From Denitratisoma oestradiolicum (GTDB lineage: Bacteria; Pseudomonadota; Gammaproteobacteria; Burkholderiales; Rhodocyclaceae), in contig NZ_LR778301.1 of the NCBI RefSeq assembly GCF_902813185.1, positions 620,001 to 684,000 of the forward strand: 64,000 nt of DNA, in the 5' to 3' direction. Positions within the stretch are counted from its first letter, which is position 1, and each line of letters starts with the position of its first letter. Position numbers and translations under genes: made by a program. Below, piece after piece: positions 1 through 64,000 of the stretch. Under the pieces are notes generated by a model that was given only the letters and a program-made list of their open reading frames with translations, had not been told where the DNA came from and did no database searches.

Positions 1-366
1 CAGAGCCACCAGCATGGTGAAGCTGAACAACTGGTACATGCTGTGATAGAGCCGCAGGCGGCGCGGCGTCATCTTGCCGTGGTCGCGCTCCACCCGCATG
101 TAGGGCCGCGAGAAAATGGCGGTGGTGAGACCGACGAAGGCGGTCAGGCTGACCAGGAAGGCGTTCAGCGGATCGATGAAGAATTCCTTGTTCCAGGCGA
201 AGAGGTGCCCCGCCGAGATGACCTGGACGGTCAGGGCGCAGGCGGCCAGGAAGGTGCCCAGGCTGAAGCCGACATTGATGTCCCGTGCCACGTCTCGATG
301 CCCGGTGAAGGCCAGCACCGCGCTGCCGAGGAGGGGAATGCCGAGGACGAGAAGCAGTGTCTCCAA
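1..366 (-). CDS. hyfF: Hydrogenase-4 component F-like proton-translocating membrane subunit (N-terminal part, cut by window edge)
   Basis: Only the first 122 codons lie in the window; the gene continues past position 1. The start is TTG at 366, two bases after the hyfE stop, with an AAGGA-type ribosome-binding site inside the end of hyfE. The visible part is hydrophobic, with an opening helix (LLLVLGIPLLGSAVLAF), a second segment around residues 33-55 and the motif YHSMYQLFSFTMLVAL. That is the usual beginning of HyfF/NuoN-type antiporter-like subunits, which form proton channels in the membrane arm of group 4 hydrogenases and related complexes. It is the last visible gene of the leftward hyfB-hyfC-hyfE-hyfF order. 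The family is inferred from the fragment plus its position. Confidence 0.75.
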   Translation of the reverse strand, partial: METLLLVLGIPLLGSAVLAFTGHRDVARDINVGFSLGTFLAACALTVQVISAGHLFAWNKEFFIDPLNAFLVSLTAFVGLTTAIFSRPYMRVERDHGKMTPRRLRLYHSMYQLFSFTMLVAL

Positions 367-367
367 T

Positions 368-1042
368 TCAGTCTTCCTTGAGCTTTTCCAGGTGGCGAAT
401 GTCGAGGCTGTCGAACTGCTCGCGGATCTGGAACATGAACACGCCGAGGATCAGGATGCCCACCAGCACGTCCAGGGCGATGCCCAGTTCCACCACCATG
501 GGCATGCCGTAGGTGGCGGAAGTGGCGGCGAAGAACAGGCCGTTCTCCATGGAGAGGAAGCCGATCACCTGGGGCACCGCCTTGGAGCGGGTGATCATCA
601 TCATGAAGGAGAGCAGCACGCAAGCCAGGGCGATGCCCAGGGTGCCGTGGGCGATGGTGGTGGAGAGCTGGGAGATGGGGCGGGCCAGGTGGAAGGCGAA
701 CATCACCAGCACGATGCCGATCAGCATGGTGGTGGGGATGTTGACCAGGGTCTCCACGTCCCAGCGCACATTCAGCCGGGTGATGACCCGGTGCAGCAGC
801 AGGGGGATCAGGATCACCTTGAGGGCCAGGGTGATGGCGGCGGAGACGTACAGATGGGGCTGGTGGGTCAGGTAGCCGACGATGACGGTCGCCGCCACCA
901 GGGTAACGCCCTGGGCGGTGAACAGGTGGATCAGGGAAAGTATCCGCCGCTGGGAGATCATGGCGAAGGCCAGCATCAGCAGAATCGCCGCCAGGAGGTT
1001 GATGAACTGGGCCATCAGGCCGCTGATCTGTCCGCTCATCAT
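368..1042 (-). CDS. hyfE: Hydrogenase-4 component E-like membrane protein
   Basis: 224 residues, close to the roughly 216 of E. coli HyfE, and almost wholly made of transmembrane helices. It opens with MSGQISGLMAQFINLLAAILL and contains the family-like stretch MENGLFFAATSATYGMPMVV, which resembles the NuoK-like core of HyfE. HyfE anchors the membrane arm of hydrogenase-4 and related formate hydrogenlyase complexes. Two adjacent ATG codons (1042 and 1039) could start it. It is followed after 1 nt by hyfF and preceded by a 181-nt gap after hyfC, which holds a short GC-rich hairpin near 1128-1162. Supported by sequence features and gene order. Confidence 0.85.
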   Translation of the reverse strand: MMSGQISGLMAQFINLLAAILLMLAFAMISQRRILSLIHLFTAQGVTLVAATVIVGYLTHQPHLYVSAAITLALKVILIPLLLHRVITRLNVRWDVETLVNIPTTMLIGIVLVMFAFHLARPISQLSTTIAHGTLGIALACVLLSFMMMITRSKAVPQVIGFLSMENGLFFAATSATYGMPMVVELGIALDVLVGILILGVFMFQIREQFDSLDIRHLEKLKED

Positions 1043-1223
1043 CCTACGCCGGACCAGCCGGAACCAAACAAGAGAAGCTTCGATGGAGAGTCATGCTGCC
1101 TGGCCAAAAAAGCGAATTGAGGCCCGCCCCCTCCCGACCTCCCCCTCGCGGGGGAGGCGACTGTATTGGCGCGCTTCGCTCGAAATTCTTCTCACGATTT
1201 GTCATGACTTGACCGATTAGTGA

Positions 1224-2171
1224 CTAGACACCTAGCAGGATGTTGACCAGCATGCCGATCACCGCCAGCAGGAAGGCGGTGGCGAGAAATTCCGGGACGC
1301 GGAAGATGCGCATCTTGGCGCTCATGGCCTCCAGGCCGGCCAGCAGGGCGCCGCCGATGGCCAGCTTGAAGACCAGGGCCGGCAAGGCCAGGAGCAGGGC
1401 CAGGGGCGCCTGGGCCTCGGCCACGCCCCAGGGAAAGAACAGGGCCAGGCCGATGCAGGAATAGGCGAAGAGCTTCAGGCTCGCGGCCCACTCGAGCAGG
1501 GCCAGGTGGCGGCCGGAATATTCCAGGATCAGGGCCTCGTGGATCATGGTCAGTTCCAGATGGGTGGCCGGGTTGTCCACCGGCACCCGGGCGTTCTCCG
1601 CCAGGGACACCATGGTGAAGGCCACGCCGGCGAAGGCCAGACTGGGATAGATCGCCAGGTTGCGGTGGGCCAGGGTCTCGACGATGGTGGTGAGGGACGT
1701 GGACTTGGAAATCAGGGAGGCGGAGAACAGCACCATCAGCAGGGCCGGCTCGGCCAGGAAGCCGATCAGCATTTCGCGTCGGGCGCCCAGGCTGCCGAAG
1801 GCGGTGCCGATGTCCATGGCGGCGAGAGAGATGAACACCCGGGCCAGGGCAAACAGGCCCACCAGGGCGATGGCGTCCGCCGCCGGCGCCAGGGGCAGGT
1901 CGGTGGATAGGGTGGGAATGATGGCGCTGGCCAGGGCCATGCAGCCGAACACCACATAGGGGGCCAGACGGAACAGGGGCGAGGCGTGTTCGGCCAGCAC
2001 CGACTCCTTGTGGAACAGCTTGTGCAGCATCCGGTAGGGCTGAAGCAGCCCCGGGGCCGACCTGTTCTGGGTCCAGGCCCGGCACTGGTTGATCCAGCCG
2101 GTGAGCAGGGGCGCCAGCAGGAGGGCGGCGAGAATCGCCAGCAGTTGGGAGACGAGGCCTAGGAGATTCAT
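1224..2171 (-). CDS. hyfC: Hydrogenase-4 component C / NuoH-like membrane subunit
   Basis: 315 residues with about eight hydrophobic helices. It carries the hallmark loops of the HyfC/HycD/NuoH family: GSLGARREMLIGFLAEPAL around residues 125-145 and RVPVDNPATHLELTMIHEA around 195-215. These subunits contact the hydrophilic redox module and couple electron transfer to ion pumping. The ATG at 2171 lies directly at the 3' end of a junction repeat (2172-2280) whose GGGGGGAGGG stretch provides a ribosome-binding site 7 nt upstream, so the repeat effectively sets the start. It sits between hyfB and hyfE, all leftward. Confidence 0.9.
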   Translation of the reverse strand: MNLLGLVSQLLAILAALLLAPLLTGWINQCRAWTQNRSAPGLLQPYRMLHKLFHKESVLAEHASPLFRLAPYVVFGCMALASAIIPTLSTDLPLAPAADAIALVGLFALARVFISLAAMDIGTAFGSLGARREMLIGFLAEPALLMVLFSASLISKSTSLTTIVETLAHRNLAIYPSLAFAGVAFTMVSLAENARVPVDNPATHLELTMIHEALILEYSGRHLALLEWAASLKLFAYSCIGLALFFPWGVAEAQAPLALLLALPALVFKLAIGGALLAGLEAMSAKMRIFRVPEFLATAFLLAVIGMLVNILLGV

Positions 2172-2280
2172 TGGACTACCCTCCCCCCGGCCCCCTCCCC
2201 GGGGGAAGTGGTGATAGCGGTTCGCCGCGTTGCGGCTCCATGTTGTGGCTTGCGCCCCTTCGGGCGGCCGTGCGGGTCGC
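2172..2280 (-). repeat. Junction repeat R1, copy between hyfB and hyfC
   Basis: GC-rich element filling the whole hyfB-hyfC gap. Read leftward it begins with the hyfB stop (GATGAGCGACCCGCACGGCC), has a GGAGCCGCaacGCGGCG hairpin core and ends GGGGGGAGGGTAGTCCA directly before the hyfC ATG. Related copies lie at 13476-13577, 31126-31343 (two), 34970-35171 (two) and 43232-43331. Confidence 0.85.
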
Positions 2281-4335
2281 TCATCGCTGCACCACCATCA
2301 GCACGCCGATCAGGGTCAGGAAGCTGTAGAGCAGGTAGAGGGCGATGCGTCCCTGTTGCAGCAGGCCGATCAGCCGGGCCAGGCGTTCCACGCCGACCGC
2401 CACCGGCAGGTAGAGCCAGTGCCAGAAATGGTCGCCGGTGCTGACCCGGTAACGGGGATGTTCGTCGAAGGGGGTCGGCAGTTCCCGCTCCAGGCGGAAG
2501 AATGGCTCGAATATCTGCCGGATCGGCTGGCCGAAACCCTCCGCCGTGTCCTGCATGCGGGCGGTCTGCCAGGGAAAGCCGCAGTCCCAGGGGACCGCCC
2601 GGCGCAGCCGGCCGTGATAGAGGCGGCGCACCAGCAGCCAGGCCAGGGCGCAGCTCGCCGCCACGCCCAGCAGGAACACCACCGGCCCATAGCTGGCCCG
2701 CTCCACGGTGACCGGCACCAGCAGCCAGCCGCTGGCCGCCACCCGGTCTCCCAGGCCCGTGGCGACCAGTTGCTGGGTTACCGGATCAATCAACTGGATG
2801 AACTGGACCGGCAGCAGGCCCAGGGCCAGGCAGCCGGCCACCAGCCAGAGCATGCCGATGCGCTCCCAGGTGCCGGCGTCGTGGGCCTCGGACAGCTTGG
2901 CTTCCCGGGGCTGGCCCAGGAAGATCACGCCGAAGAACTTGACCATGGTGTAGCCGGCCAGGGCCGCCAGCAGGGCGATCATGGCCGCCACCACGGGGAT
3001 CAGCATGTTGAGGAAGGAATTGGGCAGGCCCGGGGTGAACAGGAAGCTTTGCAGCAGCAGCCATTCCGAGACGAAGCCGCCCAGGGGGGGCAGGCCGGCG
3101 CTGGCCAGCACGCCGATCAGGCTCACCCAGGCCACCCAGGGCATGTAGCGGATCAGGCCGCCCAGCTTGCCCAGGCTGCGCTCCCGGGTGGCATGGAGCA
3201 CCGCGCCGGTACTGAGGAACAGCAGGCTCTTGAACAAGGCATGGCTGGCCACGTGGTAGAGCACCGCCGTCAGGGCCAGGGCCGCCACCGGTTTCATGCC
3301 GTAGGCGGAAAACAGCACCGCCAGGCCGATGCCGGTGAACAGGAGGCCGATGTTCTCGATGGAGGAGTAGGCCAGCAGCCGCTTCATGTCCACCTGGACC
3401 GCGGCGAAGACCACGCCGAACAGGGCCGTGGCCAGGCCGATGGCCAGCAGCACCACGCCCCACCACCAGAGCTGGGCCTGGAGCAGGTCGAAGGAAATTC
3501 GCAGCACACCATAGACGGCGGTCTTCAGCATCACCCCGCTCATCAGGGCCGAGACCGGCGAAGGGGCGGCGGGATGGGCCTCGGGCAGCCATATATGCAG
3601 GGGCAGGATGCCGGCCTTGGCGCCGAAACCGAACAGGGCCAGCAGAAAGGCGGCCGAGCCCCAGAAGGGCGTGAGCTGCTGGAGCCGCATGTTGGCGAAG
3701 GTGTAGTCGCCGGTGTTGGCCTGCAGGACGCCGAAGCAGAGCAGGATGCCGATGGCGCCGATGTGGGCCACCAGCAGGTAGAGATAGCCGGCGCGGCGGA
3801 TTTCCGGAATGCGGTGGTTGGCGATGACCAGGAAGTAGGATGACAGAGCCATGGTCTCCCACATCACCATGAAGGCGTAGGCGTCGTCGGCCAGCACCAC
3901 CAGGGCCATGCTGGCGAGGAATACGTGGTATTCGAAGCAGAGCAGGCCCGGCGGCGTGCCTTCTCCCTTGCGGAAGTAGCCGGCGGCGAAGGCAGAGACG
4001 CCTGCCGAGGCGGCGCCGATCACCAGCAGGAAAAAGGCGGACAGGGCATCCAGGCGGAAATGGAAGGGCAGGCCGGGCAGGCCGATGGGCAGCACGGCGG
4101 TCTCGGGGATGCCCAGCACGGCGCTCAGGGCGATGCCGGTCAGGACCAGACCGAACAGGCCACCGGCGGGGAACAGCAGCCGCGCCACCAGCGTCAGTCG
4201 CCGCAGGGCGAACAGACCCGCCACGCCGATCAGCAGCCAGGCGACCACGACGACCAGTGCCCAATCCAGATGCACCCAGTGGCCGAGATTCTGGAGCACG
4301 GTCATGACCATGGCCCGGATTGTCGCACCCAACAT
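2281..4335 (-). CDS. hyfB: Hydrogenase-4 component B / NuoL-like proton-translocating subunit
   Basis: 684 residues, the usual size for HyfB/HycC, with many transmembrane helices. The Proton_antipo_M core contains FMVMWETMALSSYFLV (conserved Glu of helix 5), a GAKAGILPLHIWLPEAHPAA loop and KRLLAYSSIENIGLLF. It ends in a long amphipathic region and a final hydrophobic segment (ALYLLYSFLTLIGVLMVV). It would pump ions as part of a group 4 hydrogenase or similar complex together with HyfC, E and F. It is the first visible gene of the leftward unit, about 225 bp from the divergent gltX. ATG 4335 is used, but ATGs at 4311 and 4305 are possible because no strong ribosome-binding site separates them. 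The hydrophilic catalytic subunits are outside the window. Confidence 0.9.
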   Translation of the reverse strand: MLGATIRAMVMTVLQNLGHWVHLDWALVVVVAWLLIGVAGLFALRRLTLVARLLFPAGGLFGLVLTGIALSAVLGIPETAVLPIGLPGLPFHFRLDALSAFFLLVIGAASAGVSAFAAGYFRKGEGTPPGLLCFEYHVFLASMALVVLADDAYAFMVMWETMALSSYFLVIANHRIPEIRRAGYLYLLVAHIGAIGILLCFGVLQANTGDYTFANMRLQQLTPFWGSAAFLLALFGFGAKAGILPLHIWLPEAHPAAPSPVSALMSGVMLKTAVYGVLRISFDLLQAQLWWWGVVLLAIGLATALFGVVFAAVQVDMKRLLAYSSIENIGLLFTGIGLAVLFSAYGMKPVAALALTAVLYHVASHALFKSLLFLSTGAVLHATRERSLGKLGGLIRYMPWVAWVSLIGVLASAGLPPLGGFVSEWLLLQSFLFTPGLPNSFLNMLIPVVAAMIALLAALAGYTMVKFFGVIFLGQPREAKLSEAHDAGTWERIGMLWLVAGCLALGLLPVQFIQLIDPVTQQLVATGLGDRVAASGWLLVPVTVERASYGPVVFLLGVAASCALAWLLVRRLYHGRLRRAVPWDCGFPWQTARMQDTAEGFGQPIRQIFEPFFRLERELPTPFDEHPRYRVSTGDHFWHWLYLPVAVGVERLARLIGLLQQGRIALYLLYSFLTLIGVLMVVQR

Positions 4336-4392
4336 TGCCGTTTTATCGCTCCCATTTGTTGGGCATCATATCAGTTTCTGATTACATTTAAA

Positions 4393-4415
4393 TGTTAATG
4401 TTATTAACATTAACA
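4393..4415. promoter_or_regulatory. Perfect 10-3-10 palindrome, likely operator between hyfB and gltX
   Basis: TGTTAATGTT-ATT-AACATTAACA is a perfect inverted repeat in an AT-rich patch within GC-rich DNA, 58 bp upstream of the hyfB start. Its size and symmetry suit a dimeric repressor or activator site. It does not match an FNR (TTGAT-N4-ATCAA) or CooA-type consensus, so the regulator is unknown. Confidence 0.6.
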
Positions 4416-4560
4416 TCGGGCGCTTCAGGATCGGAAATCAGCTACCAATCTAGGTGATGGGAGCAAAGCCGCCATGTTCTGGGAACATGCCACGGGCACG
4501 GGCCATCAAGGGGCGGCACCGTCGCGTAAAATCACCCGCTTTTACGCAGGTCAGACTCCC

Positions 4561-5952
4561 ATGACGGTACGCACCCGCTTCGCGCCCAGCCCCACCGGCT
4601 ATCTCCACATCGGCGGCGCCCGCACGGCCCTGTTCGCCTGGGCCTACGCCCGCCGCCACGGCGGCAAGTTCATCCTGCGGATCGAAGACACGGACCTGGA
4701 GCGTTCCACGCCGGAAGCGGTGCAGGCCATTCTCGACGGCATGCGCTGGCTAGGCCTGGAGCATGACGAAGGCCCCTACTACCAGATGCAGCGCATGGAC
4801 CGCTACAAGGCCGTGATCGCCCAGATGCTGGCCGCGGGCAGCGCCTACCACTGCTATATGTCGAAGGACGAGCTGGAGGCCCTGCGGGCCGAGCAGGAGG
4901 CCAGGAAGGAAAAGCCCCGCTACGATGGCCGCTGGCGGCCCGAGCCGGGCAAGACCCTGCCGCCGCCACCGCCCGGCGTGGAGCCGGTGGTGCGCTTTCG
5001 CAACCCCCAGGAGGGCGTGGTGGCCTGGGACGACCTGGTCAAGGGCCGCATCGAATTCGCCAATACGGAACTGGACGATTTCATCATTGCCCGGGCCGAC
5101 GGCACGCCCACTTACAACTTCTGCGTGGTGGTGGACGATTGGGACATGGGCATCACCCAGGTCATTCGCGGCGACGACCATGTGAACAACACGCCGCGCC
5201 AGATCAACGTGCTCCAGGCCCTGGGCGCCGCCGTGCCCCAGTACGCCCACCTGTCGATGATCCTGGGGGACGACGGCCAGAAGCTTTCCAAGCGCCGCAA
5301 CGCGGTGGCGGTGACGGATTTCGACGATGCCGGCTACCTGCCGGACGCCATCATCAACTATCTGGCGCGTCTGGGCTGGTCCCATGGCGACGACGAGTTC
5401 TTCTCCCGGGAGCAGTTCGTGCAGTGGTTCGACCTGGACCACATCACGCCTTCCGCCGCCCAGTTCAACACCGAGAAGCTCAACTGGCTCAACCAGCAAT
5501 ACATCAAGCAGGCCGCCGACAGCCATCTCGCCGCCGAAGCGGCCCGCCGCCTGGCGCCCCGGGGCATCGACCCGGAGGCCGGCCCCCCACTCGAGCGGCT
5601 GGTGGCCCTCTACAAGGACCGGGTGGGCAACCTCAACGAACTGGCCGACGCGGTGGAGCCCCTGCTGGTGGAAGTCCACCCCTCCGCCGAGATGATCGAG
5701 ACCCACCTGACCGCCGCCGCCCGGGCGGCCCTGGCTGATCTAGGGGGGCGGTTGGCGACGGCGGAATGGCAGAAGGCTGTCCTGAGTCAGGCCATCAAGG
5801 AAACCTGCGCCGTCCTGGGCCTGAAAATGCCTCAGGTGGCGATTCCCCTGCGGGTCGCCCTGCTGGGCCAGCCCCAGTCCCCGGCCATCGACGCCGTGCT
5901 CGAAGTGCTGGGCCGGGAAACGGTGCTGGCGCGGCTGAAGCGCTGGCTCTGA
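4561..5952 (+). CDS. gltX: Glutamyl-tRNA synthetase
   Basis: 463 residues, the normal size for a bacterial GluRS. The class I signature HIGH appears as [17 protein letters not shown] at residues 10-26 and the KMSKS loop as KLSKRRNAV near residue 242. The ATG at 4561 is chosen because the protein then begins [13 protein letters not shown] as in the family; an upstream in-frame ATG at 4474 would add a non-conserved tail. It charges tRNA-Glu in the cytosol. It is transcribed rightward from the shared promoter region with hyfB and ends at a hairpin terminator at 5975-6004. Confidence 0.97.
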
Positions 5953-5974
5953 GTTTGCCGCGTCAGATGAAATA

Positions 5975-6004
5975 AAAAAGCCGAGGCTCTCGCCTCGGCT
6001 TTTT
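5975..6004. terminator. Bidirectional rho-independent terminator after gltX
   Basis: AAAAAGCCGAGGC-TCTC-GCCTCGGCTTTTT is a perfect 13-bp stem with A and T tracts on both sides. It serves gltX from the left and the leftward glycine-zipper gene (ending 6021) from the right. Confidence 0.93.
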
Positions 6005-6020
6005 CTTGTCACCCCCTTGT

Positions 6021-6674
6021 TCAGCGGGGCACGATGGCACCATTGACCACCTTGACTCGGTCGCCAGCACGCCAGGAGGGCTGGCTGTCGCTGCCGATGA
6101 TGCTGGAGGTGCCATCCTCGAAGCGAACAGTGGTTTCCCAGCGGCTGCTGGATTTCTGGGATTTCTCGATCTTGTTGCCCAGCACGGCGCCACCCACGGC
6201 CCCGGCCACGGTGGCAATGTCCTGACCCCGGCCCCGGCCGACGTTATGGCCCAGGGCGCCGCCGATCACGCCACCGGCGATGGCGCCCAGACCCGAGCCT
6301 TCGCCTTCCTTCGTCACCTGGCGGACGGAATCGATGGCGCCGCAGTTACTGCAGTATGCGGGGCCGGCGGGAGGGGCGCTGACGGCTGTGGCGGGGGCGC
6401 CGGACTGGGATGCCGGCTTGGGGGAAGCCGGCGGCTTGCGCACGACCTTCTGGGCCGGTGCCGGCGCAGCGGAAGCTGCAACCGGTGCGGCGGGCGCGGG
6501 AGGTGTTGCCGTCGATGGAGCGGTGGCCGGCACTGCTTCCGTTGCCGGCTGTGGTTCGGTCTTGCCGGGCAGCAGCCCGAGGAAATGGGCCGTGCCAACC
6601 CCGGCGAAGAGAATGACGGCTACGGCTGCAATCCAGAGCAAGGGATGCAGGGGCGGGCGAGAGGTGCTTTCCAT
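6021..6674 (-). CDS. Glycine-zipper 2TM-domain membrane-anchored protein
   Basis: 217 residues. An N-terminal transmembrane segment (LLWIAAVAVILFAGVGTAHFL, residues 12-32) is followed by a long Ala/Pro/Thr-rich linker and a CSNCG motif. Next comes a glycine-zipper region (GLGAIAGGVIGGALGHNVG, then ATVAGAVGGAVLGNKIE) and a small beta-rich tail (VRFEDGTSSIIG ... DRVKVVNGAIVPR). This arrangement matches the SlyB/PcP-like '2TM' family of envelope proteins of unknown exact role. Single gene, convergent with gltX over a shared terminator. The product class is clear, the function is not. Confidence 0.85.
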   Translation of the reverse strand: MESTSRPPLHPLLWIAAVAVILFAGVGTAHFLGLLPGKTEPQPATEAVPATAPSTATPPAPAAPVAASAAPAPAQKVVRKPPASPKPASQSGAPATAVSAPPAGPAYCSNCGAIDSVRQVTKEGEGSGLGAIAGGVIGGALGHNVGRGRGQDIATVAGAVGGAVLGNKIEKSQKSSSRWETTVRFEDGTSSIIGSDSQPSWRAGDRVKVVNGAIVPR

Positions 6675-6730
6675 GAGGGTCTCCGTGGTGGACTTACGGA
6701 CACTCTAACGTGAGACCTTGGGACGCGGCT

Positions 6731-6763
6731 GACGCCGGCAACATGCTGTTACCTGCCGGCGTC
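6731..6763. terminator. Hairpin downstream of lysS
   Basis: GACGCCGGCA and TGCCGGCGTC form a perfect 10-bp stem around a 13-nt loop in the lysS 3' flank. There is no clear T tract, so it may be an RNA-end hairpin rather than a strict intrinsic terminator. Confidence 0.5.
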
Positions 6764-6787
6764 GAATAAGTCACGCTGCTTCCAACA

Positions 6788-8296
6788 CTACGTCCGCATC
6801 TGGGGAAACAGGATCACGTCGCGGATTGCCGGGCTGTCGGTGAGCAGCATCACCAGACGGTCGATGCCGATGCCGCAGCCGCCGGTGGGAGGCAGGCCGT
6901 ACTCCAGGGCGCGCACGTAGTCGGCGTCGTAGAACATGGCCTCCTCGTCGCCGGCTTCCTTGGCCTGGGCCTGTTGCTGGAAACGGGCGGCCTGGTCTTC
7001 CGGGTCGTTCAGCTCGGAGAAACCGTTGGCGATTTCCCGGCCGACGATGAACAGCTCGAAGCGCTCGGTGATGTCCGGGCTGCTGTCGGAGGCCCGGGCC
7101 AGGGGGCTGACCTCGGTGGGATAGTCGATGATGAAAGTGGGCTCCCACAGTTCGGCTTCGGTGGTTTCCTCGAAGAGCTGCATCTGCAGGGTGCCCAGAC
7201 CGGCGGCGGGCTTGACGTTAACACGGAGTTCCTCAAGCTTGTGGCGCAGCCAGGCTGCATCGTTGAGCTGCTCGAAGCTGTAGCCCGGGTGATATTGATG
7301 GATGGCCTCCACCATGGTGAGGCGGGCGAAGGGCCTGGACAGGTCCAGCTCCCGGCCTTGATATTGGAAGGTCTCCCGGCCCAGGGCTTCCCGGGAGGAA
7401 TGGCGCAGCAGGCCCTCGGTAAAGTCCATCAGGGTCTGGTAGTCGGCGTAGGCCTCGTAGAACTCCATCATGGTGAACTCGGGGTTGTGGCGCGGCGACA
7501 GCCCCTCGTTGCGGAAGTTGCGGTTGATCTCGAAGACCTTCTCGAACCCCCCCACCACCAGGCGCTTCAGGTACAGCTCCGGGGCGATGCGCAGGAACAT
7601 CTGCTGATCCAGGGCATTGTGGTGGGTGACGAAGGGTTTGGCCGCCGCGCCGCCGGGGATGGGGTGCATCATCGGCGTTTCCACTTCCAGGAAGTTGTGA
7701 TGGGTCATGTAGTTGCGGATGGAGCTGATCATCCGGCTGCGGGCGACGAAGGTGAAGCGGGACTCCTCGCTGGTGATCAGGTCCAGGTAGCGCTGGCGGT
7801 ACTTGGTCTCCACGTCGGAGAGGCCGTGGAACTTCTCCGGCAGGGGGCGCAGGCACTTGGAGAGCAGGCGGATGGTCTGGGCCTGGACCGTCAGCTCGCC
7901 GGTCTTGGTCTTCATCATGGTGCCGGTGACGCCGACGATGTCGCCCAGGTCCCAGTGCTTGAATTCGGTATAGACCTCCTCGCCGACGCCATCCTTGCTG
8001 ACGAAGATCTGGATGCGACCGGACAGGTCCTGGATGGTGATGAAGCTGGCCTTGCCCATCACCCGTTTCAACATGACCCGGCCTGCCACCTTCACCTCGA
8101 TGGAGGCGGCTTCCAGTTCCTCCCGGGTCTTCTCGCCGTAAAGCTCGTCAAGCCGGCCGGCGGTGTTCTCGCGGCGGAAATCGTTGGGATAGGCGCGGCC
8201 GCTTTCCCGCCATTGGCGCAGCTTCTCGCGGCGCTCGGCGATGATGTGGTTCTCGTCCTGGGCGGGAGAAGCGGCAGTTTGTTCCGGCTGGTTCAT
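6788..8296 (-). CDS. lysS: Lysyl-tRNA synthetase, class II
   Basis: 502 residues (E. coli LysS has 505). It has an N-terminal OB-fold anticodon-binding domain ([19 protein letters not shown]) followed by the class II catalytic core, with motif 2 ([14 protein letters not shown]) and motif 3 ([13 protein letters not shown]) near the C-terminus. The ATG at 8296 gives the family-like start MNQPEQ...[12 protein letters not shown]; longer in-frame starts add unrelated sequence. Cytosolic enzyme. It lies leftward, 124 bp downstream of the large sensor kinase gene. In many relatives lysS follows prfB, but here the two are about 14 kb apart. Confidence 0.97.
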
Positions 8297-8420
8297 GGGG
8301 AATCTTTCAGCTAAGGAGGCTTGAAAACCCGGCATTGTCGCCGATCCGGGATGCTTTGAACAAGATCGGCGAGGCTCCGGCGGGCCGAGATGAAGGCCAG
8401 GCCAGGGCTGGAATGCCCGG

Positions 8421-11400
8421 CTATCCGGCCAGGAATTCCTCGTGAAACGCATCGCTCGGGATGGGGCGGCTGATCAGATAGCCTTGCAGGTAGTCGCAAC
8501 CCAGGCGCCTGAGTTCCCGCCGCTGGGCCTCGGTTTCGACCCCTTCGGCGACAACATTGAGACGCAGGCTGTGGGCCAGGGCGATGATGCCCGTGACCAA
8601 GGCCGTGGCGTCGGGATCGCGCTGCATGTCCTGGATGAAGGAACGGTCGATCTTGATGGTGTCGGTGGGAAAGCGCTTGAGGTAACTGAGGGACGAATAG
8701 CCGGTGCCGAAGTCGTCGATGGACAGCCTTACCCCCATCTTGCGCAGGGTTTGCAGGGTACCGATGGTCTCCCGTGCGTTTTCCATCAATACGCTTTCGG
8801 TGATCTCCAGAACCAGGGCGGAGGCCGGCAGCCCGCTGCGTTCCAGGGCCGTTTGCACCAGTTCGGCCACCAGGCCCTGCTCCATTTGCCGCGCCGAGAG
8901 GTTGACCGCCACATAGATGTCGCTGCCGCTGGCGTCGCGCCAGGCCTTGGCCTGAGTGCAGGCCATGTGCAGTACCTGTTCGCCGATGGCGATGATGAGT
9001 CCGGTTTCCTCCGCCAGGGGGATGAAATCCGCCGGGGAGACCAGTCCCCGTTCCGGGTGCTGCCAGCGCACCAGGGCTTCCATGCCCTTGAGCGCGCCAT
9101 CCCGGGCGTCAACCACCGGCTGGTAGTGGACGATCAGTTCTTCGCGCTCTATGGCGTGGCGCAGTTCGGTTTCCATCTTCAGATGTTCGGAGAGGGTGCT
9201 TTCCATGTCGGGCGTATAGAAACAGATGCGGCTGCGGCCCCGCTTGGCCTGGTACATGGCCGTGTCGGCGTGGCGCATCAGAGCGCTGACATCCAGGCCG
9301 TCGTCCGGGTAGATGGAAATGCCGATGCTGACGGAAACGAAAATATCTTGATTGTTGATGCCGAAGGGCAGGGCCAGTGCCCGGCTGACCTTCTGGGCCA
9401 CGCTCTTGGCGGCGGCCGGTTCGGCGATGTCTTCCAGCAGGATGGTGAATTCGTCGCCGCCCTGGCGCGCCACGCAATCGTTGGTCCGTACGCAACGACT
9501 GATGCGGGTGGCAACCTCGGTGAGCAGGTAGTCGCCGGCTTCGTGGCCCATGGAATCATTGACCACCTTGAAACGGTCCAGGTCCAGGAAGAGGATGGCG
9601 AAGCGCTCCTGCTTGATGGTCGAGCGCTCCAGCACCTGCTGCACCTGGCTGCCGAAAGCCAGGCGGTTGGCCAGACCGGTCAGCACGTCGCTGTAGGCGA
9701 GATGGCGCACGTGACGCTCGGCCTGGGTGGCCTCCACCGTGCGACGCACTCGCTGGGTGACCACGGACAGATGGATGGGCTTGGGAATGTAGTCGATGGC
9801 CCCGGCGGCGAAGGCCCGGTCCACCGAGTGCTTGTCCTCCAGGGCGGTAATCATCAGCACCGGGATGTCGGCCAGGCGGGGTGATTGCTTGATGGTGATG
9901 CAGGCGGTGAATCCATCCATCACAGGCATCAGCGCATCCATCAGGATCACATCGGGAATCGTGTGTTCAAGCCAGGCCAGGGCCTCCGCCCCATCCGTGG
10001 TTTCGGCCACGCGGAATCCGGCTCGCGCCAGGGCGTGGTAGAGGGTGATGCGGGTGCTGCGGTCGTCATCCACGATCAGCACCAGGGGCATGGCCTGGTT
10101 GGGGGCCAGGGCCGATGCCGGCAGGCCGGCCGTCAGCTCCGCCCGCAACAAGGGTAGTACCCGGGTGTATTCGACGCGCAGCCGGTCCACCTGGTGGCCG
10201 GCTTCAGCGCTGATGCCCAGATCGGCGGCTTCCTCGATTTCCCGGGCGACGGCGGCCAGGGCGTCGGCGCCCAGATTGCCCGCCGCGCCCTTGATGACAT
10301 GGGCGGTGCGCCGCAGGCCCTCGTTGTCGGATTCCGCCGCAGCCTGCTCTATGGTCTCAAGGTAATTCGGCATGTCCTCGATGAAGGGACGAATCGCTTC
10401 GGGAATCGCATCGCCGAGGACCTCCCGCAGTTTCCCCATGGTGCTGTAATTGAGCGCCGATGCGGCATCGTCCGCCACTTCCCGGGGGCGCAGGGGCTGG
10501 GCGGCTTCCCAGGCCAGCCAGTGCTTCAGCTTGGCCGCCAGCATCTCCAGGGTGAGAGGCTTGGCCAGGTGGTCATCCATGCCGGCGGCCAGGCATTTCG
10601 ACAGGTCGGCCGGTTGGGTATTGGCGGTCATCGCGATGATCGGGGTGCGCCGCTCGGAGGCCTGTTCCATGCTGCGGATGGCTGCGGTGGCCTCGTAGCC
10701 GTCCATGACCGGCATGTTGCAGTCCATCAGGACGATGTCCCATTTCTCGGACTGGAAGGCGGTGATGCTCGCCAGCCCGTTTTCCGCCAGGCCGGCCTCC
10801 GCCCCGAGCATTTCCAGCATGCTCTGGGCAATCACCTGATTGGTGCGGTTGTCTTCCACCACCAGCACCCGGCAAGGCTGAGCCGGGTCCCGTCCATGCT
10901 GGGTATCCGGCGCGGCGCTGAGCGGTTCCGGCGCGTCGGCGGCCTCCAGCGGCAGATCGAACCAGAAGCAACTGCCCTGGCCGGGCTGGCTGACCACGCC
11001 GATGGAGCCTCCCAGAAGGGTCACCAGTTGCTTGCAGATGGACAGGCCGAGGCCGCTGCCACCGAAGCGCCGCGTGGTGGAAGTGTCGGCCTGGGTGAAG
11101 GAATCGAAAATCGTGGATTGATGTTCCGCCGCGATGCCGATGCCGGTATCGCTCACCTGGAACCGTATCAGGTTGCGTTCCGCCGGCCCGACGTTGATGC
11201 TGACGCTGCCGCGCTCGGTGAATTTGATGGCGTTCCCCAGCAGGTTCACCAGGATCTGGCGAATGCTCGTCATGTCGCCCCGCAGCCGCGCCGGCAAGGC
11301 CGGATCGATCCGCCAGTCCATGGCGAGATGCTTGTCCCTGGCCTGGAGGGAGAGCATGTCCACGATGCGTGCAACAAGGTGAGGCAGGTCGAAATCGATC

Positions 11401-12431
11401 TGCTCCGGTTCCAGTTTGCCGGCCTCCAGTCGTGAAAAGTCGAGGATGTTGTTGATGAGTTCCAGCAGGTATTGGGATGATTCCCAGGCCAGATCCAGCA
11501 GTTGCGCCTGGCGGGGCGGCATGGCGCTGGCCTTGAGCATGTCCAGGGTGCCGATCACGCCGTTGAGCGGTGTTCGAATCTCATGACTGACCGTGGTGGC
11601 GAATTCCGCCTTGAGGCGCGCGTAGCGCATGGCATCGTCCCGGGACTGGCGCAATTCCTGTTCGCGCTCCTGCAACACCTGCATCATGCTGTTGAAGGCA
11701 TGGGCCATGGCGGCCACATCCCTGGGCCCGGAAAGCTCGGCGGGACCGACGGGTTCCCCCCGCTCGGCCTTGCCCATGGACAGTGCCAGGGCCTCCAGGG
11801 GCTGGCTGATCCGGCCGGCCAGGCGGCGCACCACCAGCAACAGCAGCAGGGCAAAGGTCAGGGAAAGGCCCAGGTTCACCACGAAAAAATCGCGGCTCAT
11901 GCGCTGCAACGTCGCCTTGCTCTGGGCCAGGCGCACATAGCCCAGCAACAGGGCGGGGCGTTCGTTCATGTCAAAGGGGGAACCCGCTTCCTCCGCATCC
12001 CGGACGATGGGGGCGATGAAATACCAGTGCTGTCCGTCCTCGCCATCAAGAAGTGCCTTGTTGGCCAGCAAGCGGGATTCGTCCGGGGCGCCGGGTGGGA
12101 TGGCAATGGCTTCTCCCCGCGACACCAGGGCCTGATGATTGAGGGTGCGGATTTCCAGGCCGGCGATGTCGGGAAAGGCCAGGGTGGTTTTGACTGCCTC
12201 GGCAGCGTTGTCCTCCGACATGAAAACGACGGCCAGGCGGCTTTGCTGGGCGAGGTTGGCGGCCACCCGCTGTCCTTGCAGGATGAAGTTTTCCTGTAGG
12301 CGGCGATCGGATTGCCAGGAAAGCATCAACGAGGAAATCAGCGCCAGACTGAACAGGCCCGTCGCAATGACGATGCTCAGTTGGCGCCGAAACGAACTTC
12401 GCTGGGAGAGCAGGGCGCGGATCGAGATCAT
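8421..12431 (-). CDS. Hybrid sensor histidine kinase with REC-Hpt-REC-GGDEF-EAL domains
   Basis: 1336 residues combining a whole phosphorelay with c-di-GMP enzymes. A first membrane helix (about 17-39), a periplasmic CHASE8-like region (40-185) and a second helix (about 186-208) lead to HAMP (to about 265). HisKA has the H-box [14 protein letters not shown] and is followed by the HATPase. REC1 holds [15 protein letters not shown], Hpt holds [12 protein letters not shown] and REC2 holds [13 protein letters not shown]. The diguanylate cyclase motif GGDEF ([15 protein letters not shown]) and phosphodiesterase motif EAL ([11 protein letters not shown]), with [17 protein letters not shown], are both intact. 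It would sense an envelope signal and set c-di-GMP levels. Its start overlaps the substrate-binding protein gene by ORF proximity (7 nt apart), suggesting that protein delivers the ligand. Confidence 0.93.
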
Positions 12432-12437
12432 GGGAGA

Positions 12438-13475
12438 TCAGGGTTCGGGAAAGGTCAGATGGAAGGTCTGCTGCTGCCGCTCACTGAACTTCAAGCCCAG
12501 ATGGCTGGCGGTGCGCATATTGACGGCCAGCAACAGATTCCGCAGCGGAAATTGACCCCGAACAACGGTGCCGGACAGGCTGTCCATGGCGGTCAGGGCC
12601 AGGTTGCGCCCCATTTCAGTGGTGTCGGGGTAGAGGGAAAACAAGGCGCCACGCCGCGCATGGGCCAGATTGCTGGAAAAAACCGCCAGGTTGCGGCTCC
12701 AGGATTCCTGCAACACCAGGGGCAATATGGTGGACTCGTCCACCGTGGTGGAATCCTGGGGTAGCCACAGGGCATCGCGTTTGGGATCCGCCGTGGCGAG
12801 CAAGGACTGGTAACGGCCCAGCGCCGTCCCCAGGTCGCCCGCCTCCTGGGCCACCAGTTCCAGCCCTGTCGCGCGGGCGGCATCCCGTGCCAGACGGATC
12901 AGCCAGCCGCTGTTGTTGGGGTCGAAGACCACATGGACCCGGTGCACCTCGGGCATCAGGCTCTTGAGGCGCTCGAACAGCAGGCCGGGGTCTGGCGCCA
13001 GGCTGAGCAGGGTGACCTTGCGACTCTCGGCTTCCGGTAGGGATAGCAGGCCGCCGGCGACGATTTTCAATTCGCCATTGACGGCCATGGCTGTCCTCAG
13101 GCCGTTGCGGCCGAGGGCGATCACCACCCGTACATCCTGTCGCCGCAATTCGTTGGCGATATCCTGGTTGCTGGAATTCCTGCCGACGAGGAGGCGCGTG
13201 ACCCGGTTGCGGGCCTTGTCCTCGATGCCTTCGATGATCTGGGTGAAGATGCTGCGATAGGGTTCGGCCGATTCCGGATAGATCACGGCAATCATCGCCC
13301 CCGTCGCGATGGCCTCGGTGCCGGCGCGCATGGAAGGCGAATGCCCGGTGGTCGTGTCGAGGGCCAGCAACATCGGGGTGCCCCGTGCTGCTGGCATTTC
13401 AGGCCCGGCCGCCCAGGCTGCTGGTACCAGCAGCAGTGACAGCAACAGGGTGGCCGCAGGTCTTGATCTGCTCAC
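12438..13475 (-). CDS. ABC-type substrate-binding protein paired with sensor kinase
   Basis: 345 residues. The GTG at 13475 is chosen because a proper signal peptide follows directly (SRPAATLLLSLLLVPAAWA) and because it sits at the 3' end of an R1 repeat with a GGGGGG-type ribosome-binding site; the longer ATG-started reading comes from the repeat. The mature part reads like the ABC_sub_bind (DUF534) periplasmic family: VIYPESAEPYRSIFTQIIEG, VIALGRNGLRTAM, VHVVFDPNNSGW, LWLPQDSTTVDEST and ALFSLYPDTTEMGRNLA. No permease or ATPase gene is nearby, and the stop lies 7 nt before the hybrid kinase start. The likely role is ligand capture for that kinase rather than transport (inference). Confidence 0.85.
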   Translation of the reverse strand: MSRSRPAATLLLSLLLVPAAWAAGPEMPAARGTPMLLALDTTTGHSPSMRAGTEAIATGAMIAVIYPESAEPYRSIFTQIIEGIEDKARNRVTRLLVGRNSSNQDIANELRRQDVRVVIALGRNGLRTAMAVNGELKIVAGGLLSLPEAESRKVTLLSLAPDPGLLFERLKSLMPEVHRVHVVFDPNNSGWLIRLARDAARATGLELVAQEAGDLGTALGRYQSLLATADPKRDALWLPQDSTTVDESTILPLVLQESWSRNLAVFSSNLAHARRGALFSLYPDTTEMGRNLALTAMDSLSGTVVRGQFPLRNLLLAVNMRTASHLGLKFSERQQQTFHLTFPEP

Positions 13476-13577
13476 TGGACTACCCCCCATCACCATGTGA
13501 GGGAATGACGGCGGTTCGTCGCCCCGCGGCTCCGGGCTGTGTAACGAGGCCCTTCGGACAGCCGTACGGGACGCTCA
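13476..13577 (-). repeat. Junction repeat R1 (diverged copy) upstream of the substrate-binding protein gene
   Basis: Read leftward it starts TGAGCGTCCCGTACGGC, has GGAGCCGCGGGGCGACGAACCG and ends GGGGGGTAGTCCA before GTG 13475. The central C/G hairpin is eroded compared with other copies. The rest of the 13.5-13.98 kb gap holds a small palindrome (13894-13915) and otherwise no recognisable gene. Confidence 0.75.
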
Positions 13578-13893
13578 TACAGGGAGCCCGTGTCCGGAGG
13601 GGGCGACGGGAACCTCCCTGGATGCCCCGAGGGTGTGCGGGTCGCAACGCCCGGATTGCCGACGCAAAAAGGTTATCGATAAGGGGGCTCACGACTCGTG
13701 TTCGGGAAGAGGCCGGTCGATGTTACCGCATTCTGTCGCCATGTCCATGCTGCTGTCTCGGGGATTTCGATTACCCTGATAACCCGATTCGATAAGCTCC
13801 CCGATGGGCGGGGTCGCAATGGCTCAGGTTTTTCTGGATGCTGCTGCCAATGCGGGATCACTATCATTTATCTCATGACGAAGGCTTGCGCGT

Positions 13894-13915
13894 AACTATG
13901 TCTTTCGGCATAGTT
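13894..13915. promoter_or_regulatory. Inverted repeat upstream of the ThDP-enzyme operon
   Basis: AACTATG-tctttcgg-CATAGTT, 7-bp perfect arms with an 8-nt spacer, ends 64 bp before the ATG at 13980 and could be an operator for the 13980-17412 gene trio. No regulator gene lies next to it. Confidence 0.4.
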
Positions 13916-13979
13916 CGTCAGTTTCCCGGCCGATATAAGGGTTCGGATTGAGCTTCTAAAAAATAACAGGAGAGGAAGG

Positions 13980-15791
13980 ATGTCTGTGGTGCCCCTGCGC
14001 AATAACCCCATGACTGCCGAGGTGCCGCAGGTCGAGGCCGCGGATTTGGTTGTCGCCTATCTGGAGCAACTGGGCATCGAATATGTGTTCGGCGTGCCCG
14101 GGGGCGCCATCGAACCGCTTTACAACGCCCTGGCGCGCAGCGCCCGGCGTGGCGGACCCCGGCCAGTCGTCGCGCGGCACGAAGCCGGCGCCGCTTTCAT
14201 GGCCGACGGTTATGCACGGGAAACCGGCAGGATCGGCGTCTGCTGCGCCACTTCGGGACCGGGCGCCACCAACCTGATCACGGGCGTCGCCTGCGCCAAG
14301 GACAACGGCATTCCCATGCTGGTGATCACCGGTCAGCCCATCATGTCCGCCTTCGGCCGGCACGCCCTGCAGGAGTCGGCCTGTACCGGGATCGACACGC
14401 TGAGCATGTTCAGCCACTGCACCCGCTATAACTCCCTGGTTTCCCATCCCGACCAGATGGAGCACAAGCTGGTGGCAGCCCTGATGCGTGCCGCCCGTCC
14501 GCCGCGGGGACCGGCCCACCTTTCCGTGCCCCTGGACATCATGCGCAGCCCCATCGTCAGTGCCGAGCCCAGTTATGATTTGCGGCACAAGCTCATGCCG
14601 CGCGCCATGTTCGACCACGAGGCCTTTCAGCGCCTGGGCGAACTGCTCGACGCCGCTCGGCACCCGATCATGCTGATCGGCGGCTGGTGCGGCGAGGCCG
14701 CCCCTTCCATGCTTCAGTTCGCCCAGCGCCAGGGCGTGCCTTTCGTCACCACGCCAGACGGCAAGGGCCTGGTCAATCCGCGCCACCCTTACAATCGCGG
14801 CGTATTCGGTTTCGCCGGTCACGTTTCGGCCGATGCTCTGTTGAGCGACCCCCGTATCGATCTGGTGCTGGCGGTGGGCACCAGCATGAATGAATGGACC
14901 AGCAGTGGCTGGAGTGACAGCCTGCTCAATAGCAAGATGGTTCATATCGATTCCAATGAGGAGCACCTGATGCGCTCACCCATGGCCCAACTGCATGTGT
15001 GCGGCCATATTCGCAGCATTTTCGACCGCCTGCTGGCACGCATCGAAAGTGAGAAACCATCGTCGCGCCCGCGCCGTCCGGCCGTCGACCCCGAGACCTT
15101 CCTGTCTGAGTTCGACCGGGCCCAGATGCGCAGTTCGGCGACGCCCATCACCCCGCAGCGCCTGATGCACGAGTTCAGCACCCGCTTCCCGCCCTCCGTC
15201 CGTTACCTGGCCGATGCCGGCAACAGTCTGGCCTGGAGCATCCATTACCTGACACCCCAGGACCAGCGCGTTGGCGAACGGCGGGATGCCCGCAAGACCC
15301 ATCGCCGCGGCCAGGGGCGCCGCCAGAGCGATGGCGGCTGGCTGCGCCTGACCATGGACTTCGCTCCCATGGGCTGGGCCATCGGCGGCGCGGTCGGCAC
15401 CGCCGCCGGCAATCCCGACGTGCCCGTGGTCTGTTTCACCGGCGACGGCAGCATGCTCATGAATGGTCAGGAAATCTCGGTGGCGGTGGCCGAGAAACTT
15501 AAAGTCATCTACGTGGTGCTCAACGATCAGGCACTGGGCATGGTGAAGCATGGCCAGCGGCTGGCCGACGCCGAACCCATAGGTTTCGAGTTACCCCTTA
15601 CCGACTTTGCCGCCATGGCCCGAGCCATGGGCGCCGAGGCCCACACCATCCGCAGCCCCGCCGACTTCGCAGTCCTGGATGTCGCCGTTATCTGCAGTCG
15701 CCGGGGCCCCACCCTGCTCGATGTGCATATCGACCCGGAGCAGGTGCCGCCCATGAGCCTGCGCATGCGCGCCCTGGGTACGGCGCCATGA
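13980..15791 (+). CDS. ThDP-dependent acetolactate synthase-like enzyme
   Basis: 603 residues. The N-terminal pyrimidine-binding domain has the catalytic-type Glu in ARHEAGAAFMADGYARE (about E68) and SGPGATNLITG. A central domain follows, then the C-terminal diphosphate domain with GDGSMLMNGQEIS near 488 and the closing VVLND. Such enzymes decarboxylate 2-oxo acids or join and cleave acyl units (acetolactate synthase, glyoxylate carboligase, 2-hydroxyacyl-CoA lyase); the substrate cannot be told here. Odd: a basic stretch around residues 428-452 (ERRDARKTHRRGQGRRQ) interrupts the start of the C-terminal domain. A strong AGGAGAGGAAGG precedes the ATG. The stop overlaps the next start (ATGA), so the three genes 13980-17412 are translationally coupled. 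Confidence 0.88.
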   Translation: MSVVPLRNNPMTAEVPQVEAADLVVAYLEQLGIEYVFGVPGGAIEPLYNALARSARRGGPRPVVARHEAGAAFMADGYARETGRIGVCCATSGPGATNLITGVACAKDNGIPMLVITGQPIMSAFGRHALQESACTGIDTLSMFSHCTRYNSLVSHPDQMEHKLVAALMRAARPPRGPAHLSVPLDIMRSPIVSAEPSYDLRHKLMPRAMFDHEAFQRLGELLDAARHPIMLIGGWCGEAAPSMLQFAQRQGVPFVTTPDGKGLVNPRHPYNRGVFGFAGHVSADALLSDPRIDLVLAVGTSMNEWTSSGWSDSLLNSKMVHIDSNEEHLMRSPMAQLHVCGHIRSIFDRLLARIESEKPSSRPRRPAVDPETFLSEFDRAQMRSSATPITPQRLMHEFSTRFPPSVRYLADAGNSLAWSIHYLTPQDQRVGERRDARKTHRRGQGRRQSDGGWLRLTMDFAPMGWAIGGAVGTAAGNPDVPVVCFTGDGSMLMNGQEISVAVAEKLKVIYVVLNDQALGMVKHGQRLADAEPIGFELPLTDFAAMARAMGAEAHTIRSPADFAVLDVAVICSRRGPTLLDVHIDPEQVPPMSLRMRALGTAP

Positions 15792-16603
15792 GCCAGGAAC
15801 TGAATGCGGAAACCATCAGTACCCATATCTGGGAAGAAGAGGCGGAAGCGGACAACCCCTACGCCGCCGCCCGTTGCTTCTGCCGGGGCTACGATGTCTT
15901 CGGCGATCTGCTGGAACGCGCCGACTACATCGACTATCTCTACCTCCTGTTCAGGGGCGAACGGCCCGCTGCCGCTGCGGCCCGCGCCTTGCGCATGCTG
16001 GCGATCGCCCTGGCCAATCCGGGGCCTCGCGATCCCTCGGTCCATGCTGCGATGGCGGCCGGGGTGGGCGACTCTACCGCCGCATCGGCCCTGATGGCGG
16101 CTCTGGCGGTCGGTGCCGGTGCCGGGGGCGGCGCCCGGGAGTTGTACGAAGCCATGGTGGCCTGGCAAGCGTCTGGCGCCGATCCGGCAACCCGGCTTGC
16201 CCGCCTCGGCACCCGCGCCGCGCCATCCCGGCTCGAAGTCTGGCCGTCGCCGTCCCGCCCCCCCGGTTTCGCGGCCTATGGCAGCACTTGCGTTGCACCG
16301 GTGGTGCAGACCCTGACGAGCCTGTCCGCCGTCCTGACTGGCGGCGCCCTGACATGGCTGTGCCAGGAACGGGCGGCACTGGAAGCCGTGGCCGGCCACC
16401 CCCTGTCCATGATAGGCGTGGCCGCCGCCGCATTGACCGATCTGGGGTTTGCCCCCCACCATGGGGAAATGCTGTTCCTGCTGCTACGTCTGCCTGGTGC
16501 TGCCGCCCACGCGCTTGAACAGCAGGATCTGGGTTTTCGTCACTTTCCCTTTTTTGCCCTGGAACTGGAAGATGATCCGGGCGCCAGCGGAGAATCGACA
16601 TGA
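15788..16603 (+). CDS. Citrate synthase-fold protein (citryl-CoA lyase-like), first of a pair
   Basis: 271 residues, much shorter than citrate synthase (about 430) but the size of the proteins usually labelled citryl-CoA lyase. ERADYIDYLYLLFRGERP and a glycine/alanine-rich helix pair (DPSVHAAMAAGVGDSTAASALMAAL, split here by eye) recall the citrate synthase N-terminal half. The segment VGAGAGGGARELYEAM corresponds to the usual GPLHGGANE active-site loop, but its His is absent. The LSMIGVAAAALTDLGF helix matches the NVDFYSG-type segment without its Asp. Coupled to both neighbours by ATGA overlaps. Family by eye; function unknown, possibly one half of a heteromer with the next product. Confidence 0.7.
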   Translation: MSQELNAETISTHIWEEEAEADNPYAAARCFCRGYDVFGDLLERADYIDYLYLLFRGERPAAAAARALRMLAIALANPGPRDPSVHAAMAAGVGDSTAASALMAALAVGAGAGGGARELYEAMVAWQASGADPATRLARLGTRAAPSRLEVWPSPSRPPGFAAYGSTCVAPVVQTLTSLSAVLTGGALTWLCQERAALEAVAGHPLSMIGVAAAALTDLGFAPHHGEMLFLLLRLPGAAAHALEQQDLGFRHFPFFALELEDDPGASGEST

Positions 16604-17412
16604 CCGACCCCGCCATCCTGGAAGCCCATGCCGGACCACTGCGCTCCCGCGTCGGAGGAGCCTTTCCCGGCCAGCGGGCGGTGTTTCGCGGCCATGATCT
16701 GCATCGGGATCTGAAAGATACAAGTTGGCTCGGACTGTATATCTTCGGCATTACCGGGCGGCAGCTCAGTGCTGCGCAATTGCGTTTGCTCGACGCGATC
16801 TGGGCCTATACCAGCTACCCGGATGCAAGGCTCTGGAACAACCGCGTCACGGCTCTGGCCGGTAGTGCCCGGAGTACTGGCGCATTGGGAGTGGCCGCTG
16901 CCATGGCAGTGTCGGAAGCCGGAATTTATGGTGGCCAGATCATCGCCGCGATTGCCGGGTTTCTGGAGCAAGCCAGACAACGTTGCGAAGCCGGAGAAGC
17001 TCTGGAGAAAGTCGTCAAGGATTACCTGCGGATCAATCGTGGCATCCCCGGCTATGGCCGCCCGATACGGCGCATGGACGTTGACGAGCGGAACGGCCCC
17101 ATCATGGCGATGGCTCGGGCCGAGGGATTGGCCGACGGTCCCTTTGTGTGCCTCGCGCAGCAGATAGAGGACATTCTGCTTGCCGGCCGCTGGCGCATGC
17201 GTATGAACTACGCAGTCGTTTCCGCCGCCCTTGCGCTCGACTTAGGACTTTCCTCCCAAGAAAATTACTTATTTACCTTGCCTGCTTTTCTGGCAGGAAT
17301 GCCCCCCTGTTATCTTGATGCCCTTGACCGTCCGGAAGGCGCGACCCTGCATTTCAAATGCAGACAAATCCACTACACAGGCCCTGCGCGGCGCACCTGG
17401 GGCGAGTCTTGA
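16600..17412 (+). CDS. Citrate synthase-fold protein (citryl-CoA lyase-like), second of a pair
   Basis: 270 residues. It follows the citrate synthase pattern more closely than its neighbour: SYPDARLWNNRVTALAGSA, AMAVSEAGIYGGQIIAAIAG, RINRGIPGYGRPIRRMDVDE and RMNYAVVSAALALDLGL. By eye alignment the three catalytic positions are changed: the GPLHGG His is Tyr (GIYGGQ), the GFGH His is Arg (GYGRP) and the N-x-[ED]-F Asp is Ala (MNYAVV). It starts inside the previous gene's stop (ATGA) and ends 71 nt before the TonB receptor start. Likely acts with 15788-16603 and the ThDP enzyme in one pathway; the reaction is not known. Confidence 0.72.
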   Translation: MTDPAILEAHAGPLRSRVGGAFPGQRAVFRGHDLHRDLKDTSWLGLYIFGITGRQLSAAQLRLLDAIWAYTSYPDARLWNNRVTALAGSARSTGALGVAAAMAVSEAGIYGGQIIAAIAGFLEQARQRCEAGEALEKVVKDYLRINRGIPGYGRPIRRMDVDERNGPIMAMARAEGLADGPFVCLAQQIEDILLAGRWRMRMNYAVVSAALALDLGLSSQENYLFTLPAFLAGMPPCYLDALDRPEGATLHFKCRQIHYTGPARRTWGES

Positions 17413-17483
17413 GCAGAAAAAACAGGGCGGGTTGGGAAATAATGGGGCGGATAAACCGTTGCAACAAGAAGGGAGGCGTGTCC

Positions 17484-19629
17484 ATGATCGCAATATCGTC
17501 AGTAGTTCCGAAGAGATGGCCATTGAGGTCCCTTGCTGCCTGGATGGCGCTGCTTTTGGGCACCCAGCCGGCGCTGGCCCAATTCGAGGACGAGACGGAG
17601 CTCAGTCTGTCCTTCGGCGAAAAGTCCACGGTCAGCATCGCCACCGGCGGGCAGCAATTGCTGTCCCGTGCGCCCGCGGTGGCCAGCGTCATCACGGCGG
17701 AGGAGATCCGCAACATGGGGGCCAGGGATATCGACGAAGTCCTGGCCCATGTGCCCGGTCTCCATGTTTCCAAGTCCGAGTCCATCTCCACCTCCCAGTA
17801 CCTGATACGGGGCATGACCAGCACCTACAATCCCCAGGTGCTGATGCTGATGAATGGCGTGCCCATGACCAGCGTCTATCTGGGCAATCGCACCGATTTC
17901 GGTACCAGCCTGCCGGTGGAGAATATTTCCCGGATCGAGGTCATTCGGGGCCCGGGCTCGGCCCTCTATGGCGCCGATGCGTTTTCCGGCGTCATCAACA
18001 TCACCACCAAGAGCGCCAGGGAAATCGGCGGCACCCGCTATGGCATCGGCCTGGGTTCTTTCCGGACCCACGATCTGTGGGCCCAGTATGGAGGCGAATT
18101 GGGCGGCATCGAAGTGGCCTCCTATCTGCGCGTGGGCAGGACCAACGGCCAGCGCCGCAGTATCGACGCCGACGCCCAGACCGCCCTGGATGCCGCCCTC
18201 GGGACCCGCGCCTCCCTGGCGCCCGGGGAGATACACGAGGGCTACGGCGCCATCGACGGCCAACTGGACATGAATTATGCCAATTGGCGCCTGCGCCTCG
18301 GCTATCGCCTGCGAGATGATGTCGAGACAGGGCCGGGCACCGCCGATGCCCTGGACCCGGTGGGTCGAGGAAAATCGGAGCGCTATACCGCCGATCTGAT
18401 CTGGCGCGATATCCAGTTCCGCCCGGACTGGGACGTGACGGCCCAGATCAATTTCATGGATCAGGCCAACACCGTTCCGACACCGCTACGGTTGTTTCCC
18501 GCTGGGGCGTTTGGCGCGGCCTGCGGCTTCCCCTGTTATCCGGAAGGCATGATCGGCGCCCCCAGCAAATGGGAACGTGCGCTGCGGACCTCGGCCAATG
18601 CCAGCTATTCCGGCTGGCAGGACCATCGGCTGCGTTTCGGTCTTGGCCATGATGTGCAGCAGATCTATCGGGTAAAGGAGTTCAAGAATTTCACTTTTGT
18701 CACGACCCCCGGGGGGGCTTTTCCCCTTTCCGTTGGGTGCGATCACGGATGTGTCGTCCACCGCGCCCTTCCTGAAAACCGGGTCGCGCAAGGTTGATTA
18801 CGTCTTCCTTCAGGATGAGTGGAATTTCACCCGGGACTGGACCCTGACTGCTGGCCTGCGCCATGACAAGTACTCCGATTTTGGCGGTACCACCAACCCG
18901 CGCCTGGCCCTGGTCTGGGACACGGCCCAGAATCTGACCACCAAGTTCATGTTCGGCCGGGCTTTCCGGGCGCCTTCCTGGATCGAGCTGTACAGCATCA
19001 ACAATCCCGTGGTCCAGGGCAATCCGGAGCTGAAGCCGGAAACGGTCAGCACCTTCGAGGCGGCCGTCTCCTGGCAGGTGGGCAGCGATCTCCAGGTGAA
19101 TGCCAATGTGTTCCGCTATCAGTGGGATGACATCATCCGTTTCGTTCCCAACGCGGTTCCCACCACCGGCTCCACCGCCCAGAACTCCGGCAAGCAGCAT
19201 GGACAGGGCATGGAGCTTGAGGCGACCTGGGACCTGAGCCGGGATCTGCGCCTGACCGGGAGTGTTTCCGCGCAGCATTCCGTCGACGAAACCTCGGGAC
19301 TGGACGCTGGTCTTGCCCCCCATCGCCGCTACTTTGGTCAGGCCACCTGGCGACCCCTCCCTATGTGGACTCTTGATGCCAGCCTCAATCATGTCGCCGA
19401 CCGCAAGCGCCAGCCAGGGGACAGCCGCGGCCAGATCGACGATTACACCAGCGTCAATCTGGCCCTGCGCCGGGAGCGGATGTTCGGCAACTGGGAATTC
19501 CGTGGGACGGTGACCAATCTCTTCGATGCGGATGTGCGGGAGCCTTCTCTGGCCCCCGCCACCAATCTTCCCTTCGACCTGCCCATGCCCGGCCGTGGCT
19601 GGTATGTGCAACTTGTTCATAGCCTCTGA
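17484..19629 (+). pseudogene. TonB-dependent receptor split by a frameshift in a G7 tract
   Basis: The ATG at 17484 follows a GGGAGG ribosome-binding site. The product has a signal peptide (AAWMALLLGTQPALAQ), a plug domain (APAVASVITAEEIRNMGARD ... IEVIRGPGSALYGADAFSG) and a beta-barrel, ending after about 715 residues. The frame breaks at a run of five C and seven G (18706-18717). The first part reads off into FPLSVGCDHGCVVH and stops at 18797; the second part (SSTAPFLKTGSRKVDYVFLQDEWNF onward) continues one base out of frame to 19629. Removing one G restores a continuous receptor. This is either a true mutation, a phase-variable tract or a sequencing error. It would import a ligand across the outer membrane with TonB energy. 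Confidence 0.88.
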
Positions 19630-19640
19630 AAGAAAAATCG

Positions 19641-20399
19641 ATGGAACAGAAATTGTTGGGCAAGACTGCCCTGATCACCGGCGGCAACAGCGGTATCGGC
19701 CTGGCGACGGCGCGCCTGTTTCGTGATCACGGCGCCCAGGTGGTCATTACCGGACGGGAGGCGGCTACCCTGCAACAGTCCCGGGAGCTGCTCGGCGGCG
19801 AAGCGCTGGTACTCCAGCGGGACATGGGCAGGCTGGACGATATCGAGTTGACCATGGCCGACATCAAGCAGCGCTTCGGCAAGCTGGACATTGTGTTTGC
19901 CAATGCCGCCATTGCTCGTCCCGCGCCCTTCGCGTTGATTGATGAAGCCCATTTCGACGACATCGCCGGGGTGGATTTCAAGGGAGTGTTCTTTACCCTG
20001 CAAAAGGCACTGCCCCTGCTTCAGGAAGGTGCTTCCCTGATGGTGACGACATCGATTTCCAACCAGAAGGGGTCGCCGAACTTCAGCGTCTATGCAGCCT
20101 GCAAGGCTGCCCTGCGTTCCCTGGTGCAAACCCTGTCACTGGAACTGGCGGACCGGGGCATCCGCGTCAATGCCATCAGCCCCGGTCCCATCGACACGCC
20201 GGGGTTTGGCCGTTGGGAAGTGCCGGACGATGTTGTCCAGGCCGCCCGCCTGGAATTCGAGCGCAAGTCGCCGTTCAAGCGCTTCGGCACGGCCGAGGAG
20301 GTGGCCCGGGTGGCGCTGTTCCTGGCCTGCGCGGATTCGAGCTATGTGGCGGGCACGGAAATCGTGGTGGACGGGGCCATCAGCACGGCGCTTCTCTGA
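19641..20399 (+). CDS. SDR-family NAD(P)-dependent oxidoreductase
   Basis: 252 residues, a classical short-chain dehydrogenase. The nucleotide-binding motif TGGNSGIG is at residues 13-20, the structural motif FANAAIA sits at about 88-94 and the catalytic Ser is in TTSISNQKG. The YxxxK motif is YAACK, followed by the typical VNAISPGPIDTPG and a C-terminal SSYVAGTEIVVDGA. It oxidises or reduces a hydroxyl/keto group on an unidentified substrate in the cytosol. It starts 11 nt after the TonB receptor stop and is the last gene before the GC-rich hairpins of 20400-20500. Confidence 0.92.
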   Translation: MEQKLLGKTALITGGNSGIGLATARLFRDHGAQVVITGREAATLQQSRELLGGEALVLQRDMGRLDDIELTMADIKQRFGKLDIVFANAAIARPAPFALIDEAHFDDIAGVDFKGVFFTLQKALPLLQEGASLMVTTSISNQKGSPNFSVYAACKAALRSLVQTLSLELADRGIRVNAISPGPIDTPGFGRWEVPDDVVQAARLEFERKSPFKRFGTAEEVARVALFLACADSSYVAGTEIVVDGAISTALL

Positions 20400-20404
20400 C
20401 GCGC

Positions 20405-20493
20405 AGGGTCGCCCCCTCTCCCCGCAAGGGGGCGAGGGAAGCGACCCATTCAGGCGTGCCCGTGCGCCCCGGCCTTGGGGCGCGCCGGTTTTT
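20405..20493 (+). terminator. GC-rich hairpins between the dehydrogenase and prfC
   Basis: GGGTCGC at 20407 and GCGACCC about 30 nt later enclose a C/G-rich stem. A second hairpin, GCGCCCC-ggcctt-GGGGCGC (20464-20483), is followed by GCCGGTTTTT, which is terminator-like. Confidence 0.55.
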
Positions 20494-20535
20494 GCCGGAT
20501 AATGCGCACCCTTTGCCGTTGCCCGGAGTTACGCC

Positions 20536-22110
20536 GTGTCTGCCCTGGATGTTGAAATCGCCCGTCGCCGCACCTTTGCCATCATTTCCCACCCGGACGC
20601 GGGCAAGACCACGCTGACCGAGAAGCTGCTCTGGTTCGGTGGCGCGATCCAGGTGGCCGGCGAGGTGCGGGCGCGCAAGGCCAGCCGTCACGCCACCTCG
20701 GACTGGATGGAACTGGAAAAGCAGCGGGGCATTTCCGTGACCTCCTCGGTGATGCAGTTCCCCTACCGGGATTACATCGTCAATCTGCTGGACACCCCAG
20801 GCCACGAGGATTTTTCCGAGGACACCTACCGTACCCTGACGGCGGTGGATTCGGCGGTGATGGTAATCGATTCGGTCAAGGGCGTGGAAGAGCGCACCAT
20901 CAAGCTGCTGGATGTGTGCCGGCTGCGGGATACGCCCATCCTCACCTTCATCAACAAACTGGACCGGGAGGGCCGTGCGCCCATCGACCTGCTGGACGAG
21001 ATCGAGTCGGTGCTGAATATCCAGTGCGCGCCGATGACCTGGCCCATCGGCATGGGCAAGAGCTTCCGCGGTGTCTATCATCTGCACAACGACATCATCC
21101 AGTTCTTCGATCCCCAGGCCGAGAAGGGTACCTCGGAGATCATCGACGGTCTGGACAATCCCCGTCTGGACGAACTGATCGGCACCCAGGCCGAGGAACT
21201 GCGTAACGACATCGAGCTGGTGCGGGGCGCGTCCCATGTCTTCGATCAGGCGGCCTATCTGGAGGGGCGGCAGACGCCGGTGTTCTTCGGCTCCGGTGTC
21301 AATAACTTCGGCGTGCAGAGCGTGCTCGATGCCATCGTGGACCTGTCCCCGGAGCCCCTGGCCCGTTCCGCCCAGACCCGCGCCGTGCAGCCCCACGAGT
21401 CGAAGTTCGCGGCCTTCGTGTTCAAGATACAGGCCAACATGGACCCCAAACACCGGGATCGCATCGCCTTCCTGCGCATCTGCTCCGGCCGTTTCGAGCG
21501 GGGCATGAAGATCAAACAGGTGGCCGGTGGCAAGATGCTGGCGGTGAACAACGCCATCACCTTCATGGCGCGGGACCGCACCACCATGGATGAGGCCTAC
21601 GCCGGTGACATCATCGGTATTCCCAACCACGGTACCATCCGCCTGGGCGAGACCTTCACCGAGGGCGAGGATCTGCGCTTCACCGGTATTCCCTCCTTTG
21701 CACCGGAACTGTTCCAGCGGGCCGTATTGAAGAATCCCCTGAAGCTCAAGCAATTGCAGAAGGGACTGCAGCAGCTGGCGGAAGAAGGGGCTACCCAGCT
21801 GTTCCGTCCGCTGGGGACCAACGACCTGATCCTGGGCGCCGTCGGCGCCCTCCAGTTCGATGTGGTGGCCCACCGCCTGGAGAACGAGTACGGCGTGGAT
21901 GCAATCTTCGAGTCCTACAACGTGTCCACGGCGCGCTGGCTCAAGGGCAGTCCCGATCAGCTCAAGGCCATCGCCGACAAGTACCCGATGAACGTTGCAC
22001 TGGATGGGGGCGATGATTATGTCTATCTGGCATCGAGCCGGGTCAATCTGCAACTGACCCAGGAGCGCTACCCGGATATCGAATTTCTGGAGACCCGGGA
22101 AGTCCATTGA
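20536..22110 (+). CDS. prfC: Peptide chain release factor 3
   Basis: 524 residues beginning at GTG 20536. Translational GTPase with the P-loop [15 protein letters not shown] near residues 18-32, switch 2 [17 protein letters not shown] and the NKLD motif ([10 protein letters not shown]). The domain order is the usual RF3 order, with a C-terminal domain ending [17 protein letters not shown]3 removes RF1 or RF2 from the ribosome after peptide release. It faces prfB head to tail across the terminator at 22111-22144, so two termination factors are convergent neighbours. Confidence 0.97.
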
Positions 22111-22144
22111 ACAAGGGCCGCGATATGCGGCCCTTGTTTTTTAT
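22111..22144. terminator. Rho-independent terminator between prfC and prfB
   Basis: ACAAGGGCCGC-gatat-GCGGCCCTTGT followed by TTTTTTAT: a perfect 11-bp stem with T tract, 1 nt after the prfC stop. Read leftward it lies inside the prfB 3' end. Confidence 0.95.
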
Positions 22145-23245
22145 ACGCCCTGCTTGAGGCTGGCCTCGATGAAGGGGTCCAGGTCTCCGTCCAGCACCTT
22201 CTGGGTGTTGGAGATTTCCACGTTGGTGCGCAGGTCCTTGATGCGGGAGTTGTCCAGCACGTAGCTGCGGATCTGGTGGCCCCAGCCCACGTCGGTTTTG
22301 CTGGCTTCCAGTTTGTCGGCGTCGGCCTGGCGCTTGCGCAGTTCCAGTTCATAGAGCCGAGACTTCAGCATCGCCATGGCCTCCGCCTTGTTGCGGTGCT
22401 GGGAGCGGTCGTTCTGGCACTGGACGACAATCCCGGTGGGTGCATGGGTGATGCGGATCGCCGAGTCGGTCTTGTTGATGTGCTGGCCGCCGGCGCCGGA
22501 GGCGCGGAAGGTGTCGATGCGCAGGTCTGCCGGATTGATGTCCACTTCGATGGAATCATCCACTTCGGGGGAGACAAAGAGGCTGGCAAAGCTGGTGTGG
22601 CGCCCGCCGGAGGAATCGAAGGGGCTTTTCCGGACCAGCCGGTGCACGCCAGTTTCGGTCCGTAGGTAACCGTAGGCGTAGTCCCCCTCCACCTTGATGG
22701 AGGCGCTGCGGATGCCGGCCACGTCGCCGTCGGTCTGTTCCAGTATCTCGGCCTTGAAACCCTTGCGCTCACAGTATTTCAGATACTGGCGCAGCAGCAT
22801 GCTGGCCCAGTCGCAGGCCTCGGTGCCGCCGGCGCCGGCCTGGATGTCGATGAAGCAGTTGTTGGGGTCCGCCGGGTTGTTGAACATGCGGCGAAACTCC
22901 AGGCCCGCCACCACCTGCTCCACCTCGTTCAGGTCCGCCTCCACGGCGGCGACGGTGTCCTCGTCCCCTTCTTCCCGGGCCATTTCAAACAGCTCGTCGC
23001 CGTCCTTGAGCCGCTGGGTCACGGATTCGAGGACCAGCACCACATTTTCCAGGGATTTCTTTTCCCGTCCCAGGGCCTGGGCCCGGTCCGCGTCGTTCCA
23101 GATCGCCGGGTCTTCCAGTTCCCGGTTCAGCTCGGTGAGTTTTTCCGCTTTGACATCGAAGTCAAAGATACCTCCGAAGTTCATTGCCACGCTGGGTAAG
23201 GTCGGCAATGCGGTTGGCGATCTGGTTCAGGCGTTCGGCGTCCAT
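22141..23245 (-). CDS. prfB: Peptide chain release factor 2, with programmed +1 frameshift
   Basis: 367 residues after frameshifting. The gene starts at ATG 23245 ([16 protein letters not shown]...) and meets an in-frame TGA at 23164-23162 after 27 codons. The site reads GGAGGTAT CTT TGA C, with the Shine-Dalgarno-like GGAGG three bases before the shift codon, as in E. coli prfB. Skipping one T continues as [16 protein letters not shown] to the stop at 22141. The body holds the catalytic GGQ motif ([16 protein letters not shown]). RF2 reads UGA and UAA; the frameshift is its known autoregulation, since poor UGA termination raises RF2 synthesis. A plain ORF caller would miss the first 27 codons. 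Confidence 0.96.
23158..23173 (-). promoter_or_regulatory. prfB: prfB programmed +1 frameshift site
   Basis: GGAGGTATCTTTGACT read leftward: an internal Shine-Dalgarno-like GGAGG, slippery CTT, in-frame TGA and following C. This matches the well-known RF2 autoregulatory element. Confidence 0.95.
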
Positions 23246-23615
23246 GGCGAGTTTTCCGTAAAAACCGCGATTATAGCGGCCCAGGAAGAGGTACTCGCTG
23301 CATCCATGACATGCCCACGATCTGGTGCTCAACCAGCAATGGGCTGCGGCGTGAAGTGTCACGGAGGCAGGCAGAAGCAGGTAAGTCGTTGCGGGAACTG
23401 ACCGGCGACGCAGGTTCAGGACCGAAGGGGGAGGCGGGAAGAAAGGTCAGGGTAGAGCCTGACAGCTTTCTTTTCGGCTCCGGGAGGCGAACTGGGCCTC
23501 ATTGGATTTTCTGGCCGGAACCTAAACGCCTGTTCCAGGCAAGGACTGCCGTCCTCGGAAAATCGAGGGCACCGTTCGGCAAGATTGCCGATACGGTACC
23601 CGGAGGCACTTCGGA

Positions 23616-23714
23616 TCAGCGGTAGCCGCCAACTGCCATGTTGCGGATCACAACAGACAGATGCGCTACAAGTCCGATAACGATCAGTGTGATGTTGGTG
23701 GCAACGAGTTCCAT
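23616..23714 (-). CDS. Possible 32-residue single-span membrane peptide
   Basis: ATG 23714 to TGA 23616, with a GGAG motif 8 nt upstream of the start. The peptide starts MELVATNITL, has one hydrophobic span (ITLIVIGLVAHLSVV) and ends in a basic/glycine tail (IRNMAVGGYR). Directly upstream is a roughly 230-bp AT-rich tract with a strong inverted repeat that could hold its promoter. The gene is too short to assign to a family. The remaining 23246-23615 stretch shows no further gene. It is supported only by start context, membrane-peptide composition and position. Confidence 0.4.
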   Translation of the reverse strand: MELVATNITLIVIGLVAHLSVVIRNMAVGGYR

Positions 23715-23739
23715 GATGCATCTCCGAAATTTCAGGGGT

Positions 23740-23990
23740 CGCCAGATTTATTAACTACGCTCTGACGATTCGAATTTTACACACTTTGTTGCAATGCGCA
23801 ATTTATTTTTTCGCATTGCAACAATATTCGTGAAATAGTTCTCTTTAGTTAGTTTTTTAAATAAAAACATTGAATTATGCTTTTATTGGCTAATAAATAA
23901 ATATTTCATTAGCTTCTATAATATTTGAATATATTGCGATGCAAATTCGTTGCAAATTGCGATCGCACAATATTTATTTCATGCAAACTG
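23740..23990. other. AT-rich island with TTGCAA-type motifs
   Basis: A sharp drop in GC inside a GC-rich chromosome. It contains a perfect 13-13-13 inverted repeat (23786-23824) and iterated TTGCAA/TTGCGA-like words near 23930-23975. No convincing reading frame. It could be a promoter/regulator region for the small peptide gene, a bound AT-rich site, or a trace of foreign DNA. The stretch 23991-24145 holds nothing recognisable. Confidence 0.6.
23786..23824. promoter_or_regulatory. 13-bp perfect inverted repeat in AT-rich island
   Basis: TTGTTGCAATGCG and CGCATTGCAACAA flank a 13-nt A/T-rich loop that includes TTTATTTTTT. It could be an operator or a hairpin in a transcript. Confidence 0.65.
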
Positions 23991-24145
23991 GGGTTGCCGG
24001 TTGCGGTGTCCTTGGCAACAGCATGGCTCCATCGTGAGTGGCAGCGCCTCAGCACGTCTGGGCCATTTGAGCAGAACTCGGGCGCTGGTCCGCAGAATTT
24101 CTGCTTCCGGCCCGAGGGCGATCCGTTATGGCTTCTTCTGCGCCG

Positions 24146-25690
24146 TCACAAACGGATGTCCGCCGCCGATATTCCTACCAGTTCAATGGCCCCAGCGATA
24201 CTGGTAGCCGTTACCGCAGCAGCGATGGTGACACCATGGGTGTAGGCATCAGTGTTGTAGTTCAGGCCCCAATCGCCGGCTATGGTGTTTGCGGCAGCGA
24301 TTTTGTTATCCAGCAGATCGGCGACAAATCCCCATGTTGCATCGCCCTTGAAGGTATGCGCCGACGCGAGAATGTCCTGGGCCAGCGAACTGCGGGTAGA
24401 ACTACCGTCTGCCAGTTTGCTGTTCCAGTAGGCTAGTCCGTCCGAATCGGCGCCGTCAGGCCTTCCCAGGACGTTTTTGTAAAAGACATTGATGAAGTCG
24501 ACATTACTCATGCTGGTAGAAAATCCAGTCAGGCCGGAATACTGAGCCGAAGTACCGGCGGCATAGAAGGACTCCGAGATCTGGCTGATGCTTTGTCCCC
24601 CACTCCTTTGTCCAATCCAGTAGGACAGGCCATCGGCGTCCGGTATCCGGTTGAAGAAGGCGACGTAGAGTTCCATGATGTGCTGGACATCGACTTGTGA
24701 AGCCGTCGCTATGACATCCTGTACCGTCAGATTAACTGTGAAGTCCGCAAATCGAAGCGATTCGACGTTGGTCGCGGTGTCCGTTCCATCTGCTGCCGTT
24801 TTGTCGGTGACCGTATAAGTGCCGCCATTCCTCATCACCGTATAACCGGCAAGATTGTTGCTGAAAACAGCGATATCGCTTCCTCCCTTGCCATCGAGAG
24901 TGTCATTGCCGGCTCCACCCGTTAGCGTGTCATTACCGGCGCCACCATTTAGTGTGTCGTCGCCACTGCTCCCGGTCAGGCTTCCGGATACCAGGCTGGT
25001 AGCGGTGCTGCTCGCGGATTCCGCTGTGCCATGACCATCGGTGTAGCTGGCGGTGACAGTGATTGCGGTGCCTAATTGGACCTCGGTCAGCAGCAAGGTG
25101 GTACTGGTGGCGCCGATGATGGTGTTGCCGTCCGCTTTCCACTGATAGCTGATGGCGCCCAGTCCATCGGCATCGGCCAAGGTATTGGTGGCGGTCAAAG
25201 TCTGGCCCAGGGCCGGAGTACCGGAGATGCTGACGCCCCCGGTGGGGGCGTTATTGGTTGGGGTCGGTGTCACTGTTCCCGTCGTGCCGGAAAAGTTCGT
25301 CGGCGAGTTGACGCCGGAACTGCCATCGGCATCTAGCGAGAGGGAACCGTCGGTGGGCAGTGATGCGTAGCTGACGCTGCTGACGCCGGCGAAGTTGACG
25401 CTGCCGCTGCCGGTGAATAGGAACTGGGCCGGAATGATGAAATCTGGCGTCACCAGCCCCAGATCGGCGAAGCCCTGGGTTGCCAGCAGTACCTTGTGGT
25501 TGGCGGTGGCTGTACTGGTCAGGTTGCTCGGGAAAGTGTAGCTATGCGTCGTCCCTCCCTGAGTGGCGGTGATTGACTGTCCCAGCCAGAAGGACTCGCC
25601 ATTGAAGGGACCCACGGTCAACTCGACGAATTGGATGGAACCGTCGGTGTTGGAGTAGAGCTCGTTGAGTTGATAGAGATGAAAACTCAT
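24146..25690 (-). CDS. RTX-repeat/DUF4214 domain protein, probably type I secreted
   Basis: 514 residues from ATG 25690, which has a GGAGG site 8 nt upstream; the longer in-frame reading to 25966 lacks family features. Residues 1-150 are a beta-rich domain (LYQLNELYSNTDGSIQFVEL, TQGGTTHSYTFPSNL). A Gly/Thr linker leads to an Ig-like domain (NAPTGGVSISGTPALGQTL). RTX calcium-binding nonapeptides follow (GGAGNDTLTGGAGNDTLDG), and a C-terminal DUF4214 region holds IMELYVAFFNRIPDADGLSYW. There is no N-terminal signal peptide, so a C-terminal type I secretion signal is expected, but no secretion genes are near. Likely an extracellular or surface protein of unknown role. Confidence 0.85.
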   Translation of the reverse strand: MSFHLYQLNELYSNTDGSIQFVELTVGPFNGESFWLGQSITATQGGTTHSYTFPSNLTSTATANHKVLLATQGFADLGLVTPDFIIPAQFLFTGSGSVNFAGVSSVSYASLPTDGSLSLDADGSSGVNSPTNFSGTTGTVTPTPTNNAPTGGVSISGTPALGQTLTATNTLADADGLGAISYQWKADGNTIIGATSTTLLLTEVQLGTAITVTASYTDGHGTAESASSTATSLVSGSLTGSSGDDTLNGGAGNDTLTGGAGNDTLDGKGGSDIAVFSNNLAGYTVMRNGGTYTVTDKTAADGTDTATNVESLRFADFTVNLTVQDVIATASQVDVQHIMELYVAFFNRIPDADGLSYWIGQRSGGQSISQISESFYAAGTSAQYSGLTGFSTSMSNVDFINVFYKNVLGRPDGADSDGLAYWNSKLADGSSTRSSLAQDILASAHTFKGDATWGFVADLLDNKIAAANTIAGDWGLNYNTDAYTHGVTIAAAVTATSIAGAIELVGISAADIRL

Positions 25691-25760
25691 GGGAGGCACC
25701 TCCAAGCTCAGCCTAGTCTTGGCGCCCCCGACTATCAAATATGTTTTGAGTAGGGCTTTA

Positions 25761-28199
25761 TCAGTCGTCCAGCGCCGCTCCCTGATCCAGCGAAAATTGG
25801 ACAAACAGGCCGAACAGGCGTTCCGACAGCTTCCCCGGTCCGGCGTCGAGAAATACTCCGGCCCCATTGGCGAATACCACGGGCAGGCCGTCGTAGTGCC
25901 AATCCTGAATTCGGGTACGGCCATAGCGATGGTAGAAGCGCAATTTCGTGCTCCTGCTGATGGCAAGCCTGAGGCTGGTCTCCAGGCTCTGCTGACGGTA
26001 ACGCATGTCGGGCATGCCGTCTCCCGCTGTGTTGGCGGCGGTGCCGCTGATCAGGGCGCCCCCGGAGGCGAAGTCATAGCGGGTCCGGTAGCGCGAAACC
26101 TGATGGATGAAATTGCTCTCCAGGGTTGCATGGGCAAAGGCGTAGCGGAATCCCAGGCCCAAATGGTGGGCATCGTCCCGGGACGATTCATGCCACAGGT
26201 TGTCCAGGGGGTAAGCGGTGCCGCCGGCATTGGGATCTCCGCTCGTCAGCCCGCCGGGGTTCTCGTTGATCTGGGCCATGCGGTTGCGCAGGCGCTCGAA
26301 GCCGTAATGGCCATAGGCCGAAGCACCAGGGCTGGCCTGCCAGTTCCATTCGATGTTGAGGGCTGTCGTCGAGTCGTTGAGCCGCCCGTAGGCGGCGTCG
26401 TATTCGTTGCGCCGCCACCGGCCGGACAGCGCCAGATCCATGTCGGCCTGGAGCATGAAATTGATGCGGCCATTGAGGGACTGCTGACGACGATTGGCGA
26501 TGTCGAACTTGCGCAACTGGGCCAGGCCGGGCGGCGCGGTGAGGAGAGCCTGGCTGGAATAGGCGCCGGCATTGGGATCGAATCGGTAGCCCTCGCCGAT
26601 ACGGCGCGCCTCCTCGTAGGACAGGCGGATGGTGGCCCAGGGAAGATCGCGGTTATTCACGGCCAGCCGGATCGTGTCCTCGTGGATGCGTTCGAATTCC
26701 CGGTACTGGCCCCGGGTGGCTTCACGTTCATAGGCTGCGGTGATGTTGGTGCGGCCCAGGAGCCGGTAGTCGCCTTCGAGCCGGGTGTTGTCGCGACGAT
26801 AGCCGTAGGGAACATTCTGGGTCTGCACCCGCAGGAAGCCGGGTACGATGGTGCCAATGCCCCCGTCAAGTCCGAGATAGCCGCTCTGCCCGGTGAGGGG
26901 GTTGAGCGCGGTGTAGCGGGTCCGGTTGTTTTCCTCGTAGTGGCGGAAACTGGCGTTGAGTGTCAGGTCTCGAAACAGGGGCAGGGTAGCGCCGAGGTGG
27001 GCCAGCCGGGTGTCGATGCGGGCCTGGGCGCTTTTCTGGCTCAGGGCCTCCGTGGTGTTCCAGTTCGTCAGATCCACATTGCCCAGGACCCCGGTGTTGA
27101 GGGTCGGGGCAATCAATGCGTCGTTCTGGGTCATGCGACCCCAGGCCAGCCCGCCGGTGAGGCGGGCGCCCATGGGCAAGGCCGCGCCCAGATCGAGCTT
27201 GACGTGGTGCTGCTCGTTGTCCGGATAGAGGTCGATGCGGCCCCGGCGCAGGGCGGGGGCCACCGCCAGGGGATAGTCCCAGCTCAGGGTGTCGACCCCG
27301 TTGCGGAACAGGGAGCCGCTGTAGCCCAGGTTGGCCTGCACCCGCTCCTCCGTCCATTGCAGCCCCGTCGCCAGTTTGTGGGTCTTGTAGTCGATGGGTT
27401 CCATCAGCTCCACCGTGGGTGCTCCGGGATAGGAGGAGGCCGTGCCCAGGGGACGCATGCCGCTTTTTCGTTCCTGCTGATAGTCGAAGTAAAGCCGCAG
27501 CTTGCGCCCCGGCGTGGCCTCCAGGTCCAGGCCGGCATTGCGGCGCGTGAAGCCGAGGGAGAAGGTCGGCGCTGCCGTCAGGGCCGTCGCCAGTTGGGCC
27601 GGCGTGCCTGCCTGGAGCGGGTTGGGCAGGGTCAGGTTGCCTGTGCCAGCCCCCTGAAAGACGCTGCGCGCCTGGCTGGAAAACAACTGGGGAATCCTGT
27701 CGATGTAGAGCCTCAACTGGTAGGCGCCGTAGCGTCCGAAGCGCGCCTGCCAGGACGCATCCTCGCGCCCCAGGGCTGTCGCCGTGAAGGTTCCGTAGTG
27801 TCCCGAACCGGTCTGCTGCGCCGAGATGCCGAGAAAACTGATCACCGGGCCGCCGCTGAAATCCCCATGGTCATGGCGGGAACTGTTCCCTTGCGGGCGG
27901 CGGGCGGACAGGGTGCCGAACTCGGTGGAGAGGTGGAAAGCCCAGTCGGGCAACAGGGGTAGGCCCGATGGAATGTCATCGGGCCAGGCGTAGAGCAGCC
28001 CGCTGGGGGAGCGGGATGGGGTGGTCTTGAGCAAGGACAGGCCGGTGGCGCTGGGTGCCAGGGTCGGGTCCCGACCGCCGGGGTTCAGCGCACTGCCCTG
28101 GATGCCGTTGCCGCCGGGCAGAGTCTCGGCCCGTGAGCCCGCCACCAGTGCCAGTAGCATCAGCAGGATGAGTGGGCTGCGGGGTAGCGTGATTGCCAC
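25761..28199 (-). CDS. mtrB: MtrB/PioB-family outer-membrane porin of a porin-cytochrome complex
   Basis: 812 residues. The GTG at 28199 is chosen because a signal peptide follows at once (LPRSPLILLMLLALVAGSRA) with an AGGGG site upstream; the longer ATG-started frame to 28331 runs through a GC-rich repeat. The rest alternates charged and aromatic residues as in a large beta-barrel (LRLYIDRIPQLFSSQARSVF, YFDYQQERKSGMRPLG) and ends FGLFVQFSLDQ, consistent with the MtrB/PioB family. Such barrels hold a decaheme cytochrome across the outer membrane so electrons can cross it. The cytochrome gene is next door (28362-29300). No CxxC is seen in the mature N-terminus, unlike some Shewanella MtrB. Confidence 0.88.
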   Translation of the reverse strand: MAITLPRSPLILLMLLALVAGSRAETLPGGNGIQGSALNPGGRDPTLAPSATGLSLLKTTPSRSPSGLLYAWPDDIPSGLPLLPDWAFHLSTEFGTLSARRPQGNSSRHDHGDFSGGPVISFLGISAQQTGSGHYGTFTATALGREDASWQARFGRYGAYQLRLYIDRIPQLFSSQARSVFQGAGTGNLTLPNPLQAGTPAQLATALTAAPTFSLGFTRRNAGLDLEATPGRKLRLYFDYQQERKSGMRPLGTASSYPGAPTVELMEPIDYKTHKLATGLQWTEERVQANLGYSGSLFRNGVDTLSWDYPLAVAPALRRGRIDLYPDNEQHHVKLDLGAALPMGARLTGGLAWGRMTQNDALIAPTLNTGVLGNVDLTNWNTTEALSQKSAQARIDTRLAHLGATLPLFRDLTLNASFRHYEENNRTRYTALNPLTGQSGYLGLDGGIGTIVPGFLRVQTQNVPYGYRRDNTRLEGDYRLLGRTNITAAYEREATRGQYREFERIHEDTIRLAVNNRDLPWATIRLSYEEARRIGEGYRFDPNAGAYSSQALLTAPPGLAQLRKFDIANRRQQSLNGRINFMLQADMDLALSGRWRRNEYDAAYGRLNDSTTALNIEWNWQASPGASAYGHYGFERLRNRMAQINENPGGLTSGDPNAGGTAYPLDNLWHESSRDDAHHLGLGFRYAFAHATLESNFIHQVSRYRTRYDFASGGALISGTAANTAGDGMPDMRYRQQSLETSLRLAISRSTKLRFYHRYGRTRIQDWHYDGLPVVFANGAGVFLDAGPGKLSERLFGLFVQFSLDQGAALDD

Positions 28200-28365
28200 G
28201 GCCGAATCCCCTCGTGCGCCTGAATGTGAAAAGGCATCAACGGAGCCGAGTGTGACCGTCGAGCGTAGCGAGCCGATAAGTAGCCCCGCCCCGGGGCGGG
28301 GATGGGCGGCGTTACTTTGGCGCATTTTCATCCTCGGGGATTGTGCTGGCGACCATGCGCGTTAC
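28200..28365 (-). repeat. Junction repeat R3 between decaheme cytochrome and porin genes
   Basis: Reads leftward from the cytochrome stop (TCGGTAACGCGCATGGTC) through GATGAAAATGCGCC and a CCCCGCCCCGGGGCGGGG hairpin to ATCGGCTCGCTACGCTCGA and ACTCGGCTCCG. A related copy lies upstream of pabB (44429-44660). Confidence 0.75.
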
Positions 28366-29300
28366 CGATGGAGCCGCGGGCCGGAGGGATGGTTGGAGCC
28401 GTGAATCTGGGCGTGGCAGTTGCTGCAACTGCGATTGGCGGCCCGCTCGTCGGGCATGGCGCCGAGGGGCAGGTTGGCCGCCGTGACCAGATTGGCCGGG
28501 TGGGACACATTGGCGTGGCACTGCTGGCAGAGGAATGGACGGGCCACCATGAGCAGGCTTTCATGACTGGAGCCATGGGGCAGGTGGCAACTCAGGCAGT
28601 CCCGGCGCACCGGCGCATGCTCCCAGAGGAAGGGGCCGCGCTTTTCGGCGTGGCAGTCGTAGCAAAGCGTATTGACGCTGTCCGTCCGCAACAGGGCGCG
28701 GGTGAGGGAGCCATGGGGATTGTGGCAATCCGAGCAGGACATTTTCCCTTCCGGCAGCGGCATGTGGGAACGCTTGCGGAACTCCGTGCGCTGCTGTCCA
28801 TGGCAATTGAAGCAGGTCTCGCTGACGCTGGCTTTCGCCAGCAGCCCCGCTGACGAAAACTTCGCCATCGGATTGTGGCAATCGCTACAGGCCAGATCCC
28901 GTGTCTGGTGCGTCGAGCCAGCCCAGAACATGCGTTGCCGGCCCTGGTGGCACTGAAGGCATTGCCGGTTCTGGACCTCGCTGGAGAGGCCGCGGCCATG
29001 GGTGAAGGCAATGATCGCGCTCTTGTCGGCGGGGTCCTGGCTATGGCGGGCACCGGGGCCGTGACAGGCCTCGCAGCCCCGGGCCGCCAGTTCGTCGGCC
29101 GGGTTCAGATGAAATATCCCGGCATGCACCGTATGGGCCCAGTTGCCTTGCTCGGCCCGGTGGCAGCCGGCGCAGCGGGCCTCACCCACATAATCACCGG
29201 TATCCCCGGCCAGTGCCGCCGCCGAGGTGGAGAGCGGCAGCGCCCAGAAGATGAGCAGCACCATTATTCTCCATGCCTTGTGCATGCTTGCGTTGGTCAT
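28362..29300 (-). CDS. mtrA: Decaheme c-type cytochrome, MtrA/DmsE family
   Basis: 312 residues with an N-terminal signal peptide (AWRIMVLLIFWALPLSTSAAA) and exactly ten CxxCH heme motifs: CAGCH, CEACH, CLQCH, CSDCH, CFNCH, CSDCH, CYDCH, CLSCH, CQQCH and CSNCH. Length and heme count match MtrA/DmsE/PioA. It would act in the periplasm, plugged into the MtrB-type barrel encoded next, moving electrons to or from outside the cell (metal or mineral reduction, or iron oxidation). No outer-surface decaheme partner such as MtrC and no CymA-type quinol dehydrogenase is present here. It lies 116 bp downstream of the BtuF-like gene in the same direction. Confidence 0.93.
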   Translation of the reverse strand: MTNASMHKAWRIMVLLIFWALPLSTSAAALAGDTGDYVGEARCAGCHRAEQGNWAHTVHAGIFHLNPADELAARGCEACHGPGARHSQDPADKSAIIAFTHGRGLSSEVQNRQCLQCHQGRQRMFWAGSTHQTRDLACSDCHNPMAKFSSAGLLAKASVSETCFNCHGQQRTEFRKRSHMPLPEGKMSCSDCHNPHGSLTRALLRTDSVNTLCYDCHAEKRGPFLWEHAPVRRDCLSCHLPHGSSHESLLMVARPFLCQQCHANVSHPANLVTAANLPLGAMPDERAANRSCSNCHAQIHGSNHPSGPRLHR

Positions 29301-29416
29301 GGTTTCCCAGGCTCGAAAGGCCTTCGGAGGGAGGCGATGCCTGCTGTCGATGCGCAGGACTCCGCCGTCGGGTTGGAGGAGACTCCCACCCTTGGTAGCA
29401 CAGCCCGATCAGGATG

Positions 29417-30223
29417 TCAGTGGCGAGCCCAGTCGTCGAAGAGCTTGACCAGGGTCGGTAGGCCCTCGCGGATGGCGGCGGGGCCGGGGGTGAGGATCAG
29501 GGGAGATTTGATTTCGTGCACCTGCCCCTGGCGGATGGCGGGGATATCGCTCCAGCCGGGACGGGCCTGCACCCGTTCGGGTCGGAAGTGCTTGCCACAC
29601 CAGGAGCCGATGATGATGTCAGGCTGGCGCACCGCTACTTCCAGAGGATCGGCCAGGATTCGCTCCCGGGCGCCGGGGGCGTGGGCGCGTTCTGCAAAGA
29701 TGTCCTCGCCGCCGGCGATCTCGATCAGTTCGGAAACCCAGCGGATGCCGCAGATGGGAGGCTCGTCCCATTCCTCGAAATAGACCCGGGGCCGCCGGCC
29801 GCCCCGTGCCTGGGCCGCCCGGCGTGCCGCAGCGAGGGTGGATTCCAGAGTATCAATCAGCGCCGCCGCTCGGTCTTGGGCGCCCACCAGACGGCCCAGG
29901 GTATCCACCATGTCCAGGATGCCCTCCACGCTGCGCTGGTTGAAAACATGCACTGTCAACCCGGCCTCGATCAGGTTCCGGCACATGTCGGCCTGAAGGT
30001 CGGAAAAGGCCAGCACCAGATCCGGGTGCACGGCCAGGACGCGCTCCACCTGCATGGAAGAGAAACCACTGATCTTGGGTTTCTCCTTGCGCGCACGGGT
30101 CGGACGCATGGTGAAGCCGGAAATGCCGGCGATGCGATCGGCCTGCCCTAGGTCGTAGAGCACCTCCACCGTCTCGCTACTGAGGCAGGCGATGCGTTGA
30201 GGCAGCCGGTCGGAGCCGCTCAT
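29417..30223 (-). CDS. BtuF-like corrinoid/metal-binding protein without signal peptide
   Basis: 268 residues starting at ATG 30223, which overlaps the preceding stop (ATGA). It has the helical-backbone metal-receptor fold features of periplasmic binding proteins of the BtuF class: RIACLSSETVEVLYDLGQAD, HPDLVLAFSDLQADM and QPDIIIGSWCGKHFRPERV. No signal peptide is seen, unlike its upstream neighbour, so it may act in the cytosol or be a specialised partner. It belongs to the riboswitch-led cobT operon. Cobalamin or another corrinoid is the likely ligand, by context; iron chelate is an alternative. Confidence 0.8.
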   Translation of the reverse strand: MSGSDRLPQRIACLSSETVEVLYDLGQADRIAGISGFTMRPTRARKEKPKISGFSSMQVERVLAVHPDLVLAFSDLQADMCRNLIEAGLTVHVFNQRSVEGILDMVDTLGRLVGAQDRAAALIDTLESTLAAARRAAQARGGRRPRVYFEEWDEPPICGIRWVSELIEIAGGEDIFAERAHAPGARERILADPLEVAVRQPDIIIGSWCGKHFRPERVQARPGWSDIPAIRQGQVHEIKSPLILTPGPAAIREGLPTLVKLFDDWARH

Positions 30224-31125
30224 GGCTTGGCCGCCGGACGCCGGCTGCGGGCCTGTTCCAGTTGGCCGCAGACCTGCTCGGCTCCATCCAGCAGGCGCGG
30301 GGTGTGGCGCTGGATCAGTTCCGGCGGTACGTGGAACAGATTGCCCCGGGCCACAGCGGTCATGGTTGGCCAGCGGCGCCAGTCGTCCACCCATTCTGGC
30401 CGGGCCTGGTCCATGCCCGAGGCGATGATGACTTCCGGATCGGCCGCCAGCACGGCCTCCTCGTTGACCGTGGGGGCCAGGGCGGTCAGGTCGGCGAAGA
30501 CATTGCGGCCGCCGCAGAGGGTCAACACATCGCTGATGATCTGGCGTCCGCCCACGGTCATCAGGGGCGTTTTCCAGACCTGATAGAACACCCGCACCGG
30601 CGGCCGCGCCGAATAGCGGGCGGCCAGGGCTTTGTGGCGGGCCCGGTAATGGGCGGCGGCGGCCCGAGCTGTGGCCTCGGTGCCGGCCAGGGTGCCGATC
30701 TGCTCCAGGTTGCGGGCCACGTCGTCGATGCGATCCGGCTGGGTGAGGAACAGGGGTAGCCCGAGGCTCTGCATGCGGGCGATCTGCTCTGCCGGGTTGC
30801 CGCTTTGCCAGCCGATCACCAGGTCCGGCTTCAGGGCCAGGATGGCCTCCAGATCGAAGCGGGAATAGCCCCCCACCTGGGGCAGGCGCCGGGCAGCCTC
30901 CGGATAGGTGCTGAATTGCACCGTGCCCACCAGGCGGTCCCCGGCACCGGCGGCGTAGATCAGCTCGGCGACGTGGGGGGCCAGGCTGACGATGCGCCGG
31001 GCCGGCGTTGCCAGGCGCACCGTGCGGCCGCTGTCGTCGGCGACGGAAATCTCGGCCTGGGCCGGCAGAGCCAGCACCAGCGCAAGCAGTAGCGGCGCCA
31101 AGCGCAGCCGTTGCTGGGCGCTCAC
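30220..31125 (-). CDS. BtuF-like cobalamin-binding protein with signal peptide
   Basis: 301 residues. The GTG at 31125 is chosen: it lies just after an R1 repeat with a GGGGGGAGGG ribosome-binding site and opens a good signal peptide (LRLAPLLLALVLALPAQA). The mature part has the typical BtuF pattern VSLAPHVAELIYAAGAGDRL, KPDLVIGWQSGNPAEQI and DPEVIIASGMDQARPEW. It would bind vitamin B12 or a precursor in the periplasm. No BtuC/BtuD permease genes lie in the window. It is transcribed with cobT behind the cobalamin riboswitch. Confidence 0.87.
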   Translation of the reverse strand: MSAQQRLRLAPLLLALVLALPAQAEISVADDSGRTVRLATPARRIVSLAPHVAELIYAAGAGDRLVGTVQFSTYPEAARRLPQVGGYSRFDLEAILALKPDLVIGWQSGNPAEQIARMQSLGLPLFLTQPDRIDDVARNLEQIGTLAGTEATARAAAAHYRARHKALAARYSARPPVRVFYQVWKTPLMTVGGRQIISDVLTLCGGRNVFADLTALAPTVNEEAVLAADPEVIIASGMDQARPEWVDDWRRWPTMTAVARGNLFHVPPELIQRHTPRLLDGAEQVCGQLEQARSRRPAAKP

Positions 31126-31343
31126 TGGAACTACCCTCCCCCCAACCCCCTCCCCAGGGGAGGGGGTGACGGTGGTTCGCCGGCTAACGCCGGCTCCATG
31201 GATAACGCAGCCGCGCCTTTGGGCGGCCATGCGGCACGGCGCCCTCCCCCCAACCCCCTCCCCGAGAGAGGGGGTGACGACGGTTCGCCGCTGCGCGGCT
31301 CCGGGGCTGGGTTGGCGTCCCTTCGGGCGGCCGTGCGGGGCGC
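31126..31343 (-). repeat. Junction repeat R1, two tandem copies between cobT and btuF-like gene
   Basis: The first copy starts at the cobT stop (ACATGAGCGCCCCGCACGG). Each copy has a GGAGCCG...CGGCGAACC core and a CCCCCTCyC..GGGGAGGGGG hairpin. The last ends GGGGGGAGGGTAGTTCCA before GTG 31125. TGAGCGCCC occurs at both outer ends. Confidence 0.85.
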
Positions 31344-32396
31344 TCATGTCTTTTCCGCCACGCCGGCCGATTCGAAGCTGGCCATCTGCTCCAGAAAATT
31401 GGCGGCCGCCTGGATCAGGGGCAGGGCCAGGGCCGCGCCGGTGCCTTCCCCCAGGCGCAGGCCCAGGTCGAGCAGGGGGCGGGCGCCCAGGGCATCCAGT
31501 TGCAACTGGTGCCCCGGCTCGCCGGAACGGTGGGCGAACACGCAATAGTCGGGCAGGGCCGGTTGCAGCCGGGCGGCCACCAGTAGGGCGGCGGTGACGA
31601 TGAAGCCATCGGCCACGATCAACATTTTCGCTTCGGCCGCGGCGAGCATGGCGCCCACCATCATGGTGATCTCGAAACCGCCGAAATGGGCCAGGATCGA
31701 GAGGGGATCGGTGGCGCCCGGGTAGCGGGCCACGGCGGCGCCCAGCAGATCCTTCTTGCGCATCAGGCCGTTGTCGTCGAGACCGGTGCCCCGGCCGATG
31801 CACAGTTCCAGGGGCGCGGGGGCCAGATAGTGGGTGAGCAGGGAGGCCGAGGCCGTGTTGCCGATACCCATTTCGCCGCAGGCCAGCAGATTGCTGCCTG
31901 CCGCAGCGGCTTGCCGTGCCAGGGCTGCGCCCCGGGCCAAGGCGGCCTGGCACTGGTCCGGACGCATGGCCGGACCTTCCAGGTAATTGGCAGTGCCCGC
32001 GGCGATCTTGGCATCCACCAGGCCCGGGCGGGGACCAAAATCGTGGGCCACGCCGGCATCCACCACCTGGAGGGTCCAGCCCAACTGGCGGGCGAAGACA
32101 TTGATGGCGGCGCCGCCGGCGAGAAAGTTTTCCACCATCTGCCAGGTGACTTCCTGGGGATAGGCGGAAACGCCGGCTCGGGCCGCGCCGTGATCGCCGG
32201 CAAAGACCAGCATATGCGGTGCGCTTACCTGGGGACTGAGGGTGTTCTGGAGGCGACCCAGTTGCAGGGCCAGAGCTTCCAGGCGGCCGAGGGCACCCGG
32301 AGGCTTGGTCTTGTTGTCGATCTTGTGTTGCAGGGCGGCGTCGAGGCCGGTGTCCAGACGTGCCAGATCGGCACGCGGCAAAGCGGGCGAATGCAT
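31344..32396 (-). CDS. cobT: Nicotinate-nucleotide-dimethylbenzimidazole phosphoribosyltransferase
   Basis: 350 residues from ATG 32396, which has a GGAG six bases upstream; an in-frame ATG at 32408 is less well placed. Family features are [56 protein letters not shown] and the C-terminal [12 protein letters not shown] with the catalytic Glu. It makes alpha-ribazole phosphate, the lower-ligand precursor of cobalamin, in the cytosol. As the first gene after the cobalamin riboswitch it should be repressed when B12 is plentiful. No other cob/cbi genes are near, suggesting a salvage-type locus. Confidence 0.96.
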
Positions 32397-32471
32397 CCGA
32401 TTCTCCATGTTCCGGTTCGTCCGGTGGCGCGCCTGCCATGGGCGCCATCGAGCGAAGATTGAAAGGAACCC

Positions 32472-32630
32472 TCGGCAGCAGGTTTTCTGGCTTCCGGATC
32501 ATCCGCTCGCCTCGCGCCTTCCCGGGGGAGTGGTCTTCCCCAGTGGCTGGTCATGAACCTTGCGAAGCGGCGTCCCCGGTTACAGCGGCGGGCCCGTCAC
32601 GGAATTGCACCGTGTTCCCTTGTCTGCCGA
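32472..32630 (-). promoter_or_regulatory. Cobalamin riboswitch upstream of cobT
   Basis: Read leftward from 32630: TCGGCAGACAAGGGAAC, then the conserved ACGGTGCAATTCCGTGACGG and CCCGCCGCTGTAA, the B12 box GCCACTGGGGAAGAC and the closing AGCCAGAAAACCTGCTGCCG. The outer ends pair (CGGCAG/CTGCCG). These are the hallmark segments of the cobalamin riboswitch; it lies about 75 nt before the cobT start. Confidence 0.95.
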
Positions 32631-32792
32631 ACGATTAAAGCGCTGCGGATTATCGAGGCTGATACGCCGGCTGTCAAAACGACCTCAGGTTTTCGATACC
32701 CGGCCGGGCCGCACCGAGGAAGGCAGAACCATTGTCTATGCCGGTGGTCGAATAAACACCAAAGTTGGCAGGACAGAGGAGGTGAGATTGCC

Positions 32793-33155
32793 ATGAAGAC
32801 GCAACAACACTATTGGCAGGAAACTGGAACCCTGATTGTTGGCATATGGTTGTTCCTGTCCCCGTGGGTCTTCCGTTTTTTCCACTGGGCCGACATGGAC
32901 ACGATGAATTTCCTCGTCATGGGGGTGGCCATCGCCGTGGTTGCCGTCCTGGCGAAGTACATGCACGCCCTCTGGGAAGACTGGGTGACCCTGGCCCTCG
33001 GCGCGTGGATGATTCTTTCACCGTGGATACTGGGCTTCACCGATAACCCGGTGGCCTTCGTGGATGCGGTGATTGCAGGGCTGTTTGTGGTCGGTATTGC
33101 GCTGTCCGCGACCTATCGGGACATGCACTTGGAGGACAAGGGCGCCGTCCAGTAA
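32793..33155 (+). CDS. SPW repeat membrane protein
   Basis: 120 residues with four hydrophobic helices and two copies of the SPW motif (GIWLFLSPWVFRF near residue 20, WMILSPWILGFTD near 75). This matches small SPW-repeat proteins of unknown function. AGAGGAGGTGAG lies 6 nt before the ATG. Single gene between the divergent cobT operon leader and a strong hairpin at 33175-33202. Confidence 0.88.
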   Translation: MKTQQHYWQETGTLIVGIWLFLSPWVFRFFHWADMDTMNFLVMGVAIAVVAVLAKYMHALWEDWVTLALGAWMILSPWILGFTDNPVAFVDAVIAGLFVVGIALSATYRDMHLEDKGAVQ

Positions 33156-33174
33156 GTCGATCGTGCAGTGAGAA

Positions 33175-33202
33175 CGTGTGCCCTGCAAATACAGGGCACA
33201 CG
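33175..33202 (+). terminator. Hairpin after the SPW protein gene
   Basis: CGTGTGCCCTG-caaata-CAGGGCACACG is a perfect 11-bp stem, 20 nt after the stop. There is no T tract; it is probably a transcript-end hairpin. Confidence 0.65.
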
Positions 33203-33368
33203 CCAGAACTGGCTGATTACTATCGCGCCAGGGTTGCGGCTTGGCGAGGCTGGTCGCGTGGATGCCGGTGTATTCCCTGACGCGCTTAATGGCGAGCTCC
33301 ACGCCGATGCCCGGCTGCTTGACTCCATTGAAGGGTAGTGCCAGTGCTCGGCTGGCTATAATCGGCCG

Positions 33369-33974
33369 ATGACTGCCCCTGCCGATTCCCCCATGGAGCG
33401 CGCCTACGCGCTGATCGATGCCACCAATGCCGAAGACCCTCATCGGGATCAGGGGGTGCCCAAGGAGCTGCTTTACGGTCGCCGTATGACGGAAATGCTG
33501 ACGCGCTATCGCCCCGACGCTGCCGAGACAGTGTGGCTGGCGGTGCGCGCCCAGCATGTGCGACGCTGGGAGGTTCCTCGCTCGGCATATCCGATGGACA
33601 AGGTGGGCTATCACCAATGGCGCAGCGGACTGTATCGTTTCCATGCCGAGCTGGCGGGGCGCCTGGTGCGGGAGGCGGGCTACGATGAAGAGACTGCGGC
33701 GCGGGTGATGCTGGCTGTGGGAAAGAAGCAGTTGCGGGAGAATCCCGAGAGCCAGTTGGTGGAAGACGTGGCCAGCCTGGTTTTCCTGGAGCACTACATG
33801 GCCGATTTCGCCACCGGCAAGCCGGACTACACGGAAGAAAAATGGCTGGGCATCATCGCCAAGACATGGAAGAAGATGTCGTCCCAGGCTCGGGCCTTCG
33901 CCCTGTCCGGGAACATGGTCCTGCCGGAGCATCTGTTGCCCCTGATCCGCAAGGCGCTGGCTGACGTTCCCTGA
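33369..33974 (+). CDS. DUF4202 domain-containing protein
   Basis: 201 residues. The pattern AYALIDATNAEDPHRDQG, ELLYGRRMTEMLTRYRPDAA, AVRAQHVRRWEVPRSAYPMD and YDEETAARVMLAVGKKQLRE fits the DUF4202 family, which has HD-like His/Asp content but no established activity. Cytosolic, no signal or membrane segment. It stands alone between the SPW gene and the hydroxyacid dehydrogenase. Confidence 0.87.
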   Translation: MTAPADSPMERAYALIDATNAEDPHRDQGVPKELLYGRRMTEMLTRYRPDAAETVWLAVRAQHVRRWEVPRSAYPMDKVGYHQWRSGLYRFHAELAGRLVREAGYDEETAARVMLAVGKKQLRENPESQLVEDVASLVFLEHYMADFATGKPDYTEEKWLGIIAKTWKKMSSQARAFALSGNMVLPEHLLPLIRKALADVP

Positions 33975-34078
33975 TGACGGGTGATATGATGCCCGCCTCA
34001 TTGAAGCGGGTATGTTGACTGCGGTCTGACCCCGATGTTCGTGTGGGTCGAGGTCGTCAGTAAATTGATTTGTCATCC

Positions 34079-34969
34079 ATGAATATCGGGTTCATTGGCC
34101 TCGGACTGATGGGTAAGCCCATGGCGCTGCATCTGGCGCGGGCCGGCCACGCCCTGCATGTCTGGGCGCGCCGCGCCGAAACCCTGGCGCCCTTTCGTGC
34201 CGACGCTGATGTCATGATCCACGATTCTCCCTCTGCCCTGGCGGCACGGGCAGAGGTGGTAATCACCATGGTGGCCGATGCTCCCGATGTGGTCGAGGTG
34301 CTGTTCGGTACCGGGGGCGTGGTGGAAGGCGCGGCGCCAGGAAGCCTCGTGGTGGATATGAGCACCATCGCGCCGGCTGCGGCCCGGGGCATTGCTGCCC
34401 GGCTGGCAGGACATGATCTCAGCTTTCTCGATGCACCGGTCTCCGGCGGGGAGAGGGGAGCCATTGAGGCCAGCCTGACGGTGATGGCGGGGGGGCCGGC
34501 CGAGGTGTTCGCCCGGGCGGAACCCCTGTTGCGCCTGCTGGGGCGCTCCGTCATCCACGTGGGCGAGGTCGGTGCCGGCCAGGTGGCCAAGGCCTGCAAC
34601 CAGATTCTGACCGGCGTCACCGTCATGGCCGTGGCCGAGGCCCTGAACTTTGCCCGATGCAGTGGTGTCGATCCGTGCAGGGTGCGGGAGGCCCTGTTGG
34701 GGGGCTTCGCCTACAGCCGCATCCTGGAAAACCACGGTCAGCGGATGCTCGATCGCAATTTCCAGCCGGGCTTCAAGGCCTGGATGCACCAGAAAGACAT
34801 GGGCATCGTCATGGACGAGGCCCATCGTCTGGGCTTGCCCCTGCCCACAGCGGCGGCCACGGCACAGGTGTTCAACGCCCTGGTGGGTAGCGGCCTGGGC
34901 GAGGAGGATTCCGTTGCGGTGCTGAAGCTGCTGGAGGCTTTCGGCGGTGGCCGCCCGGTGATTCCATGA
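34079..34969 (+). CDS. NAD(P)-dependent 3-hydroxyacid dehydrogenase (tartronate-semialdehyde reductase-like)
   Basis: 296 residues from ATG 34079 (an in-frame TTG at 34070 is possible). The Rossmann start [21 protein letters not shown], shown here in part, marks the NAD_binding_2 family. It is followed by [12 protein letters not shown], and the helix [15 protein letters not shown] carries the conserved catalytic Lys. The C-terminal half is the all-helical NAD_binding_11 domain ([20 protein letters not shown]). Closest types are 2-hydroxy-3-oxopropionate reductase and 3-hydroxyisobutyrate dehydrogenase; the sequence alone does not decide between them. Its TGA is part of the following R1 repeat. 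Confidence 0.88.
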
Positions 34970-35171
34970 GCATCCCGCACACGACACAGCCCGGAGCCGC
35001 GAGGCGGCGAACCGTCGTCACCTCCTCCCTTGGGGAGGGGGCCGGGGGGAGGGGAGTCCCGAGTGTTCCGCACGGCCGTCCGAAGGGGCGCCAGCTCAGA
35101 CCCGGAGCCGCGAGGCGGCGAACCGTCGTCACCTCCTCCCTTGGGGAGGGGGCCGGGGGGAGGGGAGTCCA
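34970..35171 (+). repeat. Junction repeat R1, two tandem copies before the PAS-GGDEF-EAL gene
   Basis: Begins at the upstream stop (CCATGAGCATCCCGCAC). Both copies share CCCGGAGCCGCGAGGCGGCG, the CACCTCCTCCCTTGGGGAGG hairpin and the GGGGGGAGGGGAGTCC end. The second copy ends at GTG 35172, with GGGGAGG about 8 nt before it. The roughly 80-bp cores of the two copies look identical. Confidence 0.88.
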
Positions 35172-37832
35172 GTGATCGAGCGCGATCCCCACGGACTACC
35201 CAGGAGCCAGGGCGGATTCCTGGATGCGTCCCTGTCGGTCGGTGGTCATAATCTGGGGCAGACCCTGCTGGAGTTGCGGGCGATTCTGGAAAACGCCACC
35301 ATCGGCATCATGTTTACCCGCAACCGGGTGGTGTCCCGCGCCAATCCCCTCTGCGCCAGCATGTGGGGTTACGAACCGGACGAACTGATCGGCCTGCCGA
35401 GCGCGGCCCTGCATCCCTCCGACGAAGCCTTTGCGGAGTTGGGTCGGGAGGCCATGCCGGTGCTGGCGGCCGGTCGCACCTATCGCACCGAGCGGCCGAT
35501 GATGCGCAAGGATGGCAGTCTGTTCTTCTGCCGCATTTCCGCCAAGGCCGTCGATCCCCGCTACCCGCGCCAGGGCACCATCTGGATCATGGAGGACGTG
35601 TCCGAGGACCGGCTGATTCAGGATGCCCTGGATAAGTCCGCTCGAGAACTGGCAGGCATCTTCGAGACCAGTCCGATCGGCATTACGGTGGTGCGAAATG
35701 CCCGTGTAGTGCGCTGCAACCGTCGTTTTGAGCAATTGCTTGGCCTGCCGCCGGGTGCGGCCATGGGCCTGTCGGTGGAGCGGCTCTTCGCCCGGGGCGA
35801 CGAGGCGGCGGCCTTGATCAGCAATACCTATGACGAATTACTGGCCCAGGGCTACCAGCGGGGTGAATTCCTGCTGTTGCGGTCGGATGGTTCCGAATTC
35901 TGGGCCAATTGCTCCGGGCATGTCCTGGACCCCGCCGACCCGGCGGTGGGCACGGTCTGGCTGGTGGAGGACATCTCTCGCCAGAAGGCGGCCGAGGCTC
36001 AGCTCAAGCGTGCCCTGGAGCAGCAGGAAACCATTTTCGACAACGCCGCGGTGGGGATCATGCTGACCCACAACCGCACCATTGTCCGCGCCAATCGTCG
36101 CCTGGAGGAAATCTTCGGCTACGGCCCGGACGATCTGATGGGGCGTCTGGCCTCCGTCCTTCACCCCAGCGAGGAAGCCTTCGGCCGCGTGCGCGAGCGG
36201 GCATTGGGCGCCATTCGCCAGGGCGAGACCTTCATCATCGAGATTCCGGGTCAATGCAAGGATGGCCGCCACATCTGGCTGCGGGTGACGGGGCGGCGCA
36301 CCGATCAGGAGCGTTCCAGCCTCGACGTGATCTGGATTTTCGAGGATATCACCGAGCGTCACCTGGCCGAGCGTGCCCTGGTGCAGGCTCGGGACGAACT
36401 GGAACAGCGGGTGACGGAGCGCACCGCCGAGCTGGCCACGGCCAATGCCCAGTTGCAGGGGGAAATCTTCGAGCGCATGCAGACCGAGCAGCGCATCTGG
36501 CATCTGGCCCACCACGATGCCCTGACCGGCCTGCCCAACCGGGCGCTGCTCCACGATCGCCTGGGGCAGGCCCTGGCCCAGGCGGAGCGCAAGGGCCGCC
36601 GGGCCGCTGTGCTATTTCTGGACCTGGATCGGTTCAAGAGCATCAACGACAGTCTGGGCCACGCCGTGGGCGACGAGCTGCTGAAACAGGTGGCGCAGCG
36701 TCTCGGTGGCGCGGTACGGTCGGTGGATACGGTTTCCCGGCTGGGGGGCGACGAGTTCGTGGTGGTGCTCAATGACATGATCTGCGTCGACGACGTGGTG
36801 TTGGTTGCGGAAAAGATCATCGCCGCACTGGGGCCGCCGGTTCGTGTCGATGCCCATGATCTGCGGGTTACGCCTTCCATTGGCATCAGCATCTATCCGG
36901 ATGATGGCAGTGATGCCATGCAGTTGATGAAGAACGCCGACACGGCCATGTATCATGCCAAATCCCTGGGGCGCAATAATTTCCAGTTTTTCACTGCTTC
37001 CATGAATGATGAGGCGATCCGCTTCTTCAACCTGGAAAATCGCCTGCGGGCGGCCCTGGATCAGGGTGAGCTGGTGTTGCACTATCAACCCCTGGTGGAT
37101 CTGCGGCAACGGGCCGTGGTGGGTATGGAGGCCCTGGTGCGCTGGAACGATCCGGAGCAGGGCATGATCGCTCCCGGCGAATTCATTCCGGTGGCGGAGG
37201 AAACCGGCCTGATCCTGCCCCTGGGCGAATGGGTGTTGCGGGAAGCCATGCGCCAGAACCGTGTCTGGCAGGAGCAGGGCTATCCGCTACTGCCAATTTC
37301 GGTGAATCTTTCGCCGCGCCAGTTTCGCCAGCGAGGGTTGGTGGAGACCATCCGTGCCATCCTGGCCGAAACCGGTCAGCCGGCCCGGCTGCTGGAGCTG
37401 GAGATCACGGAAGGCGCCCTGATGCAGGAGGTGGGTGAAACGCTGTCCAAGCTGGAGGAACTGGCGGCCATGGGGGTGCGCCTGACCATCGACGATTTTG
37501 GCACCGGCTACTCCAGCCTGTCCTACCTCAAGCGGTTTCCGGTGCATAAGCTCAAGGTGGACCAGAGCTTCACGCGGGATCTCTGCGAGGACCGGGAGGA
37601 TGCCGCGATCGCCGCGGCCATCATCGGCCTGGCCCATAGCCTGGAGCTGGACATCCTGGCCGAGGGGGTGGAAACGGCCGAGCAGCTTTCCATGCTGATG
37701 GGCTATGGCTGCCACAAGTTCCAGGGTTATTATTTTTCCCGTCCTCTGGCACCTAGTCAAACGGACACCCTGTTCCATCCTTCGTCCATACTGGAAGGGG
37801 CGACGGACTGGGGACTTGTCGCATCTCCCTGA
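35172..37832 (+). CDS. PAS-PAS-PAS-GGDEF-EAL cyclic-di-GMP signalling protein
   Basis: 886 residues, starting at GTG 35172 supplied by the R1 repeat. Three PAS domains (about 33-150, 155-275 and 285-400) each begin with a similar [19 protein letters not shown] stretch. A coiled segment ([20 protein letters not shown]) leads to GGDEF ([14 protein letters not shown], intact) and EAL ([31 protein letters not shown], intact). No membrane segment is visible, so it is probably cytosolic, with PAS domains sensing redox or small ligands. Both synthesis and breakdown of c-di-GMP are possible. The next genes on the other strand are a kinase/regulator pair. Confidence 0.93.
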
Positions 37833-37838
37833 CCTGAC

Positions 37839-38477
37839 TCAAGGCAGGATCAGGGAGAAAATGGCGCCCTGGTTGTTGGCGAGTGCGAGCCGGCCCCGAC
37901 GGCCCTGGGGGGTGCAATGCCTCTCCGCGATCAGGGCCGCGAAACGCAGGCCCAGACCGCTCGATCCCTTCGCCATCGCCAGGTTGGACTCCCCAGCCAG
38001 GATTTCCGCCGGATAGCCCGGGCCGTCATCGGCCACGGACAGGCGTATCCCGCCGCCGGGCTCCGCGGTCACGCTGAGGCTGACGCGATGTCGGGCGTGG
38101 CGTAAAGCATTGCGCAGGGCGTCGAGCAGGGCCACCTTGACCAGATACGCATCGAAGGCCCAGGCACCGATGGCCTGGGCGCCAGCGATATCCCATTCCA
38201 GCGTGATAGGCAGATCGGGTTCGGCCGCCAGCTCTTGTTGCAGATCGTCGATGAAATCCGTCAGGTTCTGATCTTCCACCGCCATACGCAGGGTGCCCTG
38301 ATCGGCCCGATAGAAGGCCAGCAGTTCCACCAGTCGGGTGGAGAGATTGGCCACGATGGCTGTGGCCTGTTCCAGAGGGGGCGAGGGCGCCAGTTGCCGC
38401 GCCTGGTCCAGGCGCACATTGAGGGTGTTCAGGGCATTCTTGGCGTCGTGGATGACGGCGGCCACCAGGGAGTCCAT
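37839..38477 (-). CDS. Small soluble sensor histidine kinase
   Basis: 212 residues, barely more than the catalytic core. The H-box AAVIHDAKNALNTLNVRL puts the phospho-acceptor His at residue 10. It is followed by an N-box (LLDALRNALRHARHRV), G1 (SVADDGPGYP) and G2 (GSSGLGLRFAALIA). There is no sensor or membrane domain, so input must come from a partner. It lies 83 bp downstream of the REC-TPR regulator gene in the same direction and is its likely partner. Convergent with the PAS-GGDEF-EAL gene, 6 bp apart. Confidence 0.86.
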   Translation of the reverse strand: MDSLVAAVIHDAKNALNTLNVRLDQARQLAPSPPLEQATAIVANLSTRLVELLAFYRADQGTLRMAVEDQNLTDFIDDLQQELAAEPDLPITLEWDIAGAQAIGAWAFDAYLVKVALLDALRNALRHARHRVSLSVTAEPGGGIRLSVADDGPGYPAEILAGESNLAMAKGSSGLGLRFAALIAERHCTPQGRRGRLALANNQGAIFSLILP

Positions 38478-38560
38478 GTCAGTACGCGCCGGGCCGCCCC
38501 AAGCGTGCTGACACCCCCTTGGGGGGCAGCGAGCAAAGCGAGCGTGGGGATGGTTTCATC

Positions 38561-40183
38561 CTAGTCTTCCAGGACAGGGGCTTCCGGAGGTGCCAGCCTG
38601 CGATAGAAGCCGACCACATCGTCAAGCTTGGGGTGATCCGGATTGGCCCGACGCGCCTGACTGAGGTAGCGATGGGCCTGGGTGACGCGATCGAGGTCCG
38701 CGCCATGGGCCTGAACGTGCATCAGCAGGGCCAATCCGGCGTTGATTGCCACCTGGGCGTTGTTGGCGAGCCGGTCGGCGGCTTCCGTCAACATGCCGAT
38801 GGCCTGATCCAGATCTCCCGCCTTGGCCAGGGCCACCGCGTCGTTGTTGAGCTTGATCATGCGCTTGCGGGTGGCTTCCAGCAGCACCTGGCCTTCGTCC
38901 TCCAGCCCGGCGGCGGTGAATACCGACTGGGCGAGGGCAAAGACATGATCGTCCTCGTGGTACTCCTCGGCCACGGTCTGGATGATCTGCTTGCCCCGCT
39001 CCTCCTCACCATTGGCGAAGCAGGCCTGGGCGATTTCCAGACTGGTCTGGGGATCCAGGGTATTGCCCTCTCCTGTCTTGAGCGCTTTTTTCAGGGCGGC
39101 CTCGGCCGCCTCCTTGTTGCCGGCCTTGATCTGCACCTGGCTTTCCAGGGCGGCCTGGCGTGCTTCCAGTTCCGGCGTGCGCTGGAAGTGCTGGGCCATG
39201 TCCTTGACCGCTGTCAGGGCTTCCTGGGTCTTGCCCTGTTCGGCACAACTCTTGGCCAGACCAGCGTAGTCATCGTGGCTCTTGAAAAAGCCGCTGCGAT
39301 CCCTGACCACCGTCTGGCGATAGGCGTTCTCGGCCCGGCCGAAATCCTTGTTCTCCAGGGCCAGGGCACCTAGTTGGCGCTGGCGTCGGGTGGAGGCGGA
39401 GACCTTGAGGGCCTGCTCCACCACCTGCTGAGCTGCCTGCTTGTCGGTTGTTTCCAGCAACTGAGCCAGGGAATCATAGGCCGCCAGATAGTTGGGATAG
39501 GCTGCCACGGCGCCCTCCAGATGTTCCCGAGCCTGATCGGTGTTGCCCATGGCCGCCAGGGCACGGGCCCTGCCCACGGCGCCCCAGGGGGTCTCCCGTT
39601 GTTGCAACACGCTTTCGTAGAGCGCCAGGGCCTCGGTATGGCGGCCCTGGCTCAGCAGCAGGTCGCCCTTGATGCGCAGAACATCCAGGCTGTAGCGGGA
39701 TTTTTCGGCCAGCAACTGGTCGCAGGCTTCCACCGCCAGGGCCGGATCACCCTTGTCGGTCATGTGCCGGTAGATGGGGGCCAGGGCAGCCTTCTTTTCC
39801 ATGGCGCGGATCAGGCGCCCCCCCAGGGTCTCGGCGGTGAAAGGCTTGATCAGATAATCATCGGGGGAAAACTCGGCGGCGGTGGAAACCTGCTCGTAGC
39901 CGGTCTCGCCGGTGATCATCAGGAAGACTGTGGAGAGAGGCAGCAGCTTCCTGCGCCGCACCAGTTCCAGCAACTGCTGGCCATCGGCGCCCTGGCCCAG
40001 GTTGTAGTCGCAGATCACCAGGTCGTAGCGATTCAGGGTCAGCTTGTCGACAGCCTCCTTGACATTGCGTACTGGGTCGCAGTTTTCCAGACCGACATTG
40101 GACAACTGGACGCGCACCGAGGCGCGCATCTCCGGGATGTCGTCGATCAGCAGACCACGCTTGTCACGCAGGTCCAGGGCCAT
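38561..40183 (-). CDS. Response regulator with REC domain and TPR-rich C-terminal half
   Basis: 540 residues. The N-terminal REC domain has the acidic pocket LLIDDIPEM (D14/D15), the phospho-acceptor D59 in LVICDYNLGQGADG and the conserved Lys in YLIKPFT. From about residue 130 to the end it is made of helical TPR-like repeats (GRHTEALALYESVLQQRETP, LENKDFGRAENAYRQTVVRD, AKAGDLDQAIGMLTEAADRL). No DNA-binding domain, so output is probably protein-protein. Followed by the minimal kinase gene 37839-38477. Confidence 0.9.
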   Translation of the reverse strand: MALDLRDKRGLLIDDIPEMRASVRVQLSNVGLENCDPVRNVKEAVDKLTLNRYDLVICDYNLGQGADGQQLLELVRRRKLLPLSTVFLMITGETGYEQVSTAAEFSPDDYLIKPFTAETLGGRLIRAMEKKAALAPIYRHMTDKGDPALAVEACDQLLAEKSRYSLDVLRIKGDLLLSQGRHTEALALYESVLQQRETPWGAVGRARALAAMGNTDQAREHLEGAVAAYPNYLAAYDSLAQLLETTDKQAAQQVVEQALKVSASTRRQRQLGALALENKDFGRAENAYRQTVVRDRSGFFKSHDDYAGLAKSCAEQGKTQEALTAVKDMAQHFQRTPELEARQAALESQVQIKAGNKEAAEAALKKALKTGEGNTLDPQTSLEIAQACFANGEEERGKQIIQTVAEEYHEDDHVFALAQSVFTAAGLEDEGQVLLEATRKRMIKLNNDAVALAKAGDLDQAIGMLTEAADRLANNAQVAINAGLALLMHVQAHGADLDRVTQAHRYLSQARRANPDHPKLDDVVGFYRRLAPPEAPVLED

Positions 40184-40248
40184 GGCTCAGGGGCGGCGCT
40201 CCGTGAGCGTTCCCGGAGCTTGCGGGCGGTGCATCGACATGTCGGTCA

Positions 40249-41247
40249 TCATTTCAGATGATAAGCGGTGACCCGCTCCACCTCGTTTTTGGAGCCGAGG
40301 ATCACCGGCACCCGCTGGTGCAGGGATTCCGGCTGTATTTCCAGAAGAGGCCGTCGGCCGTCGGTGGCCCGGCCGCCGGCCTGTTCGACGATCATGGACA
40401 TGGGGTTTGCCTCGTACATCAGGCGCAGCTTGCCTCCCTTGGCGAGGGTCTTGCTGTCGAGGGGGTACATGAAAATGCCGCCGCGGCAGAGGATGCGATG
40501 CACGTCGGCCACCATGGAGGCTACCCAACGCATGTTGAAATCCTGCTGCCGGGGCCCCTCCTTTCCTGCCAGCAGTTCGTTGATGTAGCGCTGCACCGGC
40601 GGTTCCCAGAAGCGCATGTTGGACGCATTGATGGCGAACTCCCTGGTGTCCTCGGGAATCCGTACATTCTCCTGGGTGAGGACAAAGCGGCCCATCTCCC
40701 GGTCCAGGGTGAATACATTGACGCCATCGCCCAGAGTCAGCACCAGCAGGGTAGTGGGGCCATAGACCGCATAGCCGGCGCAGACCTGTTGGGTGCCAGG
40801 CTGGAGGAATGCCTTTTCATCGGGCTCCATCCCTTCCGGGCAGCGCAGCACCGAGAAAATGGTGCCGACCGACACATTCACATCGATGTTGGAGGAGCCG
40901 TCGAGGGGATCGAACAGCAGCAGGTATTCCCCCTTTGGGTAGCGATTGGGGATGGCGTGGGGCAGTTCCATTTCCTCCGAGGCCATGCCGGCCAGGTGGC
41001 CGCCCCATTCATTGGCCTCCAGCAGTATCTCGTTGGAGATCACGTCCAGCTTCTTCTGTACCTCGCCCTGGACGTTGTCGGAGCCGGCGGAACCCAGCAC
41101 GTCAGCCATGCCGCCCTTGCCGATGGCGATGGAAATGGCCTTGCAGGCGCGGGAAACCACTTCGATCAGCAGTCGCAAGTCGCCGCAGATGACGTTCTTG
41201 CTGCGTTGTTCCTCGATCAGGAAGCGGGACAGGGTGATGTGGCGCAT
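40249..41247 (-). CDS. fbp: Fructose-1,6-bisphosphatase, class I
   Basis: 332 residues, normal for class I FBPase. Metal- and substrate-binding motifs are present: ASEEME near residue 90, [20 protein letters not shown] near 110-130 and [13 protein letters not shown] near 262. It hydrolyses fructose-1,6-bisphosphate in gluconeogenesis or the Calvin cycle. Start [15 protein letters not shown] agrees with the family. Single leftward gene; no other carbon-fixation genes are near. Confidence 0.97.
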
Positions 41248-41305
41248 GGCTCTTGCAGTTCCAGGAACGATGGGAGGCTGGATTATAGAACTGCTCCGCC
41301 GCTGA

Positions 41306-42409
41306 TCAGTCTTCCACCATGCGCCGTATGACCTTGTTGAAATGGCCGATCCATACCGGGTCGAACTGCCGGTCGCAGGCGTTGACTTCGGCGATGGCCC
41401 TTAGCAGGGATCGGCCCCGTCCCCGGTCCCGGTGCTTGAGGGTGACCGCTTCGAAGGCGTCGATGATGGCCAGGATCTTGGCGCCGGGGTGGATGTCGCC
41501 ATCCTTGAGGCCCAGCGGATAGCCGGCGCCGTCGGGCATTTCGTGGTGCTGGGCCACCATGGTGGATGCCTCGGCCCAGCCCGGCATGCGCTCCAGCAGT
41601 CCGGCGGCGAAGCCGGGGTGGTCCTTCAGCGCCTTGGTCTCCGCTACGGAGAGTTTTCCACTCTTGGGCCATAAGGTCTGGGACAGGAACATCATTCCGG
41701 CATCATGCATATAAACGGCGGCGTCCAGTTGGGCCTGATTCACTGGCGATCCGGCCTCGATGTTGGTGTCCCGGGCCAGTCGCAGCAGGCGTCCGCTGCG
41801 GCCCTGGAACAGTGGAGAATGGGTCTCCAGTTGCAGGGCCAACTGATGAAAGAATGTCAGATCCCGATCGGCTTCCTCCGGGCTGGGGTGGGTCCCGGCG
41901 GCCGGCGCCCGGGTTTTAAGGGCAGCTTGGCTGGGCCGGAATCCGGTGACCTTTTCGATCAGGGCGATGCCCAGTGACTGAATATCGCTTTCCACGGTCT
42001 GGCTCATGCCTTCCAGGCCGCTGACCAGTTCCGGCAAGGCCAGGTTGGTGATCGGGCGATGACTGACCATGGCCTCAATGGCCAGTTCCAGGCGATCCAG
42101 GGCCAGCAGGATGACCTCAGCCTGAAGTTCGGAAAACCCGATCTCTCCCTGGCGTACCCGCGCCAGCAGGGTCTCGATGGGGTGGGCGATCAGCACCCCC
42201 ACATCCACCTTGCAGATCGCCGCGTCTCCCTTGATGTTGTGCAGGGCGCGAAACAGGTCGGCAATGACTCCAGTATCGCCGGGATTGCGCCGCAAGCGGG
42301 CGATATCGCGCTCTATTATGGGCGTTTTGTCCACCAGGGACTCGTTGAACTCCTGCAAGGCATCCCGGTCGTGGATCACGGGAGTGATCAGGGCGCTGTA
42401 GTCGGGCAT
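41306..42409 (-). CDS. Hpt-like and HD-GYP domain protein
   Basis: 367 residues from ATG 42409 (TTGGAGC six bases upstream; an in-frame ATG at 42430 is less likely). The N-terminal part has an Hpt-type helix [17 protein letters not shown] with a phospho-acceptor-like His. The C-terminal part is [20 protein letters not shown] (HD pair), [19 protein letters not shown] (HHE and GYP) and [17 protein letters not shown] proteins break down c-di-GMP. The Hpt/HD-GYP combination suggests control by a phosphorelay, possibly the kinase/REC-TPR pair about 1 kb downstream (inference). Confidence 0.88.
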
Positions 42410-42501
42410 GGGCAAGCTCCAAGTTTCCATCCGGGATTGGCCCCATGTTAATGGGCCGGGCGGGCAATCTCAACCAAACCGTGCTTTGCTACCATAGTGG
42501 C

Positions 42502-43071
42502 ATGTCCGCCATTCTGCATGTGAAATTGCCCGCCTTCATTGCCGAGATCAATGATTCCGGCATCGTACTGTCCACCCTGGAGGCGCGGATGGAATTCGTG
42601 ATTGATCTGGCGCGCCGGAATATTGCCGGCGGCGGCGGACCTTTTGGCGCCGCCGTTTTCGAGCGCGACTCGGGGCGCCTGGTAGCCGCCGGGGTCAACC
42701 GGGTGATCGCCAGCCGCTGCTCCTCGGCCCATGCCGAGATCATGGCTCTGAGCCTGGCCCAGCAGCGGGTGGGCGGCTTTGACCTGGGGGCGGTCAGCCA
42801 GCCAGCCCACCAACTGGTCAGCAGTTCGGAACCCTGCGTAATGTGCTTCGGGGCTGCGATCTGGTCCGGGGTCCGGCATCTGGTCTGCGGCGCCCGGGAC
42901 GAGGATGCCAGGGCGGTGGGGTTCGATGAGGGGCCCAAGCCGTCGGCCTGGGCCGAGGAACTGCGGCAGCGGGGCATCCAGGTAACCCTGGACGTGTTGC
43001 GGAGCCAGGCGGTGGCCGTGCTCAAGGACTACACCGCCGGCGGCGGCCTGGTCTATAACGCCCGCTGCTGA
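42502..43071 (+). CDS. Nucleoside/guanine deaminase-like zinc enzyme
   Basis: 189 residues. The cytidine/deoxycytidylate deaminase fold has zinc ligands in SAHAEIMALSLAQ (HAE) and SSEPCVMCFGAAIWSGV (PCxxC). FGAAVFERDSGRLVAAG and the C-terminal GGGLVYNARC are like guanine deaminases (GuaD type) and related nucleoside deaminases. Cytosolic. The substrate (guanine, adenosine or a tRNA base) is not decided; the tRNA deaminase TadA is usually shorter and more basic. Single gene, followed by the composite repeat region 43077-43347. Confidence 0.85.
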   Translation: MSAILHVKLPAFIAEINDSGIVLSTLEARMEFVIDLARRNIAGGGGPFGAAVFERDSGRLVAAGVNRVIASRCSSAHAEIMALSLAQQRVGGFDLGAVSQPAHQLVSSSEPCVMCFGAAIWSGVRHLVCGARDEDARAVGFDEGPKPSAWAEELRQRGIQVTLDVLRSQAVAVLKDYTAGGGLVYNARC

Positions 43072-43076
43072 CACTT

Positions 43077-43347
43077 TTGGTTCGCCCCCCTTCGGGGGGC
43101 GATACGGCTCGCTCCGCTCGATATTACGGGACACCCCGTCGCAGCACCGAAAGGTTGCGGCTGGCACCGTGTGCGGTTTTCCCTTGTCCCACAGGGATTC
43201 CCTTCGGTCAGGTCGGCCCGGCGGGAAGGCAGGACCCTCCCCCCAGCCCCCTTCCCGGGGAAGGGGGCGACAATGGTTCGCGGGCTGCGCCCGCTCCGTG
43301 TTGTGGCTGCTTTCCCTGAGGACGGCCCTGCGGGAAAGCTCGTTTGC
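43077..43347. repeat. Composite repeat region: R2-type element interrupted by an R1-type element
   Basis: The outer part (TTCGCCCCCCTTCGGGGGGC, ATACGGCTCGCTCCGCTCGA, AGGTTGCGGCTGGC, CCCTTGTCCCACAGGGATTC and, at the end, GCGGGAAAGCTCGTTT) matches the reverse complement of 53345-53520. An R1-like block (43232-43331) lies inside it, flanked by GCGGGAA on both sides. This fills the roughly 300-bp gap; no gene is seen. Confidence 0.75.
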
Positions 43348-43376
43348 TACTGATTGGGCTGTGCCTTGAACGGCGG

Positions 43377-44384
43377 TCAGACCCAGCCGGCGCTGGCGAG
43401 TTCGTCCTTCAGATAGGCGTAGTAGATGGGGGCGGCGATCAATCCCGGAATACCGAAGGCCGCTTCCAGCAGCAGCATGGCCAGCAGCAGTTCCCAGGCC
43501 CGGGCGGCGATACGGTTGCCGATGATATGGGCGTTGAGGAAGTATTCCAGCTTGTGGATGATGACCAGAAAGGCCAGGGAGGCCAGGCCCAGTTCCGGCG
43601 AATGGGACAGGCTGACCACCACGATGACGGTATTGGAGATCAGATTGCCCACCACCGGCAGCAGGCCGGCGATGAAGGTGATTGCCACCAGGGTCTTGGT
43701 CAGGGGTAGGTGGATGCCCATCAGGGGTAGGGCCAGAGCCAGATAGAGGGCGGTCAGGCAGGTATTGATGGCGGAAATCCGCACCTGGGCGAAGACGACG
43801 CGGCGAAAGGCGTCGCCCACCCGCCGCGCCCGTTCCAGCAGGGCTGCGGCCAGAGGGCGGTGGGGCTTGTCGGGGCAGGCTTCCCGCAGGGCGACCATGG
43901 CGCCAATGATCATGCCCAGCAGCACATGGGCGGTGCCCCGCAACATGCCCTGTCCCGCCAGTTGCAGGTCGGCGCTGTGCTCCCGCAGCCAGTGCAGTAC
44001 CGCGTCCCTCATGGCGTCAGCGCCGTTGGGCAGGGAAGCCACCAGCCACTCGGGCAGGGTGGCCCGGGCCCGTTCGATGATGCCCGCCATCTTGTAGGCC
44101 AGTTCCGGCAGGCTGCCGGTGTCGCTCTTCAGAAAGGCCAGGGCGAACATGGTCAACAGGGTAATGGCGGCAATCACCAGGACGCTCAGCAGGGCGACGG
44201 CCACCAGGCGGGCCCGGCTGTCGGAAAGCCGGCCGCCGAGCATCGGCGCCAGCAGATGCACCAGCTCATAGACCAGCAGCCCTGCCAGCAGGGCTGGCAG
44301 CAGGCGCAGATGCAATATCAGGGGAAGGGCCAGGCCGGTGAGTAGCCAGGCAATGGCGCGGGCGCGTTCGGGGTTGGGGGTCAT
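43377..44384 (-). CDS. AI-2E family transporter (PerM-like)
   Basis: 335 residues with about seven to eight membrane helices in the family's layout. A short pair comes first (LTGLALPLILHLRLLPALLAGLLVYE, in part) and a long soluble helix follows (ELAYKMAGIIERARATLPEW). The C-terminal block holds ALALPLMGIHLPLTKTLVAI, LPVVGNLISNTVIVVVSLS and AFGIPGLIAAPIYYAYLKDE. The latter is the conserved tail of the AI-2E/TqsA/PerM family. Substrates of many members are unknown (autoinducer-2, sodium/proton exchange). Single leftward gene. Confidence 0.9.
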   Translation of the reverse strand: MTPNPERARAIAWLLTGLALPLILHLRLLPALLAGLLVYELVHLLAPMLGGRLSDSRARLVAVALLSVLVIAAITLLTMFALAFLKSDTGSLPELAYKMAGIIERARATLPEWLVASLPNGADAMRDAVLHWLREHSADLQLAGQGMLRGTAHVLLGMIIGAMVALREACPDKPHRPLAAALLERARRVGDAFRRVVFAQVRISAINTCLTALYLALALPLMGIHLPLTKTLVAITFIAGLLPVVGNLISNTVIVVVSLSHSPELGLASLAFLVIIHKLEYFLNAHIIGNRIAARAWELLLAMLLLEAAFGIPGLIAAPIYYAYLKDELASAGWV

Positions 44385-44428
44385 GGATGCATCGGTGGAT
44401 GGATACGAGCCGCCAGTCTAGCCAATTT

Positions 44429-44660
44429 CATCGGCCTAACGCGCATGGTCCCAGCATCACCATCGAGAATGAAAATGCGTAAAGGCAAATTGAACGCCCC
44501 CCACCCCCGTTCCACGGCCGGCTTTGCACAGCCGGCCGGCTTCGGCGGCGCGAAGCCGTGCTTCGCGCAACCCCGCCTACGCCCCCTTCCCGGGGCGGGG
44601 CTACTCATCGGCTCGCTGTGCTCGATTGGTCGCACTCGGCTCCGGCGCTGCTTTTCCACG
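44429..44660 (+). repeat. Junction repeat R3 upstream of the pabB-pabC fusion
   Basis: Begins TCGGCCTAACGCGCATGGTC, then AGAATGAAAATGCG, hairpins including GGCCGGCTTTGCACAGCCGG, CCCGGGGCGGGGCTACTCAT and CGGCTCGCTGTGCTCGATTG. It matches the element at 28200-28365, with an extra GC-rich insert. Confidence 0.72.
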
Positions 44661-44684
44661 TTATCCACGGGGTAAACTCCCGGG

Positions 44685-46454
44685 GTGAAAGCGTGGATCG
44701 ATTTCCCTTGTGAGGATGGCAGCCGTTTGCGCCGTGCCTTTTCCCGACCGCAACAGGTATTGCTTGCCTATCGTAGCGACGAGGTGGCGGCGGTGTTGGC
44801 AGCGGCCGAGGATCATGGCCGACGCGGAGGCTGGGCCGTGGGCTATCTGGCCTACGAGGCGGCGCCGGCCTTCGATCGGGCACTGCGGACGCATCAGCCC
44901 CGCTCAGGCCAGCCCCTGGCCCGCTTCGCTCTCTATGACAGCCCCGATGAACCCCGGGAGCCTGCGCCTGCATCGGCGGGCGGTTTCCGTTGCGGCCCCT
45001 GGCGCCTGGAATCCTCCCGTGCGGCCGTCGAAGCCCAGGTGGCGTCCATCGTCCGGGCCATCGGCGACGGCCGTTACTATCAGGTGAATCTCAGCGCCCG
45101 TCTGGAGGCGGCCTTCGAGGGGGAGCCCGGTGTCCTGTTCCAGGCCCTGCGCCAGACACAGCCGGAGGCCTATTGCGCCTGCCTCGACGGCGGCGACTGG
45201 CAACTGCTCTCGGTCTCCCCGGAGCTGTTTTTCGACTGGACACCCTCGGGAGAACTGACGACCCGTCCCATGAAGGGCACCGCCCCGCGCCATGCCGATC
45301 CGGTCCGGGATGCCGCTGCCCGGCAGGGCTTGCGGGAATCCGACAAGGAGCGGGCGGAAAACCTGATGATCGTGGACCTGCTGCGCAACGACCTGTCCCG
45401 GCTGGCTCGGCCCGGTTCGGTAACGGTGCCGCGCCTGTTCGAGATCGAGGCTCTGCCCACAGCCTGGCAGATGACCTCCACGGTGCGCTGCCAAACTCGG
45501 CCGGGGCTGGGACTGGCCGACGTTTTCGGTGCCCTGTTTCCCTGCGGTTCGGTGACGGGAGCGCCCAAGGTGGCTGCCATGGCCGCCATCGCTGAACGGG
45601 AAGTCTCGCCCCGGGGCGCCTATTGCGGCGCCATCGGCCTGGTGGCGCCTGGCGGCCATGCCCGGTTCAGTGTCGGTATCCGCACCGTGAGCCTGGATCG
45701 GGGTCTGGCCCGCTGCGGCATCGGCAGCGGTGTGACCTGGGATTCCAGGCCCGCAGACGAATACGAGGAATGGCTGGTGAAGCGCCGCTTCCTGCTGCGG
45801 GCCAGCGCCCATTTTGAACTGCTGGAAACCCTGCGCCTGGAGAACGGCGCCTACTGGCTGTTGCCGGGGCATCTGGCCCGGCTCGGGGCCAGCGCCGAAC
45901 ACTTCGGCTTTGCCTGGGATGAAGGAGCGGTCCGTCAAGCACTTGAGACCATGGCGGCCAACCATGGTGCGGGTACATGGAGGGTCCGTCTGCTGCTGGA
46001 CCGACAGGGCCGCCCCCGGCTGGAAATCTTCGCCCTGGAACCGACTCCGCCGGAAATCGTCATCGCCCTGGCATACGGCCCCGTGGATAGCGGCGACGAG
46101 TTCCTCCGCCACAAGACCACCGAACGTGGAGCCTATGGGAGCCACGAACCGCAGCAGGGAACTTTCGATACCCTGCTGTGGAACGAGCGGAGCGAGATCA
46201 CCGAATTCACCCGGGGCAATGTGGTGGTGGAACTGGAGGGGCGTCGGGTGACGCCGTTCCTGATTGGTGGCCTGCTGCCGGGCGTGCTGCGGGCGGACAT
46301 GCTGGCTCGGGGCGAAATCGTAGAAGCCGTGATTCGTCGTGAGGACCTGGCCCGGGCCACGGGGCTTTGGTTCATCAACAGCGTGCGCGGCATGTTGCCC
46401 GCCAGGCTGGAGTCCCATGCTCCGGTGCGCATTTTGGGAGATGACTCATGCTGA
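44685..46454 (+). CDS. pabB: Aminodeoxychorismate synthase component I fused to aminodeoxychorismate lyase
   Basis: 589 residues from GTG 44685. Residues 1-375 are a chorismate-binding PabB domain (YYQVNLSARLEAAFEG, LSVSPELFF, TRPMKGTAPRHADP, FPCGSVTGAPKVAAM, GIGSGVTWDS). Residues 378-589 are a class IV PLP-dependent lyase like PabC (FELLETLRLENGAYWLL, HKTTERGAYG with the PLP Lys, LWNERSEITEFTRGNVV). Together they convert chorismate plus ammonia to 4-aminobenzoate for folate. No glutaminase partner (PabA) is in the window. The fused form is common in Proteobacteria. The 3' end overlaps the cupredoxin start by 7 nt. Confidence 0.94.
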   Translation: MKAWIDFPCEDGSRLRRAFSRPQQVLLAYRSDEVAAVLAAAEDHGRRGGWAVGYLAYEAAPAFDRALRTHQPRSGQPLARFALYDSPDEPREPAPASAGGFRCGPWRLESSRAAVEAQVASIVRAIGDGRYYQVNLSARLEAAFEGEPGVLFQALRQTQPEAYCACLDGGDWQLLSVSPELFFDWTPSGELTTRPMKGTAPRHADPVRDAAARQGLRESDKERAENLMIVDLLRNDLSRLARPGSVTVPRLFEIEALPTAWQMTSTVRCQTRPGLGLADVFGALFPCGSVTGAPKVAAMAAIAEREVSPRGAYCGAIGLVAPGGHARFSVGIRTVSLDRGLARCGIGSGVTWDSRPADEYEEWLVKRRFLLRASAHFELLETLRLENGAYWLLPGHLARLGASAEHFGFAWDEGAVRQALETMAANHGAGTWRVRLLLDRQGRPRLEIFALEPTPPEIVIALAYGPVDSGDEFLRHKTTERGAYGSHEPQQGTFDTLLWNERSEITEFTRGNVVVELEGRRVTPFLIGGLLPGVLRADMLARGEIVEAVIRREDLARATGLWFINSVRGMLPARLESHAPVRILGDDSC

Positions 46455-46795
46455 AGCCTTTCTACCTGGCGCTCGCACTGGCGACGGCCAGCCTGCGTGT
46501 CCTGGCGGCTGAAGTGGAGATCGGCATCGCCGACTATCGTTTCGATCATCCCATCGTGAAGATCGCTCCGGGCGATACTGTGCGCTGGGTCAACAAGGAA
46601 AAGCGCACCAGTCATTCGGTGTTCTTTTTCGCCGAGAGCCTGGAGTCGGAGCGGCTGTTCCCCGGGGAAACCTGGAGCCGCCGCTTCGATGTGCCCGGTA
46701 TCTACCCCTACCGTTGCGGTCCTCACCCCGAGATGCAGGGAGAAGTGATGGTGGCGCCTGTCGAGTCTTCAGAGCAGGCCCAGCCCGCCCAGTAA
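46448..46795 (+). CDS. Secreted cupredoxin (plastocyanin/amicyanin-like)
   Basis: 115 residues. A signal peptide (KPFYLALALATASLRVLAAE) precedes a small beta-sandwich with the copper ligands His (TSHSVFFF), Cys (YPYRCGPHPEMQGEV), His and Met in a type 1 blue-copper arrangement. A periplasmic one-electron carrier or copper-binding protein. Translated with the pabB fusion through a 7-nt overlap, although the functions are unrelated. Its last 27 nt overlap the 3' end of the leftward chromate-transporter gene. Confidence 0.9.
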   Translation: MLKPFYLALALATASLRVLAAEVEIGIADYRFDHPIVKIAPGDTVRWVNKEKRTSHSVFFFAESLESERLFPGETWSRRFDVPGIYPYRCGPHPEMQGEVMVAPVESSEQAQPAQ

Positions 46796-47296
46796 TCCGC
46801 CCGCCGCCAGCAGCCAGAGCGGGTTGATCCGGGTGTGCCAGGCCAGGGCCATGACCCCTGCTGTGAGTATCCACGCCGCTGGACTGTGGTCCGCGGTGCG
46901 GGCCAGAAGCCAGGCGGTGGAGACCACCAGGCCCACGGTCATGGCCAGGAGGCCGTCCTGGACGCGTACCCGCCAGGGGCTGGCACGGAAGCGATCCCAG
47001 AGCCGGGCCACGGCATAGGCCAGGAGGCTGCTGGGCAGGCAGAAGGCCAGGGTGGCCAGCAACGCGCCGGGGAGTCCCGCCACATGCCAACCCACCAGGG
47101 TGACGATCAGCAGATTGGGGCCGGGGGCGCCCTGGGCGATGGCGAACAGATCGTTGAATTCCCGGGCGCTCATCCACTGGCCCTGTTCCACCACGATGCG
47201 CTGCATTTCCGGCACCACGGCGCTGGCGCCGCCGAAGGTGAGCAGGGACAGGGTCGCCAGTTGCAGGGCCAGGCCGAGCAGAGGATCAGCCTTCAT
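46769..47296 (-). CDS. chrA: Chromate transporter half-protein (CHR family), second of pair
   Basis: 175 residues with about six hydrophobic helices: LQLATLSLLTFGGASAVVPE, the family signature APGPNLLIVTLVGW and LLAAGGLLGGLGLL. It is a single-domain (short-chain) CHR protein; two such halves make the equivalent of one ChrA. Starts inside the stop of the other half (ATGA at 47296-47293). These pairs export chromate or a related oxyanion; chromate resistance is not certain. Confidence 0.9.
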   Translation of the reverse strand: MKADPLLGLALQLATLSLLTFGGASAVVPEMQRIVVEQGQWMSAREFNDLFAIAQGAPGPNLLIVTLVGWHVAGLPGALLATLAFCLPSSLLAYAVARLWDRFRASPWRVRVQDGLLAMTVGLVVSTAWLLARTADHSPAAWILTAGVMALAWHTRINPLWLLAAGGLLGGLGLL

Positions 47297-47838
47297 CGGG
47301 GTCGTGCCGCCAGGATGGAAAGGGGCGCCAGCACCAGCATCACCGGTCCCAGGGGCAGGCGCAGCAAGCCCACGGCGACGAAGGTGGCAAGCAGGAACAG
47401 CAGGCCGGCCCGGGCGCCCCGGCGTTCCAGGGGGCGGGCCATTTTCAGGGCCATGTCGGCGATCAGCCCGGCCGCCGCCGCAGCCACGCCGTTGAGCACC
47501 CGGCCCATGAGTTCCATTTGCCCGTAGCGATCGTAGATCATCCCCAGCAGGATGACGATGGCTACCGGCGCCGCCAGCAAGCCCAGCAGGGCCGCCAGGG
47601 CGCCGGGGATGCCCCGGTAGCGGCTGCCCACCAGAACGGCGAGATTACCGATATTGGGGCCGGGGAGGAACTGGCACAGGGCCAGCAGATTGGCAAACTC
47701 CGTTGGTTCCAGCCAGCGGCGCTGGTCCACCAGTTCCCGTCGCGCCCAGGGCAGGGCGCCGCCGAAGGCCCTTAGGGAAATTCCCTGGAAGGCCAGGAAC
47801 AACTGGACCAGTCCCGGCGTGGGGCCGGCTGGCCTCAT
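47293..47838 (-). CDS. chrA: Chromate transporter half-protein (CHR family), first of pair
   Basis: 181 residues, membrane protein. It carries QGISLRAFGGALPWARREL, the signature FLPGPNIGNLAVLVG and a long hydrophobic tail (AGLLFLLATFVAVGLLRLPL). Starts inside the stop of the Lon-like gene and ends inside the start of the second half, so lon-like, chrA and chrA form one coupled leftward unit. Confidence 0.9.
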   Translation of the reverse strand: MRPAGPTPGLVQLFLAFQGISLRAFGGALPWARRELVDQRRWLEPTEFANLLALCQFLPGPNIGNLAVLVGSRYRGIPGALAALLGLLAAPVAIVILLGMIYDRYGQMELMGRVLNGVAAAAAGLIADMALKMARPLERRGARAGLLFLLATFVAVGLLRLPLGPVMLVLAPLSILAARPR

Positions 47839-50258
47839 TTGCGCAGACGCTTGCGGTGGCGTCGGCTCGGGGCGCCATAGACCTGGCGCAGGGCCGACAG
47901 CTCGGCGATCTGGGAGGCCACCGCATGGTTGATGCTGCCTATGGGTACATTGCCCTGGGCATCGGGGGCGCCGGCGGCAATGCCGGTCAGCAGTTCAATG
48001 GCCTGGTCCACGTCAGTCACGCCATGAATCTGGAAGCGCCCGGCGGCGCAGGCGGCCACCACGTCCTCCCGCAGCATCAGGTGCTTGATGTTGGCCTTAG
48101 GGATCAGTACCCCCTGGTCGCCGCTGAGGCCCCGGGCGGCGCAGAGGTCGAAGAAGCCCTCGATCTTTTCATTGACGCCGCCGATGGCCTGGACCTGGCC
48201 GTGCTGGTTCACCGAGCCGGTCATGGCCAGGGACTGGCGAATGGGGGCGCCGGCCAGGGCCGAGAGCAGGGCGCAGAGTTCCGCCAGGGAGGCCGAGTCT
48301 CCCTCCACGGGACCGTAGGACTGCTCGAAGACCAGACTGGCCGAGAGGGACAGGGGTAGTTCCCGGGCGAAGCGGGAGGCCAGGAAGGAGGAAAGGATCA
48401 TTACCCCCTTGGAATGAATGGCGCCCCCCATTTCCGATTCCCGCTCGATGTCCAGCACGTCCCCTTCTCCCAGGCGAACCGTGGCGCTGATGCGTACCGG
48501 ATGGCCGAAGGCCGCGTCCCCCAGCTCCCCCACGGCCAGGCCATTGACCTGGCCGACCCGGGTGCCGCTGGTGTCGATCAGCAGGATCTCGCGCTTCATC
48601 GCATCCAGGATACGTTCCGGAATTCGGCTGTTGCGGCGCCGCTGGGCCTCCAGGGCTGCCACCACATCGTCGCGCTCGATCCGTTCGTGGCCGGCCCGGG
48701 CTGCCTGATGATCGGCCTGTTGGAGCAGATCGGATACATGGCGGCTGGCGGTGGACAGTCGCTCCGCATCCTCGGCGAGGCGGGCCGCATGCTCGATCAC
48801 CCGGGCCACCGCCTCCCGGTGCAGGGGTCGCAGCCTGTTCTGGCGGGCCAGGGTGGCCACCAGCCGGGCATAGAGTCGGGTCTGCTCGGGGCAGCGCTCC
48901 ACGCTGTCGTCGAAATCTGCCGCCACCTTGAACAGGAAGGGGAATTCCGGGTCGTATTCCCGCAGCAGGTAGTAGATCAATCTCTCGCCGAACAGCACCA
49001 CCTTTACGTCCAGGGGCATGGGTTCCGGCTCCAGGGACTGGGTGCTGACCAGGCCATAGACCTGGCCCAGGGATTCGATGCGCACCTGGCCCGACTTCAG
49101 CGCCCGCTTCAGGCCTTCCCAGGCATAGGGCTGGGCCAGCACCTTTTCCACGTCCAGCAGCAGATAGCCCCCGTTGGCCCGGTGCAGGGCGCCACCGCGG
49201 ATCATGGTGAAGTTGGTGACCAGGGCGCCGAAATGGGCGATCTGGTCCACTCGGCCCACCAGGTTCGGATAAGTGGGGTGGTCCTCGCAGACCAGGGGCA
49301 GGCCGGTATTGCCGTCCTGGTCCACCACCAGGTTGACCAGGTAGCGCTGGGCCGTGATGCGCCCGGTCAATTCCGTGGTGCCGGATTCCCCCTCGCTCTT
49401 GGACTCGTCCTTGAGTTCGCTGCCCACCTCCATGACGTCGGTCATGGCGCCGTCGAGAAAGGCCAGCACCTCGGGCAGGTCGACGTAGCCGGCCTTGATG
49501 TCCTCGATCAGGTGGCCCACCGCCAGGCTCATGGTGTCCCGGGACAACTGCTTGATCCGAGTCTGAACCTCCCGCCGCCAGCGCGGGAAGAGCCGCATCA
49601 ACTGTTGCAGTTCCTCGCCGAAGCGGCTGATCAGGGCGCCGAAACGCTCCCTTTCCGCGTCGGGCAGCTTGGCGAACTCCTCGGGACCCAGGGCCTCGTG
49701 GTCCTTGACCGGAGCGAAGATGAAGCCATGGGGCGTGCGCAGCAGGGCCAGGCCCTCCTCCCCCGCCTGTTGCCCGAGTTGTTGCAGGGCGGCTTCCTCC
49801 CGTTGCTTCAGTTCTTCCTGTACCGCTTCCACGTTGTTGCGGAAATCCTCGCTCTCGAAGGCGGTGGCAATGGCGGTGGGCAGCTCCCGGGCGAATTCCT
49901 GCATGTCCCTCCGCAGCCCGGCGCCCCGTCCGGGGGGCAGGCGCAGCAGACGGGGTTTTTCCGGGGTGTCGAAATTATTGACGTAGCACCAGTCCGGCGG
50001 CGCCGACTGGTCCAGGGTGCCGCCTGCGATCAGGCGCTTGACCAAGGCATGGCGCCCGCTGCCTGGTTCCCCCAGCACGAACACGTTGTAGCCCGGCTGC
50101 TTCATGGCGATGCCCAGTTCCACCGCCTCCGTGGCCCGGGGCTGGTCCAGGGATTCGATGCCGGCCTCCAGTTGATCCGTGGTCTCGAAGTCCAACAGCG
50201 CCGGATCGCAGCGCCGGTAGAGCTGTTCGGGAGGGAGAAGCGAGGTCGGTGCGTTCAT
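47835..50258 (-). CDS. Lon-related AAA+ protease (LonB-like, soluble)
   Basis: 807 residues from ATG 50258 (an in-frame ATG at 50285 adds nine residues). N-terminal AAA+ domain with a P-loop VFVLGEPGSGRHALVKRL, in which the usual Lys is Arg, and Walker B-like NGGYLLLDVEKVLAQPYA. The C-terminal Lon-type protease domain has the Ser-Lys dyad in VEGDSASLAELCALL and GGVNEKIEGFFDLC. This fits the COG1067 Lon-related group, which is distinct from housekeeping Lon. Role in protein quality control is inferred. Coupled by ATGA overlap to the chromate-transporter genes. Confidence 0.9.
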   Translation of the reverse strand: MNAPTSLLPPEQLYRRCDPALLDFETTDQLEAGIESLDQPRATEAVELGIAMKQPGYNVFVLGEPGSGRHALVKRLIAGGTLDQSAPPDWCYVNNFDTPEKPRLLRLPPGRGAGLRRDMQEFARELPTAIATAFESEDFRNNVEAVQEELKQREEAALQQLGQQAGEEGLALLRTPHGFIFAPVKDHEALGPEEFAKLPDAERERFGALISRFGEELQQLMRLFPRWRREVQTRIKQLSRDTMSLAVGHLIEDIKAGYVDLPEVLAFLDGAMTDVMEVGSELKDESKSEGESGTTELTGRITAQRYLVNLVVDQDGNTGLPLVCEDHPTYPNLVGRVDQIAHFGALVTNFTMIRGGALHRANGGYLLLDVEKVLAQPYAWEGLKRALKSGQVRIESLGQVYGLVSTQSLEPEPMPLDVKVVLFGERLIYYLLREYDPEFPFLFKVAADFDDSVERCPEQTRLYARLVATLARQNRLRPLHREAVARVIEHAARLAEDAERLSTASRHVSDLLQQADHQAARAGHERIERDDVVAALEAQRRRNSRIPERILDAMKREILLIDTSGTRVGQVNGLAVGELGDAAFGHPVRISATVRLGEGDVLDIERESEMGGAIHSKGVMILSSFLASRFARELPLSLSASLVFEQSYGPVEGDSASLAELCALLSALAGAPIRQSLAMTGSVNQHGQVQAIGGVNEKIEGFFDLCAARGLSGDQGVLIPKANIKHLMLREDVVAACAAGRFQIHGVTDVDQAIELLTGIAAGAPDAQGNVPIGSINHAVASQIAELSALRQVYGAPSRRHRKRLRK

Positions 50259-50297
50259 GTTGGTCAGGAGCCCCGGAAATTTCATGCAGGTTCTATT

Positions 50298-50353
50298 CTA
50301 GGGTCTGTTCTCATTCAGTCGGCGCCCGTCGCCTGAATGAGAACAGACCCTAG
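50298..50353. repeat. 21-bp perfect inverted repeat (possible miniature element)
   Basis: CTAGGGTCTGTTCTCATTCA(G) and its exact complement (C)TGAATGAGAACAGACCCTAG flank a 14-nt GC-rich loop containing GGCGCC. It sits 40 bp upstream of the Lon-like gene and 166 bp before the hemerythrin gene. It could be a small non-autonomous element with CTAG ends or a bidirectional hairpin. No transposase is near. Confidence 0.7.
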
Positions 50354-50518
50354 TCCCCGGATTTTTTGGCAAGCCAGGTGGCCGATGGGGTGCCCTGCCG
50401 TGAATGTCATGTAGTCCGGTATGCTGCGCATGGTTCGCCGCCTGGCCTGATATGAGCGCCCCCTCTGACATACCCGCAGCCACTGTCCGGGCGGCATCAT
50501 CAACGAAAGGAAAAATTA

Positions 50519-50944
50519 ATGCGTCTGGTATGGAATGAGTCCCTGCGGACAGGAATACACGACATCGATCTGCAGCACCAGGAACTGATCGAAATCATCA
50601 ACGAACTGGAGGCCGTCAACGAAGAAAATCAGGCGGCAGCCGATATCGACAAGGGCATCGCCCGGCTGTTCGCCTATGTCTTTTTTCATTTCGAGACGGA
50701 GGAAACCATCATCCGCTCCCGGATCGAAGGCACTCCCCATGCCGACCGTCATGCTCAGGAGCACCTCCAGTTCGTCGGCCACCTGGAGGCATTCAAGAAG
50801 CTTTCAGCGGAACGCCAGCGTCAGGCCCTTGTTCCCTTGCTGGATTATCTGAAGCATTGGCTGCTTGCCCATGTGATGGGGACGGATCAGGAGCTTGCCC
50901 GGAGTATCGACCCGGGGCAGGGAAACGCGCCGCCGTCGGCCTGA
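50519..50944 (+). CDS. Bacteriohemerythrin
   Basis: 141 residues, four-helix bundle with all iron-ligand signatures in order: GIHDIDLQHQELIEII, YVFFHFETEETIIRS, HADRHAQEHLQFVGH and HWLLAHVMGTDQEL. Binds oxygen at a di-iron centre; bacterial forms deliver or sense oxygen. Stand-alone gene, no signal peptide, so cytosolic. Preceded by AAAGGAAAAATTA, a good ribosome-binding site. Confidence 0.95.
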   Translation: MRLVWNESLRTGIHDIDLQHQELIEIINELEAVNEENQAAADIDKGIARLFAYVFFHFETEETIIRSRIEGTPHADRHAQEHLQFVGHLEAFKKLSAERQRQALVPLLDYLKHWLLAHVMGTDQELARSIDPGQGNAPPSA

Positions 50945-51155
50945 GGCGGCGTCTGATCGGGCGGGTTGAGGGGCCGGGGCGCCCCTACTACCATAATTCT
51001 CGTGGCTTGGTGGTCCTATCCGGGCTAAAATAGCGACCCATCTCCTGGCAGCGTACCGCTTCCGTACGCCCTCCGCGGGTTTTTCGCGCGTTTTTCGCGC
51101 TATGGCCCCCGCCCCCCGGCGCTGCCCATTTCGCTGTATTTCCCGGTATTTCCCC

Positions 51156-53225
51156 ATGTCCGCCATCGAACGCTTTGACCAGTTGGGTCTTTCTCCTTCC
51201 CTATTGCAGGGCCTTGAAGCCCTCGGCTACGAGACGCCCTCGCCGATCCAGGCGGCCTGCATTCCCCGACTGCTGGCCGGCCATGACATTCTGGGCGAGG
51301 CCCAGACTGGCACCGGCAAGACCGCGGCTTTCGCCCTGCCTCTGCTGGCGCAGCTCGACCTGGCCCAGCGGCGGCCCCAGGCACTGATCCTCACCCCCAC
51401 CCGTGAACTGGCGATCCAGGTGGCGGAAGCCCTGCAAAGCTACGCCCACTTCATGCCCGGCTTCCATGTGCTGCCGGTGTATGGCGGCCAGAGCATGGTG
51501 GTGCAGTTGCGTGCTCTGGACCGGGGCGCCCATGTGATCGTCGGCACCCCGGGACGGGTGATGGATCACCTGGAGCGCAAGAGCCTCAACCTGGAAGGCT
51601 TGAAGACCCTGGTGCTGGACGAGGCCGACGAGATGCTGCGGATGGGCTTCATCGATGATGTGGAATGGATACTCGAACACACGCCCAGCACCCGCCAGAC
51701 CGCCCTGTTCTCCGCCACCATGCCCGAGGCCATCCGGCGCGTGGCCCGCACTCATCTGCGGGAGCCCCAGGAGGTGAAGATCAAGTCGGCCACTTCCACG
51801 GTCACCGCCATCCGCCAGCGTTACTGGCAGGTGGCGGGCAACAAGCTCGATGCCCTGACCCGCATTCTGGAAGTGGAGGAGAATTTCGACGCCGCTCTCA
51901 TCTTCGTGCGCACCAAGCTCGCCACCGTGGAGCTGGCGGAGAAGCTGGAAGCACGGGGCTATGCCGCCGCGGCCCTGAGCGGCGACCTGCAGCAGGCTCA
52001 GCGTGAGCGGGTGATCGAACAATTGAAGAACAAGACCCTGGACATCGTGGTGGCCACCGACGTGGCCGCGCGAGGCATCGACGTGCCCCGCGTCAGTCAT
52101 GTGATCAACTACGACATTCCCTACGACACCGAGGCCTACGTGCATCGCATCGGCCGCACCGGCCGGGCCGGCCGCGCCGGCACCGCCATCCTGTTCATCG
52201 CCCCCCGGGAAAAGCGCATGTTGCGGGTGATCGAACAGGCCACCCGCCAGCCCATCGAGCCCATGCAGTTGCCCAGCATGGAGGACGTGGTGGACCGCCG
52301 CGTGTCCCAGTTCAAGCGTCAGGTGGTGGAGGTGCTGGGGGCAGGGAACCTGGGCTTTTTCGAGGATGTGGTGCATCAGATCGAGCGGGAGCAGAACCTG
52401 GACACCATGGAGATCGCCGCCGCCCTGGCCTGGCTGGTGCAGAAGGACCGGCCCCTGCAAATGGTGCCCGCGCACGCTGCGGAGCCCGGCCGGCGCGAGT
52501 CGGAAGCCCGTTCCACAAGGGAGGAACGTCCCGCATTTCAACAGGAACGTCCCGCATTTCAAAAGGAGCGTCCGGCCTACCGGGATGCGTCGCCGGCGCC
52601 CCGTGCCGAACGTCCCGCCCGGCCGTCTTCCGGGGCACGGAACGGCCTGGCACGCTATCGCATCGAGGTGGGCCGCAACCACGGCGTCACGCCCAAGAAC
52701 ATCGTCGGCGCCATCGCCAACGAAGCCAATATCGAAAGCCGCTACATCGGCCAGATCGACCTGTTCGACGAGTTCAGCACCGTGGAACTGCCGGACACGC
52801 TCTCCGCGGATGTCCTGGGGGTGCTGAAGCGGGTGCGGGTTCAGGGGCGGCCCCTGGAGATCGTTCTGGATCATGGCGACCAGGCCGCCAGCCGTCCGCC
52901 CCGCAAACCCTGGGCAGGAGACGAGCGCCCGGCTCGTCCTTCCTTCTCCAAGGGGGACCATGACCAGCCCCGCCGCGAAGGCGGCTTTGGCAAACCGCCC
53001 CGTAGCGGGGGCTTTGATCAGCCCCGACGTGAGGGAGGCTTCGCCAAACCGTCCAAGGAGGGCGGTTTCGGCAAGCCCTTCAAGGACGGTGCGCACAAGC
53101 CCCACAAGGATGGCGCTCCCGCCAAACCCTTCAAGGAAGGCGGCTTTTCCAAGCCCCGCCGCGAAGCCGGTGCCGACGCCCCACGCAAGCCCGGGGTGGT
53201 GCATAAGGGCAAGCGCCACAGTTAA
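51156..53225 (+). CDS. DEAD-box ATP-dependent RNA helicase (DeaD/CsdA-like)
   Basis: 689 residues from ATG 51156, which gives the family-like MSAIERFDQLGLSPSLLQGL; an upstream in-frame ATG adds a non-conserved tail. Core motifs: Q-motif region, AQTGTGKTAAFALP (I), PTRELAIQ (Ia), VLDEADEMLRMGF (II), SATMPEA (III), VATDVAARGID (V) and HRIGRTGRAGRAG (VI). After the core comes a DbpA-type RNA-binding domain (RYRIEVGRNHGVTPKNIVGA). A low-complexity basic tail has repeats such as EGGFGKP, SGGFDQP and EGGFAKP, and an earlier ERPAFQ triplet repeat. It acts in ribosome assembly or mRNA decay, often at low temperature. Confidence 0.95.
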   Translation: MSAIERFDQLGLSPSLLQGLEALGYETPSPIQAACIPRLLAGHDILGEAQTGTGKTAAFALPLLAQLDLAQRRPQALILTPTRELAIQVAEALQSYAHFMPGFHVLPVYGGQSMVVQLRALDRGAHVIVGTPGRVMDHLERKSLNLEGLKTLVLDEADEMLRMGFIDDVEWILEHTPSTRQTALFSATMPEAIRRVARTHLREPQEVKIKSATSTVTAIRQRYWQVAGNKLDALTRILEVEENFDAALIFVRTKLATVELAEKLEARGYAAAALSGDLQQAQRERVIEQLKNKTLDIVVATDVAARGIDVPRVSHVINYDIPYDTEAYVHRIGRTGRAGRAGTAILFIAPREKRMLRVIEQATRQPIEPMQLPSMEDVVDRRVSQFKRQVVEVLGAGNLGFFEDVVHQIEREQNLDTMEIAAALAWLVQKDRPLQMVPAHAAEPGRRESEARSTREERPAFQQERPAFQKERPAYRDASPAPRAERPARPSSGARNGLARYRIEVGRNHGVTPKNIVGAIANEANIESRYIGQIDLFDEFSTVELPDTLSADVLGVLKRVRVQGRPLEIVLDHGDQAASRPPRKPWAGDERPARPSFSKGDHDQPRREGGFGKPPRSGGFDQPRREGGFAKPSKEGGFGKPFKDGAHKPHKDGAPAKPFKEGGFSKPRREAGADAPRKPGVVHKGKRHS

Positions 53226-53239
53226 GGGCGCTGATTTAT

Positions 53240-53330
53240 TCGTCATCCCGGCGAAAGAACGTCACCCCGGACCTGATCCGGGGTCCTGTTCGTTGATTTT
53301 CCTGGATTCCGGCTTTCGCCGGAATGACGG
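53240..53330. repeat. Dispersed inverted repeat after the DEAD-box gene
   Basis: The ends GTCATCCCGGCGAAAG and CTTTCGCCGGAATGAC are inverted, with CACCCCGGACCTGATCCGGG between. This resembles the common proteobacterial intergenic repeats built on CCGGCGAAAGCCGG. It lies at the 3' end of the helicase gene. Confidence 0.7.
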
Positions 53331-53344
53331 AATTGCATCAATTC

Positions 53345-53520
53345 GCGTCTCCTTGACCTGAAAAACGAGCTTTCCCGCGGGGCCGGCCTGACCGAAGGAA
53401 ATCCCTTTGGGACAAGGGAAAGCGGCGCGCGGCGCCAGCCGCAACCTCTCGGTGCCGCCACGGAGTGCCCCGTAATATTGAGCGGAGCGAACCGTATCGA
53501 ACCCCCCGGAGGGGGGCGAG
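53345..53520. repeat. Junction repeat R2 upstream of alanine dehydrogenase
   Basis: From AACGAGCTTTCCCGCGGGGC through CCGCAACCTCTCGGTGCCGC and CCGTAATATTGAGCGGAGCG to CCCCCCGGAGGGGGGCGAGC. Same family as the outer part of 43077-43347, in opposite orientation. With the preceding repeat it fills the 53226-53568 gap. Confidence 0.75.
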
Positions 53521-53568
53521 CCTTTCTGGTGCCCGTGGCATACTCGTCTCCCAGAACGGGAGGCGAGC

Positions 53569-54681
53569 ATGCGTATCGGAGTACTCAAGGAAATCAAGAT
53601 TCAGGAATACCGGGTCGGTTTGGCGCCGGCCTCGGTGCGGGAGTTGGTGGCGCGGGGCCATGAGGTCTGGGTGGAGGCGGGGACCGGCACCGCCATCGAT
53701 TTCACCGACGCCGCCTATGCCGCCGCCGGCGCACGGGTGGCGCCCAGCGCCGCCGAGGTCTGGGCCGGCGCCGAGCTGATCGTCAAGGTCAAGGAGCCCC
53801 AGCCGGTCGAATATCCTCTGCTGCGTCCCGGTCAGATTTTGTTCACCTATCTGCATCTGGCGCCGGACCCGGCCCAGGCGGCGGCCCTGTTGCAGTCCGG
53901 CTGCGTCGCCATCGCTTACGAAACCGTCACCGATGCCCACGGCGGCCTGCCCCTGCTGGCGCCCATGTCCGCCGTGGCCGGGCGCATGGCGCCCCAGGTG
54001 GGGGCCTATCACCTGACCGAACCCCAGGGGGGGCGCGGTGTGCTGCTCTGCGGCGTGCCGGGCGTGGCGCCGGGCAAGGTGACGGTGCTGGGAGCCGGGG
54101 TGGTGGGCAGTCACGCCGCCCATATCGCCGTCGGCCTGGGGGCCGACGTGATGGTGCTGGACCGCAATGTGGAACGCCTGGATATCCTGGATCGGGAACT
54201 CTCCGGCCGGGTCAAGACCCAGATCGCCAATGCCGAAACCGTGGAGCAGTCCGTGACCGAAGCCGATCTGGTGATCGGCGCCGTGCTGCTGCCCGGGGGC
54301 TCCGCGCCCCGGCTGATTCCCCGGTCCATGCTGGGGGCCATGAAGCGGGGCGCGGTGATCGTGGACGTGGCCATCGACCAGGGGGGCTGCTGCGAGACCT
54401 CCCATCCCACCACCCATGCCGATCCGGTGTTCGTGGTGGATGGCGTGGTTCATTACTGCGTCGCCAACATGCCCGGGGCCGTGCCCCGCACCTCGGCCCT
54501 GGCTCTCAACAACGCTACCCTTCCCTTCGTCGGCGCCCTGGCGGACAAGGGCTGGCGCCGCGCCCTGACGGACGACGCTCATCTGCGCCAGGGGCTCAAT
54601 GTCTGCGCCGGGCAGCTTACCCATGGCGCCGTGGCGGCGGCCCTGGGCCAATCCCATGTACCGGCGGAACGCCTGCTGTGA
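53569..54681 (+). CDS. ald: Alanine dehydrogenase
   Basis: 370 residues. Family features: MRIGVLKEIKIQEYRVGLAP at the start, LIVKVKEPQPVEY (substrate Lys), FTYLHLAPD (catalytic His), the Rossmann motif VTVLGAGVVGSHAAHIAVGL near residue 170 and YCVANMPGAVPRTSALALNN. It interconverts L-alanine with pyruvate and ammonia using NAD in the cytosol. Stops inside the start of the MEKHLA gene (GTGA overlap), so the two are co-expressed. Confidence 0.96.
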   Translation: MRIGVLKEIKIQEYRVGLAPASVRELVARGHEVWVEAGTGTAIDFTDAAYAAAGARVAPSAAEVWAGAELIVKVKEPQPVEYPLLRPGQILFTYLHLAPDPAQAAALLQSGCVAIAYETVTDAHGGLPLLAPMSAVAGRMAPQVGAYHLTEPQGGRGVLLCGVPGVAPGKVTVLGAGVVGSHAAHIAVGLGADVMVLDRNVERLDILDRELSGRVKTQIANAETVEQSVTEADLVIGAVLLPGGSAPRLIPRSMLGAMKRGAVIVDVAIDQGGCCETSHPTTHADPVFVVDGVVHYCVANMPGAVPRTSALALNNATLPFVGALADKGWRRALTDDAHLRQGLNVCAGQLTHGAVAAALGQSHVPAERLL

Positions 54682-55142
54682 CGCCGCCCCCCGAGCCCAC
54701 GGCTGAATTGCGCCGCCGGGTCGAACGGGTCGCCGCCAGTTTCCGCCGCCTGCTGGGTCGGCCCCTGCTGCCGGGGGCCGGTGCCGATACCTGGTCGGCC
54801 CTGTGGCATGCGCCAGCGGTCATCGTGGCTCATGGCACGGAGGGCGATCCGGTGTTCTTCTACGGCAACCGATTGGCTCTGGAATTGTTTGAAATGGATT
54901 TCGCTGCCTTCACCCGCCTGCCCTCCCGCTGCTCTGCCGAGCCCATGGCGCGGGCGGAGCGGGAACGGCTGCTGCAACGGGTGAGTCGGGACGGCTATAT
55001 CGACGATTACGCCGGGGTGCGTATCTCGGCCTCGGGTCGGCGTTTTCGCATCGAGCAGGCCGTGGTATGGAACCTGCTCGATGCCGACGGCACCCAGCAC
55101 GGCCAGGCCGCCACCTTCGGGCGCTGGATGCCGCTGGGGTAG
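54678..55142 (+). CDS. MEKHLA (PAS-like) domain protein
   Basis: 154 residues from GTG 54678, overlapping the ald stop. It has the PAS-like pattern of MEKHLA proteins: ALWHAPAVIVAHGTEGDPVF, YGNRLALELFEMDFAAFTRL, RLPSRCSAEPMARAERERLL and YAGVRISASGRRFRIEQAVV. These small soluble proteins may bind a ligand or act as sensory modules; no specific role is known. The coupling to ald is clear from the overlap. Confidence 0.85.
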   Translation: MTPPPEPTAELRRRVERVAASFRRLLGRPLLPGAGADTWSALWHAPAVIVAHGTEGDPVFFYGNRLALELFEMDFAAFTRLPSRCSAEPMARAERERLLQRVSRDGYIDDYAGVRISASGRRFRIEQAVVWNLLDADGTQHGQAATFGRWMPLG

Positions 55143-55165
55143 GCATTGATCAAGGTTCATTCATC

Positions 55166-56950
55166 GTGGCGATACTGATTCCCGGCATCGGCAGTTGCAC
55201 CTTCGCCAGTGGCGGTGAGCGGCGTTTCGCCGAGCGCCTGGAGGCCAAGTTGGAGGATGACTATTACTGCTGGTATGACGTGCCGGTGGGTCTGAGCAAC
55301 GGCCATCCCGACTTTATCGTCCTGCACCCCCGCCGTGGTCTTCTGATCCTGGAGGTCAAGGATTGGAAGCGTGACACGATCATCAACATCGACAAGCATC
55401 ATGCGCTGATCCACGTCAATGGCCAGCAGCAGGAAATCCGCAATCCCCTCGAACAGGCCCGAGGCTATGCCGAGAGCCTGGTCAATGTCCTGCAGAAGGA
55501 CGCGCAACTGACCATCAACAGCGGGCGGGAAACCGGGCGTCTCCGCTTTCCCTGGAGCTATGGCGTGGTCCTGACCAACATCACCCGCAAGCAGTTCGAC
55601 GACGGCGGTCTGGAAGCGGTGATTCCATCCCAGCGGGTGATTTGCCGGGACGAGATGGGCGAGAGCGTTGAGCCCGAGGAGTTTCAGCGCCGTCTCTGGG
55701 AAATGTTCAATTTCCGTTTCAAGAGTACGCTGACCTTGCCCGAGATCGACCGGATACGCTGGCACATCTTTCCCGAAGTACGTATTCCCCAGCGACAGGT
55801 TGACCTCTTTGCCGATACGCCGCCGGACCTGATGCAGGTGATGGACATGCAGCAGGAACAACTGGCGCGCAGCCTGGGCGAAGGCCATCGGGTCATCCAC
55901 GGCGTGGCGGGGTCGGGCAAGACCCTGATCCTGGGCTGTCGGGCCGAGCGTCTGGCACATGGAGCGAACAAGCCCATTCTGGTGCTCTGCTACAACGAAT
56001 CCCTGGCGCGCCGGCTGGCGCGGACCATGGCCGACCGGGGCCTGGAGGGCAAGGTGCATACCCGCCATTTTCACCAGTGGTGCCGCACCCAACTGGTGGC
56101 CTACAACGCTGGCCTGCCGGCCCTGGCCGGCGAGGGTGCGAACCCGTCGGTGTTTTTCGATGCCATGGTGGATCGGGTCATACGCAACGTGGATAGCGGC
56201 ATCATTCCCCGCGCCCAGTACGACGCCATTCTGATCGACGAGGGCCACGACTTCCGTCCCGAATGGCTGAAGCTCGTGGTGCAGATGTTGGACACCAGGA
56301 CCAACAGCCTGCTGGTGCTCTACGACGACGCCCAGTCCATTTACGGCGGCGAGAGAAAAAAGAAGTTCAGCTTCAAGAGCGTGGGCATCCAGGCGGCTGG
56401 CCGTACCACCATCCTCAAGGTCAATTACCGCAATACCGATGAAATCCTGCGCTTTGCTCGGGACGTGGCCCAGGGCATTCTCAAACCCCAGGAGGCCGAT
56501 GACGACGGTGTGCCCCTGCTGTCCCCTCAGTCGGCCGGCCGTGTCGGCCCGGCGCCTCAGGTGATCAAGTTGCCGACCTTGCGGAACGAAGCCGAATTCA
56601 TCGTCCGGCGGTTGCAGGAGGCCCACCGCAACGGTACCCCCTGGCACGACATGGCGGTCATCTACCGTCACTACCACCCGGTAGGCAAGGCCGTGCTGGG
56701 GGCGCTGCGCGGCTTCGGTGTGCCCGTGATCTATTTCCGGGATGCGACCTTCGCACCGAACGAGGATGCAGTGCTTGCCGTCACCATGCACTCGTGCAAG
56801 GGGCTGGAGTTTCCCCTGGTTGCCGTTGCTGGCGTGGAAACCCTCGCCGAAGGCAAGGAGCGGCCGCCGGAGGAGGCCAGGCTGCTTTATGTGGCGATGA
56901 CACGGGCGACACGAGAGCTGCTGGTGAGCGGAGTAGCGGTAGCCGGTTAA
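55166..56950 (+). CDS. NERD nuclease-like domain fused to UvrD-type helicase
   Basis: 594 residues from GTG 55166 (AAGG upstream); a longer in-frame reading overlaps the MEKHLA gene and is rejected. The N-terminal NERD domain has a PD-(D/E)xK-like core, HPDFIVLHPRRGLLILEVKD. From about residue 240 a superfamily I helicase follows: HGVAGSGKTLILGCRAERL (Walker A), ILIDEGHDFRPEWLKLV (Walker B), LVLYDDAQSIYGGER, VNYRNTDEILRFARD and MHSCKGLEFPLVAVAG, ending YVAMTRATRELLV. A nuclease-helicase in one chain suggests DNA repair or phage defence. No obvious defence neighbours. Confidence 0.9.
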   Translation: MAILIPGIGSCTFASGGERRFAERLEAKLEDDYYCWYDVPVGLSNGHPDFIVLHPRRGLLILEVKDWKRDTIINIDKHHALIHVNGQQQEIRNPLEQARGYAESLVNVLQKDAQLTINSGRETGRLRFPWSYGVVLTNITRKQFDDGGLEAVIPSQRVICRDEMGESVEPEEFQRRLWEMFNFRFKSTLTLPEIDRIRWHIFPEVRIPQRQVDLFADTPPDLMQVMDMQQEQLARSLGEGHRVIHGVAGSGKTLILGCRAERLAHGANKPILVLCYNESLARRLARTMADRGLEGKVHTRHFHQWCRTQLVAYNAGLPALAGEGANPSVFFDAMVDRVIRNVDSGIIPRAQYDAILIDEGHDFRPEWLKLVVQMLDTRTNSLLVLYDDAQSIYGGERKKKFSFKSVGIQAAGRTTILKVNYRNTDEILRFARDVAQGILKPQEADDDGVPLLSPQSAGRVGPAPQVIKLPTLRNEAEFIVRRLQEAHRNGTPWHDMAVIYRHYHPVGKAVLGALRGFGVPVIYFRDATFAPNEDAVLAVTMHSCKGLEFPLVAVAGVETLAEGKERPPEEARLLYVAMTRATRELLVSGVAVAG

Positions 56951-57209
56951 GGCGGGACGCTTGTCAAAATCGGATGGACCATGGATGATCCGCCCTGGCG
57001 TCCGCGCGGCAAGGGCGGGCGCTCCCGAGAACACGTGATGGACTCGGCGGAAACCAGAAGCCTGCACGGGCGTCCCGCGGGACGTTACCGAAGCCGGCCC
57101 AGAATCCTGATGGTTCCCTGATGCAGGCCCTTATCGACTTCAGCGAAGTCGCGCCCGCAGTGGCTGTTGGATTTTGCCGCCCATGGTCCGCTGACGACTG
57201 GAGGCGAGG

Positions 57210-58340
57210 ATGGGCAGGGTTAGGCTGGAGCCGGGACGCATCAGACACGGGCAGGCATTGGCTTTCGATCTGTATGACGGACAGGGGCGCACCCTGCTGC
57301 GCCGGGGGTTCGTGGTCCAGCGGCCGGACCAGCTCGATCGCCTGATCGAGCGGGGCGCCTATTTCGACGCGGAATTCGAGGAGACGTCGTCGCCGTCGGG
57401 CAAACTGGAGCTGGTCAGTGTGCATGGACTGGTCGCGGATGTCATCCGCGACTACGAGCCGGTGCTGGGGCAGCCGGTGGAATCCCTCAGTCCCGCCGAT
57501 GTGCTGGACATCGCCAGGCGCATTCAGGATGCCTGTCTGCTGGACGCCGATCCTGCCCTGGCCTGCGTCCAGTTGCAGCGGGCAAGCCGCTACTCCCTGC
57601 GTCACTCCTTCCACACGGCGGTGCTGACCGAAGTGCTGCTGGCCCGGATGGGGCGCGACGATGCCTCCCGGCTCCAGGCCGTGGCCGGCGCCCTGACCAT
57701 GAACGTGGCCATGCTGGGCCTCCAGGACGCGCTCTACCATCAGAACGGCGCCCTGACCCCCGAGCAGAAACGGCAGATTGTCACTCACCCCCAGGCCGGC
57801 GCTCGCGCCCTGGCGGCCCTGGGGGTAGACAACCCGATATGGCTGGACGTGGTCGAACATCACCATGAGCTGCCCGACGGCTCGGGTTATGCGAAGCGAC
57901 TGAAGGAAGAATCCCTCAGTCTGGAATCCCAGGTGGTGTCCCTGGCCGACCGCTACAGCGCCATGGTCTCGGAACGGGCCTATCGCGCCGGCAGCCATCC
58001 CCACATCGCCGCCAAGGAACTGCTGAGCCGCCAGGCCGCGACCATCGCGCCCGGCATCGCGGCGACCTTTGTCCAGGAAGTGGGCCTGTATCCGCCGGGA
58101 ACGGTGGTCCTGCTGGCCAATGGCGAGATGGCCGTGGTGGTGAGGCGCACCCTCAATCCGTCCCAGCCCGTCGCGCGCGCCCTGCGGGCGCCCAGCGGCG
58201 TGCGGCACCCGCAACCGCTCAAACGACTCACCAGCAAGCCCGCCTACGCCATCCGCGACGTGCTGGGGCCCGAAAAGATACGGGACTTCGATCTTGCCAC
58301 CCTCTGGCCGCCCACCGAAACCGGGGACGATGGGGAATAG
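57210..58340 (+). CDS. Degenerate HD-GYP-type domain protein
   Basis: 376 residues; GGAGGCGAGG precedes the ATG. The layout is that of HD-GYP proteins, but key residues differ. Where HD-GYP has HDIGKLGIP this protein has GALTMNVAMLGLQDAL, lacking the HD pair. The GYP motif is GYA (HHHELPDGSGYAKRLKEES), though the HHHE part is kept. VSLADRYSAMVSERAYR and a C-terminal beta domain (YPPGTVVLLANGEMAVVVRR) follow as in the family. It may bind c-di-GMP or a partner without cleaving, or act as a scaffold. Its stop at 58340 abuts the higA remnant on the other strand. Confidence 0.85.
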   Translation: MGRVRLEPGRIRHGQALAFDLYDGQGRTLLRRGFVVQRPDQLDRLIERGAYFDAEFEETSSPSGKLELVSVHGLVADVIRDYEPVLGQPVESLSPADVLDIARRIQDACLLDADPALACVQLQRASRYSLRHSFHTAVLTEVLLARMGRDDASRLQAVAGALTMNVAMLGLQDALYHQNGALTPEQKRQIVTHPQAGARALAALGVDNPIWLDVVEHHHELPDGSGYAKRLKEESLSLESQVVSLADRYSAMVSERAYRAGSHPHIAAKELLSRQAATIAPGIAATFVQEVGLYPPGTVVLLANGEMAVVVRRTLNPSQPVARALRAPSGVRHPQPLKRLTSKPAYAIRDVLGPEKIRDFDLATLWPPTETGDDGE

Positions 58341-58345
58341 CGCAG

Positions 58346-58416
58346 GTGATGCCCATGGGCCGCAGGAATTCTTCCCGCAGGACTTCATCGGGGTGGATGT
58401 CGGGCAGTTTTTTCAT
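58346..58416 (-). pseudogene. higA: higA antitoxin remnant (N-terminal part only)
   Basis: From ATG 58416 the frame reads MKKLPDIHPDEVLREEFLRP then MGIT, the typical HigA start, and then runs into sequence antisense to the end of the HD-GYP gene with no helix-turn-helix. GGAGGATCGTC upstream is a preserved ribosome-binding site. It is a truncated antitoxin gene. Confidence 0.75.
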
Positions 58417-58431
58417 GACGATCCTCCGTCA

Positions 58432-58491
58432 GTGGTAATCGACAATTTCAACCGCTGTCGCGCCGCTGGCGTTCCAGATGAAGCAGATGCG
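58432..58491 (-). pseudogene. higB: higB toxin remnant (C-terminal end only)
   Basis: Read leftward just after the YkgJ-type gene's stop, the frame gives RICFIWNASGATAVEIVDYH followed by a TGA, 12 nt before the higA remnant start. This is the usual C-terminal signature of HigB/RelE-type toxins. All upstream toxin sequence is missing. Confidence 0.75.
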
Positions 58492-58818
58492 TCATTCTGC
58501 CTGGACTTCCTCGATCTCCGAATCGCAACCTTGGCCCGCCGCGATCCAGCGCCGGAACAGTCGTTCGGCTGCGCCTTGCCAGGTTCGGGGTAGCCATCGC
58601 AGGTAACGGCCCGGATTGGTGACCAGGCCGCAGCGGTAGTGCCCCGCTCCATCCTGCCAGTCCAGGGCGGGGCAGGGGCCTCGGGCTTGCCGGAAAAGTA
58701 GCCGGCCTGCCGGGCAGGTCTCGGCGGCGCAGCAGACGCCGCAGCCGTTGCAGGGAGCGCCGGGGCTTGGTTTGGCGGGAGCGCTGCGGTGCAGGCTGAC
58801 GGTTCGGGTTACCGTCAT
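58492..58818 (-). CDS. YkgJ-family cysteine-cluster protein
   Basis: 108 residues. The central cluster PCNGCGVCCAAETCPAG and later CPALDWQDGAGHYRCGL are the metal- or Fe-S-binding cysteines of small YkgJ-type proteins. No signal peptide. Function unknown in general. It lies immediately downstream of pyrF in the same direction (the start is 7 nt after the pyrF stop end). The tail ends exactly where the HigB remnant begins, so the junction may mark a past deletion. Confidence 0.85.
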   Translation of the reverse strand: MTVTRTVSLHRSAPAKPSPGAPCNGCGVCCAAETCPAGRLLFRQARGPCPALDWQDGAGHYRCGLVTNPGRYLRWLPRTWQGAAERLFRRWIAAGQGCDSEIEEVQAE

Positions 58819-58824
58819 CCGTGT

Positions 58825-59835
58825 TCAACGCCAGCGGTTGATGGCGTCCCGGGTTTCCAGGGCCGCCTGGCGGGCCGCCTGGGCGTAGTCTTCGCCCTTG
58901 CCCGCATACAGGATGGCGCGGGAGGAATTGATCATCAGGCCGGTGCCGGCGGCCGTTTTCCCGGCCTTCAGGGTGGCCTCGATGTCGCCCCCCTGGGCGC
59001 CGATGCCCGGCACCAGCAGGGGCATGTCACCGACGATCTCGCGCACCCGTGCGATCTCGGCGGGGAAGGTGGCGCCCACCACCAGAGCGCACTGGCCATT
59101 GCTGTTCCATTCGCTGACCACCAGCCGGGCCACCCGCTCGTAGAGTTTTTCACCGCCCACGTCGAGGAATTGCAGATCGCTGCCGCCGGGGTTGGAGGTG
59201 CGGCAGAGCAGGATCACGCCCTTGTCCGGGTAGGCCAGGTAAGGCTCCACCGAGTCCTTGCCCATGTAGGGATTGATGGTCACGGCGTCGGCCCGGTAGC
59301 GCTCGAAGGCTTCCACGGCGTACTGCTCGGCGGTGCTGCCGATGTCGCCCCGCTTGGCGTCCAGGATCACCGGGATGCCGGGATGCTTTTCATGGATGTG
59401 GGCGATCAGGGCTTCCAGTTGGTCCTCGGCGCGGCGGGCGGCGAAGTAGGCGATCTGGGGCTTGAAGCAGCAGACCAGGTCCGCGGTGGCGTCCGCGATG
59501 CCGGCGCAGAACTCGAAGATGCCCTGGGGCTGGCCTTGCAGGTGGGCCGGGAACTTGGCCGGATCCGGGTCCAGGCCGACGCAGAGCAGGCTGTTGTTGT
59601 TCCGCCAGGCGGCAGCGAGGGTGGTGCTGAAGGTCATGGGGGCTTCCTTGGGATTTTGCGTTCCGGCCTGGGCTTCCCGGGCCTGCTTCTGGCGCAGCCG
59701 GATGTTCTTGTCCTCGTTGGCGAAGACGTAGCGGCCCGCCAGCACGCAGCCCTTCATGCCCGGATCGCAGGGCAGGTTGTTCACCCTGGAACAGGTGTCG
59801 TTGATTTCGTGAGGACAACCCCAGCCGCCAGCCAT
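58825..59835 (-). CDS. pyrF: Orotidine 5'-phosphate decarboxylase with N-terminal Cys-rich extension
   Basis: The open frame gives 336 residues. Residues 67-336 (from ATG 59637, with AAGGAAG upstream) are a complete type 2 OMP decarboxylase: [45 protein letters not shown] (catalytic Asp-Lys-Asp) and [19 protein letters not shown]. It makes UMP in pyrimidine synthesis. The first 66 residues are a Cys-rich small domain ([34 protein letters not shown]) that looks like an independent short protein, and its own start at 59835 has AAGGGGAAATAGGT upstream. No stop separates the two, so either a fusion or two nested starts are made. ATG 59835 lies 2 nt after the glnS stop. Confidence 0.88.
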
Positions 59836-59837
59836 AC

Positions 59838-61622
59838 CTATTTCCCCTTGCTCCAGGAGTCCTTCAGGGTCACGGCCCGGTTGAATACCGGGGCGCCGTG
59901 ACGGGAGGCCACCCGATCGGCGACGAAATAGCCGTGACGCTCGAACTGGAAGCGGTCTTCCGGCAGGGCATCCTTCAGGGCGGGTTCCAGTTGGACGGCG
60001 ATGGTCTGCATCGAGTCCGGATTCAGGTCATCAAGAAAATCCCGCTCCAGATCTTCCGGATCGCCCTCGCGCCGGGCGCCGGGGGCCGGCACGGCGAACA
60101 GCCGGTCGTAGAGTCGTACTTCGCTGGGGTAGGCGTGGCGGGCGGAGAGCCAGTGGATGTTGCCCTTGACCTTGTAGGTGTCGGCGCCGGGGGTGCCGGA
60201 CTTGGAGTCGGGCAGCAGCTCGGCCAGCACCGCCGTGACGTTGCCGGCGGCATCCTTTTCGCAGCCGGTGCATTCGATGACAAAGCCATAGCGCAGTCGC
60301 ACCCGGTTGCCGGGAAAGAGCCGGAAGTAGCCCTTGGGGGGCGTCTCGGTGAAGTCCTCCCGTTCGATCCACAGTTCACGGGAGAAGGGGACGCTGCGCT
60401 TGCCCCATTCCGATTTTTGCGGGTGGTTGGGGGCCTCGCAGAGCTCCTCGTGGTCCGGGGCGACATTGGTGAGGATCAGCTTCAACGGGTCCAGCACGGC
60501 GATGCGCCGCGGTGCGATGTCGTTGAGATGCTCCCGCTGGCATTCCTCCAGCACGCTCATGTCGATCATGGAGTCGGACTTGGTGACGCCGATGCGCTCG
60601 GCGAACATCTGGAAACCCTCGGGGGTGAAGCCCCGGCGGCGGGCGCCTACCAGGGTGGGCATGCGCGGGTCGTCCCATCCGGCCACATGTTTTTCCTCCA
60701 CCAACTGGATCAGCTTGCGCTTGGACAGCACCACATAGGTCAGGTTGAGGCGGGAGAATTCGTACTGGCGGGGCAGGGGCCGGGCCAACAGGCTGCCCTC
60801 GGCCAGCCGCTCCAGCAGCCAGTCGTAGAAGGGACGCTGGTCCTCGAATTCCAGGGTGCAGATGGAATGGGTGATGTTCTCCAGGGCATCCTCGATGGGA
60901 TGGGCGAAGGTGTACATGGGGTACACGCAGAAGCGGTCGCCGGTGCGGTGATGGGTGGCGTGGCGGATGCGGTAGATGGCCGGGTCGCGCAGATTGATGT
61001 TGGGGGAGGCCATGTCGATCCTGGCCCGCAGCACATGGCTGCCGTCGGGAAATTCGCCGGCCTTCATCCGATGGAACAGGTCCAGGCTTTCCGCCGCACT
61101 GCGGTTGCGGTAAGGGCTGTCCTTGCCGGCTGCGGTGAGGGTGCCCCGGTTGGTCCGCATGTCGGAGGCAGACTGGCTATCCACATAGGCGTGGCCGGCC
61201 TGAATCAGATATTCCGCCGCCTGGTACATGAAATCGAAGTAGTCGGAGGCGTGGTAAAGATTGTCGCCCCAGTCGCAACCCAGCCAGTGCACCGCGTCGA
61301 TGATGGCCTCCACGTATTCCAGCTCTTCCTTCTCCGGATTGGTGTCGTCGAAGCGCAGGTGGCAGGCGCCGCCGTAGTCCCGCGCCAGGCCGAAGTTGAG
61401 CAGGATGGACTTGGCGTGGCCGAAATGCAGATAGCCGTTGGGCTCCGGCGGAAAGCGGGTGCGGATCTTGGCCGGGTCCGGGGCGCCGGCCTGCTGCTGG
61501 GGGCCGGAACCGGGCTTGCCGCACCAGTGGCGGCTGGCATGGGTGCCTGCCGCCAGGTCCGCTTCGACGATGTGGCGCAGGAAATTGGAAGTTTTGACTT
61601 CAGGAGACTCGGAATGGGCCAT
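59838..61622 (-). CDS. glnS: Glutaminyl-tRNA synthetase
   Basis: 594 residues from ATG 61622. Class I motifs: [20 protein letters not shown] (HIGH-type) near residue 58 and [17 protein letters not shown] (KMSKS-type) near 305. [17 protein letters not shown] and the C-terminal anticodon-binding barrels ([20 protein letters not shown]) follow. GlnRS charges tRNA-Gln directly, so with gltX here the organism has both enzymes. Longer in-frame starts up to 61709 add unrelated sequence. It is followed after 2 nt by the pyrF frame. Confidence 0.97.
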
Positions 61623-61736
61623 GGCGGCTGCTGGCGGAATATTGCAAAGCGACAATTCTACCGGGGCGGAGCCTTCCCCAGAAGGGCGGAGCAGGCATAA
61701 TCCTGCCATGGCGCAATGTTTCCCTTCCGTTTATCC

Positions 61737-62207
61737 ATGAAGTTCGAGCACCTGGTCGAAATCAACGATTTCCGCATTCCCTTGTTGTTCCGGCTCAACC
61801 GCGCCCAGGTCTGGGCCGGTCTGATGCATCGGGTCGAGGACGCCCGCCCCTTTCTGCCCGGCCTGGACGAATGCCGCATTCTCGCCAGGAGTGAGGGGTT
61901 CGTGGAACGCCTGCTGCGCTTTGGTCAGACCGAGATGCGGGATCGGGTGAGCTTCGCCGAGGCGGAATGGGTGCGCTTCGAGACTGTTCCTTCCGAACAT
62001 CACGGCGGCGGCGTACTCACCATCAGCATCGAGGAGCCGGAGCCAGGCTGCTTGTTCCTGCGTTTCCGCTATGAAACCCTGTTCGCCTCGGGCCATGAGG
62101 CCGAGGACGCCGCCTACGGTGAATTCCTGCGTCAGGCTTACGAGGCAGCCGACATCGACACCGTGCAGTGGATCAGGTCGTTAGCGGAGGCGGTCGCCCG
62201 CCATTAG
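61737..62207 (+). CDS. DUF1857 (SRPBCC-fold) protein
   Basis: 156 residues from ATG 61737. It begins MKFEHLVEINDFRIPLLFRL and has VWAGLMHRVEDARPFLPGLD, FGQTEMRDRVSFAEAEWVRF and SIEEPEPGCLFLRFRYE, the pattern of DUF1857 proteins in the START/SRPBCC superfamily. These have a ligand-binding cavity of unknown natural ligand. Cytosolic, divergent from glnS and convergent with the next glycine-zipper gene (stops 8 nt apart). Confidence 0.87.
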   Translation: MKFEHLVEINDFRIPLLFRLNRAQVWAGLMHRVEDARPFLPGLDECRILARSEGFVERLLRFGQTEMRDRVSFAEAEWVRFETVPSEHHGGGVLTISIEEPEPGCLFLRFRYETLFASGHEAEDAAYGEFLRQAYEAADIDTVQWIRSLAEAVARH

Positions 62208-62215
62208 CGCCTGGT

Positions 62216-62779
62216 TCAGCGCCCCAGGCTCTCCCAGCGGCCATCGGCACCGGCGCAGGCCGCCATGCGCTGGGCCTTGCCGCCACCCTGACGCAGGGCG
62301 TATTCCCGGCAGCGCCGCCCATCCTGGGCAAAGTCCCGCTGGGGCATGACTTCATAGCGCATGCCGCTTGTGGGGTTGGTCCACAATACCCGCTGGTTGA
62401 TGCGGGCCAGCTCCAGGCTATGCCCAACACAGGCCCGGTCCAGGTCGCCAAAGGCTTCGGCCCCCAGCACGGCGCCGGTGACGGTACCTAACAGAATGGC
62501 GATCTCCCGCCCCGCGCCCTGGCCCACCTGGGCACCGATGGCGCCGCCCAGGACTCCACCCAACACGGCGCCCGCCGCACGGGTATCGCAACGGCCAGAG
62601 CGTATGCCATAGTCACTTTCCCATTTCTTGCCGGTGTAGCCCTGGTAGTAGGGGTCGTGCTTCTTGCGCCAGCCATGGGCCGGAGCGTGGGCGGGCGGGT
62701 CGGCCCAGGCCGAGGTGATGCTGCCCAGGGTGGCGGACAGAGTCAGGACACACAGCAAGGCGGGCAGTTGCCTGGTCAT
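62216..62779 (-). CDS. Secreted glycine-zipper 2TM protein
   Basis: 187 residues from ATG 62779, with AAGGAAATCGCC before it. A signal peptide (LPALLCVLTLSATLGSITSAWA) precedes a hydrophilic stretch (WRKKHDPYYQGYTGKKWESD) and a glycine-zipper helix pair (AGAVLGGVLGGAIGAQVGQG, ILLGTVTGAVLGAEAFGD). A Cys-containing tail follows (CREYALRQGGGKAQRM, CAGADGRWESLGR). Likely a periplasmic or outer-membrane-associated envelope protein, similar in kind to 6021-6674 but not its close copy. Confidence 0.85.
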   Translation of the reverse strand: MTRQLPALLCVLTLSATLGSITSAWADPPAHAPAHGWRKKHDPYYQGYTGKKWESDYGIRSGRCDTRAAGAVLGGVLGGAIGAQVGQGAGREIAILLGTVTGAVLGAEAFGDLDRACVGHSLELARINQRVLWTNPTSGMRYEVMPQRDFAQDGRRCREYALRQGGGKAQRMAACAGADGRWESLGR

Positions 62780-62820
62780 GGCGATTTCCTTGGAATCAAA
62801 GGGACGGTCGCCAGCATTGC

Positions 62821-63540
62821 TCAAGGATAGCGGGCCGTCAATGGGGAAACTTCCTCTGGCGTGATCCATTGCCACTGGCCCGGCGCAAGGCCGGGAGGCA
62901 GGGTGAAAGCCCCCACCGCCGAGCGATGCAGGGCCTCCACCCGGTTGCCGGCGGCGGCCACCATGCGCTTGACCTGGTGATAACGGCCGCCTGTGAGGGT
63001 GAGCCGCAGCCGGTGGCTGTCCAGGGCTTCACAGGCGGCGGCCTTGATGGTTTCCGGATCGTCGTGGAGGACGACACCCGTCAGCAGGGCCTTGATCTGG
63101 GCCTCGTCCGCCGGGTGGCGCAAGGTCACCTCATAGACCTTGGGCACCTCCCGGCGCGGCGAGGTGAGGGCATGGATGAACTGGCCGTCATCGGTAAGCA
63201 GCAAGAGGCCCGTGGTGTCCTCGTCCAGCCGGCCCACAGGCTGGACGCCCCGGTTGATCAGAGGCTGGGGCAACAGGGAGAGCACGCCGGAATGGTGGAT
63301 CGGGTTGCGGGAACACTCGTAGCCTGCCGGCTTGTGCAGGGCCAGGTAGGCGCTCGGACGCCAGAGCCACTCTTCCCCATGGACCCGGAAGCGGAAGCCC
63401 TCGGCCTCCACTTCGACAAAAGGGTCGTCCCAGGTCTCGTCGCCCACCGTCACATGTCCATGACGAATCAGGGAACGGCATTCCTTGCGGGAACCAAAAC
63501 CTTGTTGCTGGATCAGGCGTTCGAAGACGAGACGGGGCAT
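62821..63540 (-). CDS. RsuA-family rRNA pseudouridine synthase
   Basis: 239 residues from ATG 63540. An S4 RNA-binding domain at the N-terminus (RLIQQQGFGSRKECRSLIRH) precedes the pseudouridine synthase core with the catalytic Asp in GVQPVGRLDEDTTGLLLLTD and GRYHQVKRMVAAAGNRVEAL. It is closest to the RsuA/RluE/RluB group that modifies 16S or 23S rRNA; which site cannot be told. Longer in-frame starts (to 63897) run into the divergent TonB receptor leader and are rejected. Confidence 0.9.
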   Translation of the reverse strand: MPRLVFERLIQQQGFGSRKECRSLIRHGHVTVGDETWDDPFVEVEAEGFRFRVHGEEWLWRPSAYLALHKPAGYECSRNPIHHSGVLSLLPQPLINRGVQPVGRLDEDTTGLLLLTDDGQFIHALTSPRREVPKVYEVTLRHPADEAQIKALLTGVVLHDDPETIKAAACEALDSHRLRLTLTGGRYHQVKRMVAAAGNRVEALHRSAVGAFTLPPGLAPGQWQWITPEEVSPLTARYP

Positions 63541-63807
63541 GGCGGGCAACGGGGAAAATCGGGGAGGGCGGATGATCCCATACCCGATAGGGTTAATTGG
63601 GACTGTTGTCTGAAAAATACACTTCTGGGTCAGTAAGGGCGCCGTGCACCGGGAGGGACCATGGGGCTGTAGTACCATCCGGCCCACTTTGAGTTGCCCC
63701 GATCCGCTCCCGATGGGCTGCATGAACATGCTGAGGTCGGCAAGTGGCGGACGCAGGGATGGTTCAACGTATACATATAACAAGCAAACACCATGGAGAT
63801 CGAACTT

Positions 63808-64000
63808 ATGGGCCACAAAACCCGACAGCAATTCATGATCCGCGCCATTCCCGCGCTGATCGCCGCCGCCTTTGCCGGCACCGCCGCCACGGCCCATGCT
63901 GCTGGCGAAGCGCTGGAAGAGGTCATCATCACCGCCCAGAAGCGCTCGGAAAATCTTCAGGACGTGCCCATCTCGGTCATGTCCTTCGATGCCAAGGCCC
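63808..64000 (+). CDS. TonB-dependent receptor (N-terminal part, cut by window edge)
   Basis: The first 64 codons from ATG 63808, which has GGAGATCGAACTT upstream; an earlier ATG at 63793 lacks such a site. A signal peptide (IRAIPALIAAAFAGTAATAHA) and the start of a plug domain typical of FecA/CirA-like or FyuA-like receptors (ALEEVIITAQKRSENLQDVP) are seen. The EVIITAQKR sequence resembles TonB-box-containing termini. The 63541-63807 upstream gap shows a TATA-like stretch (CGTATACATATAAC near 63767) but no gene. The substrate is unknown. Confidence 0.85.
   Translation, partial: MGHKTRQQFMIRAIPALIAAAFAGTAATAHAAGEALEEVIITAQKRSENLQDVPISVMSFDAKA

What the first reader, a model, noticed from the sequence alone, without database searches (positions are those of the whole stretch)
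13980..17412. Coupled ThDP enzyme plus two citrate-synthase-fold proteins with altered catalytic residues
Three genes overlap by ATGA and so are made together: an acetolactate-synthase-like enzyme with intact ThDP motifs, and two roughly 270-residue citrate-synthase/citryl-CoA-lyase-like proteins. By eye, the catalytic triad positions of the second are Tyr, Arg and Ala instead of His, His and Asp, and the first also lacks the loop His. A pair of degenerate paralogues suggests a heteromer with new chemistry or a carrier/regulatory role for a ThDP product. Their pathway is not evident from neighbours and may be undescribed.
Basis: partly seen in the sequence, partly recalled or inferred. Interest (0 to 1): 0.72.

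Follow-up and report, generated by a model that had tools for sequence, protein, structure and literature searches.

The report
Putative bacterial signal-making and sensing operon
Three linked bacterial genes, a thiamine enzyme and two citrate-cleaving-enzyme look-alikes whose usual catalytic residues are replaced, travel with receptor and sensor genes in many bacteria, so they probably make an unknown small molecule that the cells then detect, perhaps an undescribed form of bacterial communication.

Summary
A (ThDP enzyme, 13980-15791), B (15788-16603) and C (16600-17412) overlap by ATGA. B and C are confidently predicted citryl-CoA-lyase folds without the His/His/Asp triad. In C the sites are Tyr (52/55), Arg (55/55) and Ala/Gly (51/55): repurposed rather than decayed. 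A-B-C is the core of a recurrent module with a TonB-dependent receptor, a PF04392 periplasmic binding protein and a histidine kinase, which in the window also carries GGDEF and EAL. All six parts lie together in 38 of 49 well-flanked named-genome loci and in 19 of 28 from a class-wide sample. C occurs in 42 of 369 sampled genomes of the class. B and C co-vary most among the enzymes, and one genome fuses A to B, suggesting an A-B-C complex. Two other families keep A-B-C beside a giant kinase and LuxR-type regulator, or a carrier protein and adenylation enzyme, instead. Best explanation: A-B-C (often with an SDR) synthesise a small molecule that the module imports and senses, working like Vibrio ScrABC with unrelated synthase chemistry. 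Product, secretion and sensing are inferred. Scavenging and metallophore rivals stay open. My searches found no description.

The parts
13980..15791 (+). A: ThDP-dependent acetolactate-synthase-like enzyme, 603 aa
   Evidence: closest solved structures by sequence BbmA 8x3x and CsmA 8x3z; next-best match in own genome 29% identical
15788..16603 (+). B: citryl-CoA-lyase-fold protein without catalytic triad, 271 aa; conserved E17, G34-Y35, G79, R81, G111, G115, G160, G237, H241, E244
16600..17412 (+). C: citryl-CoA-lyase-fold protein with Tyr/Arg/Ala-Gly at the triad positions, 270 aa; invariant P74 D75 R77 W79 N81 G151 R154 P155 R164 D214 G233 R265
   Evidence: single match in own genome
15788..15791 (+). 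ATGA overlap of A stop and B start
   Evidence: sequence
16600..16603 (+). ATGA overlap of B stop and C start; equivalent overlap possible in 90 of 103 non-identical B-C pairs
17484..18797 (+). TonB-dependent receptor, 5' part (plug); reading frame broken near 18.70-18.80 kb in this genome
   Evidence: single ORFs of 675-706 aa in the 12 relatives
18697..19629 (+). TonB-dependent receptor, 3' part (beta-barrel), in another frame
19641..20399 (+). SDR oxidoreductase, 252 aa; in many relatives its homologue lies between A and B
12438..13496 (-). Periplasmic binding protein (PF04392) with an apparent signal peptide (read by eye), 352 aa
   Evidence: same family beside the trio in relatives
8421..12431 (-). 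Hybrid sensor kinase with HisKA, HATPase, two REC, Hpt, GGDEF and EAL (HAMP match below its cut-off), 1336 aa; GGDEF and EAL letters present

Best explanation
The trio is the synthase half of a self-contained make-and-sense module. A (ThDP enzyme) forms a carbon-carbon bond between 2-oxo-acid-derived units, giving an acyloin or alpha-hydroxy-beta-keto-acid-type intermediate. The SDR, where present, reduces it. B and C form a heteromer that docks on A and acts on the product or an acyl-CoA: C keeps a carboxylate-binding Arg (R164) but replaces the His/His/Asp acid-base set by Tyr/Arg/Ala-Gly, while B is a partner subunit. The released small molecule is taken up through the TonB-dependent receptor, bound by the PF04392 periplasmic protein, and read by the membrane histidine kinase, whose output in the window is phosphorelay plus c-di-GMP (GGDEF-EAL). 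In layout it works like Vibrio ScrABC (synthase, periplasmic binding protein, GGDEF-EAL sensor) with unrelated synthase chemistry. Shown: genes, folds (predicted), residue changes, conserved co-location, one A-B fusion. Inferred: the A-B-C complex, the reaction, export, binding and signalling.
For: Conserved module: of 79 named-genome loci found with C alone, B adjoins C in 79 and an A homologue is seen in 73. Of the six without A, five hold 1.3 kb or less before B; the sixth (L081) has 7.2 kb before B with none, and only 0.7 kb after C. Of the 49 with at least 4.5 kb left and 9 kb right of C: A 49, TBDR 47, HK 43, binding protein 38, SDR 27, all six 38 (HK counts any HK/GGDEF/EAL match of 120 bits within 10 kb). 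Class sample: 40 loci, B in 36; 28 with 6 kb on each side: A 24, B 27, TBDR 25, binding protein 21, HK 22, SDR 2, all six 19 (its B count omits one A-B fusion locus). One of the 40 repeats a named locus; without it 18 of 27. Module edges are sharp: among 132 nearest outside ORFs the commonest Pfam families occur in 4. Own genome: the receptor's next paralogue falls from E 8e-130 to 1e-15 and PF04392 has 3 matches, 2 over cut-off, so the grouping is not a density effect. Complex: B-C is the highest partial correlation among A, B, C, TBDR and PBP (0.55, 39 beta loci); A-B natural fusion of 886 aa in L190. Binding protein and HK track each other closely (r 0.88, or 0.87 without duplicates; 0.84 in beta loci). 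Sensor swapping: L135-L138 (families f84, f97, other class) keep A-B-C. L135, L137 and L138 have a 1727-1771-aa ORF and a response regulator beside it, scanned in L137 and L138 as Pkinase-AAA-GAF-histidine-kinase-type and LuxR-type RR, with FkbH-like and MaoC-SDR genes; L136 has an acyl-carrier protein and amino-acid adenylation enzyme after C. These are anabolic neighbours. ScrABC layout: PMC11315295, passages only.
Against: No product, secretion or binding data. No conserved exporter (an EamA-family transporter lies among the outside ORFs in 4 of 132). Known analogues (ScrB, LuxP; recalled) need no TonB receptor. Desulfuromonadia loci L079, L089, L099 and L044 carry a more distant ThDP enzyme (33-39%). 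The L079, L089 and L131 kinases scanned lack GGDEF-EAL, so c-di-GMP output is not universal. L099's neighbouring binding proteins are of other families (NMT1_2, SBP_bac_3). 11 of 49 and 9 of 28 well-flanked loci lack at least one of the six by these searches; L069, L091, L188, L194 and L196 show neither receptor nor binding protein. The SDR is rare in the class sample (2 of 28). The window's own receptor gene is frame-broken. A second TBDR-PF04392 pair exists in the own genome without A-B-C, so the sensory pair is not exclusive to the trio.
Confidence: 0.5

Rival explanations
1. Scavenging and breakdown: the receptor and binding protein capture a scarce outside compound, and A (run as a lyase), SDR and B-C (a retro-Claisen-type lyase) degrade it; the sensor tunes behaviour to the nutrient.
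For: TonB receptors usually import scarce compounds (recalled); citryl-CoA lyase is a lyase fold; PF04392 is a substrate-binding family.
Against: No inner-membrane importer recurs: among 132 outside ORFs every Pfam family with two or more members (E<=1e-8) is listed and none is an ABC permease or ATPase. Two families pair the trio with FkbH-like and MaoC-SDR genes, or with an acyl-carrier protein and adenylation enzyme, i.e. biosynthesis.
Confidence: 0.17
2. Metallophore: A-B-C make an alpha-hydroxy-carboxylate chelator; the receptor reimports the metal complex and the binding protein-kinase senses it.
For: Citrate-type fold and a receptor nearest to heme and siderophore receptor models, all below cut-off; several hosts are named Gallionella, Sideroxydans or Geobacter.
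Against: No Fur-box enrichment upstream of A (85 regions, mean best match 10.87 of 19 against 10.67 shuffled) and little upstream of the receptor (97 regions, 10.59 against 10.33; 13 or more in 7.2% against 3.1%; both sets hold some duplicate loci). No ABC importer recurs. Hosts also include Collimonas, Rugamonas, Massilia and Methylomonas.
Confidence: 0.12
3. A secreted natural product with another role (for example antimicrobial or redox shuttle), with the receptor and kinase serving self-sensing or resistance.
For: FkbH-like, MaoC-SDR, carrier protein and adenylation enzyme beside the trio in two families; P450 or a HisC-like aminotransferase after C in single loci (L093, L091); EamA-family transporter in 4 of 132 outside ORFs.
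Against: Apart from those EamA genes no resistance or efflux family recurs at the edges; the module is short and nearly constant.
Confidence: 0.12
4. B-C are a non-catalytic regulatory or carrier pair for A (as ACT-domain subunits regulate acetohydroxyacid synthase), and A alone makes the product. This can be true together with the best explanation, so the odds overlap.
For: Triad absent in both; A-B fusion; an AHAS small-subunit domain occurs in only 1 of 28 extra ORFs inside the module spans.
Against: C's replaced triad positions and many other polar residues are near-invariant in 55 rows, which is unexpected for a scaffold; the carboxylate-binding Arg is kept.
Confidence: 0.25

Closest known systems
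Vibrio parahaemolyticus ScrABC (S-signal) system
   Same: Synthase gene, periplasmic binding protein and GGDEF-EAL membrane sensor in one operon (PMC11315295, passages)
   Different: ScrA is an aminotransferase; here a ThDP enzyme, two citryl-CoA-lyase-fold proteins and often an SDR; a histidine-kinase phosphorelay and a TonB receptor are added
LuxP-LuxQ AI-2 receptor (recalled)
   Same: Periplasmic binding protein plus hybrid histidine kinase; window HK matches LuxQ model at 329 bits
   Different: Far below the LuxQ cut-off of 1200; binding protein matches PF04392 only; synthase genes of other families
Citryl-CoA lyase (6hxp) and the ATP-citrate-lyase CCL module
   Same: Fold of B and C
   Different: His/His/Asp triad absent in both; two paralogues side by side and mostly next to a ThDP enzyme
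BbmA and CsmA (PDB 8x3x, 8x3z) ThDP enzymes
   Same: Closest solved relatives of A by sequence (398.6 and 356.6 bits with the A profile)
   Different: No paper on them was found in the library, so their chemistry could not be compared; the BbmA alignment leaves A residues 427-452 unmatched between two matched stretches
Acetohydroxyacid (acetolactate) synthase large subunit
   Same: ThDP domains and overall family
   Different: Below the cut-off of each of the 25 NCBIfam models shown (best 286.5 against 538); no recurrent ACT-domain small subunit

Membership tests
Citrate synthase / citryl-CoA lyase superfamily (B, C) | CCL fold | tested here: met
Citryl-CoA lyase / citrate synthase (enzyme) | His/His/Asp catalytic triad | tested here: not met
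   C: Y/F, R, A/G/S/V in 55 of 55 rows; B: loop His in 10 of 57, second His in 1 of 57, Asp in 0 of 57; positions from profile alignment
Citryl-CoA lyase (NCBIfam PRK06224 models) | Score above curated cut-off | tested here: not met
   59.8 and 44.5 bits against 245
Acetolactate synthase large subunit | NCBIfam equivalog cut-off | tested here: not met
   286.5 against 538.35 bits (TIGR00118); none of the 25 models shown (of 60 matched) passes
ThDP-dependent enzymes | N, M, C TPP domains and ThDP motifs | tested here: met
ScrABC-type signal system | Synthase adjacent to periplasmic binding protein and GGDEF-EAL sensor | tested here: met
   In the window; in relatives, though some kinases lack GGDEF-EAL
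ScrABC-type signal system | Aminotransferase synthase (ScrA) | tested here: not met
   Synthase genes are ThDP, CCL-fold and SDR
ScrABC-type signal system | Product binds the periplasmic protein and switches c-di-GMP | not testable with these tools
   needs biochemistry
LuxPQ | LuxQ equivalog score | tested here: not met
   329 against 1200 bits
Fur-regulated metallophore locus | Fur box upstream | tested here: inconclusive
   Simple consensus match not enriched upstream of A, slightly higher upstream of the receptor
Fur-regulated metallophore locus | ABC permease/ATPase partner of the binding protein | tested here: not met
   not among families with two or more members in 132 outside ORFs and 28 ORFs inside the module spans

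The most novel reading that the evidence does not exclude
An undescribed and widespread class of bacterial signal: a ThDP enzyme delivers an acyloin-type intermediate to a B-C heteromer in which a citryl-CoA-lyase active site has been rebuilt from His/His/Asp to Tyr/Arg/Ala-Gly, giving new condensation chemistry; the product is drawn back in through its own TonB-dependent receptor and read by a binding protein-kinase pair that controls c-di-GMP.
Probability: 0.33. Interest if true: 0.88.

Novelty: new variant of a known kind. Interest (0 to 1): 0.74.

Why it matters
If right, roughly one in nine sampled genomes of the window's class (42 of 369, own genome included) carries C of a ready-made signalling module whose molecule is unknown, including named genera such as Gallionella, Methylomonas, Dechloromonas and Collimonas. 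It would give a new synthase chemistry and a dedicated TonB receptor tied to a self-made signal, which I believe is rare (recalled). B-C would also show how a citrate-type active site can be rebuilt. The module is compact (about six or seven genes), so the question is directly testable in cultured hosts.

Tried and rejected
Protein-database homologue search for B and C was not possible, so distribution rests on genome and contig scans. Plasmid tblastn found nothing for B or C. Fur-box and riboswitch ideas: no Fur enrichment upstream of A, little upstream of the receptor; Rfam at gathering scores found no riboswitch at the module in the window and 11 relative loci. B-C gene fusions: none in 110 pairs and none in the wider scan, where the only fusion found was A-B in L190. 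tRNA-linked insertion: tRNAs within about 0.5 kb upstream of A only in L105 and L114, plus one about 1.1 kb upstream in L083, of 60 loci scanned; rejected as general. The window's inverted repeat upstream of A was found in 1 of 85 upstream regions, its own. A rough gene caller mislabelled or missed several genes; counts in the report use tblastn or HMM hits instead. Papers: ten searches, of which one search was for ScrABC and mainly for BbmA/CsmA-type enzymes. No listing described the trio; I saw listings and abstract starts only, except passages of PMC11315295. No paper on BbmA or CsmA chemistry was found.

Mirror-tree values are distances of linked genes, so they show co-inheritance as well as contact; only the rank order is used. 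One search held duplicate loci (six locus pairs identical in C); removing them changed r by 0.01 or less for the seven pairs recomputed. The C tree needs 9 class changes (least possible 4) in 78 rows, which hints at transfer, but many rows are MAGs.
Full report
OBSERVATION. A has the three TPP-enzyme domains and ThDP motif residues invariant in 16 aligned sequences, window included. B and C score weakly against citryl-CoA-lyase models (59.8 and 44.5 bits; cut-off 245). AlphaFold2 models made with 57 and 55 rows are confident (pLDDT 93.0, pTM 0.89; pLDDT 91.7, pTM 0.86). Their best structural matches are citryl-CoA lyase 6hxp and ATP-citrate-lyase CCL modules.

TRIAD. Profile alignments to 6hxp place the canonical His/His/Asp. 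Counts: C has Tyr (52) or Phe (3) of 55 rows (54 distinct), Arg 55 of 55, and Ala 32, Gly 19, Ser 2, Val 2. B has a variable residue at the loop His (His in 10 of 57), mostly Pro at the second His (43; His 1), and Ser 21, Thr 16, Pro 10, Ala 4 and no Asp at the Asp. C keeps R164 (55 of 55) at the place of the Arg in the CCL 'DPR' stretch, which in citrate synthase binds substrate carboxylate (role recalled). B lacks that Arg but keeps an Arg at 234 in 46 of 57 and H241 and E244 in 56 of 57 each. So C looks rebuilt; B looks like a partner. The complementary retention fits a shared site, but this is inference.

CONTEXT IN THE WINDOW. Upstream and divergent are a PF04392 periplasmic binding protein (12438-13496) and a 1336-aa hybrid kinase with HisKA, HATPase, two REC, Hpt, GGDEF and EAL (8421-12431). 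Downstream are a TonB-dependent receptor in two frames and an SDR (19641-20399).

DISTRIBUTION. Same family: 19 of 150 genomes have a C match at E<=0.001, and three of those (G006, G070, G118) are weak matches of 24-28% identity; the two other same-genus genomes listed have none. Order: 18 of 399; phylum: 10 of 299 (E<=1e-20). Class with a deeper profile: 42 of 369 (E<=1e-20). Each count includes the window's own genome. In named genome contigs 234 stretches encode a relative; the 80 best were kept, giving 79 loci. Of the 78 rows in the C tree (77 named loci and the window) 60 are labelled Betaproteobacteria, 6 Gammaproteobacteria, 4 Desulfuromonadia, 1 Hydrogenophilia, 1 Fibrobacteria and 6 without label.

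MODULE. In the 20-kb (or shorter) contexts of 15 same-family genomes, 12 have A, B, C, receptor, binding protein and HK together (a 16th region, L038, holds only the end of one C gene). Named loci: B next to C in 79 of 79, an A homologue in 73. Of the 49 with at least 4.5 kb left and 9 kb right of C: A 49, TBDR 47, HK 43, PBP 38, SDR 27, all six 38. The HK count takes any HK, GGDEF or EAL match of 120 bits or more within 10 kb. These loci were chosen for similarity to C, so I repeated the census on 40 loci from the evenly drawn class sample (one of the 41 other hits, G578, had been fetched before as L130, which has all six by tblastn). B was found in 36; among 28 with 6 kb on each side: A 24, B 27, TBDR 25, PBP 21, HK 22, SDR 2, all six 19. 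One of these repeats a named locus (L173 and L117); without it 18 of 27. L192 looks like a decayed remnant, and L199 and L201 hold C with no B found. Edge genes do not recur: the commonest Pfam families among 132 nearest outside ORFs occur in 4 each, FolD-type and EamA. I gave that of the 153 outside ORFs selected; the rest were left out for the size limit or as duplicates or known module genes.

EVIDENCE FOR A COMPLEX. Pairwise-distance correlations: PBP-HK 0.88, B-C 0.87, A-TBDR 0.84, TBDR-HK 0.82, others lower (without duplicates 0.87, 0.88, 0.84, 0.82). Within 62 beta loci PBP-HK is 0.84 and B-C 0.72, while A-TBDR drops to 0.61; partial correlations among A, B, C, TBDR and PBP in 39 loci give B-C 0.55, all other pairs 0.32 or less. 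A 4-base B/C overlap is possible in 90 of 103 non-identical pairs. In L190 A and B are one 886-aa ORF, A at 22-592 and B at 609-876, with C following.

VARIANTS THAT SPEAK TO FUNCTION. Four Desulfuromonadia loci keep B and C with a divergent ThDP enzyme on the other strand. L079 and L089 have receptor, PF04392 protein and an HK-REC kinase nearby; L099 has the receptor but binding proteins of other families; L044 shows none in the short stretch held. Loci L131-L134 have TBDR, B, C, A and an HK-type gene in that order (the L131 PF04392 protein and kinase were scanned). L135-L138 have no receptor match. L135, L137 and L138 instead have a 1727-1771-aa ORF and a response regulator, scanned in L137 and L138 as a protein-kinase, AAA, GAF and histidine-kinase-ATPase protein and a LuxR-type regulator, with FkbH-like and MaoC-SDR genes. 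L136 has an acyl-carrier protein and an amino-acid adenylation enzyme directly after C. So the trio is a portable synthase-like core joined to different sensors.

MECHANISM. Most likely: A-B-C(-SDR) make a small molecule, and the receptor, binding protein and kinase import and read it. The nearest working analogue is ScrABC of Vibrio parahaemolyticus, where an aminotransferase makes an unknown S-signal that binds periplasmic ScrB, which switches the GGDEF-EAL protein ScrC (PMC11315295, passages). Steps shown: gene content, order, predicted folds, residue replacement, fusion. Steps inferred: product type, complex, export, binding, c-di-GMP output. Against it: no product known, no conserved exporter, GGDEF-EAL absent in the L079, L089 and L131 kinases scanned, some loci without receptor or binding protein, and a second receptor-PF04392 pair without the trio in the own genome.

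NOVELTY. Ten searches of the open-access library gave no listing that describes the trio; most subscription papers are not covered. A, B and C fail the curated cut-offs of the nearest NCBIfam models shown. I rate it a new variant of a known kind: the make-and-sense layout is known, the synthase is not.

Noticed in passing
window 18690-18800: The TonB-dependent receptor is split between two frames next to runs of C, G and T; 12 of 12 relatives have it as one ORF. Either an assembly error or a broken gene; described only, not mended.
   Followed up: partly
L190:6776-9433: Natural fusion of the ThDP enzyme (A) to the first citryl-CoA-lyase-like protein (B) in a genome of about 1.5 Mb.
   Followed up: yes
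L025:6293-13382 (same locus as L069): One Rhodocyclales genome has the order A-SDR-B-C-B-C-C, with no receptor or binding protein match in the 20 kb held.
   Followed up: partly
L101:3620-10798: Tandem duplication of the whole A-B-C trio, followed by a GGDEF-EAL gene.
   Followed up: no
L136:7805-9571: Acyl-carrier protein and amino-acid adenylation enzyme directly after the trio, suggesting a longer biosynthetic route there.
   Followed up: partly
L099:12952-15164 and 4289-5125: In this Geobacter-labelled locus the neighbouring binding proteins are of other families (NMT1_2, SBP_bac_3), so the sensor side may vary with the trio kept.
   Followed up: partly
G000:C1:931250-934240 (L159): A second TonB receptor next to a PF04392 binding protein in the window's genome, without the trio.
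   Followed up: partly
window 32460-32662 (-): Cobalamin riboswitch (101 bits), far from the trio.
   Followed up: no
window 13894-13915: Perfect 7-base inverted repeat with 8-base spacer upstream of A; found in 1 of 85 upstream regions, its own, so not a shared operator.
   Followed up: yes
L196:3005-15825: A trio locus surrounded by ORFs with weak matches to part of the HK profile (receiver-like) instead of a TonB receptor.
   Followed up: no
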